In this document: positions 1-45,541 of the stretch, in pieces
How the letters are laid out: every line of letters begins with the position of its first letter
Numbering within the stretch: the first letter of the stretch is position 1
Assembly: GCA_002011745.1 (NCBI GenBank)
Contig: MTOU01000002.1
Span: forward strand, 1-45,541
Direction: 5' to 3'
Origin: Nitrospirae bacterium JdFR-85
Lineage (GTDB): Bacteria; Nitrospirota; Thermodesulfovibrionia; Thermodesulfovibrionales; JdFR-85
DNA length: 45,541 nucleotides
Made by a program: the position numbers and the translations under genes
Notes under the pieces: model-generated
Told to the model about the DNA's origin: nothing
The model's input: the letters and a program-made list of their open reading frames with translations, nothing else
Databases searched by the model: none

Positions 1-48
1 TATGCCTGTTCCAGAGAAGGAGGCATTGAGTTTGATATTTTTAGAGAA

Positions 49-366
49 ATGCAAGAGAAAGACTTAAAAATAGTGCAGAAATTTAAGGAACTTGTTTTAA
101 AGAAGGTTCCTGTAGAAGAAATACGGGTTTTTGGTTCAAGGGCACAGGGAGTTGCTACAGCAGAGTCAGATCTTGATGTTTTTATCATTGTTGAATCTCT
201 TGACCGTGAAATAGAAAAATACATAAGTGAGTGTACATGGGAGGCGGGATTTCCTGAGGATGTGGTGGTTGCCCCTGTTGTGATAAGCAGAGAAAAACTG
301 AACTCAGGAAATATTAAAGAATCAGTTTTTATTAAACGTGTGTATGAAGAAGGAATTATTGTATGA
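49..366 (+). CDS. MNT-type minimal nucleotidyltransferase (antitoxin-like)
   Basis: A 105-residue protein with the nucleotidyltransferase signature FGSRAQG followed by SDLDVFI near residues 28-45, which supplies the paired metal-binding aspartates. The small size and lack of other domains fit the MNT antitoxin family, which partners HEPN RNase toxins and in characterised pairs adds AMP to the toxin. No intact HEPN gene follows; only a short fragment overlaps the stop. The reading frame is open back to base 1, so the true start may lie upstream, and a HEPN partner could be just outside the window. The ATG at 49 has no clear Shine-Dalgarno. The family call is secure; the antitoxin role is inferred from family and from the toxin-antitoxin genes that follow. 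Confidence 0.8.
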   Translation: MQEKDLKIVQKFKELVLKKVPVEEIRVFGSRAQGVATAESDLDVFIIVESLDREIEKYISECTWEAGFPEDVVVAPVVISREKLNSGNIKESVFIKRVYEEGIIV

Positions 367-422
367 AAGAAGAATTTCGTGTCATACTCAAGGATATCTT
401 AGAAGAAGCTCTAAAAACCTAA
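363..422 (+). pseudogene. Short remnant ORF after the MNT gene
   Basis: An ATG overlapping the stop of the nucleotidyltransferase opens a 19-codon frame starting MKEEFRVILKDILEEALKT, then a stop. The same frame continues past the stop as LQKENILVVVEFQHG, which resembles the start of a second nucleotidyltransferase (helix, then a V-V-V-F-G-S-like strand) with the catalytic motif missing. This looks like a decayed or truncated partner gene rather than a functional small protein. The assignment rests on weak pattern similarity only. Confidence 0.3.
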
Positions 423-462
423 TTACAAAAAGAAAATATACTGGTTGTGGTAGAATTTCAAC

Positions 463-1407
463 ATGGACCCAAGAGAGCGATTTAATAAGGCACTTAAGGA
501 GTTTCTGAAAGACAAGCAGTTTCAGAGCCTTGAAGAGGCTCAGGCTGTTGTGAATGAGTTCACTTACAGGTACAATAACACCCCTTTAGATGATTTCTGC
601 GGCCTGACGCCAAATGAGATGCATAAGATGTTGTATTTTCCCTTTTTCTGTCCAGAGGTGGTCAGATTCAACTTTAAAGCCGCTCCACCTGTAAAGGCAC
701 CTTATGTGAACCTATTTCTATTGCTTATCTCAGGCATAAACGAGGCTGGTAGGCTAAAGACAACAGCTAAAGGCAATCTCCCCAGGGACTTCTGTAGAAG
801 GCTTGACGAACAGTACCACTCAGAAGAGGCCCGCAGGAATTTAATGAGAGATAAACACCCCATAATGAAAGAAACCGACTTCTGGGACCTGCACTTTGTA
901 AGATTAATTACTGAGAGGGCCGGTTATATTAGAAAGTATAAGAAACATTTTGTCCTTACAAAGAAGGGGCAAAGCATTGTTGCAAAGGGCTTTACTATAC
1001 AGGATTACTTTCGTCTATTTCAAATTTATACCATACAGTTCAACTGGGCATATACTGACAGTGGAGAGGAGATTCTCCACCTACAGAATTCCTTTCTTTT
1101 TACCCTCTATCTCCTGAAACTCTACGGTAGTGAATACAGACCCATGTCTTTTTATGCAAAGCAGTTTATAAAGGCATTTCCGGCGGTACTATCTGAGGTC
1201 TTAAATACTGCGTATTTTACACCAGAGGAGAAGATAGAAGTTCTTTATAACCATAGAGTTCTTATGAGATTTGCAATTGCCTGGGGTTTTGCTAAGACAA
1301 AGAAAAATGACCCTCACCTCAGTATGCATGAGAAGACCATTAAAAAGACCGCCTTTCTTGATGAGTTTGTGGAGTTTCATGTTCCTGCTGCAGAGTATAA
1401 ATCCTAA
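463..1407 (+). CDS. Hypothetical protein, 314 aa
   Basis: I do not recognise a named domain. The N-terminal 60 residues are helix-rich and contain a PLDDFCGLTPNEMHKMLYFPF-like segment; the middle is rich in aromatic residues and includes a basic stretch (residues 154-170, with KYKKHF). There is no signal peptide or membrane helix, so it is probably cytoplasmic. It lies between the nucleotidyltransferase remnant and the AbrB/PIN pair, on the same strand, in a region of small mobile toxin-antitoxin genes, so horizontal transfer is plausible. The ATG at 463 has no strong Shine-Dalgarno. Codon use looks like that of a real gene, but the function is unknown. Confidence 0.6.
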   Translation: MDPRERFNKALKEFLKDKQFQSLEEAQAVVNEFTYRYNNTPLDDFCGLTPNEMHKMLYFPFFCPEVVRFNFKAAPPVKAPYVNLFLLLISGINEAGRLKTTAKGNLPRDFCRRLDEQYHSEEARRNLMRDKHPIMKETDFWDLHFVRLITERAGYIRKYKKHFVLTKKGQSIVAKGFTIQDYFRLFQIYTIQFNWAYTDSGEEILHLQNSFLFTLYLLKLYGSEYRPMSFYAKQFIKAFPAVLSEVLNTAYFTPEEKIEVLYNHRVLMRFAIAWGFAKTKKNDPHLSMHEKTIKKTAFLDEFVEFHVPAAEYKS

Positions 1408-1453
1408 AGTTTTGATGCTTAGGTAGTATCTGCGTCTGCTCGGCTTGCTGATC

Positions 1454-1513
1454 TTGACATTGGCTTTATAGATTCCTTACTATTAAGTAAGGAAATCTCA
1501 ATAGAGTAAGGAG
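1454..1513 (+). promoter_or_regulatory. Promoter with overlapping palindromic operator for the AbrB/PIN pair
   Basis: A TTGACA hexamer (1454-1459) lies 18 nt before TACTAT (1478-1483). A perfect 9-bp inverted repeat, TTCCTTACT at 1473-1481 and AGTAAGGAA at 1486-1494, covers the -10 box. A further half-site (GTAAGGA) occurs at 1506-1512 and merges with the AAGGAG ribosome binding site of the antitoxin at 1508-1513. This layout fits autorepression by the AbrB-type antitoxin; that regulatory link is inferred. Confidence 0.6.
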
Positions 1514-1520
1514 TTATATA

Positions 1521-1769
1521 ATGCCAACATCGCAGATAACATCTAAAGGCCAGACCACTATTCCAAAAGAGATAAGAGAGTATCTTAATCTTAAATCAGG
1601 CGACAGGGTGGATTTTGTTATTGATGAGCATGGCAGGGTTGTTCTTAAACCAGCCACCCTTGATGTCAGCGAACTTGAAGGAATTCTTTACAGACCAAAC
1701 AGGAAGGCTGTATCTACTGAGGAAATGAAAAAAACCATTAAAGATAGATTCAGAAAGAAGAAGGGATAA
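1521..1769 (+). CDS. AbrB/MazE-family antitoxin
   Basis: An 82-residue protein whose first 45 residues form a swapped-hairpin AbrB DNA-binding domain: TSKGQTTIPKEIREYLNLKSGD followed by a strand ending VVLKPA. The C-terminal tail (residues 50-82) is charged and would wrap the partner toxin. It overlaps the PIN toxin start by one base (TAATG), the classic translationally coupled antitoxin-toxin layout. It has a good AAGGAG Shine-Dalgarno at 1508-1513. It is expected to neutralise the PIN RNase and, with it, repress the palindrome-bearing promoter upstream. Confidence 0.9.
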   Translation: MPTSQITSKGQTTIPKEIREYLNLKSGDRVDFVIDEHGRVVLKPATLDVSELEGILYRPNRKAVSTEEMKKTIKDRFRKKKG

Positions 1770-2167
1770 TGTTGAAAGGCATAGATACAAATGTTCTCGT
1801 TAGATACCTTGTAAAGGACGATAAAAAACAGGCAAAAAAGGCAACTGATTTTATCAGAGGAATCGCTACTTCGGGGGGACGATGTTTTATAAACCAAATT
1901 GTCCTCTGTGAACTGATCTGGGTGCTGGAGTCTGCCTATGGTTGTTCTAAAGATGAAATTGTTGATGTCTTAGAAAAGATATTAATCACAAAGCAGTTTG
2001 AAATACAGGACAAGGATACGGTCAGGCAGGCTTTACACGATTATGCCAGAGGAAAAGGGGACTTTGCTGACTATCTTATTGGTAGAATTAACCAGAACCA
2101 TGGTTGCAAAACAACTGTCACCTTTGACCGCGCACTTAAGAATACAGAAACCTTTGAGATTCTTTAA
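1769..2167 (+). CDS. PIN-domain toxin (VapC-like RNase)
   Basis: A 132-residue PIN-domain protein. The first acidic residue is in IDTNVLVRY (D6), the second in the NQIVLCELIWVLE segment (a Glu near residue 50), and a third cluster in KGDFADYLIG near residue 98, followed by TVTFDRALK. These match the metal-binding acids of PIN RNases, which in VapC toxins cleave tRNA or rRNA. Length is normal and the frame is intact, unlike the two vapC genes further along. It is coupled by a one-base overlap to the AbrB-type antitoxin. The RNA target cannot be told from sequence. Confidence 0.88.
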   Translation: MLKGIDTNVLVRYLVKDDKKQAKKATDFIRGIATSGGRCFINQIVLCELIWVLESAYGCSKDEIVDVLEKILITKQFEIQDKDTVRQALHDYARGKGDFADYLIGRINQNHGCKTTVTFDRALKNTETFEIL

Positions 2168-2253
2168 GCAGACCAAAAGTATCAACCAGGACAAAATATA
2201 GGAAAACCGATTCCAAATTTCTCTCCAGAGGAAACATCTCGCTTGAAAAATTA

Positions 2254-2313
2254 AATACAATTACATTACAATGTAATTGTATTCAAAAAACAATTACACT
2301 GGAATGTAAATTG
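2254..2313 (+). promoter_or_regulatory. Tandem palindromes upstream of and overlapping the ATPase start
   Basis: A perfect 13-bp inverted repeat (AATACAATTACAT at 2254-2266, ATGTAATTGTATT at 2271-2283) with a 4-nt centre is followed by a second, imperfect copy of the same motif (CAATTACA at 2291-2298 and TGTAAATTG at 2305-2313). The second copy includes the TTG start codon of the DUF4143 ATPase. Two spaced copies of one dyad suggest an operator for a dimeric regulator, possibly the ATPase itself. An mRNA hairpin limiting translation is the alternative. Confidence 0.6.
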
Positions 2314-3588
2314 GATATCTATTTTTTTAACCCGTGGTGGAAGGACGAAAGAGTACCGCCAGCGCTGTTGGGCAGGCACAGGAAGGTCTTTTTTGAGGTA
2401 AAGAAGTATTTAAACAAAAAGCAGATACTTCTTTTTACAGGTCTCAGAAGGGCTGGCAAGACCACCCTCATGTTTCAGATAATAGACGAACTCTTAAAGA
2501 AAAAGACCAATCCCCTGCACATCCTTTACTTCTCCTTTGATGAGCAGAGATTTGAGATTGAAGAAATTTTGAAGGTTTACGAGTCTCAGGTTCTGAAAAG
2601 GCCATGGTCTGCAGTTAAGACATTCCTCTTTTTTGATGAGGTTCATAAACTCAAGGACTGGGAAAACAGGATAAAAATTCTCTATGACATGAACCCTCAA
2701 GCAAAGATATTTCTTTCTGGCTCAGCCCATATTGGCATTTACAGGGGCACGAGGGAAAGCCTTGCAGGCAGGTTCTTTGAGTTTGTGGTTAAGCCTCTTG
2801 AGTTTGAAGAGTATTTACAATTCAAAAATGTAAAGATTGACCCAGAAAGGGAAGACCTTTTCAGAACAGAACTTATAACAAACTACGAGTCCTATCTAAG
2901 CACAGGGGGATTTATAGAGGCAATAGAATTTGAACAGAGCCCTGACATGCTAAGAAGGTATTTTAAAGAGAGTCTGATTGAAAGGGTTATCTTCAAGGAC
3001 ATTCCTGAGAGTTTTTCTGTCTCTCACTATGAACTTCTTTATAGAATTATGAACATTACAGCCTCTGCACCAGGACTGTATCTTGACTACCGCAGTCTCA
3101 GCAACGACCTTGGCTTTGATCACAGGACCATTGCCAATTATGTGCTCTATCTTCAGTATGCCCTGCTTGTGCAGAAACTGTACAACTACTCTCCCAATCT
3201 TTTAACAAGCGAAAAGAAACTTAAACGCCTTTACCTTTCTAACCCTGCCTTTACCTTTAACCTCGCCCCTGCTGTAGATAGAGCTAAATTGATAGAACAG
3301 TCTTTTGTTAATACGCTTGAAGGAAAATTTTTCTATCGCTCACCTCAGAAGGATGAAGTGGACATAGTGTACATAAAAGACCAGAAGGTGACCCCGGTAG
3401 AGATAAAAATCAAGAGTTCTTTAAGAAAAGACGACTTCAGGGGGATTGTAAATTTTATGAAAAGGCACAGGATTCAGAAGGCCCTTATGATTACGGCTCA
3501 GGATGAAGGTCTGTGGACAAAGGGGCGGCATCAGGTTCAGATGATTCCTTACTGGAAGTACTGGAGTATTAAGAGATATTTAACATAA
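2311..3588 (+). CDS. AAA-family ATPase with DUF4143 C-terminal domain
   Basis: A 425-residue protein. The N-terminal AAA_14 domain has a Walker A GLRRAGKT at residues 44-51 and a Walker B FLFFDE at about 105-110, followed by a sensor-like FLSGSA. The C-terminal DUF4143 part ends with a PD-(D/E)xK-like strand pattern, DEVDIVY then VEIKIKSS, near residues 363-387. Such ATPases are common in archaea and anaerobic bacteria, often with palindromes upstream, and their biological role is not established. The TTG start lies inside the second palindrome. It stands alone on its strand, between two toxin-antitoxin pairs, which fits a mobile or selfish gene. Confidence 0.88.
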   Translation: MDIYFFNPWWKDERVPPALLGRHRKVFFEVKKYLNKKQILLFTGLRRAGKTTLMFQIIDELLKKKTNPLHILYFSFDEQRFEIEEILKVYESQVLKRPWSAVKTFLFFDEVHKLKDWENRIKILYDMNPQAKIFLSGSAHIGIYRGTRESLAGRFFEFVVKPLEFEEYLQFKNVKIDPEREDLFRTELITNYESYLSTGGFIEAIEFEQSPDMLRRYFKESLIERVIFKDIPESFSVSHYELLYRIMNITASAPGLYLDYRSLSNDLGFDHRTIANYVLYLQYALLVQKLYNYSPNLLTSEKKLKRLYLSNPAFTFNLAPAVDRAKLIEQSFVNTLEGKFFYRSPQKDEVDIVYIKDQKVTPVEIKIKSSLRKDDFRGIVNFMKRHRIQKALMITAQDEGLWTKGRHQVQMIPYWKYWSIKRYLT

Positions 3589-3637
3589 ATCTTACACATT
3601 GACATATTGCAATCCTGGGATATATATTTATATATAC

Positions 3638-3883
3638 ATGAAGACAACCGTAGATATACCCGAAGGACTGTTTAAAGAAGTAAAAAAATTAGCCAAAAGG
3701 GACAACACCACGCTAAAGGCACTCATAGAAGAGGGGCTTCGTCGTGTTTTGGAAGAAAGGAAGCATCGTAAAAGTTTTCGTTTAAGGAAATTCACTTTTA
3801 AAGGCAAAGGGCTTCAAAGTCATCTTGCAGGTAAATCATGGGATAGCATAAGAGAAGTCATTTATGAGGGCAGAGGCGATTGA
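3638..3883 (+). CDS. VapB-type antitoxin (ribbon-helix-helix)
   Basis: An 81-residue protein starting MKTTVDIPEGLFKEVKKLA, a typical ribbon-helix-helix strand and first helix, followed by the second helix TTLKALIEEGLRRVLEE. The C-terminal half is basic and ends in a toxin-binding segment (HLAGKSWDSIREVIYEGRGD). I chose the ATG at 3638; an upstream in-frame ATG at 3599 would add 13 residues of low-complexity IYIYIY encoded by the AT-rich promoter. The last four bases overlap the TTG start of the PIN toxin. It should bind its own AT-rich promoter (about 3620-3636) and the toxin. Confidence 0.87.
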   Translation: MKTTVDIPEGLFKEVKKLAKRDNTTLKALIEEGLRRVLEERKHRKSFRLRKFTFKGKGLQSHLAGKSWDSIREVIYEGRGD

Positions 3884-4310
3884 TTGCAGTTGATACAAAT
3901 ATTCTCATTTATGCCCATCGTGAAGACTCTCCCTGGCACAAAGCAGCCTATAGGTGTATAGTTCAACTATCAGAAGGTGTCCTGTCATGGGCAATACCCT
4001 GGCCATGCATACACGAATTCCTTGCAATAGTAACTCATCCCAATATTTATGATCCACCAACACCACTAAGAATAGCCATTGAGCAGGTAGAGGCATGGAT
4101 GGAATCTCCCACTCTTGTTTTATTGAGTGAAACCAATGAACATTGGAAAACGCTTAAAAATTTTCTCACAAAAGGCAAAATACTTGGTGCACAGGTTTAC
4201 GATGCAAGAGTTGCTGCCCTTTGTAAACAGCACGGCATTACCGAGTTATGGACAGTAGATCGGGCTTCAGCCCATACAAAGGAATAAAGGTCAAAAATCC
4301 TTTAATATAG
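3880..4310 (+). pseudogene. VapC-type PIN toxin with a C-terminal frameshift
   Basis: A TTG start overlaps the vapB stop. The protein begins IAVDTNILIYAHRED (first PIN aspartate), keeps the WPCIHEFLAIVTHP segment and reaches VYDARVAALCKQHG and LWTVDR. VapC proteins usually continue as DR-F-S and end in a G-L/I-K-V-x-N-P-L-I motif. In the frame as written the end is RASAHTKE and a stop at 4285-4287. In the +1 frame the same bases give GFSPYKGIKVKNPLI and a stop at 4308-4310, the expected VapC tail. One extra G in the GGG run at 4262-4264 would restore the gene. It is therefore either a recent frameshift mutant or a sequencing indel; the catalytic acids are retained. Confidence 0.85.
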
Positions 4311-4358
4311 ATGCTCCTGTCTCAGCAGGAGAGACTGTCATGTATCAGGTTGAAAACA

Positions 4359-4868
4359 ATGGGCAGTAACCCTTCTCGGGCTATAACAGGTACTCTTGTG
4401 TGGTACTACTACATCTGCCACCGTGAGGTATGGCTGATGAGCAGACACTTAGAGCCTTCTCAGGAGAATCCATTTATTGAAATTGGCCGTCTCATATCAG
4501 AGGAAAGTTACAAAAGGGACAGAAAAGAGATAAGAATTGACAATTTGGTAATTGACATTCTTCGTAGGGATGACGAACAGGTTGTAATTGGAGAGGTAAA
4601 GAAGAGTTCACGATTTGAAAAAAGCGCCAGGATGCAACTTGCCTTTTATCTCAGCAGAATTAAAGAAATGGGGGTCAAGGCAAGAGGAGAACTCCTGTTT
4701 CCAAAGGAGAAAAAGAGGATTGAGGTCAGCCTGAGTCCTGAGTTAGAGGAGGAACTGAAAAACGCAGAGGTAAAGATACAAAAAATCATCAATAGCGAAC
4801 ATCCTCCAGAACCAAAGAAGAATAGATTCTGTTCAAAGTGTGGATACAACGAGTTCTGCTGGGCATGA
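4359..4868 (+). CDS. cas4: CRISPR-associated exonuclease Cas4
   Basis: A 169-residue Cas4 (RecB-family nuclease, PF01930) that trims prespacers and helps select PAM during spacer acquisition. Visible features: GTLVWYYYICHREVWLMSR at the N-terminus with Cys20; IGRLISEESYKR; the catalytic core DNLVID (D61) and GEVKKS (E79, K81); MQLAFYL (Q93); and a C-terminal CSKCGYNEFC (C158, C161, C167) that with Cys20 would hold a 4Fe-4S cluster. I chose the ATG at 4359; the frame is open to 4311 but upstream residues do not match the family, and there is no clear ribosome binding site. It is separated from cas1 by an opposite-strand vapBC pair. Confidence 0.92.
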   Translation: MGSNPSRAITGTLVWYYYICHREVWLMSRHLEPSQENPFIEIGRLISEESYKRDRKEIRIDNLVIDILRRDDEQVVIGEVKKSSRFEKSARMQLAFYLSRIKEMGVKARGELLFPKEKKRIEVSLSPELEEELKNAEVKIQKIINSEHPPEPKKNRFCSKCGYNEFCWA

Positions 4869-4870
4869 GG

Positions 4871-5277
4871 CTACCTTCTGTAGATTTTCAGTGTAGTATG
4901 TTCTGCAATCAAATCATAGTCTTTATCTCTATGAAGAAGATATACATCGTATTCCATCGCCACTGAGGCTATCAGGGCATCTATGGTAGACACAGTAATG
5001 CCTTTACTTCTCAACCTGAATGCCAGCTCAGATGTCTTATGCCAGAGTGTGTCTGTAATCCTTAGCCAGTGGAGACTCTCAAAGGCCATTATTAATTTCT
5101 TTTTCCCTTTTCGGCTTCTGCAGTCCTGAATCAGTTCAATAAGCACCAGCCCTATAATAGTCACCCTGTTTTCGTCAAGAAGAGTTGAAATGGTTTTTTG
5201 AGTTCAGTATGCCCTCTTCTTGCAAAAAGCAGGACCCAGGCGCTCGTGTCTATTAAAACTGCAAGGGTTGAAAACAA
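4871..5277 (-). pseudogene. VapC-type PIN toxin with an internal frameshift
   Basis: Read from a TTG at 5277, the frame gives FSTLAVLIDTSAWVLLFARRGHTELKK, a standard VapC beginning with the first PIN aspartate, but then runs to a stop. The rest of the gene lies in another frame: ENRVTIIGLVLIELIQ through STIDALIASVAMEYDVYLLHRDKDYDLIA, carrying the remaining PIN acids. Adding one A to the six-A run just after the GHTELKK codons joins both parts as KKTISTLLDENRVTII and gives about 135 residues, the normal length. It is a disrupted toxin or a sequencing indel. It sits 10 bases downstream of its vapB partner and ends 3 bases from the cas4 stop, so the two genes converge. Confidence 0.87.
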
Positions 5278-5287
5278 AGTTATTCTG

Positions 5288-5524
5288 TCATCTTCTGGCT
5301 GCAGTTGTTTTGTGCTCTTTCTGTCTTCTTTTTCTCATGGACTTCAGCTCTTTTAGGGACATATCCAGCATACCACTACCAGCCCATTCTTTAATCTTCT
5401 GATGTTGTCTTGACTTTATAAGTTCTTCAAGTGCAAGTTTAATTGTCTCTTTTTTAGTTGAGGTCCCTGCAAGAACCATTGCCTTTTTGATTAGTTCTTC
5501 ATCCAAGTCAATCGCTGTTTTCAT
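5288..5524 (-). CDS. VapB-type antitoxin
   Basis: A 78-residue antitoxin starting MKTAIDLDEELIKKAMVLAG, then TSTKKETIKLALEELIK, the usual VapB DNA-binding fold, and a toxin-binding tail with GSGMLDMSLKELKSMRKRR. I chose the ATG at 5524; the longer frame to 5608 adds residues translated from AT-rich promoter DNA shared with cas1. It lies on the minus strand between cas4 and cas1 and is followed by a frameshifted vapC. Its promoter region is divergent with that of cas1, so VapB binding there could affect cas1-cas2 transcription; that is inference. Confidence 0.87.
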   Translation of the reverse strand: MKTAIDLDEELIKKAMVLAGTSTKKETIKLALEELIKSRQHQKIKEWAGSGMLDMSLKELKSMRKRRQKEHKTTAARR

Positions 5525-5595
5525 ATATTTCCTGGCAAGAACTTTATAAAAGTTATATATACAAAAACACCATATTTTTATATATAATTTAGAGT
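5525..5595. promoter_or_regulatory. Divergent vapB / cas1 promoter region
   Basis: Very AT-rich DNA between the vapB start (minus) and cas1 start (plus). On the plus strand TATAAT at 5583-5588 is a candidate -10 for cas1, only 8 bases before the ATG, so transcripts would be nearly leaderless or start further upstream. Two TATATATA-type tracts (about 5552-5560 and 5577-5586) resemble the tract before the other vapB at 3620-3636, which could be a shared operator or just low complexity. Confidence 0.35.
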
Positions 5596-6588
5596 ATGCG
5601 TAAGACAATATACATATTCTCTGACGGAGAGTTAAAAAGAAAAGAAAACACCCTTTACTTTGAGGCAGAAAAAGGACGTAAGTACATTCCTGTAGAGAAC
5701 ACTTCTGAATTGATGATATTTGGTGAAGTTACAGTAAACAAAAGATTTCTGGAATTTCTAACACAATCAGAAATTATCATGCATTTTTTCAATCGCTATG
5801 GTTACTATGTAGGATCATTTTATCCAAGAGAACATCTAAATTCAGGCTACATGGTATTAAAGCAAGCAGAACATTATCTTGATTTTAATAAACGAATTGA
5901 TCTCGCAAAACGATTTGTTAATGGAGCGATATCAAATATAATAAAGGTGTTGAGTTATTACTTTAACAGAGGAAAATCCCTTGATTACTATATTGATAAG
6001 ATTCACTCTATCACAGAGGCTCTTAACCAATGTAATGCAACAGAAGAACTAATGGCCATTGAGGGAAATGTTAGAGAACAGTATTATAAGGCATTTGATA
6101 TAATTCTTGATAATAAACATTTTGTTTTTCAGGAGAGAACCAAACGTCCACCGAAAAATCGTTTAAATGCAATGATAAGTTTTGGAAACTCTATACTCTA
6201 CACTGTGGTACTCAGTGAAGTCTATCAAACCCATCTTGATCCAAGAATAGGATTCCTTCATGCAACTAACTTTAGAAGATTTACATTGAATCTTGATATT
6301 GCAGAAATCTTCAAACCTATTATAGTTGATCGTATAATATTTACACTTATAAATAAAGGCATAATAAAGGCAAAACATTTTGAAGAAAGACTTGGAGGAA
6401 TTGTGTTAAATGAGAAAGGCAAAGAGCTTTTTGTTAGAGAGTTTGATGAGCGGCTGAAGACCACGATTAAACACCGAGGTCTTGGAAGAAATGTTTCTTA
6501 TAGAAGATTGATCAGATTGGAACTCTATAAATTAGAGAAGCATCTTATTGGAGAGGAAAAGTATAAGCCATTTGTAGCGAGGTGGTAG
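5596..6588 (+). CDS. cas1: CRISPR integrase Cas1 (type I-B-like)
   Basis: A 330-residue Cas1, the metal-dependent integrase that with Cas2 inserts new spacers at the leader end of the array. The N-terminal beta domain (about 1-80) starts KTIYIFSDGELKRKENTLYF. The helical catalytic domain contains the expected acids: E156 in AIEGNVREQYY, H222 in GFLHATNFRRF, and D234/E237 in LDIAEIFKP. Length and motifs best match Cas1 of type I-B systems. Cas2 follows after 22 bases, and the array starts about 430 bases downstream of cas1. There is no fused reverse transcriptase. All catalytic residues are present, so the adaptation module looks functional. Confidence 0.96.
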   Translation: MRKTIYIFSDGELKRKENTLYFEAEKGRKYIPVENTSELMIFGEVTVNKRFLEFLTQSEIIMHFFNRYGYYVGSFYPREHLNSGYMVLKQAEHYLDFNKRIDLAKRFVNGAISNIIKVLSYYFNRGKSLDYYIDKIHSITEALNQCNATEELMAIEGNVREQYYKAFDIILDNKHFVFQERTKRPPKNRLNAMISFGNSILYTVVLSEVYQTHLDPRIGFLHATNFRRFTLNLDIAEIFKPIIVDRIIFTLINKGIIKAKHFEERLGGIVLNEKGKELFVREFDERLKTTIKHRGLGRNVSYRRLIRLELYKLEKHLIGEEKYKPFVARW

Positions 6589-6610
6589 GTTAATTTAAAG
6601 GATTTTTAGT

Positions 6611-6874
6611 ATGTATGTAATTTTAGTATACGATATAAAAGAAGAAAGAGTTTCAAAGATTCTTAAAACTTGCAGGAAATATCTCAATTGGGTTCAAAAC
6701 TCTGTATTTGAAGGAGATATAACAGAAGCAAAGCTGGAAAAACTAAAAACAGAATTAAGAAAGATCATAAATGAAATGGAAGACTCAGTTATAATCTATA
6801 AAATGAGAACAACACGTTACAATGAACGTGAAATTATAGGTATAGAGAAAGGAGGAGAGGAACTTATAATATAA
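6611..6874 (+). CDS. cas2: CRISPR adaptation protein Cas2
   Basis: An 87-residue Cas2 with a ferredoxin-like fold. It begins MYVILVYDIKEERV, with the conserved aspartate (D8) after the first strand, and continues RKYLNWVQNSVFEGDITEAKLEKL, the typical segment before the dimer interface. It bridges two Cas1 dimers and measures the spacer during integration. The size is normal (85-100). It is in the cas1 operon, and the leader of the array starts right after its stop. Confidence 0.95.
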   Translation: MYVILVYDIKEERVSKILKTCRKYLNWVQNSVFEGDITEAKLEKLKTELRKIINEMEDSVIIYKMRTTRYNEREIIGIEKGGEELII

Positions 6875-7019
6875 GTGTCGTCGATATGAAATAGTGCAAA
6901 AATTCTCGGAATAAGACGCCTTCATTTTTGTTGACATTTCAAGAAGTTATTAATTATAATTTGTCAAATTAAAGAATGTTCTTTGAAATAAAAATATTGG
7001 ATTTACTATATAAAAATTG
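6875..7019 (+). promoter_or_regulatory. CRISPR leader with near-consensus promoter
   Basis: A 145-base AT-rich leader between cas2 and the first repeat. It carries TTGACA at 6931-6936 and TATAAT at 6955-6960 with 18-nt spacing, both hexamers a perfect match to the housekeeping sigma-factor consensus, directed into the array. Transcription would start about 50 bases before repeat 1. A strong promoter suits transcription of a nearly 7.7-kb array. The leader-adjacent bases (about 7000-7019) are where an acquisition motif would be expected, but I cannot define one. Confidence 0.8.
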
Positions 7020-10000
7020 GTTTGAAGAGTACCTATAAGGAATTGAAACAAGCGATTCTCCGTGCTATGGACGATGCAGTAGAGAAGGTTTGAAGAGTAC
7101 CTATAAGGAATTGAAACAAAAAATTCTTTTCCCCACCTTTTGAGAAGTCTTACCTGTTTGAAGAGTACCTATAAGGAATTGAAACTTTCCAACGACTGGC
7201 ATTAATTCCTCAATGCGTCGTTGGTTTGAAGAGTACCTATAAGGAATTGAAACCCATAGTTACACCTCCTTAAGGATTACTTTTATTTCAGTTTGAAGAG
7301 TACCTATAAGGAATTGAAACAGACGATTTTCTCTCCTTTCTTTTGTGCTTCTTCCAATGTTTGAAGAGTACCTATAAGGAATTGAAACATATCCCTTACA
7401 CGGCAGACAAACCGTGAAGGGTTGTTGTTTGAAGAGTACCTATAAGGAATTGAAACATAAACCCGTCAAAGACGGGTTATAAAACCTTGAAGAGTTTGAA
7501 GAGTACCTATAAGGAATTGAAACCAGAAATAGTAAAGGAACGAGTTGAAAGAGCTTGGGTTTGAAGAGTACCTATAAGGAATTGAAACAATCCCGCCGTC
7601 CAGTTTTCTGGACATAGGACAGGTATGTTTGAAGAGTACCTATAAGGAATTGAAACCTATGATAGACACTCCAAACAAACCTATACAGGTCTGGTTTGAA
7701 GAGTACCTATAAGGAATTGAAACTCAATTTTAAGAGGAGGGCTTATGATTTATGTCTTGGTTTGAAGAGTACCTATAAGGAATTGAAACTCTTCAAAAAC
7801 ATGTGCCAGAGGTCAAAAAAATGTTCAGAAAGTTTGAAGAGTACCTATAAGGAATTGAAACTATCGTTTGGAAACCTAACGAAATACTCAATTCCTGTGT
7901 TTGAAGAGTACCTATAAGGAATTGAAACCAAAATGGTATCCTATATCATGCCAACCTCTTTGTGTTTGAAGAGTACCTATAAGGAATTGAAACATATAAT
8001 TAAAATTAATAATATTAAAAAACTAATTGGGTTTGAAGAGTACCTATAAGGAATTGAAACTGGGATAGGGATGGAGATCCGAAAAGGACCAAGGGTGGTT
8101 TGAAGAGTACCTATAAGGAATTGAAACTGTCCGTTGTTACCAAGTCTTTTATGTAGTCATAATGTTTGAAGAGTACCTATAAGGAATTGAAACACTGTTT
8201 CTTCTATCTCGCCTTCAACTTCAATTTTGCGTTTGAAGAGTACCTATAAGGAATTGAAACTCGCAATCTCCTCTACGCACCTTCCTCGTAGAGGAGGGTT
8301 TGAAGAGTACCTATAAGGAATTGAAACATATTCTCCATGATTCGTGTGGCAGCCTGAACTTGGGTTTGAAGAGTACCTATAAGGAATTGAAACGCCAATT
8401 CCTTCTTGAGGTTTCTTCTGTAGCCGTTGAGTTTGAAGAGTACCTATAAGGAATTGAAACCTTCTATAAAAGCTACTATGGGTACCCAGTGTATGCTGGT
8501 TTGAAGAGTACCTATAAGGAATTGAAACGCCAATCGGTATAGCACCTTGCACAGGTAACTATACCGGTTTGAAGAGTACCTATAAGGAATTGAAACTCAG
8601 ATACATAAAAATAAGAACAAAGATGGAAGAAGGCAGGTTTGAAGAGTACCTATAAGGAATTGAAACCTCCAGTTCCCCCATACGAGGGTATCCCCCGCAT
8701 CCTGGTTTGAAGAGTACCTATAAGGAATTGAAACTGGAGCTTCCTGAGTCTCTTCAGAAGCTCCATTTCTGTTTGAAGAGTACCTATAAGGAATTGAAAC
8801 ACAACATTAGTTGTCTCTGTTTTGTGAGATTCCCACAAGTTTGAAGAGTACCTATAAGGAATTGAAACCTCTGCCTTCTTACACATTTCAATATACTCTT
8901 GCGAGTTTGAAGAGTACCTATAAGGAATTGAAACCCATGTTGCATACCAGTACAATTTGAGCCATCCTGTCAGTTTGAAGAGTACCTATAAGGAATTGAA
9001 ACGTGTGCGGGTTTATCTTTATACAGGGAACCCGCAGACGTTTGAAGAGTACCTATAAGGAATTGAAACGTCTCTCCAGTCTTCACAATCCCCTACTGAT
9101 CAGGGGGTTTGAAGAGTACCTATAAGGAATTGAAACGGGTTAGCGATGGCTGTTAGTATTGATTTTAGTGTTTGTTTGAAGAGTACCTATAAGGAATTGA
9201 AACCAACCCTGCAGGTACTGAGAGCTGTATGAGGAGTAGGGGTTTGAAGAGTACCTATAAGGAATTGAAACCGGTTTTTATGTCTTTCATTGTAATTTCT
9301 TGTATGGTTTGAAGAGTACCTATAAGGAATTGAAACCTATATCAACGGCTACAGATGATACTTCAAGGAGAAATGTTTGAAGAGTACCTATAAGGAATTG
9401 AAACGGGGTAAGTAACCGCAAGGTGAAAGCCAGTCCCTCAGTTTGAAGAGTACCTATAAGGAATTGAAACCTCCACCTGTCGTGAGACAGTAGGAGACGG
9501 TAGGGGGTTTGAAGAGTACCTATAAGGAATTGAAACCCCTGTCGCCTGGTACAGGAACAAATGGAGTGGACCAGTTTGAAGAGTACCTATAAGGAATTGA
9601 AACACATGTTAAGTCAACGCACAAAGGTTAACATGTTAGTTTGAAGAGTACCTATAAGGAATTGAAACTGTTGCCAGGGAAACGAGGGGAAACCCCGACC
9701 CACATTGTTTGAAGAGTACCTATAAGGAATTGAAACTGTCCATCATGTTCAATAAGATACATCTCAAACTGACCCAGTTTGAAGAGTACCTATAAGGAAT
9801 TGAAACTCAGACACCGGTAGCGTCAGCATGCTGCACAAGTTGCCCGTTTGAAGAGTACCTATAAGGAATTGAAACCCTTGGCAAGGGTAGAGGAATTCCT
9901 GCAGAGCTGGGATGGGTTTGAAGAGTACCTATAAGGAATTGAAACTTTCTATCGCCTCTCTTCTTTCCATAGTCCACCTCCACGTTTGAAGAGTACCTAT

Positions 10001-13000
10001 AAGGAATTGAAACTCAGTCCTGGGATTACGGCACTGGGGATTGGCCAGGGTTTGAAGAGTACCTATAAGGAATTGAAACTACAGGGAACCCGCAGACCCT
10101 GTATTAATCTATAAGTTTGAAGAGTACCTATAAGGAATTGAAACCTATTTCTTCTACCACTCTCCATTTTAGGACAGGAAGTTTGAAGAGTACCTATAAG
10201 GAATTGAAACACAACCCTTCTTGAGGGAGACAGAAAGGACGATAGTGCGTTTGAAGAGTACCTATAAGGAATTGAAACACTATTTCAACAGGGAATACAG
10301 TCTGTCCTTCTTCAAATGTTTGAAGAGTACCTATAAGGAATTGAAACTGAGATGGCAGATACATGGATATAACCACAAGAAAGGTTTGAAGAGTACCTAT
10401 AAGGAATTGAAACTGATCAAGGAGGTGTAAGATGAAAGTAATAAGATATGTTTGAAGAGTACCTATAAGGAATTGAAACCCAATAACCAATAGTGTCAAA
10501 TGCTGGTATTTGAAGTTTGAAGAGTACCTATAAGGAATTGAAACCTGTAATAAATCTCTCGCTCTATCTTCTGCAAGAGCGTTTGAAGAGTACCTATAAG
10601 GAATTGAAACATGGTAAAGTAAAAGTACCTAAAGTTGCTGCACTTAGTTTGAAGAGTACCTATAAGGAATTGAAACCAACCCACGCATAAGCATCTGCTG
10701 CGTCTTTCATACATAGTTTGAAGAGTACCTATAAGGAATTGAAACTGGTAATCAAGACGAGCATAGTTCAAAGGAAATCGTGTTTGAAGAGTACCTATAA
10801 GGAATTGAAACAATGGAAACAAGAAAATCTTGGAGGTACCCAATGCCAGTTTGAAGAGTACCTATAAGGAATTGAAACACTGCTCGCCAGTAGTTTTTCT
10901 TCCTGAACTGTTTTCCTGTTTGAAGAGTACCTATAAGGAATTGAAACTCTGGATTTTCAATCATATCAATCGCCTTATCCAACACTGGTTTGAAGAGTAC
11001 CTATAAGGAATTGAAACTTAAACAAATGATATCGTACCCACTCATGTGCAAAAGTTTGAAGAGTACCTATAAGGAATTGAAACCGGGGCATTCAAACACT
11101 GCCCAGAGGGCCGCTGGGTAGTTTGAAGAGTACCTATAAGGAATTGAAACAGGCAATTAGGGGCTCAAGGCAGCCCCAGACGGACTGGTTTGAAGAGTAC
11201 CTATAAGGAATTGAAACGATTGCCAAGGAATTTCGACAACGAGGCTTTTATTTTCGTTTGAAGAGTACCTATAAGGAATTGAAACCTTGTCGCCCTCATC
11301 GGTGCAATGATGGGGGCGGCGGTTTGAAGAGTACCTATAAGGAATTGAAACAGAGAGGCAAAAAACAGATAAAGGAGTGAATAATATGCCAGTTTGAAGA
11401 GTACCTATAAGGAATTGAAACTAAGGAGGAGGGTGTCATGTGTAGCCCTAATACGGAGGGTTTGAAGAGTACCTATAAGGAATTGAAACCTATGATAACA
11501 GCGTCTACCAATTCCGCCACCGTCAGCGTTTGAAGAGTACCTATAAGGAATTGAAACCAACCTGGAATATCTCATCTTTGTAATTATCAAAGTCAGGGTT
11601 TGAAGAGTACCTATAAGGAATTGAAACTATATCCATCAAATAAAGGAGATGAAAAATCAGAATGTTTGAAGAGTACCTATAAGGAATTGAAACTTTTATC
11701 AAGAAGAACTTAGAGGAAAGAGAGTCAGGGTTTGAAGAGTACCTATAAGGAATTGAAACCATCTTTGGAAGCGAGAAAGGACATAATGAGTACAGGGTTT
11801 GAAGAGTACCTATAAGGAATTGAAACATCGTAAACGCAGCCTCATCTCCAGTATCTGCATCGTTTGAAGAGTACCTATAAGGAATTGAAACCCCTCACTC
11901 CCATACACTCAAAATTTTCCTTAATGATGGTTTGAAGAGTACCTATAAGGAATTGAAACACTATAAGGTGACTTACATTATCTTTTGCACACAAAGTTTG
12001 AAGAGTACCTATAAGGAATTGAAACCTTGGACGATCTGACTGATTTTCAGCAGATCATTACGTTTGAAGAGTACCTATAAGGAATTGAAACGCCGATTGT
12101 CTTGATGTCTTAGCCTACCTTTATGAGCTTGTTTGAAGAGTACCTATAAGGAATTGAAACACTTCAGCAATAATCGTTTCATTACCAGCCGCTCCTATGT
12201 TTGAAGAGTACCTATAAGGAATTGAAACGTGCTGGAGTAAGACTACTCCAGCAGAGAAACCGCCGGTTTGAAGAGTACCTATAAGGAATTGAAACTTGAT
12301 AATGAAGGCAACATTATGAGGGCTCTATTTTTGTTTGAAGAGTACCTATAAGGAATTGAAACCTTTTAGTGTCATAATAACACCTCCAAAAAACTTAATG
12401 TTTGAAGAGTACCTATAAGGAATTGAAACTCTGGTTCCTTTTCTTATCCTTGTAGATCTTATTTCTTTGTTTGAAGAGTACCTATAAGGAATTGAAACTA
12501 TTATTTAAATTTAAATTATTATTATTTAAATGTTTGAAGAGTACCTATAAGGAATTGAAACCAATTTCTTCTTTCCTGCCATCAGGGCGTGCAAAAAGGT
12601 TTGAAGAGTACCTATAAGGAATTGAAACTCCTTCATCCTCACAGAGATGACAGAAATCGTCATCCTCGTTTGAAGAGTACCTATAAGGAATTGAAACACC
12701 CTCCAGTGGATAAAAACTATCCACACAGAGGGCATCGTTTGAAGAGTACCTATAAGGAATTGAAACAGAGTCTGCGAGGAATGCCCCCTCGATGAACAGA
12801 TGAGGGTTTGAAGAGTACCTATAAGGAATTGAAACTGCAATCAATACCTCCTCAAAAACCGCCTTCTGAGTTTGAAGAGTACCTATAAGGAATTGAAACA
12901 CCTCTATGGTGGGGAGGATTCTCCAGGATACCAGGTTTGAAGAGTACCTATAAGGAATTGAAACGTAGAATGATAGGCGGATGGATTAAAAAAATTAAGG

Positions 13001-14707
13001 GTTTGAAGAGTACCTATAAGGAATTGAAACAGGCCATGCCTTATTTTATTTTTTTTACCCTCAGATAGGTTTGAAGAGTACCTATAAGGAATTGAAACAA
13101 ATGCAGAGGGAAAGGAAAAAATACAGTGAGGTGCGTTTGAAGAGTACCTATAAGGAATTGAAACATTATACAAGGCATAAAGGATGTAGAAAACAGAACG
13201 TTTGAAGAGTACCTATAAGGAATTGAAACCCGTTTTCGTCAGTATAGAGATACTGTTCAACTTCGGTTTGAAGAGTACCTATAAGGAATTGAAACTCCAC
13301 ACCTCCCTCTCTTTTCCAAGCTCTAATCCACGCCAGTTTGAAGAGTACCTATAAGGAATTGAAACTGTAGCGAAGGGCCAAGTCAAAGGTACAGGTCATT
13401 CCTGTTTGAAGAGTACCTATAAGGAATTGAAACGTAAATATGAATATGGACAAGAATACAAATACTACTGCGTTTGAAGAGTACCTATAAGGAATTGAAA
13501 CAGGGCATCCACAACTTTCGTGTGGGCCTTCTGGAGGTTTGAAGAGTACCTATAAGGAATTGAAACTTGGATTTGCAGATGGTTCCTGTGGGGCCGATAT
13601 CTGTTTGAAGAGTACCTATAAGGAATTGAAACGGTGGATACTCGAAAGGGAATGGGGAGCTCCAGCGGGTTTGAAGAGTACCTATAAGGAATTGAAACGT
13701 TATTCTCAAACAAGAAGGGCTTTCTGAAAAAGCTGTTTGAAGAGTACCTATAAGGAATTGAAACGGGGAGAGAAAGGAGGTGTAGTGATGGTAAGTAAAG
13801 GTTTGAAGAGTACCTATAAGGAATTGAAACCAAGGGTAGAGGATATGAACTCCTGTGCCTCACTGTATGTTTGAAGAGTACCTATAAGGAATTGAAACCC
13901 GAAGATTTTCTTCTTCTTATAGATGCTCTTACTATGTTTGAAGAGTACCTATAAGGAATTGAAACTCACGCCTCCAAAGGCAGGTCTGTCATCTTTTCTT
14001 ATGTTTGAAGAGTACCTATAAGGAATTGAAACTTTCTATTCCTTCTACATCAGTAGAGGGGATAGAAAAGTTTGAAGAGTACCTATAAGGAATTGAAACA
14101 AGGTCTTTCTGCCTTTCGTACAGCATCCTTCACCTCCAGTTTGAAGAGTACCTATAAGGAATTGAAACAAACAAAAGAAGGGGATACACTCGAACTTATA
14201 TTGCGATTGTTTGAAGAGTACCTATAAGGAATTGAAACTGTTGTCTGAGACACCTGGCTTTCCCCACTGTGCTTCAGGGTTTGAAGAGTACCTATAAGGA
14301 ATTGAAACAGGTTCTTCTGTTTGATTTTCCTTTTCTAACTCTTCGCGTTTGAAGAGTACCTATAAGGAATTGAAACTAAAGATTGACAAATTCTTTTGCA
14401 AGCCATTTCCATTCGTTTGAAGAGTACCTATAAGGAATTGAAACTCAGAACATTGAGATTTCTCTGACACCCTCGCTGTAGTTTGAAGAGTACCTATAAG
14501 GAATTGAAACTTTGTTAACGATATGACAGTAGACAGAGCTGACAGGTTTGAAGAGTACCTATAAGGAATTGAAACAAGTCCCCACGAATAGGGTGCGGGT
14601 AGAAATGCACCCGTTTGAAGAGTACCTATAAGGAATTGAAACACTTCAGCAAAAGAGCCTACATCCTGCCCGCGCAGGTTTGAAGAGTACCTATAAGGAA
14701 TTGAAAA
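7020..14707 (+). CRISPR. CRISPR array, 115 repeats and 114 spacers
   Basis: I counted 115 copies of a 30-nt repeat that begins GTTTGAAGAGTACC and ends AAGGAATTGAAAC, separated by 114 spacers of 33-42 nt (mean period about 67). Every repeat I read is identical except the last (14678-14707), whose final base is A. The 3' ATTGAAAC is the usual 8-nt crRNA handle of Cas6-processed type I-B and type III systems. The leader and cas1-cas2 are on the left and the degenerate repeat on the right, so new spacers should be added at 7020 and the oldest lie near 14.6 kb. Predicted proteins across this stretch are translations of the repeat and are not genes. Notable spacers: 30 and 46 overlap; 67 resembles tRNA-Leu; many have inverted repeats. 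Confidence 0.99.
14678..14707 (+). repeat. Terminal CRISPR repeat with changed 3' base
   Basis: The leader-distal repeat matches the consensus for 29 bases, but its last base is A rather than C, and it runs into AAGGAGGGG instead of a spacer. A degenerate last repeat is normal at the old end of an array and fixes the array orientation. Confidence 0.9.
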
Positions 14708-14794
14708 AGGAGGGGAGGGCTGTATACTATGGTTTGTTATTTGTATAAACGATTATAGATTGACTAATTTGTCTGAAAATGGCATGATTACATT

Positions 14795-16786
14795 ATGCAT
14801 ACATTGGTGTTTCTAAAATCTCTCGTAATTATCCTCGGTATATCCGCAGCCGTGGTGTTTCTTCTCCACAGAATTAGGGTCCCCTCCATTGTAGGATTCC
14901 TTCTGGCAGGCATGCTGCTTGGTCCTTATGGATTCCATCTCTTAGAAGAGACTGAGACTATTCAGACCTTTGCAGAAATAGGTGTAATTCTACTGCTCTT
15001 CACAATAGGACTCGAATTTTCCCTATCCAAATTCCTAAGAATGCGTCTGGAGGTCTTCGGTATAGGAGGACTTTATGTTTTAATCACCATAGCACTAACC
15101 ACATTAGTAGCCTATCAATGGCTCAATTCTCTTGATACAGCAATCTTCATAGGCTTTCTGGTTGCCCTTAGTAGTACAGCAATTGTAATGAAATTACTTT
15201 CTGAAAGAGCAGAACTTGATACCCTCCATGGTAGATTCTCCTTAGGGATTCTCATCTTTCAAGACCTCTGTGTAGTACCCTTCATGCTGTTTATCCCTAT
15301 TATGTCAGGTGAAGGAGGAGTGATTGAACTAATCATAACCTTTGGGAAGGCCCTTGCTATTGTGGCAATAGTGCTGTTTTCTGCTCGCTGGATCGTGCCT
15401 AAGCTACTACATCAGATAGTGCATACAAGAAGTCGCGAACTATTTGTAATTACAATCCTGATCCTGTGTTTTGGTATAGCCTTTATTACATCTGAATTCG
15501 GTCTCTCCCTTGCTCTTGGTGCATTCCTTGCAGGACTTGTAATTTCAGAATCTGAGTATGTCCATGAAGCCACATCAGCAATACTACCATTTAAAGACAG
15601 TTTCAATGGGCTGTTCTTTATATCTGTAGGGATGCTTATGGATACAACATTCTTTATTAACAATCTTCAACTTGTTGCCACATTCGTTATCACTATTTTC
15701 CTAATTAAGTTTATAAGTGGATTCCTCTCAATGTATCTGATGAAGCGTCCTCTACGCACCTCAATCCATACATCAATGAACCTTGCCCAGGTGGGCGAAT
15801 TTTCATTTGTTCTTGCAGTAGCTGGAGTCTCAGCAGGCGTAATCTCAAACAATGTGTATCAAGAGTTTTTATCTGCTTCTGTATTAACTATGCTGTTTAC
15901 TCCTTTTATAATACAGTTCTCTCCCTTTTTATCTGATAGATTAAGCTCTTACAAGCTACTACAGCCATTGGAGAGAAACAAAGAACTATTAAGTACAGAG
16001 GTATCAACAGAGACCCTGAAAGACCATGTGATCATTATAGGATTTGGATTAAATGGAAGAAATCTTGCCAGGGTGCTGAAAGAGATAAACATCCCTTATG
16101 TGATATTAGAGTTAAACATCGAAACTGTCAGGGAGATGAGAAAACAGGGAGAACCCATTTACTATGGAGACGGCACAAAGATTGATGCACTCAGAAGACT
16201 GGGTGTAAAAACTGCAAAGATTCTTGTGGTGGTAATTTCTGATGCTGCATCCTGTAGGCAAATTGTCCAGGCAGCAAGAAAAGAAAATCCCAAGTTGTTT
16301 ATTATTGCAAGAACCCGTTATGTGGTTGAGGTAGAAGACCTGTTCAGATTGGGAGCTGACAGTGTTATACCTGAAGAGTTTGAAACATCAATAGAGATAT
16401 TTTCAAGGGTGCTTGAGCATTATAAGGTACCAGGAAAGGTGATTTCTGATTTTGTCGATACAATAAGAAGAGATGGCTACAAACTTCTTCGCCAGAGAGA
16501 AATTCCTATTCGTAGGTATCTACCTGAAGAATATGCAATACTGTCAACCTTAAACATAGAGAAGATCACAATTCCTGCGGATTCCCCTGTGGTGGGTAAA
16601 TCCTTGAAAGAACTTGCATTCAGGACAAAAACAGGAGCCACAATAATAGCAGTTGAGCGTAATGGACAGACACAGATATCTGTTGCCCCAGATTTCAGCT
16701 TTCAACCAGGTGATACAGTGTTTGTTACAGGTAGTGAAGAGGGCATTAAAAAGGCGACGACCTATCTTATTAGAGGAAATATATAA
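14795..16786 (+). CDS. Kef-type monovalent cation/proton antiporter with TrkA domains
   Basis: A 663-residue inner-membrane protein. Residues 1-380 are hydrophobic with about 12 membrane segments of the CPA2 Na+/H+ exchanger fold (RVPSIVGFLLAGMLLGP; ALSSTAIVMKLL; GILIFQDL). A Rossmann TrkA-N domain follows with HVIIIGFGLNGRNLA and a YYGDGT motif. The end is a TrkA-C domain (SPVVGKSLKELAFR to GDTVFVTGSEEG). This is the KefB/YbaL architecture, which extrudes K+ or Na+ against protons and is gated by nucleotides. It begins 87 bases after the array; the ATG at 14795 lacks a clear Shine-Dalgarno. The transported ion is not certain. Confidence 0.92.
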   Translation: MHTLVFLKSLVIILGISAAVVFLLHRIRVPSIVGFLLAGMLLGPYGFHLLEETETIQTFAEIGVILLLFTIGLEFSLSKFLRMRLEVFGIGGLYVLITIALTTLVAYQWLNSLDTAIFIGFLVALSSTAIVMKLLSERAELDTLHGRFSLGILIFQDLCVVPFMLFIPIMSGEGGVIELIITFGKALAIVAIVLFSARWIVPKLLHQIVHTRSRELFVITILILCFGIAFITSEFGLSLALGAFLAGLVISESEYVHEATSAILPFKDSFNGLFFISVGMLMDTTFFINNLQLVATFVITIFLIKFISGFLSMYLMKRPLRTSIHTSMNLAQVGEFSFVLAVAGVSAGVISNNVYQEFLSASVLTMLFTPFIIQFSPFLSDRLSSYKLLQPLERNKELLSTEVSTETLKDHVIIIGFGLNGRNLARVLKEINIPYVILELNIETVREMRKQGEPIYYGDGTKIDALRRLGVKTAKILVVVISDAASCRQIVQAARKENPKLFIIARTRYVVEVEDLFRLGADSVIPEEFETSIEIFSRVLEHYKVPGKVISDFVDTIRRDGYKLLRQREIPIRRYLPEEYAILSTLNIEKITIPADSPVVGKSLKELAFRTKTGATIIAVERNGQTQISVAPDFSFQPGDTVFVTGSEEGIKKATTYLIRGNI

Positions 16787-16788
16787 GA

Positions 16789-17766
16789 TTATCTTACATG
16801 CAACTCCACAATGTCTCTATCATGGAGTATATACTCTCTTTGGACACGCTGTCCTGGAAACTTTGAGGAACCCCAAATACAGGCATACTTAAGATTCTTA
16901 ACAAAGTCCTTATGAATTATCTCTGCAAGATCCAATACTGTAGAGCCTGCAGGTAGCACAAAAGGCATACTGAGGTCTGGTTCCTCACCAGGCTCCTTAG
17001 TATAAACCCGTATAACATCAGAGTTCTCAAAAATAGCCCTCTTGAGTTCTTCAAGACCTGTCTTCTGTTCTGCTGAAACAGCCACTATTGGATAGAGTTC
17101 CCCGTAAGTTTCGGCAAGTTCTTTCAATCCTTCCTCTTTAGTATCAAGGTCGCTCTTGTTTGCAACCAGAAGGAGAGGTTTTGTCTTTCTCTCAAGTGTT
17201 TTTTCTCCTTTTCTTCTGATAGAAATTCTCCATTTCTCCAATTGTTCCAATATCAACTCCGCCTGTATCTGAGGCGCATCAGACAGGTCAATCACCACCA
17301 GAAGCATATCAGCCACCCTGAGAATTCCTGAAACCCATCCATCTGTGGATTCATTTCCTATTGGTGGAAGATCAACTATCTGGAACTGTATATCCTCATA
17401 CGGCATCATACCAGGTATGGGCATCACTGTGCTCATAGGATAGGATGCCACCACTGGACGGGCATTTGTAAGAGAGGCAAGCAGAGCAGACTTGCCAGAG
17501 TTAGGAAGCCCTACTAAGGCCACCTGGGCAGCTCCTTCTTTTTCTACACTGTAAAGGTCTCCCCTGCCAGATTTTCTTCTCTTCTGAGCCTCCTGGCGGA
17601 GCTTAGAGAGTTTACGTCTTAGTTCGGCTCTGAGTTTATCAGTGCCTTTGTGTTTTGGTACAGTGGCGATAAGTTCCTCAAGAAGGGCCACTTTCTCTTG
17701 TGGTGTCCGGGCCTCTCTGAAACGTTTCTCAACCTCAAAATACTCTGGAGGAAGATTAGCTGGCAT
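16789..17766 (-). CDS. Obg/DRG-like GTPase with TGS domain
   Basis: A 325-residue GTPase starting MPANLPPEYFEVEKRF, the usual N-terminus of this family, so I prefer the ATG at 17766 over one 5 codons upstream. A helical basic segment (residues 20-70, RAELRRKLSKLRQEAQKRR) precedes the G domain: G1 GLPNSGKS at 86-93, G3 DLPP, G4 NKSD and G5 VSAEQ. A C-terminal TGS domain ends YILHDRDIVELHV. It resembles the DRG/Rbg branch, which in archaea and eukaryotes associates with translating ribosomes; the bacterial role is unclear. It converges with the antiporter gene (2 bases apart). Confidence 0.88.
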   Translation of the reverse strand: MPANLPPEYFEVEKRFREARTPQEKVALLEELIATVPKHKGTDKLRAELRRKLSKLRQEAQKRRKSGRGDLYSVEKEGAAQVALVGLPNSGKSALLASLTNARPVVASYPMSTVMPIPGMMPYEDIQFQIVDLPPIGNESTDGWVSGILRVADMLLVVIDLSDAPQIQAELILEQLEKWRISIRRKGEKTLERKTKPLLLVANKSDLDTKEEGLKELAETYGELYPIVAVSAEQKTGLEELKRAIFENSDVIRVYTKEPGEEPDLSMPFVLPAGSTVLDLAEIIHKDFVKNLKYACIWGSSKFPGQRVQREYILHDRDIVELHVR

Positions 17767-17822
17767 ATTAAAATATAACATTTAAGCTCATGGATGTTAA
17801 ATCCTCTCTCCCAAGAATCTGA

Positions 17823-17828
17823 TATAAT
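17823..17828 (+). promoter_or_regulatory. Candidate -10 box for the RlmI-like gene
   Basis: TATAAT preceded by TGA (extended -10 context, TGATATAAT at 17820-17828), 10 bases before the ATG at 17839. I see no good -35. The mRNA would be almost leaderless, and no Shine-Dalgarno is visible between this box and the ATG, so the pairing is tentative. Confidence 0.4.
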
Positions 17829-17838
17829 ATTAAATTCC

Positions 17839-19002
17839 ATGAAAATCGTCAGAGTTAAGAAGACCAAAAGGGTCCTTGGAGGATATCTCTGGGTATTCTC
17901 TAATGAGATAGAAGGCAAACTGAAGGGCTTCACCCCTGGAGAATTAGTAGAGCTTACAGACAGGAGAGGAAATTTTCTCGCTATAGGATATATAAATCCA
18001 AGGAGTCTGATTGCTGTAAGGATTCTCTCCAGAAAGAAGACAGAGATAAACCATAGCTTTTTTAAAACAAGAATTGAGGAAGCTCTCCTTTATAGACAGA
18101 AAATCTACAGTGGTTTTGAAAGCTACAGGGTCGTTTTCTCAGAATCGGACCTACTGCCTGGATTAATTGTGGACAGGTATGGAGACGTTGTTGTGGTACA
18201 GATACTCACCGCAGGAATGGAAGGTTTTAAGGACACAATTGTGGATATTATTAAAAAACTCTTGAATCCATCATGCATAATAATGAGAAATGATTCACCC
18301 TTCAGACAGATGGAGGGGCTTGAAATAGAAAAAGCTATTGTGGATGGTAGCCTTGAGAGATTGCCCATCATAAAAGAAGCTGGGCTTCAATTTGAGGTAG
18401 ACCCTCTGGAGGGACAGAAGACAGGCTTCTTCCTCGATCAGAGAGAAAATAGACAAGCATTCGCCTCCCTTATTGATGGTGGAGAAGGACTTGACCTTTT
18501 CTGCTACACAGGAGCATGGGGGCTTCATACTGCCCAACAGGGAGCAAAGGTCACCTGTGTTGACTCCTCAAAAACCGCCCTTTATATGGCTGAAAGGAAT
18601 GCTATTCTGAATGGAGTTGCCAACAGAGTGGAATTTGTCTGTGCAGATGTTTTTGAATATCTCACAGAACTTAGGGCTACACGAAAAAAATATGACTTTA
18701 TTGTGCTTGATCCCCCTGCATTTGTAAAGTCTCGTTCAACTCTAAACAAGGCGATCAAAGGCTACCGGTCTATTAATGCAAATGCAATGGCACTGTTGAA
18801 AAAAGGCGGCTTTATGGCCACCTCCTCATGTTCTCATCATCTCTCAGAGGAGGACTTCCTTGATGTGATACGATACGCAGCACAGGTGATAAACAGATAT
18901 GTGAGGGTGATTGAGCTAAGGTCTCAAGCAAAAGACCATCCTGTGCTTCTGAGTATGCCTGAGACGAGATACCTAAAATGTGCAATTCTACAGGTCTTCT
19001 GA
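17839..19002 (+). CDS. Class I SAM-dependent rRNA methyltransferase, RlmI-like
   Basis: A 387-residue protein from the ATG at 17839 (MKIVRVKKTKRVLGGYLWVF); an in-frame ATG 15 codons upstream gives residues not seen in the family. An N-terminal PUA-type RNA-binding domain is followed by a linker (SDLLPGLIVDRYGDVVVVQ) and a Rossmann methyltransferase domain with GLDLFCYTGAWGLHTAQQGA, the AdoMet-binding motif FLDQRENR just before it, and the catalytic motif DPPAFVKSR. The late SSCSHHLSEEDF is also typical. RlmI of E. coli makes m5C1962 in 23S rRNA; that target is likely but unproven here. It ends directly against the convergent ubiA-like gene. Confidence 0.88.
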   Translation: MKIVRVKKTKRVLGGYLWVFSNEIEGKLKGFTPGELVELTDRRGNFLAIGYINPRSLIAVRILSRKKTEINHSFFKTRIEEALLYRQKIYSGFESYRVVFSESDLLPGLIVDRYGDVVVVQILTAGMEGFKDTIVDIIKKLLNPSCIIMRNDSPFRQMEGLEIEKAIVDGSLERLPIIKEAGLQFEVDPLEGQKTGFFLDQRENRQAFASLIDGGEGLDLFCYTGAWGLHTAQQGAKVTCVDSSKTALYMAERNAILNGVANRVEFVCADVFEYLTELRATRKKYDFIVLDPPAFVKSRSTLNKAIKGYRSINANAMALLKKGGFMATSSCSHHLSEEDFLDVIRYAAQVINRYVRVIELRSQAKDHPVLLSMPETRYLKCAILQVF

Positions 19003-19857
19003 TCACAGAAGTATATCAAGGAATGTAAAGAAAAAGACTGTTATACTGATATAACCATTCATGTTAAAGAAGGCTATATCCAGCTTGCTCAGATCATCCT
19101 CTTTGACAAGACTATGCTCATACAGAAGAAGCCCTGCTGTTATGATTATACCAATATAATAAAAGACTCCGAGACCGAATATCCTACCAGTAAGCACAAG
19201 GAGCAGCCATGTAAACAGATGGAATGCCCTTGAAAGCCAGAGAGACCTTCTTATACCGAATCTCCGGGGGATGGATTGAAGTCCTGCCTTTCTGTCAAAT
19301 TCATAGTCCTGAAGGGCATAGAGTATATCAAATCCAGCAAGCCAGAAGATCACTGCCAGAGCAAGAGGTAGTATTTCAAAGTTAAACTCTCCCTTTATAG
19401 CAATCCATGCCCCTATGGGAGCACCAGATATAGCTATTCCAAGCACTATATGGCTCAACCATGTGAATCTCTTTGTATAGGGATAGAATATGAAAAAGAA
19501 TATCGCTACTGGGGACAATTTCAGACAAAGGGGATTCAATTTATAGGCTGAATAAACAAACAACGCAAGGGACAGCAGAACAAATACCACAGCCTCTGAT
19601 ACCTTAACAACACCCGTGGGTATCTCTCTTGAGGCAGTGCGGGGATTCATGGCGTCTATTTTTCTGTCAATAATCCTGTTTAGTCCCATGGCTGCAGACC
19701 TCCCTCCCACCATCGCAAGGGTTATCCAGAGAATCTCCCTTAGGGTGGGCACTCCTGAGGCTGCAAGCACAGCAGCAGTGAATGCAAAAGGCAGGGCAAA
19801 AACAGAATGGGAGAATTTTATCATCCTGAGATAAATGAGGGTCCTTTCAACAAGCAT
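19003..19857 (-). CDS. ubiA: UbiA-family prenyltransferase (quinone biosynthesis)
   Basis: A 284-residue inner-membrane protein with about eight membrane segments. The first aspartate-rich motif is NRIIDRKIDAMNPRT (near residue 60), the second YALQDYEFDRKAG (near 185); both bind Mg2+-prenyl diphosphate. The opening HSVFALPFAF and ASREIPTG are hallmarks of 4-hydroxybenzoate-type enzymes and of the related MqnP of the futalosine menaquinone route. In an anaerobe menaquinone is more likely than ubiquinone, so MqnP is a strong alternative; no other quinone gene is nearby to decide. The start is 4 bases from the DsrE-family stop, so the two are probably co-transcribed. Confidence 0.85.
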   Translation of the reverse strand: MLVERTLIYLRMIKFSHSVFALPFAFTAAVLAASGVPTLREILWITLAMVGGRSAAMGLNRIIDRKIDAMNPRTASREIPTGVVKVSEAVVFVLLSLALFVYSAYKLNPLCLKLSPVAIFFFIFYPYTKRFTWLSHIVLGIAISGAPIGAWIAIKGEFNFEILPLALAVIFWLAGFDILYALQDYEFDRKAGLQSIPRRFGIRRSLWLSRAFHLFTWLLLVLTGRIFGLGVFYYIGIIITAGLLLYEHSLVKEDDLSKLDIAFFNMNGYISITVFFFTFLDILL

Positions 19858-19860
19858 GGC

Positions 19861-20208
19861 TTAAGGCTTTATATAGGCATAACCCTCTGTCTGTCGTTTT
19901 ATCAATTCAGTCACCCCTGCAGGTACCACAGTGAGGAACTCTGGCAGGTTTTTCTCATCAATACAGAGCTCTCCACTTCCACAGAGGGCCTTGAGGGAGT
20001 TTCTACACACAGTAAATCTAACTCCTTTATCTGAAAGCTCTCTCATTCTCTGTAGCAATGTTTCATCAGAAAGCGCTTTCACAGAAGGACCATTCATTAA
20101 AACCCGCACCTTAACCGCCTCGTCTCCCCCATCTTTTAATAGATTTGTGATATTGCCGAGAAGGGTCTCCCATTTTTCAAACTCATTTATATGAAATATA
20201 ACTTTCAA
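19861..20208 (-). CDS. DsrE-family protein
   Basis: A 115-residue protein with the DsrE/F fold pattern: KVIFHINEFEKWETLLGNITNLLKD, then VRVLMNGPSVKAL and a cysteine in VRFTVCRNSLKALCG near residue 80. Family members move sulfane sulfur on that cysteine or are structural relatives without known function. It lies between ilvN and ubiA on one strand with gaps of 5 bases or less. Nothing in this context fixes its role; a link to sulfur metabolism is only suggested. Confidence 0.75.
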   Translation of the reverse strand: MKVIFHINEFEKWETLLGNITNLLKDGGDEAVKVRVLMNGPSVKALSDETLLQRMRELSDKGVRFTVCRNSLKALCGSGELCIDEKNLPEFLTVVPAGVTELIKRQTEGYAYIKP

Positions 20209-20213
20209 TATAT

Positions 20214-20696
20214 CTATTTTACCCCTTCTCTTGCAATGGCAATTTTCCCTGTCCTCACGAACTCCTTTATATTGAATGCCTTCATTAGTTCAACAAATGC
20301 CTCTATCTTCTTCTCATCGCCTGTTATCTCTATTGTATATGTTTGGGGACTTGAATCAACCACCTTACCACGGAATATCTCCACCAGCCTCAACACCTCT
20401 GCCTTGTCTTCTCGCTTGGGGGCCACCTTTATCAGAATCATTTCTCTTTCTACATGATCAACCTCTGTGAGATCAACCACTTTAATAACATCTATTAACT
20501 TATTCAGCTGTTTTGTTATCTGCTCTATTACCTGATCATCACCTGAGGTAACTATCGTCATAATAGAGATATTTGGATCTATAGTCTCACCTACCGAGAG
20601 ACTTTCTATGTTGTAACCTCTTCCACTAAAAAGACCTGATACCCTTGAGAGCACACCAAATTTATTCTCCACAAGCACACTTATGGTATGTCTCAT
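20214..20696 (-). CDS. ilvN: Acetolactate synthase small (regulatory) subunit
   Basis: A 160-residue protein with an N-terminal ACT domain ([33 protein letters not shown]) and a C-terminal domain ([32 protein letters not shown]). It binds valine and stimulates the catalytic subunit in branched-chain amino-acid synthesis. Its ATG overlaps the ilvB stop by 4 bases (ATGA), so the two are translationally coupled. The length matches the usual 160-170. It is also named ilvH in some genomes. Confidence 0.96.
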
Positions 20697-22429
20697 TTCA
20701 CTGCCCTCAGTTTCTTTTTCTCCTTCTTCTCTTCACCAAATATCATCTCATCAAGGGAACCTCCTGCTGGTACCATGGGGAATACCTTCTCCTTCCAATC
20801 CACAATAAAGTCCATGACCACAGGAAGGTCCTTCACCTTCAGAGCCTCTTTAATCACAGGCTCAACCTCAGAGGGTTTTGTTGCCCTGAGACCTACTGCA
20901 CCATAAGCCTCTGCAACTTTTACAAAATCAGGTACTGTATCGAGATGACTGTAGGAGTATCTCTCTGCATAAAAGAGTTCCTGCCACTGTCTCACCATAC
21001 CAAGATACATATTATTTAGAATCGCCACCTTGACAGGCAACTTATAGGTCACACAGGTGGCAAGCTCCTGTATATTCATCTGAAAACTACCATCTCCTGC
21101 AATATCTATTACTATCTTGTCAGGATGTGCCACTTGAGCACCCATGGCAGCAGGAAAGCCATATCCCATAGTGCCAAGACCTCCAGATGTGAGCAGTGTT
21201 CTGGGTCTGTCAAATTTATAAAACTGGGCAGTCCACATCTGGTTCTGACCCACCTCTGTTGAGATAATCGCCTTGCCTTTTGTAAGCTCGTATATCTTCT
21301 CAACCACAAACTGAGGCTTTATAATATTTTCATCAAACTCATAACTGAGAGGTCTCTCCTGTTTCCACTTCTCAATCTGCTTAAGCCATGCCTTTCTTAC
21401 AGCCTCCCACTGTACTTTGCCCCCTTCCTTAAGCATCTCCACAAGCACCTTCAAGACCCTCTTTGCATCTCCTACTATAGGAACATCAACCCTCACATTC
21501 TTTCTGATAGAGGAAGGGTCTATATCAATATGTATAATCTTGGCCTTGGGAGCGAAGGAAGATATCCGCCCAGTAACCCTGTCATCAAATCTTATACCTA
21601 CTGCTATCAGCAGGTCTGACTCCTGAATCGCCTTATTTGCATAATAGGAGCCATGCATGCCTGGCATACCGAGGGAAAGTCTATGTGTACCAGGGAATAC
21701 CCCAAGCCCCATAAGGGTCATTATCACAGGTATCTCTGTTAATTCTGCAAGTTCCTTTAGTTCCTTGCTCGCATCAGAATGAACCACACCACCTCCGGCT
21801 ATGATCACAGGTCTCTTAGCCTTCTGTATCTCATTGGCAGCCTGCTTTATCATCCAGCGATTGCCCTCATACTTGGGGTTATATCCCCTTATAGTCACTT
21901 TATCAGGACAATGGAAGGTGGTTTTATCGCCAAGCACATCCTTGGGAAGGTCAATCAGTACAGGCCCTGGTCTTCCTGTGGTGGCTATATGAAATGCCTC
22001 TTTCATTATTCTGGCCAGATCCTTCACATCCTTTACAAGATAGTTATGTTTTGTACAGGGTCTTGTTATACCAACTATATCTGCTTCCTGAAATGCATCA
22101 TTACCTATCAGCTTTGTGGGAACCTGCCCAGTAAGAACAATTACAGGAATAGAGTCCATATACGCGGTGGCTATTCCTGTTACAGTATTTGTGGCTCCAG
22201 GGCCTGAAGTCACCAGCACCACACCTGGCCTTCCTGTAGAACGGGCATAACCATCTGCTGCATGAACTGCTCCTTGCTCATGCCTTGTTAGTACTAACTG
22301 AATATCCTTGTCATCATAGAGGAGGTCAAAGATACCCAGCACCACACCACCAGGGTAGCCAAAGATATGTTTTACCCCTTCCCTTTTCAGGCATTCAATA
22401 ACTATCTGTGCCCCTGTCCTCTTCATCAA
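20693..22429 (-). CDS. ilvB: Acetolactate synthase large (catalytic) subunit
   Basis: A 578-residue thiamine-diphosphate enzyme that condenses two pyruvates to acetolactate, or pyruvate with 2-oxobutyrate, the first common step of valine, leucine and isoleucine synthesis. Visible are [12 protein letters not shown], the catalytic glutamate in [17 protein letters not shown], the FAD-like middle domain and the ThDP motif [14 protein letters not shown] near residue 440. It begins MMKRTGAQ; either Met is possible, with GAGAAAGGA upstream as Shine-Dalgarno. The 158 bases before it are AT-rich; I see no T-box or attenuator hairpin there. Confidence 0.97.
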
Positions 22430-22587
22430 ATAATCCTTTCTCTCTTCTTAATCTTAAAGATAATTTAAAATTATAACTAAAAAGATACTGTAAAATCTAC
22501 TTTCAGTAAAACTAAGAATAATCATTGAAAATTTCTATAAAGAACAACTAAAATTTATAAACACTTCTATTCTAAAAAGAGAATATC

Positions 22588-23853
22588 TTGAAAGGATTTC
22601 AGAAAGCAGACGAAAAAACCATCTTAGTGGGGTTATTCTTATTTGGTCTTAGCCTACCCCTTTCAAAGAGTCTCAATACCACTGTTATGGCTTTAATATA
22701 TCTATATCTCTTTATCCTGATCTTTCTGAGAAACACTCTGAGATGGCAGAAAATCTTTAATCATAAACAGCCCCTAACCATCCCATTTGTTCTGTACATC
22801 TCAACAGCAGTTGTAGGACTCTTATTCTCAGAAAACCTTCTCGAGGGAGTTAAATATGTAAAAACCTTGGTAAATCTCTTTCTCATTTACTTTCTCATCT
22901 CCAATCTCATAGACATATTAAAAAAGGAAAAGTTAACTGAGAGGCTGGTGATTAGTTTCATAATTGGACTTTCTATTCTCAATATAATAGGGTTTGCAGA
23001 ATATATTGGTCTTTGGGGAGAAAAACAATATATTATTCCCCCTAAGCCTCTGAATGTCCATCATATATGGCTTGGTAATCTAAATGCAGTGGGTTTATAT
23101 ACCGCTGTGGGGCTTCTGCTACAATCCAGCCAGAGAGGCTATCTGTATAAAGCAATCATTTCCAGTTTTATTCTCTTTTCACTACTTACGATAATCTTTT
23201 CTACTTCAAGAACAGCATGGGTAGGAATATTTATAGCATCCATTGTTTTCTTCTACCTGATATTCTCTCGTAAGAGATACTTTATATTCACAATCCTCTT
23301 CATGGTTGCTGTCTCTGTTTTTTTATTTTTCTTTAATAGCCTTGTCCATCAGAGGATTATGATGATATTCAGTGACATCTATAGATTCCTCTCTGGCTAC
23401 ACAGATACCTCAATCGGAGCAAGGCTCCTGATGTGGAAAGCCTCTTTTAAGATGTTTTTGGCATCGCCTGTTTTTGGTGTTGGAACAGGAGACTATGTGA
23501 TTACTTTACTGAATTATGTTAAAAAGGGAGAGTTACCACAATTTATATTACGATATAATCAACCTCATAACATGTATATGAATGTACTTGCAACAAATGG
23601 AATTATAGGGTTTTCGGCCTTGCTGTATATCTTCTATACTATCTTCAAGTATTCAAAGAAGCTGTTGTTTAACCCGGAAACAAGGATTTGGGGGCTTGTA
23701 ACAACAATAGTTGCAGTACACTACATGAGCGCAGGACTGACAGAGTCATTATTTAATATACATATGCTTGTGTGTGTGTTTGCTTTTGTGATGGGAGTAT
23801 TCTTGAGATATGAAAATACAAACAACCTGATAGAGCAAACCCCACAGAATTAA
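22588..23853 (+). CDS. O-antigen ligase family membrane protein
   Basis: A 421-residue membrane protein with about 11 hydrophobic segments and one large periplasmic loop (about 270-330). The Wzy_C/WaaL hallmarks are visible: FSTSRTAWVGI with the conserved arginine, and YNQPHNMYMNVLATNGIIG with the conserved histidine. It would join O-antigen or another glycan from undecaprenyl diphosphate to lipid A-core, which argues for a Gram-negative envelope; a polymerase of the same fold is the alternative. The TTG start at 22588 follows AAAGAGA. It converges with the glycosyltransferase gene (4-base overlap). Confidence 0.87.
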   Translation: MKGFQKADEKTILVGLFLFGLSLPLSKSLNTTVMALIYLYLFILIFLRNTLRWQKIFNHKQPLTIPFVLYISTAVVGLLFSENLLEGVKYVKTLVNLFLIYFLISNLIDILKKEKLTERLVISFIIGLSILNIIGFAEYIGLWGEKQYIIPPKPLNVHHIWLGNLNAVGLYTAVGLLLQSSQRGYLYKAIISSFILFSLLTIIFSTSRTAWVGIFIASIVFFYLIFSRKRYFIFTILFMVAVSVFLFFFNSLVHQRIMMIFSDIYRFLSGYTDTSIGARLLMWKASFKMFLASPVFGVGTGDYVITLLNYVKKGELPQFILRYNQPHNMYMNVLATNGIIGFSALLYIFYTIFKYSKKLLFNPETRIWGLVTTIVAVHYMSAGLTESLFNIHMLVCVFAFVMGVFLRYENTNNLIEQTPQN

Positions 23854-24614
23854 AAAGATCCTTTTGCGGATTTATTGTTTCTCATCAAATCAAGTAATTT
23901 CTGATATTTAAAATAAACCCCCAGTGATTTAAGAAGGGCTACATTAAAACCCTCTCTTCCATCAAGAAATCCACCTCTGAATATATAGTCTTTCAGAAAT
24001 AATGCCATCGCATGGATGAAAGGAGAAAAAGAGTTTGCCTTCTTACCATTTTTTAACATCTGCTCTGCCCCTAAGGATGAATATCTGTTCATCTTCTCAA
24101 GCATACTGCTCAGGTCTTCGAAGGCATGATGGACAATAGGATTAGAGAGCTTACCCACTCTACCCTCTACAACCACCCTTTCATGTACAACCGAATCAGT
24201 AAATCTACCAGCCTCTCTCTTGAACAACCTGAGCACATGATCAGGATACTGACCTCCATGTCGAAGCCATTTTGAACCATACAGATTTTTGCGTGGTATC
24301 ATAAATCCACTGTAGAGATTGCTTTTAACACTGCCTATTATCTCTTCTGCCAAGGGTTCTGGCACTTCTTCATCAGCGTCTATACTGAGCACCCACTCTC
24401 CAGCAGCCTTCTCAAGGGCAGACTGTTTCTGTAAACCAAATCCTTTCCATTGTTCTATAAAGATCCTCTGGGTATATCTTGCTGCTATGTCCAGGGTGTG
24501 GTCTGTACTGCCAGAGTCTACAACCACTATCTCGTCACAGAACTTCAGGCTTTTAAGACATTTTTCGATCTTCTCTGCCTCATTGAATGTAATCACTATT
24601 GCCGACAGCAACAA
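23850..24614 (-). CDS. Family 2 glycosyltransferase, WaaE/KdtX-like
   Basis: A 254-residue GT-A enzyme: LSAIVITFNEAEKIEKCLKSL at the start, VVVDSGSTDHT, and the metal-binding DADEEVP near residue 77. The region MIPRKNLYGSKWLRHGGQYPDHVLRLF and VHERVVVEG is typical of the WaaE/KdtX group, which adds glucose to the LPS inner core. The genes on both sides are also LPS-type, supporting a core-assembly role. The sugar donor cannot be told. It lies 12 bases downstream of another glycosyltransferase on the same strand. Confidence 0.87.
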   Translation of the reverse strand: MLLSAIVITFNEAEKIEKCLKSLKFCDEIVVVDSGSTDHTLDIAARYTQRIFIEQWKGFGLQKQSALEKAAGEWVLSIDADEEVPEPLAEEIIGSVKSNLYSGFMIPRKNLYGSKWLRHGGQYPDHVLRLFKREAGRFTDSVVHERVVVEGRVGKLSNPIVHHAFEDLSSMLEKMNRYSSLGAEQMLKNGKKANSFSPFIHAMALFLKDYIFRGGFLDGREGFNVALLKSLGVYFKYQKLLDLMRNNKSAKGSF

Positions 24615-24626
24615 CTGCTCCTCCCC

Positions 24627-25415
24627 TTAAAGATATTTGTCTATCCCTTCTTTACAGTAATACTTATCACTCTTTAATGTCCTCTCCAGCAGTTCTATAT
24701 TCCTCCTCAGGGCATCCCTGTTGTATTTATCATGATAAAGATGGAACACATTTGCCCTAAACTTTATATCCTTCCGTTTCAACCCGTACTTATACAACCT
24801 TACAACAAGCTCTGTATCCTCTTTCCCCCATCCTTGGAATTCTTCATTAAAACCATTGACAGCAATAAAATCATCTCTGAACATGCTCATGTTGCAGCTT
24901 CTCACGCCTTTTATTCTTTTTGTCTTCATTATTATAGGAATCCAAAACCTAAAAGAGTTTGAGATATTCTGGACCTCTCCATTTATATATAGACGGAATA
25001 GCCGAGGGTATGTGATCTCAGAGTGCTTAAAATATTCAGAAGCCTTTGGACCGAGCAGAACCCTATGTCCTTGAATAAAATATCCTCTTTCAGCATATCT
25101 GATATGGTCTTCTACTAAATACCTTGAGGGAATTGTATCATCATCTGAGAAGATAATATATTGGCCTGAACTGAGTGCCACTGCCTTGTTTCTGATCTCA
25201 GAGACTCTGAAACCTCTGTCTTCATGCCAGCAATGAATTATTTTTACATCTCCATTATTTTCGAATTCTTTAATCACTCTCTCTGTCTCCTCAGAAGAGC
25301 CGTCATCTGCTATAACTATCTCTTCTGGTAGAACCGTCTGATTAAGATATGCTTTTAATGCAAGCCTCAAATATTCTGGGCGGTTATAAGTGCTTATTAT
25401 TACTGAAACTCTCAC
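24627..25415 (-). CDS. Family 2 glycosyltransferase with galactosyltransferase-type C-terminus
   Basis: A 262-residue cytoplasmic enzyme. The GT-A domain has VSVIISTYNRPEYLRLAL, VIADDGSSEET, a HEDRGFRVSEIRNKA segment and the metal site FSDDDTIP near residue 92. The C-terminal part, VNGFNEEFQGWGKEDTELVVRLYKYG, is the Glyco_transf_7C motif that contacts the acceptor. It is probably part of LPS or exopolysaccharide assembly with the next gene and the O-antigen ligase. Substrates are unknown. Confidence 0.87.
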   Translation of the reverse strand: MRVSVIISTYNRPEYLRLALKAYLNQTVLPEEIVIADDGSSEETERVIKEFENNGDVKIIHCWHEDRGFRVSEIRNKAVALSSGQYIIFSDDDTIPSRYLVEDHIRYAERGYFIQGHRVLLGPKASEYFKHSEITYPRLFRLYINGEVQNISNSFRFWIPIIMKTKRIKGVRSCNMSMFRDDFIAVNGFNEEFQGWGKEDTELVVRLYKYGLKRKDIKFRANVFHLYHDKYNRDALRRNIELLERTLKSDKYYCKEGIDKYL

Positions 25416-25536
25416 CTTAATTGAATTATATCAAAGGTGGTTTGGCTACTGAAAAATCTATCCTTTTTATGATTATGCTTAATAATAAGGACAGAGGTCA
25501 ACAACTTAGGTCTCCAGAGTCAGAATTTATATACCT

Positions 25537-26238
25537 TTAATTATTGCTATATGCGTCTGCTGTAACCAAGACTTCGGTCTGCTGAAGTTCATAAAGATAC
25601 TTTCCAGGACAGGCCTCAGGAGCTATAAAAATATCTGTTAGCCTCCTGAAAGCATCGCTTTTCTCTTTTCCTGTAACAATAAGAAAAATGCTTCCTGATC
25701 TTCTTAACAATGGCAATGTAACAGTCACTCTTGCTGGAACTACAGAAGGTTCAATAACTTCAGCTACCCATCTCTGCGGCTGTTTCAAAAGAGGGCTGTA
25801 GGGGAAAAGGGAGGCAATATGACAGTCTGCCCCGAGCCCAAGAATAACAAGATCAAAACCCTCTCTTAAACAGAGACGCAGCAGATTCTCATATTCTCTC
25901 GCAGCTTCCTGTATTGTCAATCCTGTATCAATAAAATGGATATTCTCTACAGGAATGGAAACCCTGCTGAGCAGCATCTCTTTAAGCATCTTAGAATTGC
26001 TCGTAGGGCTATCAGGGCTTACATATCTTTCATCCACCTGGAAAATATGGACATTCTGCCAAGACATATCCTCTTGAGCAAGCCTTTTCAGCACTGCTAT
26101 AGGAGAACGGCCACCTGAGACTGCCATATTGAATCTTCCTCTCATAAATAAGGCCTTTTGACAAAGGTGTTTAATCTTCCGAACTGCATAAAGAGCCATC
26201 TCTTCCTCATTTTTTAAAGGAACTATCTTACCCACCAC
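25537..26238 (-). CDS. pgl: 6-phosphogluconolactonase
   Basis: A 233-residue protein of the glucosamine-6-phosphate isomerase/6-phosphogluconolactonase fold. NMAVSGGRSPIAVLKRL near residue 38, VHIFQVDERYVSPDSPTSN, and DLVILGLGADCHIASLFP are the DevB/Pgl signatures. It hydrolyses 6-phosphogluconolactone in the oxidative pentose phosphate path. It overlaps the end of zwf by 16 bases, so the two consecutive steps are translationally coupled. I see no gnd in the window, so 6-phosphogluconate may go elsewhere. Confidence 0.94.
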   Translation of the reverse strand: MVGKIVPLKNEEEMALYAVRKIKHLCQKALFMRGRFNMAVSGGRSPIAVLKRLAQEDMSWQNVHIFQVDERYVSPDSPTSNSKMLKEMLLSRVSIPVENIHFIDTGLTIQEAAREYENLLRLCLREGFDLVILGLGADCHIASLFPYSPLLKQPQRWVAEVIEPSVVPARVTVTLPLLRRSGSIFLIVTGKEKSDAFRRLTDIFIAPEACPGKYLYELQQTEVLVTADAYSNN

Positions 26239-27731
26239 TGTCTGCCATCTCTTCTAATAAACTCCTCTGCCTCTGGAGGCCCCCAGGTGCCTGCCCTATA
26301 ATCATTAATATGGAATATAAGTTTTTTGCCTTTATCGAGGAACTTCAGGATAGGGGTAAAAAACTCCCAGGCCTTTTCCACCCCCTCCTGCCCCACAAAG
26401 ATGAGATGGTCACCCCTTAAGCAGTCCATCAGGACTCTCTCATATGCCTCAGGCATGGAATGGTCTTGTTGACGGTAGGAGAAGTTCATTGTCACCTCTC
26501 TAAAGCATAATGTTGTCCCTGGTATTTTTGTCTGAAAGGTAAGTTCTATAGCCTCATCAGGCTGTATTCTAAAAACAAGCACATTCGGCTTTATCTCCTC
26601 AGATAAGACATTTTTAAAGATTGAGTGAGGAACTGTCTTGAAATGTATTGATACCTCTGTAACTCGTCTTTTAAGCCTTTTGCCTGAACGGAGATAGAAA
26701 GGAACCCCCTGCCATCGCCAGTTATCTATAAAGACCTTAAGTGCAGCAAATGTAGGAGTATGGGAATCCTTTCTTACCCCTTCCTCATCTCTGTATCCCA
26801 CAACCTTCTGTCCATCTATCACTCCTTCAATATACTGACCAAACACCGTATACTCAGGTATATCTGCCCTTGTTATCTCTCTCAGGGATCTGAACACTTT
26901 AACCTTCTCCTCCCTTATCCTGGCTGGCTCAAACAGTGCAGGTGGCTCCATTGCTATTAGGCTCATTAACTGAAGTATATGATTCTGGAACATGTCTCTT
27001 ATAATGCCTGCCTTCTCATAGTATCCTGCCCTCTTTTCTACTCCTATACTCTCTGAGGCAGTAATCTGGACATGGTCAATAAAGTTCCTATTCCATATTG
27101 GTTCAAATATAGAATTGGCAAACCTAAACAGAAGAATATCTTGCACAGTCTCCTTACCAAGGTAGTGGTCAATACGGAATATCTCCTCCTCTTTAAAGTA
27201 TCTCTGGAGAAGTTCATTCAGTCTCTTTGCAGAGGGCAAATCCCATCCAAAGGGTTTCTCTACCACAATTCTTTTCCATCCTTCACTCTCAGCAAGTCCA
27301 CTTTCTCCAATCATTTTTACTATATCTTCAGTAAGCTGTGGTGGAACAGCAAGATAAAAGAGCCTGTTACCTTTCGTCTGAAAGGTCTTCTCATGTCTCT
27401 TAAGCGTCTTCCTTAGAGTTATATATGTGATTCTGTCATTATAATCAATAGGCTGGAAAAAGAGATGTCTCTTGAAGTTCTGCCAAAGTGCATCTGTGGT
27501 TACATGCTCTGACAGTATATCTCTAAATTCAATACTTGAGTATTCAGTCCTTGCAGTGCCAAGAATAAAGAATCTTTCTGGTACAAGAGACTCCTTATAG
27601 ATGTTAAACAGGGCAGGAATAAGCTTTCTCTTGGTAAGGTCTCCTGAGGCTCCAAATATTACTAAGGCAAAGGGCTCAGATACAGGTTCAAGAAGGCAGA
27701 CAGGAGATTGTTTCTTTCTTTTTATCCCCAT
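26223..27731 (-). CDS. zwf: Glucose-6-phosphate 1-dehydrogenase
   Basis: A 502-residue enzyme that oxidises glucose 6-phosphate to the lactone and makes NADPH. Signatures: the dinucleotide site FGASGDLTKRKLIPALFN near residue 30, VVEKPFGWDLPSAKRLN, and the active-site motif FRIDHYLGKETVQ near residue 200. The length is normal (about 490-510). It lies in a leftward run after lysC (9-base gap) and overlaps pgl. Confidence 0.97.
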   Translation of the reverse strand: MGIKRKKQSPVCLLEPVSEPFALVIFGASGDLTKRKLIPALFNIYKESLVPERFFILGTARTEYSSIEFRDILSEHVTTDALWQNFKRHLFFQPIDYNDRITYITLRKTLKRHEKTFQTKGNRLFYLAVPPQLTEDIVKMIGESGLAESEGWKRIVVEKPFGWDLPSAKRLNELLQRYFKEEEIFRIDHYLGKETVQDILLFRFANSIFEPIWNRNFIDHVQITASESIGVEKRAGYYEKAGIIRDMFQNHILQLMSLIAMEPPALFEPARIREEKVKVFRSLREITRADIPEYTVFGQYIEGVIDGQKVVGYRDEEGVRKDSHTPTFAALKVFIDNWRWQGVPFYLRSGKRLKRRVTEVSIHFKTVPHSIFKNVLSEEIKPNVLVFRIQPDEAIELTFQTKIPGTTLCFREVTMNFSYRQQDHSMPEAYERVLMDCLRGDHLIFVGQEGVEKAWEFFTPILKFLDKGKKLIFHINDYRAGTWGPPEAEEFIRRDGRQWWVR

Positions 27732-27740
27732 TTTGAGGTG

Positions 27741-28955
27741 CTATGAGCCCAGTTCAAAAGCATCATGCAGTACCCTGACAGCCAGCTCAGTATATTTAGA
27801 GTCAATCACACATGATACCTTTATCTCTGAGGTGCTTATCATCATGATATTTATACCCTCCTTAGCAAGAGTCTCAAACATCTTTGCTGCTACACCCGAA
27901 TGAGTCTTCATCCCTACACCCACTATTGAGACTTTTGCGATATTCTCATCCACTGATACCCCTTTGGCACCAAGGGCTTCTGAAACCTTCTCGGTAATCT
28001 CTACTGCTTTGTCTTTGTCTGCCTTGGGCACAGTGAAGGATATATCTGCAAATTTTCCATCAATACTGATATTCTGGACAATCATATCAACCACAATATT
28101 TGCATCAGCAACCTCTTTAAAAAGCCTTGCAGCAATTCCTGGCCTGTCAGGCACACTCATAATAGTTATCTTTACCTGATTTTTATCATAGGCAACACCT
28201 GAGACTAAAACTCTTTCCATATCTCTATCCTCCTTAACCACAAGGGTCCCTGGTTTATCTGAAAATGATGACCTCACAACCAGAGGCACATCATACTTCA
28301 TTGCAAACTCTACTGATCTGGTCTGAAGCACCTTTGCCCCGAGACTTGCAAGCTCAAGCATCTCCTCATAGGATATCTTCTCCAGTTTTCTTGCATTTGG
28401 TACTATACCGGGATCAGTGGTGAATACCCCTTCCACATCTGTATAGATCTCACAGAGGTCTGCATTAAGTGCAGCAGCAACTGCAACCGCTGTTAGATCA
28501 GAACCTCCTCTGCCAAGGGTGGTAACCTCTGATGTCTCTGTTATCCCCTGAAATCCTGCAATCACAGGAATTATACCCTCCTGGAGGGCCTCTCTAACAC
28601 TTTCAGCACTGATTCTTTCGATTCTCGCCTTTGTATGGGATGTATCTGTGATGATCCCCACTTGTCTTCCAGTAAAGGATTTTGCTTTCTGTCCAAGCTT
28701 ATTTATTGCTATAGCCATTAATGCTGCAGAGATCCTCTCACCAGAGGAAAGCAGAAGGTCCATCTCTCTTTCAGGCGGCATATCTGATATCTCCTTGGCA
28801 AGGGAGATGAGTTTATCCGTCTCACCCGCCATCGCAGAGACCACCACAACCACATCATGGCCTGCCTTTTTTGTATTAACAACCCTCTCTGCTACTGCCT
28901 TAATTCTCTCTATGCTCCCAACAGATGTGCCGCCATACTTCTGAACAATCAACAT
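27741..28955 (-). CDS. lysC: Aspartate kinase
   Basis: A 404-residue monofunctional aspartokinase. The kinase domain opens with [16 protein letters not shown], has the [19 protein letters not shown] segment and [12 protein letters not shown]. Two C-terminal ACT domains (from about residue 265: [19 protein letters not shown], and [19 protein letters not shown]) give feedback control by lysine and/or threonine. It makes aspartyl phosphate, the entry to threonine, methionine and lysine. Its place in one run with two threonine synthase-like genes fits that pathway. No hom or asd gene is in the window. Confidence 0.96.
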
Positions 28956-28978
28956 GTCTTAATGCCTCCTTAAACCCC

Positions 28979-30202
28979 CTACTCTTTATTTGGGCTTTCT
29001 TGAAGAAAGTAATCCATTAGTCTATATCCTTCTTCAAAAGAGAGAATATCATCTACCTCTTCTATAGCCTCACTAAACCCATCAATAGGGTTTTCATTCT
29101 CTATCCTGCTGTCATATATCACAAATGGAACTGGCTCAGTAGTATGGGTCCTCACCTCCAGGGGTGTCGGATGGTCTGGCATAAGAAGTATCCTATAATC
29201 TTCGAATGTCTTTATCCCTCTTAGAAGGGTACCCACCAGCATTGTATCAAAGTCTTCGATAGCTTTTATCTTGATCTTCAGGTCCCCGCTGTGTCCTGCC
29301 TCATCAGGAGCCTCCACATGAATATATACAAAATCGTGCCTTTCAAGGGCCTTCAGAGAATACTCTGCCTTGCCAGTATAATTGGTATCAATATACCCTG
29401 TAACCCCAGGAACCTTTAAAATTTCAAATCCTGCATATATACCCAAGCCTTTTGTAAGATCAACAGCACTAACCAGTGCACCACTGATGCCATACTTCTC
29501 CTGAAAGGTGGGAATAGAAGGTCTTCTCCCTTGTCCCCAGAGCCAGATACTGTTAGCTGGTGGCTTTCCTTCAGATATCCTTTTTCTGTTAACAGGATGG
29601 CTCTCCAGTATTTCTACAGAGCGTTCCATTAAGGCTCTCAGAAATTCATCACCCTTTCCACGAGGCAGATAATCGGCAATCTCTTTTCCCATGATATCAT
29701 GAGGGGGAATACACTCAATATCCACCTCCCCATTCTTCCAGATCATAAGATGACGGTAACTTATTCCGGGATAGAACTTTATTTCATCATCCCCAAGTGC
29801 GTCATTTATTGAATCTATTAACTCTTTGGCTTCCTCCGTGCTTATATGTCCTGCACTGTAGTCCTCCATTATAGCTCGAGTATGAGTCTTGCTGTATTTA
29901 ATGGTAACCAGATTACATCTGTATGCCACATCAGAATCCTCCAGGTGTATACCCATACTTGCTGCCTCAAGAGGGGCCCTTCCTGAGTAGTAGACCTTAG
30001 GGTCATAACCGAGTATGCTGAGGTTTGCCACATCAGAGCCAGGACTGAACCCTTCTGGGATAGTTCTTACCATACCCAGTATCCCCTTTTTGGCAAGTTT
30101 ATCCATATTAGGAGTAAAGGCAACCTGAAGTGGCGTCTTCCCATCTAACTCCTTCAAAGGCCTGTCTGCCATACCATCCCCTATGATAACAACATACTTC
30201 AT
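28979..30202 (-). CDS. apgM: Cofactor-independent phosphoglycerate mutase, archaeal type
   Basis: A 407-residue alkaline-phosphatase-superfamily enzyme. MKYVVIIGDGMADRPLKELDGKTPLQVA is the standard opening with the first metal aspartate; PGSDVANLSILGYDP holds the phosphorylated serine; VHVEAPDEAGHSGD and LMPDHPTPLEVRTHTTEPVPFVIY hold the remaining metal ligands. It interconverts 2- and 3-phosphoglycerate. In several anaerobes this gene sits with thrC, lysC or homoserine genes, and some paralogues have been proposed as homoserine kinases (ThrB2-like). With no thrB visible here, a phosphotransfer role in threonine synthesis is a real alternative. Confidence 0.9.
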   Translation of the reverse strand: MKYVVIIGDGMADRPLKELDGKTPLQVAFTPNMDKLAKKGILGMVRTIPEGFSPGSDVANLSILGYDPKVYYSGRAPLEAASMGIHLEDSDVAYRCNLVTIKYSKTHTRAIMEDYSAGHISTEEAKELIDSINDALGDDEIKFYPGISYRHLMIWKNGEVDIECIPPHDIMGKEIADYLPRGKGDEFLRALMERSVEILESHPVNRKRISEGKPPANSIWLWGQGRRPSIPTFQEKYGISGALVSAVDLTKGLGIYAGFEILKVPGVTGYIDTNYTGKAEYSLKALERHDFVYIHVEAPDEAGHSGDLKIKIKAIEDFDTMLVGTLLRGIKTFEDYRILLMPDHPTPLEVRTHTTEPVPFVIYDSRIENENPIDGFSEAIEEVDDILSFEEGYRLMDYFLQESPNKE

Positions 30203-30227
30203 AAAAGTATATTATACAGGGAATTAA

Positions 30228-31400
30228 TTAATAAGGAAAGGGACTGCTATTGTCAGGTTTGAGAGAGCCCTTCTGATTGAAATCAAGAACATCCTGAAGA
30301 ACCTCTTCTACTGACTCGATGCTTGCCTTTGCCTTTCTTGGTTCAGAAACCACCTTAAAGACAGTATCAGGGTCTTTCAGTCCATTACCTGTAAGAGTGC
30401 ATACCACTGTCTCACCACCTTTAAAATAACCCTGTCTGTACAACTTTATCACACCCGCCACTGAAGCTGCAGATGCAGGCTCACAGAATATGCCCTCCAT
30501 AGAGGCAACCATCTTATAAGCCTGCAGTATCTCTTCATCCGTTACCGCCTCGATCACTCCACCAGATTCATCCCTTGCCTGTTCAGCATACTTCCAGCTT
30601 GCAGGGTTGCCGATCCTTATAGCAGTAGCCACGGTTTCTGGCTTTTCTATAACCTTCCCATGCACTATTGGAGCGGCTCCTTCTGCCTGAAATCCAAGCA
30701 TTTTGGGAAGAGATTTAATCCTACCTGCCTCATGGTACTGTTTGTACCCTCTCCAGTATGCTGTTATATTACCTGCATTTCCTACAGGAAGGGCATGATA
30801 ATCCGGGGCTTTGCCCAGTTGGTCACATACCTCAAAGGCTGCACTTTTCTGTCCTTCAAGTCTGTATGGATTAATGGAATTAACAAGGGTTATAGGATAT
30901 CTCCTCACCATCTCTTTTACTATCCTCAGTGCCTGGTCAAAGTTGCCTTCAATCTGCACTACCACAGCGCCATGTACAAGTGCCTGTACAAGTTTCCCCA
31001 GGGCGATTTTACCTTCAGGTATGAGCACTATCGCCTTTATCCCTGCCCTGGCTGCATAAGCTGCTGCTGAGGCCGAGGTGTTACCTGTGGATGCACATAT
31101 AACAGCCTTTGCACCCTCCTCTAATGCTTTTGAGATAGCCATGGTCATGCCTCTATCCTTAAAGGAGCCTGTAGGATTTGCACCATCAAATTTAAAATAG
31201 AGATCAAGTTTCAGACCAAGATATTTTGGAATATTTACTGAATTGATAAGAGGCGTATTGCCTTCATATAGGGTAATGATAGGGGTTTTTTCTGTGACCG
31301 GGAGAAACTCTCTGTAATGATAAAGGATTCCTTTCCATTGCTCACACATTCGGTCATCCTGGTCTGCCTGACCAGATAACTGCTCTGATGCATTAATCAT
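30228..31400 (-). CDS. thrC: Threonine synthase (first copy)
   Basis: A 390-residue PLP enzyme. [16 protein letters not shown] precedes the PLP lysine in [11 protein letters not shown] (near residue 104), then [19 protein letters not shown] and [17 protein letters not shown]. This is the short threonine synthase type without the N-terminal zinc ribbon. The first ATG (31400) has an AAGGAGG Shine-Dalgarno, so I keep it although conserved sequence begins about 17 residues later ([18 protein letters not shown]). It converts O-phosphohomoserine to threonine. It follows the NIL-domain gene by 15 bases in the operon. Confidence 0.93.
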
Positions 31401-31415
31401 GATTCACCTACCTCC

Positions 31416-31652
31416 TTATTCAATTATATCACCCTCTACATACTCCACTTCTACACCTTGGTCTCTTAAAGACTGAAGCCCTTTATTGAGGTTTTCCTCC
31501 TCTCCCTCAAGTTCCAAGACCATCTCTCCTACAGTATCAGTAACACGGGCCCTTCGTATGTTAGGCATTACATCATACTTCTTGGCCATAGTAAAAAGGA
31601 CAGGTTCTTTAATAAGATGCTGTGGAAAGGTTAACTTAACCCTTACTTTCAT
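31416..31652 (-). CDS. NIL-domain protein
   Basis: A 78-residue stand-alone NIL domain (ferredoxin-like, ACT-like fold): VRVKLTFPQHLIKEPVLFTMAKKYDVMPNIRRARVTDTVGEMVLELEGEEENLNKGLQSLRDQGVEV-type pattern of two strand-helix-strand units. NIL domains occur at the C-terminus of methionine ABC transporter ATPases and, with ferredoxin domains, in homocysteine synthesis from sulfide in anaerobes. Its start overlaps the ThiS-like carrier's stop by one base, so they are made together. A sulfur-amino-acid role is inferred from family and neighbours. Confidence 0.85.
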   Translation of the reverse strand: MKVRVKLTFPQHLIKEPVLFTMAKKYDVMPNIRRARVTDTVGEMVLELEGEEENLNKGLQSLRDQGVEVEYVEGDIIE

Positions 31653-31933
31653 TAATTCCCCCTTCCTCCTGCAATTGCAGGAACTATTGATACCTCATCC
31701 CCATCCTTTACTTCTGTCTCTTCGGCCTGTAGAAAGCGGATATCCTCTTCATTAACATAGATATTTACAAACCTTCTTATCTTGCCATTCTCAGAGACCC
31801 TCTCAGCAAGTCCAGGATAACGGCTGTCGAGCTCCATAATAAGATCGATAATCTTGCCAGGCTTGCCCTCTACCACTTCCTGGCCATTGGTTAACCTCTG
31901 TAAAGGTGTTGGTATTCTAACTTTTACTGCCAT
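31652..31933 (-). CDS. MoaD/ThiS-family sulfur carrier protein
   Basis: A 93-residue ubiquitin-like protein: VKVRIPTPLQRLTNGQEVVEGKPGKIIDLIMELDSRYPGL, RRFVNIYVNEEDIRFL, and VKDGDEVSIVPAIAGGRGN. The GDEVSIVPAIAGG end is the sulfur-carrier signature, but three residues (RGN) follow the di-glycine. The length and features are closest to CysO/HcyS-type carriers rather than MoaD of molybdopterin synthase. The protein would be activated at its C-terminal glycine by a ThiF/MoeB-like E1 and loaded with sulfide. It lies between two threonine synthase-like genes, so the acceptor is probably an activated serine or homoserine. The tail must be trimmed first. Confidence 0.9.
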   Translation of the reverse strand: MAVKVRIPTPLQRLTNGQEVVEGKPGKIIDLIMELDSRYPGLAERVSENGKIRRFVNIYVNEEDIRFLQAEETEVKDGDEVSIVPAIAGGRGN

Positions 31934-31957
31934 TGTTACCCCCTTATTAATTAAATA

Positions 31958-33199
31958 TTATTTTAAAATCTTTAACCTCTTTAATGTCTTCTCAAAAGCC
32001 TCTATATTGGGTTTTATATAGATCGGTTCACTCATTCTACCATCAAATGCCTCCTTAGTTTTTAGCCCATTGCCTGTAACACATATAACTGTAACCTCAT
32101 TTTTGCCTATGTAGCCCTGTTCTATCAATTTCTTAGTGGTTGCTACTGTAACCCCACCCGCGGTCTCTGCAAAGATGCCTTCTGTTCGTGCAAGAAGCTT
32201 CATTCCTTCCACTATCTCATCGTCCGTTACATCCTCTCCATATCCTCCAGACTCCTTCACTGCCTTATATGCATAATAACCATCAGCAGGATTGCCTATA
32301 GCAAGAGATTTTGCCACGGTATCTGGCTTCACTGGTCTTATAACATCAGTATCATTCTTTATTGCTGTTACAATAGGATTACATCCCTTAGCCTGTGCTG
32401 CAAAGATCTTGGTATTAGCACTCTTTATTATTCCCACCTCCTTGAGTTCCTTGAAAGCCTTCCATATCTTTGTAAGTAATGAACCACTGGCACAGGGGAC
32501 TACCACATTGTCAGGCGCCTTCCAGCCCAGCTGTTCAGCAATCTCAAATCCGATTGTCTTTGAACCTTCAGCATAAAAGGGTCTTATATTTATGTTCACA
32601 AAGGCCCACCTGTATTGGTTGGCGATCTCAGAACAAAGCCTGTTAACCTCATCATAATTCCCATCCACTGCAATAAGATGAGGCTCAAACACAAGGGAAG
32701 AAACTATCTTGCTCGCCTCCAAGGTTGCAGGAATAAAGATAAACCTCTTAAAACCTGCCTTTGCCCCCTGGGCAGATACAGAATGGGCAAGATTGCCTGT
32801 AGAGGCACAGGCAACGGTATCAAATCCGAATTCTTTTGCCTTTGTAAGTGCCACAGCCACTACTCTATCTTTAAAAGAGAATGTTGGGTGTACTACTGTA
32901 TCGTCTTTTATGTAAAGTTCTTTAACTCCCAGAACCTTTGCAAGATTCTCTGCCTTCACAAGAGGAGTAAATCCAGAATAAAGACCAGCCTGTGGAGGTC
33001 CATCTATCGGTAAAAGTTCTTTATACCGCCACAAGGTCTCATCTCTATTTTCAATCTTTTTTTTCGAGATTACTTTCTTGATTTTTTCATAATTATAAAT
33101 TACTTCAAGAGGCCCAAAACAGAACTCACAGACATAGATGGGTTCTACATTGTACTGTCTACCACATTCTCTACATTTCAAACCCTCTACATATCCCAT
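31958..33199 (-). CDS. Threonine synthase-like PLP enzyme with N-terminal zinc ribbon (second copy)
   Basis: A 413-residue fold-type II PLP enzyme. The N-terminus has LKCRECGRQYNVEPIYVCEFCFGPLEV, two CxxC pairs of a zinc ribbon. The PLP lysine is in HPTFSFKDRVVAVAL (near residue 110), followed by CASTGNLAHSVSAQGAKAG and a phosphate-binding VVPCASGSLLTKIWKAF. It is annotated as threonine synthase in relatives, but this genome has a second, more standard copy three genes later, and this one is first in the operon next to the sulfur carrier. A sulfhydrylase role using O-phosphohomoserine or O-phosphoserine is a fair alternative. It has an AGGAGG ribosome binding site. Confidence 0.85.
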   Translation of the reverse strand: MGYVEGLKCRECGRQYNVEPIYVCEFCFGPLEVIYNYEKIKKVISKKKIENRDETLWRYKELLPIDGPPQAGLYSGFTPLVKAENLAKVLGVKELYIKDDTVVHPTFSFKDRVVAVALTKAKEFGFDTVACASTGNLAHSVSAQGAKAGFKRFIFIPATLEASKIVSSLVFEPHLIAVDGNYDEVNRLCSEIANQYRWAFVNINIRPFYAEGSKTIGFEIAEQLGWKAPDNVVVPCASGSLLTKIWKAFKELKEVGIIKSANTKIFAAQAKGCNPIVTAIKNDTDVIRPVKPDTVAKSLAIGNPADGYYAYKAVKESGGYGEDVTDDEIVEGMKLLARTEGIFAETAGGVTVATTKKLIEQGYIGKNEVTVICVTGNGLKTKEAFDGRMSEPIYIKPNIEAFEKTLKRLKILK

Positions 33200-33245
33200 C
33201 TACTTCCTCCTCTTCTGCTGTAATTCATTCGTCAAAGGATTCTAA

Positions 33246-33275
33246 ATTCTAAAATCTTTTTATAAAAGGTGTCAA
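33246..33275 (-). promoter_or_regulatory. Promoter of the thrC / carrier / lysC / zwf operon
   Basis: On the minus strand a perfect TTGACA (33275-33270) lies 18 nt before TAGAAT (33251-33246), about 47 bases upstream of the ATG at 33199. It is followed by a GAGGAGG ribosome binding site. All genes from 33199 down to 25537 are on this strand with gaps of 26 bases or less, so this may drive an eight-gene operon. Confidence 0.65.
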
Positions 33276-33387
33276 CTATTATAAGAATTTTACAATCCTA
33301 ATTTGACCCTGGTCGGCTTATGAAGAGCAATCTAAATTCTCACATACGGCTTACTTAGACAAGAGGCAAAAACTAACCACTTAAAAT

Positions 33388-35373
33388 CTATACAAGCTCT
33401 TTAACTATATTGACAATATTTTCTGTGGTGAAACCGAACTTCTCAAATATCACCTTGTATGGTGCAGAAGCCCCGAACCGGTCTATTCCTATTATTCTCC
33501 CTTTCAGCCCTATATATTTATGCCAGCAGAGGGTGGCACCTGCCTCAACAGCAATCCTCTTTTGTACCTCTGGTGGAAGCACCTCTGCCCTGTAGTCTTC
33601 CGGCTGTTCATCAAATATACGGAATGAGGCCATGTTTACCACCCTTGGTTTTATCCCTTCTTTCAGAAGCCTCTCGTAGGCATCAAGGGCAAGATGGACC
33701 TCAGACCCAGATGCAAGAATTATCACATCAGGCATACCAGCAGAGTCTGCAACTATATAGGCACCTCTGTGTATGCCTTCCTCTGAGGCATACCTTTGTC
33801 TGTCAATTACAGGAACCTTCTGCCTTGTGAGGATCAGAGCCACTGGGCCTCCTCTTCTGCTAAGAGCAATTTTCCATGCCTCTCTCGTCTCATTTGCATC
33901 TGCAGGTCTTATCTCTGTAAAATTAGGGATCGCCCTTAAAGAGGTGAGGTGCTCTATCGGCTGATGGGTAGGACCATCCTCACCAAGCCCCACAGAGTCA
34001 TGGGTGAATACATAAATCACATGTTGATGCATCATTGCAGCAAGCCTTATTGAGGGTCTCATATAGTCTGAGAACACAAGAAAGGTTCCTCCATAGGGGA
34101 TTACACCCCCAGCAAGGGCCATACCATTAAGAGCTGCAGCCATTGCGTGCTCCCTCACCCCAAAATGGATATTTCTGCCCTTTTTTTGGAGTCCAAAATC
34201 AGGATATTTTTTTAGATAGGTGTTATTTGATGGCGCCAAATCAGCAGAGCCTCCAATAAGATTATGAATCCTGTCTGCGAGGATATTGAGAACCTTCCCA
34301 GAGGCTGACCTGGTGGCTACAGCCCCATTCGAAGGAGTGAAAACCGGCAAGTCCCTGTCCCATCCCTCAGGCAACCGGCCCTCTGTAAACTCAATGAACT
34401 TCTGATATAGGTCAGGATACCTTCTGCTGTATCTTCTCAACATCTGTCTCCACTTCTTTTCAGCCTCTCTTCCTCTCTTCACCGCTTTTCTCATATGCTG
34501 AAGTGCCCTTTTGGGCACATAGAACTTTGGTTTAAGAGGCCATCCAGCCGCCAGCTTTGTAAGCCTCACCTCTTCCTCCCCAAGAGGAGCACCATGAGAT
34601 TCTGCCGTATCCTGTTTGTTTGGACTTCCAAAGGCTATGTGTGTTCTTGCGATGATAAGAGAGGGTTTGTCCTTCTCCTTCTTTGCCTGTCTGATCGCAT
34701 CTGCTATCTCTTTAAGGTTATAACCATTCACCTTCTGGACATGCCAGCCGTATGCCTTGAACCGTCTTGCCACATCCTCTGAAAAACTCAGTTCTGTTGA
34801 ACCCTCTATGGTGATACGGTTGTCTGAGTAGAGGTAAATGATCTTGCCCAATTTAAAATGGCCTGCAATAGAGGCTGCCTCAGAAGATATACCCTCCATT
34901 ATGTCCCCATCACTGCAGATAGCGTAGACATAGTAGTCTATCACTGGGAAGCCTGGACGGTTAAAATACTCTCTCAGGAACCTCTCTGCCATCGCCATTC
35001 CCACGCCCATACCGAACCCCTGTCCCAGAGGGCCTGTTGTGGTCTCCACACCGGTTTCCGGATCATACTCAGGATGTCCTGGGGTCTTGCTACCCCATTG
35101 GCGGAATTTCTTTATCTCCTTCAGACTCAGGGGATATCCTGTTAGATACAGGAGACTGTAAAGCAACATCGAGCCGTGTCCGGCTGACAGAACGAACCTG
35201 TCCCTGTTAAACCACTTGGGGTTCTTGGGATTGTGTTTCAAAAACCTGTCCCACAGCACATAGGCCATTGCTGCGTCACCCATGGGCATTCCTGGATGCC
35301 CTGAATTCGCCTTCTGGATTGCATCCACAGCGAGAAACCTGATAGTGTTGATACAGAGTTCATCAATCTTCAT
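33388..35373 (-). CDS. tkt: Transketolase
   Basis: A 661-residue full-length ThDP enzyme that moves two-carbon units in the non-oxidative pentose phosphate path. Visible: [25 protein letters not shown] at the start, [19 protein letters not shown], the ThDP/Mg motif [14 protein letters not shown] near residue 155, [17 protein letters not shown] with the catalytic glutamate near residue 400, and [22 protein letters not shown]. It follows hisF by 27 bases on the same strand and precedes the thrC operon after a 188-base gap with its own promoter. It complements zwf and pgl of the oxidative branch. Confidence 0.97.
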
Positions 35374-35400
35374 TTAGTGCCTCCAAAGTGTTTTTTTATT

Positions 35401-36255
35401 TTAAAGTCTAACCACAACCCCTTTTTCTCTGAGATATTCCTTTGCCTCCCGTATAGTGTATTCCCTGTAATGGAATATAGAGGCTGCTAAGGCTGCATCT
35501 GCCCTGCCCTCTGTAAGGGCCTCGTAGAGGTGCTCCAGGGTGCCGGCTCCTCCTGAGGCAATCACAGGGATTCCCACCGCCTCTGCAACAGCCCTGGTCA
35601 GGTCTATATCGTATCCATCCTTGGTTCCATCTCTGTCCATAGAGGTAAGAAGTATCTCTCCTGCCCCAAGCTTTTCCATATATTTTGCCCATTCTACTGC
35701 ATCAATCCCTCTCGGACGGCGACCTCCGTGGGTGAAAACCTCCCACTGTTTCGGCCTGCTGTGGGAAGAAACCCTTAGGTGCTCTAAGGACTTGTTATCT
35801 TTTAACCAGTCAGGAATCTCCCTTGGCCGGTCAATCTCAAATCTGGAGTCATGGACCCTCTTTGCATCAATTGCCACCACAATACACTGAGAACCAAACC
35901 TTTCAGAAGCCTCTCTTATGAATTCAGGATCTCTCACTGCTGATGTGTTTATGGAGACTTTATCACAGCCTGCATTCAGGAGGTCTCTTATGTCATCCAG
36001 TGTCTTTATTCCTCCTCCAACAGTAAGAGGCATGAAGACATCCTCTGCAGTCCGTTCCACCACATCAAGTATTATTTTTCGTTTCTCGTGTGAGGCGGTT
36101 ATATCAAGGAATACCAGCTCATCTGCCCCCTCCTGATCATAATATATGGCATTCTCAACAGGGTCTCCTGCATCCCGTATGTTTACAAAATTGACCCCTT
36201 TGACGACCCTGCCGTCCTTTACATCAAGACAGGGTATAATCCTTTTAGCAAGCAT
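35401..36255 (-). CDS. hisF: Imidazole glycerol phosphate synthase cyclase subunit, with insertion
   Basis: A 284-residue (beta-alpha)8 barrel that uses ammonia from HisH to form imidazole glycerol phosphate and AICAR. Catalytic aspartates are D11 ([15 protein letters not shown]) and D130 ([11 protein letters not shown]). [23 protein letters not shown] and [14 protein letters not shown] are all present. HisF is normally about 253 residues; the extra 30 or so fall between residues 135 and 170, in the loop after strand 5 that forms a hairpin on the catalytic face. No other his gene is in the window, so histidine genes are scattered in this genome. Confidence 0.96.
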
Positions 36256-36343
36256 TATGTTAAACCTTTCCTTTATACAGTTCTGAAATAAATAATTATA
36301 GCAGTTTTGATTTAAAATTGTGGTAATCTGGTAAAATTAACTA

Positions 36344-37534
36344 ATGATGAGATATAGAGAAATGATAAATGATGGAACCTTTGAATATCTATGCCATATA
36401 AGGCGTAAGATACACCAGTGGCCTGAGCCAGCCTTTCAGGAGGCAAAAACAGCAGAGACAGTAAGTGTTGCCCTGAGCAGACTCTCCATATGGCATAAGA
36501 CAGGCGTTGGAAAGACAGGAGTTGTGGCCCGTCTTGAAACCACTCCTTCGGGCCCTACAATCGCAATCAGGGCAGATATGGATGCACTGCCTGTGGAGGA
36601 GAAGACAGGACTGCCATTCAGCTCCAGGGTGAGTGGTTATATGCATGCATGTGGGCATGATGGACATATAGCAATGCTTATTGGCGCTGCCATGCTTCTT
36701 AAAGAGTCACCTCCAGAGGGTAATGTGGTATTTATTTTTCAACCTGCAGAGGAAGGAGGCGGAGGTGCAAGGGCAATGATTGAGGCAGGTGTGCTTGATG
36801 GTGTAGACATGATATTCGGTGGCCATATAGATATGCACTTTCCTGTAGGAAGTATTGCTATACGACAGTACATGGATACATCATACACTGATAGTCTCGA
36901 GATAAGAATCATTGGTAAGGGTGGACATGCTGCCCGTCCTCACGAGACAGTGGATGCAGTGGTTGTGGGAGCCCAGATTGTAACACTTCTTCAGAGCATA
37001 GTGTCAAGGAGTGTAGACCCTCTGAATCCCACTGTTGTAAGTATAGGGAGCTTCCATGCCGGAACTGCCTATAATGCAATAGCTGATGAGGCTGTGTTAA
37101 GAGGTACTATAAGGTGTACAGACAAAAGAACCAGGGATATTGTTATAGAAAAAATCAAAAAGACCGCTGCTTCTGTCTCTTCTCTACATGGTGCTGATGT
37201 TTATGTAAGCATCCATGAAGGCTACCCTCCTGTGATGAATCATCCAGAGGGATACAGGATCGCAAAGGAGGCTGCAAAGGAAGTAATAGGAGAGGATGGT
37301 GTTATTATTCTCACCCAACCGAGCATGGGAGGAGAGGATTTTGCATATTATTTAGAGCATATACCTGGATGCTTTGTCCGTTTTGGTGCCCATAATAGTC
37401 TGCACAAATTTGTGCCTACACACAGTAGCAATTTTGATTTTGATGAGGAAGTCATAAGGGTTGGAGCGGCCTTTTATGCAGAGGTGGTGAAAAAAGCAGT
37501 AGAGGTTCTAAAGCACAGGAATGTTAGAGTTTAA
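36344..37534 (+). CDS. M20-family metallo-amidohydrolase
   Basis: A 396-residue peptidase of the M20D type (hippurate hydrolase/N-acyl-amino acid amidohydrolase, IAA-amino acid hydrolase-like). Two metal sites are visible: HACGHDGHIAML near residue 103 and FIFQPAEEGGGGARAMI near 131; the dimerisation domain begins about 180 (IIGKGGHAARPHETVDA), and the last ligand is in SMGGEDFAYYLEHIPG. It removes an acyl group from an amino acid or small peptide. It overlaps the next gene by 14 bases, which in turn overlaps ggt, so all three probably act on one gamma-glutamyl or acyl-amino acid compound. Confidence 0.9.
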   Translation: MMRYREMINDGTFEYLCHIRRKIHQWPEPAFQEAKTAETVSVALSRLSIWHKTGVGKTGVVARLETTPSGPTIAIRADMDALPVEEKTGLPFSSRVSGYMHACGHDGHIAMLIGAAMLLKESPPEGNVVFIFQPAEEGGGGARAMIEAGVLDGVDMIFGGHIDMHFPVGSIAIRQYMDTSYTDSLEIRIIGKGGHAARPHETVDAVVVGAQIVTLLQSIVSRSVDPLNPTVVSIGSFHAGTAYNAIADEAVLRGTIRCTDKRTRDIVIEKIKKTAASVSSLHGADVYVSIHEGYPPVMNHPEGYRIAKEAAKEVIGEDGVIILTQPSMGGEDFAYYLEHIPGCFVRFGAHNSLHKFVPTHSSNFDFDEEVIRVGAAFYAEVVKKAVEVLKHRNVRV

Positions 37535-38618
37535 GTCAAGTTCTGGACCTACTATCGGAGTAGAACTGGAACTCCAATTGATACATTCAGAGACCTGCCA
37601 TTTACTGAATATAGCCCCCGAAGTCCTCAGAAGAGTGGATCAAAAATACCGCCAGAAGATAAAGGAAGAATTCCTGAAATCTATGATAGAAATCAACACA
37701 GGAATATGCGAAACTATCTCAGAAGTGGAGCAAGACCTCAGAGAATCCTTAGAGTATCTTGAAGGGATTCTAAAGCCCTTTGATGCAACCTTCTTTTCTG
37801 CAAGCCTTCATCCCTTTGCCCGTGGTTCAAGACAATCTGTAACAGACAATCCCAGATATAAACAGATCATGGAAGACCTCCAGATCGTTGGAAGAAGGTT
37901 TATTGCTCAGGGTCTTCATGTACATATAGGGGTCAAGGGACCTGAAGAGGCTATCCAGATAACAAACACCATAAGGATCTATCTTCCTCTGCTTCTTGCA
38001 CTTACCACGTCTTCACCCTTTTATGAAGGTGAAAAAACAGGGCTATTTTCATACAGAACAAAACTCTTTGAGGCACTACCCCGCTCTGGTATGCCTGAGT
38101 ATATAGATGGCTGGCATGAGTTCAACCACCTTGTACTGATGCTTATGAAGGCAGGATATATTGAGACAGTAAAAGACCTGTGGTGGGATGTAAGACCTCA
38201 TCCTGATTTTGGCACAGTTGAGATCAGGATATGTGATATCCCTTGCAGATTCAGAGACATTCTCGCAATTGCCGCATTTGTCCAAAGTATTGTTGTACAT
38301 ATAGGCAACCTTCCTCATCATCCAAAGACATATATACAGATTCATAGAGCAAATAAATGGCAGGCTGCAAGATACGGCCTTAATGGAGTCTTTGCAAATC
38401 CTATAAGCTCAGGAGTCCATCCTATCAGGGATGCGATTCTTGATCTGCTGAAGCTCATCCAGAATGAGGCAAGGAGTCTCGGCTGTTCAGAATATCTGAG
38501 GCATGTAGAGAGGATTCTGGAGAAAGGAACAGGAGCCCATAGACAGCTTGAACTCTTCCAGCAGACTTCTGATCTGAGGAAGGTTATAAAGACGATTCAA
38601 GGAGAATTCTTCTTATGA
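37521..38618 (+). CDS. GCS2-family carboxylate-amine ligase
   Basis: A 365-residue ATP-dependent ligase of the glutamate-cysteine ligase 2 family (YbdK-like). Signatures: TIGVELELQLIHSETCHL near residue 10, EFLKSMIEINTGICETI, a GLHVHIGVKGPEEAI segment with metal/ATP ligands near 133, and WWDVRPHPDFGTVEIRICDIP near 220. Members join a carboxylate to an amine, often glutamate to a second amino acid; true substrates are mostly unknown. It lies between an M20 amidohydrolase and a GGT-like enzyme with overlapping ends, pointing to synthesis and turnover of a gamma-glutamyl-type compound. No glutathione synthetase (gshB) is present here. Confidence 0.9.
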   Translation: MLEFKSSSGPTIGVELELQLIHSETCHLLNIAPEVLRRVDQKYRQKIKEEFLKSMIEINTGICETISEVEQDLRESLEYLEGILKPFDATFFSASLHPFARGSRQSVTDNPRYKQIMEDLQIVGRRFIAQGLHVHIGVKGPEEAIQITNTIRIYLPLLLALTTSSPFYEGEKTGLFSYRTKLFEALPRSGMPEYIDGWHEFNHLVLMLMKAGYIETVKDLWWDVRPHPDFGTVEIRICDIPCRFRDILAIAAFVQSIVVHIGNLPHHPKTYIQIHRANKWQAARYGLNGVFANPISSGVHPIRDAILDLLKLIQNEARSLGCSEYLRHVERILEKGTGAHRQLELFQQTSDLRKVIKTIQGEFFL

Positions 38619-40027
38619 AAGGAGCCGTCTCCTCAAGCCATCCCCTCACTACAGAGGCAGCTATAGAGATGCTCCAGAAAGGAGGAAATGCCTTTGATGC
38701 TGCAGTAGCTGCAGGGTTTGCATCTGTGGTTACAGAACCCACACTCTCGAGCCTTGGAGGAGGAGGCTTTCTTCTTGCCCACCTGTCTAAGAGTAAAGAG
38801 ACCTTAGTTTATGACTTCTTTGTTAATGCCCCTGGCAAGGATGCACCAGAAGGTGCTGAACCCAAAATGATACCTGTGCAATTAAAGTTTAAAGCCACTG
38901 TTCAGGAATTCTATATCGGGATGGGGTCTGTTGCCGTACCAGGTGTGTTGAAAGGACTAATACGCATATATGATGACCTCTGCAGTATGGAGATAGAAGA
39001 CCTAATAGCCCCTGCTCTCAGATACTTAGATGAAGGGATACCCTTGACTGAAAATCTGCTCTACCAGTTCGAGATACTGAGACCTATCCTTAATCTCACT
39101 GAATACGGCAGAGAGATTTTTGACACCTCAGGAGGTGACAGACTATACAATCCCCTACTGAAAGAGTTCCTTTCACTCTCTTCACCCCAGAGATGGATTG
39201 ATGAGTTCTATCTGAAAGGAGGCAAAAGGCTTGAAAAGGAGATGTCTAAGGAAGGTGGAATTCTAACATCTGAAGATATGCAATCCTATGAGGTTCAGCT
39301 CCATTATCCTCTTGAATGTAATTATAGAGGATACAGGATTCTCACAAACCCTCCACCATCCCTTGGTGGCAGACTGATATGTATTGCACTCGATTACCTG
39401 AAGCAGTTCCATATACATACTCTGTCACCATCAGAAATACAGGTCCTGAGATGTTCTGCTATGAAAGAGATGAACCGGTATAAAACTTCTAAAACAGGCA
39501 CCACCCATATAAGTATAATTGATGGCAATGGCAATGCAGCCTCAATAACCCTATCCAATGGGACAGGGTCTGGATGTTTCATGCCTAACACAGGCATCAT
39601 GCTCAACAATATGATGGGAGAGGAAGACTTGCATCCAGAAGGATTTTTTAAGACACCACCTGGCAAGAGAGTTGCCTCAATGATGAGTCCTACCTTTATA
39701 GAAAAAGACCGCAGAATCCATGCTGTGCTTGGCAGTGGTGGAAGCAAACGGATCAGAACAGCCATACTTCAGGTAATACTAAACCTAATAGATGAGGGAA
39801 TGGCTGTGAAGGAGGCTGTAGAAGCACCAAGATTCCACTTAGACGATGAAGAAGTGGTTCAGATGGAACCAGGGTTTGATGACAAAACAGCGGCTTTATT
39901 GAGTAAGATATATAATATAAACATATGGGACAGTAAAGACCTCTATTTTGGGGGAGTAAACATCGTAATGGGAGATTACACAGGCTGGGGAGACTCCCGG
40001 AGAGGTGGCCACTTTATGAGTATTTAA
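38615..40027 (+). CDS. ggt: Gamma-glutamyltransferase family protein
   Basis: A 470-residue N-terminal-nucleophile hydrolase of the GGT family. AVSSSHPLTTEAAIEMLQKGGNAFDAAVA opens the large subunit; LGGGGFLLAH, and the autocleavage/nucleophile site KTGTTHISIID (nucleophile Thr296) with NGTGSG and LGSGGSKRI in the small subunit are all there. It is shorter than E. coli GGT (about 580) and starts without a signal peptide, so it is likely cytoplasmic. The usual D-F-R-E-x-A-P motif, whose arginine binds the gamma-glutamyl alpha-carboxylate, reads DFFVNAP here. It may thus use a different acyl donor. It overlaps the ligase gene by 4 bases (ATGA). Confidence 0.87.
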   Translation: MKGAVSSSHPLTTEAAIEMLQKGGNAFDAAVAAGFASVVTEPTLSSLGGGGFLLAHLSKSKETLVYDFFVNAPGKDAPEGAEPKMIPVQLKFKATVQEFYIGMGSVAVPGVLKGLIRIYDDLCSMEIEDLIAPALRYLDEGIPLTENLLYQFEILRPILNLTEYGREIFDTSGGDRLYNPLLKEFLSLSSPQRWIDEFYLKGGKRLEKEMSKEGGILTSEDMQSYEVQLHYPLECNYRGYRILTNPPPSLGGRLICIALDYLKQFHIHTLSPSEIQVLRCSAMKEMNRYKTSKTGTTHISIIDGNGNAASITLSNGTGSGCFMPNTGIMLNNMMGEEDLHPEGFFKTPPGKRVASMMSPTFIEKDRRIHAVLGSGGSKRIRTAILQVILNLIDEGMAVKEAVEAPRFHLDDEEVVQMEPGFDDKTAALLSKIYNINIWDSKDLYFGGVNIVMGDYTGWGDSRRGGHFMSI

Positions 40028-40052
40028 CTTAATAAATAATGAGGAGGTAAAT

Positions 40053-40556
40053 ATGAAAAGGTTTTTGATAACTGTAGTAATCTTACTCTTTTCTGCTGTC
40101 TCAGTTCAGGCAGGCAGTCTGCCAAAATATTCAGAACTCTACAAGTTTCTTATTGACCTTAGAGGCTGGAAGGCTGAACAACCCACAGGGTCAAACATGA
40201 GTAGCCCAATGGGTGAGATGGTCACAGCAGAAAGGACATACCATAAAGGCTCCAAAGAACTCCATGCACAAATATTAGGTGGTTTCTCTGCTATGGCTGC
40301 ATGGGTTCCCTTCGGAATGGGCATGACCTATGATAGCCCTGATGAGTTCTTTAAGACATTTTCACTGGAGGGTTTCCCTGCTGGTGTAAGCCATCAAAAG
40401 GGGGACAATTCTGGAACAGTTGTAGTCCAGATCAAAGGAGTTACCAATACTCAAGGGGTTGTGTTTGTACTCAACTACAACAAGATGTCCTATGAAGAGG
40501 CTATAGATATTGTGAAGAAATTTCCTTTAAAGGAGATAAAAAAGGTTTTTAGATAG
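40053..40556 (+). CDS. Exported protein of unknown function
   Basis: A 167-residue protein with a clear Sec signal peptide (MKRFLITVVILLFSAVSVQAG, cleavage probably after QAG or VQA). The mature part is 145 residues, contains LPKYSELYKFLIDLRGWKAEQPTG and an AERTYHKGSKELHAQILGG strand, and has no cysteines. It looks like a small periplasmic protein; I do not recognise the family. It has a GGAGG Shine-Dalgarno and lies between ggt and the DNA glycosylase on the same strand, 25 and 2 bases away. Confidence 0.8.
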   Translation: MKRFLITVVILLFSAVSVQAGSLPKYSELYKFLIDLRGWKAEQPTGSNMSSPMGEMVTAERTYHKGSKELHAQILGGFSAMAAWVPFGMGMTYDSPDEFFKTFSLEGFPAGVSHQKGDNSGTVVVQIKGVTNTQGVVFVLNYNKMSYEEAIDIVKKFPLKEIKKVFR

Positions 40557-40558
40557 AG

Positions 40559-41248
40559 GTGAAGAAGGGGAATAGATACTTTATAGATAGAGCGTTTAAA
40601 CTCCTTTACAACACCTATGGTCCTCAGTACTGGTGGCCAGCAGACAGTACCTTTGAGGTGATGGTTGGGGCCATTCTTACACAGAATACAAACTGGACCA
40701 ATGTAGAGAAGGCAATATCAAATCTAAAAGCTGCTGGCCTGCTCTCACCCCATACACTTTATAAACTACCCATTGAAAGACTCTCAGAATTCATAAGGCC
40801 TGCTGGATACTATAATATAAAGGCAGAAAGACTACGGGCATTCCTTGAATACCTCCATCATAGATGGTGTGGAGATATAGAGCGCATGAAAAAAGAAGAT
40901 ACTGAAACACTAAGAAAGGAATTGCTTCAGGTGAAAGGCATAGGACCAGAAACAGCGGACTCAATACTGCTTTATGCATTTAACAGACCTGTATTTGTTG
41001 TAGATGCCTACACAAAGAGGATTCTCCAGAGACATGGTATTGTGGGAGAGGATGCCAAATATTCTGAAATTCAAGACCTCTTCCAGAGTAGCTTACCACG
41101 GGACCCTCAACTCTTCAATGAGTATCATGCCCTTCTGGTCGCTGTAGGAAAGAACCACTGTAAAAGAAAACCCCTCTGCAGCAGATGTCCCTTAGGTTCT
41201 CTTCTTCCTGAAAAACTCCAAAATAGTGTATCCACCACAGGGCGGTGA
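40559..41248 (+). CDS. HhH-GPD DNA glycosylase, MagIII/3-methyladenine type
   Basis: A 229-residue protein of the endonuclease III superfamily starting with GTG. It has QYWWPADSTFEVMVGAILTQNTNW and FIRPAGYYNIKAERL, which match the MagIII/MpgII branch (3-methyladenine glycosylase), then the helix-hairpin-helix LLQVKGIGPETADSILLYA and the catalytic aspartate in VFVVDAYTKR. In endonuclease III the lyase lysine sits in the GIGxKTA position; here it is Glu, so a monofunctional glycosylase is expected. The C-terminus has CKRKPLCSRC, three of four iron-sulfur cysteines; the fourth position is Leu. The 3' end overlaps an opposite-strand gene by 57 bases. Confidence 0.87.
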   Translation: MKKGNRYFIDRAFKLLYNTYGPQYWWPADSTFEVMVGAILTQNTNWTNVEKAISNLKAAGLLSPHTLYKLPIERLSEFIRPAGYYNIKAERLRAFLEYLHHRWCGDIERMKKEDTETLRKELLQVKGIGPETADSILLYAFNRPVFVVDAYTKRILQRHGIVGEDAKYSEIQDLFQSSLPRDPQLFNEYHALLVAVGKNHCKRKPLCSRCPLGSLLPEKLQNSVSTTGR

Positions 41249-41494
41249 GGAACCACTCTGCCTGAACTCACATCCATCAATAAAGAACTCACACCTGTGG
41301 CAGATGTTATTCAGGATCCAGTCATCTTGTGAGTAGTCTATCCAGTAATCATCAGGCACTTCTTTTAGATCATCTTCTCTGAATTCTGATACAATAAACC
41401 TATAGGCACCACAGTATAATTCTGTCTTTTCTTCTTTATAAAAAGTACAATAGGCCTTACATATACCCTCTATCCAGCGCTTTTCCTTCTTCAT
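41192..41494 (-). CDS. Cysteine-rich hypothetical protein
   Basis: A 100-residue protein with seven cysteines (residues 12, 16, 28, 65, 68, 75, 86), including a CxxC in NNICHRCEFF and a C-x3-C near the start. The spacing suggests a metal or iron-sulfur site, though no known motif is matched. It is acidic in the middle (EFREDDLKEVPDDYW). The start overlaps the yicC stop by 4 bases, so it is co-translated with yicC. Its 3' end runs 57 bases antisense into the glycosylase gene. Function unknown. Confidence 0.7.
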   Translation of the reverse strand: MKKEKRWIEGICKAYCTFYKEEKTELYCGAYRFIVSEFREDDLKEVPDDYWIDYSQDDWILNNICHRCEFFIDGCEFRQSGSSPPCGGYTILEFFRKKRT

Positions 41495-42342
41495 TGTAGA
41501 TTCTGTGCCTGTTCTCTTATCTTCTCTATCTCTGTCTTAACCTTTACCACTCTTTCTGATATTCTGTAGTCTGTTGATTTAGAACCTATGGTATTTATCT
41601 CACGGAAACACTCCTGTAAAATAAAGTCCAGCTTTCTCCCCACAGAGGGCCCCTTCCTCAGAGTATCCCTTAGTTGTTTAATATGACTCTTAAGCCTTGA
41701 TAGTTCCTCTGAGATATCCGCCTTTTCTGCCATAAAGGCTATCTCCTGTAAAAGCCTCGTCTCATCTATCTCTGAATTATCAATAAGACGTTGCACCTTT
41801 TCTTTTAATTCCTTGAATCTCTCATCAACTAATTCAGAACTGAGCTCTTCAATCTCCTTGATCATCTCCTCCACTGCATCAATAATATTGTAAATCCCTT
41901 CAACAAGCATAAGACCTTCCTTGATCCTCATCTCCCTTAGCTTCTCTAATGCCTCTCGGAAGGTGGCCTCAAGGGCATCAAGACTGAAATCTGGCTCCTG
42001 CTGAAATATACTATCCCTGAACCAGAAGAGATGGGTAATTCCTGGAGATTCCTCAAGACCTTCTGCTTCCTTTAGCTCTTTCAAAGCCTTAATTACTGAA
42101 GCAGCAAGTCTTCTGTTGATCCCTATTTTTATCTCAATATCTTCTGTAAAGGTGACTGTGATATCAAATCTGCCCCGGCTGAAATACTCTTTAAGTATAT
42201 TCCGCAGATGCATCTCATAGGGATTGAGAAAATAGGGCATCCTGAAATGGATATCCATAAACCTGTGATTAACTGATCTTGCCTCTACTCTGAAGCCCCT
42301 GTTTTCTGCATCCCCAAAACCTGTCATACTCTGAATTTCCAT
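41491..42342 (-). CDS. yicC: YicC-family endoribonuclease
   Basis: A 283-residue protein with the hallmark N-terminus QSMTGFGDAENRGFRVEARSVNHRFMDI and C-terminal DUF1732 helices (LLQEIAFMAEKADISEELSRLKSHI, then GRKLDFILQECFREINTIGSKS). YicC proteins form hexameric endoribonucleases; in E. coli YicC helps degrade the small RNA RyhB. The central part is a long charged helix region. It lies one base after the SPL-like radical SAM gene on the same strand. Length and motifs are normal. Confidence 0.94.
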   Translation of the reverse strand: MEIQSMTGFGDAENRGFRVEARSVNHRFMDIHFRMPYFLNPYEMHLRNILKEYFSRGRFDITVTFTEDIEIKIGINRRLAASVIKALKELKEAEGLEESPGITHLFWFRDSIFQQEPDFSLDALEATFREALEKLREMRIKEGLMLVEGIYNIIDAVEEMIKEIEELSSELVDERFKELKEKVQRLIDNSEIDETRLLQEIAFMAEKADISEELSRLKSHIKQLRDTLRKGPSVGRKLDFILQECFREINTIGSKSTDYRISERVVKVKTEIEKIREQAQNLQ

Positions 42343-42343
42343 T

Positions 42344-43381
42344 CTACTCTCCTGAGAAGTGTGCTATTTTTTCATATCTTTCCCTTTCTGGTTCCTTTAC
42401 TCCAATGGAGAATCTCCTGTGGAGAGAGGTGGCAAATAACCAATCAAGATGTCCAATACTTTTGGGATGATATCCGAAGACCTTATCCCATACATCCCAT
42501 CTCTCCATACAGAGATAGACTATTGAATCTCCAGAGAGGTATTTCATCAATTCCTCATAAAGGAGCCTGTACATTTGGACTCTTATTGGCTTCACATACC
42601 TCATCTTTCCATCATCTCCAACAACCATCTCCGCAAGGGTTATATTGGTGGAAGGATGGTTTATCTCAATGAGTCTCTTCATCTCCGGTGAGAATCTGAG
42701 AGAACCAATAGATACCCATACTAACCTTTCCTCTGGCACCACGGAGAATATCTCCTGCACCAGGTGTCTGTAATCCTCTTGCCAGCCATTATACAGGATC
42801 ATAGGATCAAAATGTATCCCTAAGAGATAGCCTGCATCAACAACTGCCTTCATAGCCCTCAGCCTCTGCTTTAATGCTGCAGTCGCCTTCTCTTCGGTCT
42901 CGATAATTCTTTCTGTATTTACAGACCAGGAAACAATGGTTTTACCTTTATGTCTTACACGGAGTATAGGCTCAACTACTGCTGATTTGGTCTTAAGCTC
43001 CAGAACTGCATTGGGTATATCTGCAAATCTCTCTATAAGCATTGATGCCTGTGGAAACACCCTTTCAAGGGCAAGACTGTCACCAAGCTCCCATGTACCT
43101 ATCCGGAACATTCTCCAGGGTTGTCTGTTTGTCTTCTCCAAGACCTCTTCAATTATACTATCAATATCTGTTATAACCTTGGTCTTGCTGTCATTCAGGT
43201 ATTGCTGCAAAAAACAGTAGGTACAATTAAAAGGACAGTTCTGAACCGTTTTTATCACATGCACTCTGCAGCAAAGGTATTTCTCATTAAAAGTGGCACA
43301 TACTCCCATCACATTTCCCTTTTTCTCTTCTAAGGTCTCCAAACCCCTTGTGCCCTCTTCATAATCCACCCTTCCTCCCAT
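42344..43381 (-). CDS. Radical SAM protein, spore-photoproduct-lyase-like family
   Basis: A 345-residue radical SAM enzyme with the cluster motif CPFNCTYCFLQQYLN (C49, C53, C56), preceded by HVIKTVQN. Downstream strands include FRIGTWELGDSLALERVFP, VLELKTKSA, IVSWSVNTERII and LLGIHFDPMI, the pattern of SplB-like proteins in non-sporulating bacteria. The cysteine that serves as hydrogen donor in true spore photoproduct lyase is not seen at the matching place (RIGTWELGDS instead), so DNA photolesion repair is doubtful. The order is NifB-like, HesA-like, this gene, yicC, all leftward. The substrate is unknown. Confidence 0.82.
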   Translation of the reverse strand: MGGRVDYEEGTRGLETLEEKKGNVMGVCATFNEKYLCCRVHVIKTVQNCPFNCTYCFLQQYLNDSKTKVITDIDSIIEEVLEKTNRQPWRMFRIGTWELGDSLALERVFPQASMLIERFADIPNAVLELKTKSAVVEPILRVRHKGKTIVSWSVNTERIIETEEKATAALKQRLRAMKAVVDAGYLLGIHFDPMILYNGWQEDYRHLVQEIFSVVPEERLVWVSIGSLRFSPEMKRLIEINHPSTNITLAEMVVGDDGKMRYVKPIRVQMYRLLYEELMKYLSGDSIVYLCMERWDVWDKVFGYHPKSIGHLDWLFATSLHRRFSIGVKEPERERYEKIAHFSGE

Positions 43382-43426
43382 AGTCTTGATTTTACACTTT
43401 TAATAATTGAAGGGACAACCTTAGGG

Positions 43427-44188
43427 TTAAACCTTTCTGGTACATACTGAGCAATTATTATTCCTGCGTATCTTTACTTTTTTGAATTCCATGTCTATAG
43501 TACTGATTAAAAGCATCTCTGATTTTAGAGGTCTTCCATAGCCTGTTAATATCTTTATGGCTTCGATACTCATAATACAACCAAGGAGACCTGAAACAGC
43601 ACCAAGCACAGGAAAGCCTAACTCCTTCCATTCAGGATCATCATCAGGGAAGACACAATTAAGACAAGGTGTCTTACCACTGATCACACTGAAAAGATAT
43701 CCTTCCATTCCGTTCATTGCAGCCTCAACCATTGGAGTTTTATTTTTCACACATGCCTCATTCAGAACTCTCCGTTCCTCAAAGTTTGGCCTTGCTGAAA
43801 GTGCAATATCAACTCCATCAAGAAACTTCCAGACACTGTCTTTTGTCAGTCTCTCATCAAATATCTCCACTCTTACATCAGGATTTATCTCCTCAATAGT
43901 CTTTTTTGCCTGTACCACCCTGCTACGACCAATCCACTCGTGTCTCATTAGTATCTGACGATTCATATTAGACAGGGTAAGATTCCCTGCATGTACAAAT
44001 ACCATTCTTCCAATGCCTGCAACTGCAAGATATACTGCGGCAGTACCTCCAAGCCCTCCAATACCTGCAACCAGAGCTGTAGCCTTTTTCAGTCTATACT
44101 GATGCTCCAGTGTGTAACCCTGGAGCATCAACTGTCTTCGGTATCGTTCTACTTCCCTCTCACTGAGGCTATTAAAGAACCATCTCAC
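43427..44188 (-). CDS. HesA/MoeB/ThiF-family E1-like adenylyltransferase
   Basis: A 253-residue E1-like enzyme. LSEREVERYRRQLMLQGYT leads to the nucleotide site ALVAGIGGLGGTAAVYLA (near residue 42), then NMNRQILMRHEWIG with the conserved arginine. Two zinc cysteine pairs, CLNC and CSVC, close the fold. Such enzymes adenylate the C-terminal glycine of ThiS/MoaD-like carriers. In MoeB the D-N-x-x-x-R motif supplies the Mg-ATP aspartate; here the matching stretch is SARPNFEERR. It overlaps the NifB-like gene by 17 bases, and resembles HesA genes of nitrogenase regions. It could also serve the sulfur carrier at 31652-31933. Confidence 0.88.
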   Translation of the reverse strand: MRWFFNSLSEREVERYRRQLMLQGYTLEHQYRLKKATALVAGIGGLGGTAAVYLAVAGIGRMVFVHAGNLTLSNMNRQILMRHEWIGRSRVVQAKKTIEEINPDVRVEIFDERLTKDSVWKFLDGVDIALSARPNFEERRVLNEACVKNKTPMVEAAMNGMEGYLFSVISGKTPCLNCVFPDDDPEWKELGFPVLGAVSGLLGCIMSIEAIKILTGYGRPLKSEMLLISTIDMEFKKVKIRRNNNCSVCTRKV

Positions 44189-45062
44189 AGTACTCTTCCC
44201 CTATTTTTGACATAAGGGTCTCTAACTCCATATCCATGTCCTCACTGAGGTTACCACAGGCATCAGCCCTACATTGGCGGCAGTGTGTCATCTGAGGAAG
44301 ATAGATTCTGCTTTTTTCTCGTACTTCTTGTAGCATCTCATATGTTGGTCTTTTAAGAGTTCTAAACTCAGCCTGTGGAATAAGAGGTATAATATTGTGT
44401 ATAACAGCACCCCTTCTTCCAGCAAGCCATGCAATCATAGGAATCTCTTCATCATTTATTCCAGGAATTAAAACTGAATTTATCTTTACAATTATGCCCG
44501 CCTCTACAGCCTCTCTCAAACCTTTCCACTGATTGCACAACAGACACTCTACTGCTGTCTTTCCTGTAAGAGTTTCACCTCTGTAAGACACCCATGAGTA
44601 AATCCTCTCAGCAACCTCAGGAATTACAGCATTTATGGTTATGGTAATACTTTTCACACCAGCCTTTATTAGATCGTCAAGCCTTTCATACAGAAGCAAG
44701 CCATTTGTGGATACACAGAGAATTATCTCTGGAAATTCTTTCTTCACTGCTCTTAACACCTCAAAAGTGGTCTTATTGGCAAGAGGTTCTCCAGGACCTG
44801 CCACTGCAATCACCCTAAGTCGCTCATTCCTTGTAACAATAGATCTTACTCTTTCTATCGCCTCTTGGACAGTCAGCACTCTACTTGATATACCAGGCCT
44901 TGATTCATTGGGGCAATCATATTTTCTAAGACAGTATTTACAATGGATGTTGCATAAAGGAGCCACCGGAAGATGAATTCTACCGAATCGAGAATGTGCA
45001 TCTCCTGAAAAACATGGATGAACTTTTATAATTTCATTTCTGCTCCTAAAAAAGGTTTTCAT
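44172..45062 (-). CDS. NifB-like radical SAM protein
   Basis: A 296-residue protein matching the NifB core without the NifX-like C-terminal domain. VHPCFSGDAHSRFGRIHLPVAPLCNIHCKYCLRKYDCPNESRPG contains Cys17, the radical SAM cysteines (C37, C41, C44) and C50; the C-terminal THCRQCRADACGNLSED (near residue 260) supplies ligands of the accessory clusters. NifB fuses two 4Fe-4S clusters with a carbide to make NifB-co, the nitrogenase cofactor core. A PII gene lies divergently upstream, which fits a nitrogen-fixation setting, but no nifH, D or K is in view. It is annotated NifB-like because stand-alone relatives without nitrogenase exist. Confidence 0.87.
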   Translation of the reverse strand: MKTFFRSRNEIIKVHPCFSGDAHSRFGRIHLPVAPLCNIHCKYCLRKYDCPNESRPGISSRVLTVQEAIERVRSIVTRNERLRVIAVAGPGEPLANKTTFEVLRAVKKEFPEIILCVSTNGLLLYERLDDLIKAGVKSITITINAVIPEVAERIYSWVSYRGETLTGKTAVECLLCNQWKGLREAVEAGIIVKINSVLIPGINDEEIPMIAWLAGRRGAVIHNIIPLIPQAEFRTLKRPTYEMLQEVREKSRIYLPQMTHCRQCRADACGNLSEDMDMELETLMSKIGEEYCEMVL

Positions 45063-45218
45063 ATCAATTCTCCTTTGAGATGTTTAAAAACTATAAAGCA
45101 AATGCAGTGCCAGATATAAGAACCTGAATTTGCAGAATATTTCTTTTTCTTTAACAATACATTTCTGTCAATCCATTACATTTTTGTTAGTCCCTCCGAA
45201 TCAGTTGAAAGATTTTTA

Positions 45219-45289
45219 TTGACAAAAATGTTTGTTCTGGTTTAACATATCTTAAATAGGCAAACGGCAACCAATTACCTATAGGGAGG
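45219..45289 (+). promoter_or_regulatory. Candidate promoter and ribosome binding site of the PII gene
   Basis: TTGACA at 45219-45224 lies 18 nt before TAACAT at 45243-45248; GGGAGG at 45284-45289 is 7 bases before the ATG at 45297. I saw no sigma-54 TGGCAC-N5-TTGC element, which many PII genes have. The 45063-45218 stretch is AT-rich and divergent with the NifB-like gene; I see no other feature in it. Confidence 0.45.
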
Positions 45290-45296
45290 ACAGAGG

Positions 45297-45541
<245 letters not shown>

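Follow-up and report, generated by a model that had tools for sequence, protein, structure and literature searches.

Why should the spacers of one CRISPR array be so rich in hairpins? The array lies in a 45,541-nucleotide stretch, hereafter the window, of contig MTOU01000002.1 from Nitrospirae bacterium JdFR-85, and a preliminary description of it had noticed many perfect inverted repeats among the spacers and proposed that spacer choice may favour hairpins. The question is whether the excess is real and, if so, whether it stems from the acquisition machinery, from the targeted elements or from chance.

Regular, near-identical repeats alternate with unique spacers of 33 to 42 nt; 114 of the 115 copies of the repeat, GTTTGAAGAGTACCTATAAGGAATTGAAAC, are identical, and the last copy has a different final base. 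The array is located directly downstream of cas4, cas1 and cas2 (Table 1), whose scores against TIGR00372, TIGR03641 and TIGR01573 are all above the cut-offs, and Cas1b, Cas2 and Cas4 adjoin its leader end. To judge from these matches, this is a type I-B CRISPR array of the ordinary kind, together with its adaptation module. The same cas4-cas1-cas2-array order, the same repeat family (CRISPR-DR2 in Rfam) and a similar spacer length of 35 to 40 nt are found in the type I-B modules of Thermodesulfovibrio and relatives, which have Cas4-Cas1b-Cas2 and ATTGAAAC-ended repeats. The window array differs from these in its hairpin spacers (10.5%, versus 4.6% across arrays that share its repeat family) and in having no visible neighbouring interference genes: none is present beside the array in positions 1 to 7019, where the window begins at a contig end and upstream genes may be missing, and the genome has a single Cas3_HD match, on contig C2. 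To the left of the array are also encoded an MNT-like nucleotidyltransferase (49-366), a transposase fragment (463-1407), two PIN-domain proteins (1769-2167 and 3880-4287) and an AAA_14/DUF4143 ATPase (2311-3588).

Table 1. CRISPR locus and hairpin spacers of the window (C numbers designate spacers of the second array of the genome)
Feature	Position	Strand	Remarks
cas4	4311..4868	+	TIGR00372, 103 bits; Pfam PF01930, E 7.7e-58
cas1, type I-B (Cas1b)	5596..6588	+	TIGR03641, 488 bits (cut-off 304)
cas2	6611..6874	+	TIGR01573, 58.6 bits
Putative leader	6875..7019	+	Position between cas2 and repeat 1; degenerate terminal repeat at the opposite array end
CRISPR array	7020..14707	+	115 repeats, 114 spacers; repeat with a match to CRISPR-DR2 (Rfam)
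Spacer 3	7186..7223	+	Arms 7 bp, plus inner 5-bp stem
Spacer 7	7457..7493	+	Arms 8 bp; 16-nt hairpin in common with C90
Spacer 19	8261..8297	+	Arms 10 bp
Spacer 23	8529..8566	+	Arms 8 bp
Spacer 26	8735..8770	+	Arms 9 bp
Spacer 30	9003..9039	+	Arms 8 bp; 18-nt target overlap with spacer 46
Spacer 39	9604..9638	+	Arms 9 bp
Spacer 46	10080..10114	+	Arms 7 bp, interleaved with the spacer 30 stem
Spacer 64	11286..11321	+	Long stem if a G.U pair is allowed; 27-nt overlap with C58, opposite strand
Spacer 78	12229..12265	+	Arms 10 bp; target neighbour of spacer 64 via C58
Spacer 82	12499..12531	+	Arms 8 bp; ATTTAAAT, AT-only, low complexity
Spacer 85	12698..12736	+	Arms 7 bp, inside a 12-bp interrupted stem
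Spacer 105	14033..14069	+	Arms 7 bp; 16-bp stem if two G.U pairs are allowed

Each spacer was scored by the longest inverted repeat whose arms pair perfectly around a loop of 3 nt or more. Arms of at least 7 bp were found in 12 of the 114 spacers (3, 7, 19, 23, 26, 30, 39, 46, 78, 82, 85 and 105). The 11 such spacers named beforehand are all correct, with arms of 10 bp rather than 9 in spacer 78, and only spacer 82 had been missed; to the five spacers listed with 6-bp arms (9, 62, 75, 84 and 113), also correct, should be added 52, 79 and 93.

Among 400 dinucleotide shuffles of the spacers, none reached 12 spacers with arms of at least 7 bp, the expectation being 2.18 (SD 1.4), so that the initial chance estimate of 1 to 2 was fair for shuffled sequence. 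The same holds for longer arms, with 8 spacers versus 0.62 expected at 8 bp or more and 4 versus 0.18 at 9 bp or more, counts that no shuffle equalled. Folding with RNAfold agrees with the arm counts, giving mean z-scores of -0.73 and -0.71 on the two strands (SE 0.09). Shuffled sequence nevertheless makes the effect look too large, since inverted repeats are more frequent in viral DNA and in natural spacers. Scaled to 114 windows of 37 nt, arms of at least 7 bp occur 1.1 times in the non-array part of the window, 2.05 times in the organism's own genome, and 4.0, 1.9 and 3.3 times in three phages whose GC contents are 42, 46 and 33%, respectively. Two AT-rich phages (24 to 27% GC) reach 7.4 to 7.7, shuffled values there being already 5.5 to 6.0.

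A more demanding reference is provided by other CRISPR arrays, and we collected 106 of them, with 2509 unique spacers, beside the cas1 genes of relatives. Ninety of these spacers have arms of at least 7 bp, that is, 3.6% or 4.1 per 114, versus 1.8 per 114 in their own shuffles; this rate is near that of natural phage DNA of similar GC. Shuffled spacers are therefore too weak a composition control, ordinary arrays being already about 2-fold above them. The window array, at 10.5% versus 3.6% overall, exceeds almost all others and is also above viral DNA of similar GC: it is approximately 2.6- to 3-fold above other arrays and 5-fold above shuffles. The two comparisons, with shuffled spacers and with related arrays, had been proposed in the preliminary description, and both bear out the excess. 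No description of such a spacer hairpin excess was found in the open-access literature (subscription papers were outside the search).

When between-array variation is allowed for in a beta-binomial model across 77 arrays, 12 of 114 has P = 0.020, which puts the window array in the upper tail of the distribution among arrays. It might thus represent an upper-tail fluctuation, hairpin content varying from array to array and the second array of the genome, described below, being correlated with it through shared targets. The array was picked because it looked unusual, and one other array, L128, stands at 9/92, as would suit such a fluctuation; the P value of the second array (below) has also been obtained under the same model. 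However, high counts are found in both large arrays of the genome, and with arms of at least 9 bp the window array still exceeds other arrays (4, versus 0.9 per 114). We consider this explanation unlikely.

The genome's second array belongs to a type III-A (Csm) locus of contig C13, with a different repeat and 102 spacers. Genes for a Csx1-like protein, Cas6, Cas1, a second Cas1-like protein, Cas2, Cas10, Csm2 and Csm4 were recognized there; cas4 was not found among the tested genes of this locus. The locus thus differs from that of the window by its own repeat, its Cas10/Csm effector and its tandem Cas1-like gene, and the two Cas1 proteins and CRISPR types differ as well. Yet it has in common with the window array both a hairpin excess (13 of 102 spacers with arms of at least 7 bp; beta-binomial P = 0.006) and overlapping targets. 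Eight spacer pairs between the two arrays share 13-mers, versus 0.33 expected from shuffles, among them W64/C58, which overlap by 27 nt on opposite strands (W numbers designate spacers of the window array). Both arrays therefore sampled common targets, and their excesses are not independent. The second Cas1-like gene of C13 (L078:13365-14213) is diverged, directly follows cas1 and matches Cas1 models weakly; such tandem pairs recur across the phylum (genomes G008, G012, G014, G053, G056, G080, G089, G105, G106, G115 and others).

Arrays of relatives with like machinery do not show the excess: arms of at least 7 bp were counted in 31 of 669 spacers for the same I-B repeat family and in 7 of 140 for III-A-like repeats. 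Since the excess is present in two unlike systems of one cell and absent from relatives with like machinery, we favour a target-borne cause. The viruses or plasmids behind the array would carry stretches rich in hairpins, from which spacers were taken repeatedly, and the III-A array of the same cell, drawing on the same targets, would have gained the same excess. We give this explanation a probability of about 0.5. On this view, a few related viruses would carry the hairpins at high density as conserved elements, either structured RNA or regulatory sites. The remaining excess of about three-fold thus seems to be imported from the targets, and spacer structure may inform on viruses that have not been seen.

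Several observations made on overlapping spacers bear on this explanation. In the two arrays together, arms of at least 7 bp are found in 10 of the 37 spacers that overlap another, versus 15 of 179 non-overlapping ones (odds ratio (OR) 4.0, p = 0.003). Joined, W30 and W46 give 54 nt in which stems of 8 and 7 bp interleave; C20 and C22 behave likewise, and W64, C58 and W78 together cover 68 nt, with two stems next to each other. In C33, C63, C64 and C52, one hairpin keeps its stem while the loop or the flanks vary, and so does that of W7 and C90; stems kept in this way would be expected of conserved elements in related viruses. From the overlap rate, the effective target would be about 7 kb for structured spacers and 98 kb for unstructured ones, an estimate that relies on few pairs and is confounded by conservation.

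Such sites may be acquisition hot spots, or else hairpin sites may be multi-copy or conserved in the targets. Under the first possibility, self-complementary single-stranded fragments would fold back or self-anneal, survive nucleases and be captured by Cas1-Cas2, or extruded hairpins would be cut to give free ends. An acquisition preference of this kind is suggested by the enrichment of resampled sites here and, independently, in other genomes, where 11 of 97 overlapping spacers are hairpins versus 79 of 2412 (OR 3.8, p = 5e-4); this test counts spacers and leans on few loci, 3 of 17 near-identical clusters having arms of at least 7 bp, which weakens it as an argument for the preference. The pooled resampling signal across genomes is no more than suggestive. 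It is in line with this that the same hairpin protospacers were re-acquired with shifts of 1 to 5 nt or a point change (C44/C61 and C69/C81 in the second array; three times in L141, and in L128 and L164). Near-perfect whole-spacer hairpins, some of them re-acquired slightly shifted, are seen in L128 (genome G056, spacers 8/13 and 53) and L141 (genome G030, spacers 34/45/50). Moreover, the stems of the window array almost fill the spacer: 67% span at least 29 nt, a share that is 24 to 29% in other arrays and in phage DNA (p = 0.01 versus phage, in a post hoc test).

Against an acquisition preference, the arrays of relatives with like machinery are unenriched, arrays overall are near natural phage DNA, and two unlike machineries would need the same preference in one cell alone. 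In addition, stem position within the spacer has no clear bias (Kolmogorov-Smirnov p = 0.10 and 0.22), and its mild trend is partly due to truncation. We therefore regard the preference as rather unlikely. Of the initial proposal that spacer choice favours hairpins, the hairpin richness of repeatedly sampled sites, here and in other genomes, is retained, but the machinery preference is not; in particular, fold-back substrates of Cas4/Cas1-Cas2 fit poorly with the low counts of the same-repeat-family relatives and with the excess in a III-A locus where cas4 was not detected among the tested genes.

The target-borne explanation has difficulties of its own. Random sampling would need a hairpin density in the targets several times that of ordinary phages, and it would disfavour spacer-filling stems. 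The resampled hairpin sites of other genomes also fit a general acquisition hot spot. According to this last proposal, hairpin protospacers would be captured and recaptured more often by several Cas1-Cas2 types, and repeated spacers would mark invader hairpins; we find it doubtful as a general rule. Hairpin-rich resampled sites in independent genomes bear on how protospacers are chosen.

If the excess is target-borne, which elements do the hairpins represent? Terminators had been suggested as a source, and intrinsic transcription terminators of the target viruses were considered. The joined spacers W27 and C59 do end with a stem followed by TTTATTT, and in other arrays a T-run is present in 13 of 80 flanks, versus 7.7% of control stems. 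Of the testable flanks in the two arrays of this genome, however, 1 of 8 and 0 of 12 have a T-run after the stem, which is not above control stems (about 10%), and several stems are interrupted or interleaved. That most hairpins of the two arrays are canonical terminators is not supported, and we hold a terminator origin to be very improbable.

The targets were also searched for directly. BLAST against 50,697 phage records and 72,556 plasmids gave no convincing protospacer, only weak matches or matches to CRISPR repeats, and 17 genomes of the family returned only the second array's own spacers. Six exact-pattern scans of IMG/VR were empty, as was a scan for peptides translated from overlapping spacers, and a terminase search (PF03354) for prophages across the family genomes found none. 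When the window array and part of the second were scanned with Rfam for known structured RNAs such as GOLLD or ROOL, only the CRISPR repeats reached the gathering score, but the spacers are too short for large models.

The RNA-like folds of the spacers would suit an RNA origin, as in RT-Cas1 systems, which acquire spacers from RNA. Unlike those systems, the genome of the window has no match to the reverse transcriptase model RVT_1 (PF00078); acquisition directly from RNA is therefore unlikely, and RNA-derived spacers were rejected. G.U pairs were likewise dropped as a sign of RNA function, the strand evidence being mixed. Shine-Dalgarno-plus-start motifs were seen in 7 + 7 spacers (one count per strand), a frequency not clearly higher than in windows of the organism's own genome, and a bias of spacers towards intergenic regions or gene starts is not established. 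In the C13 spacers (L078/L079), these motifs are found on the antisense strand only (7 versus 0), which would be expected of crRNAs complementary to transcripts; shuffling by itself gives a like skew (4.1 versus 1.7). Finally, the reverse complement of spacer 67 (11490-11527) resembles, by eye, the D-arm side of a leucine tRNA (GGCGGAATTGGTAGACGC), which suggests that the targeted element may carry a tRNA gene.
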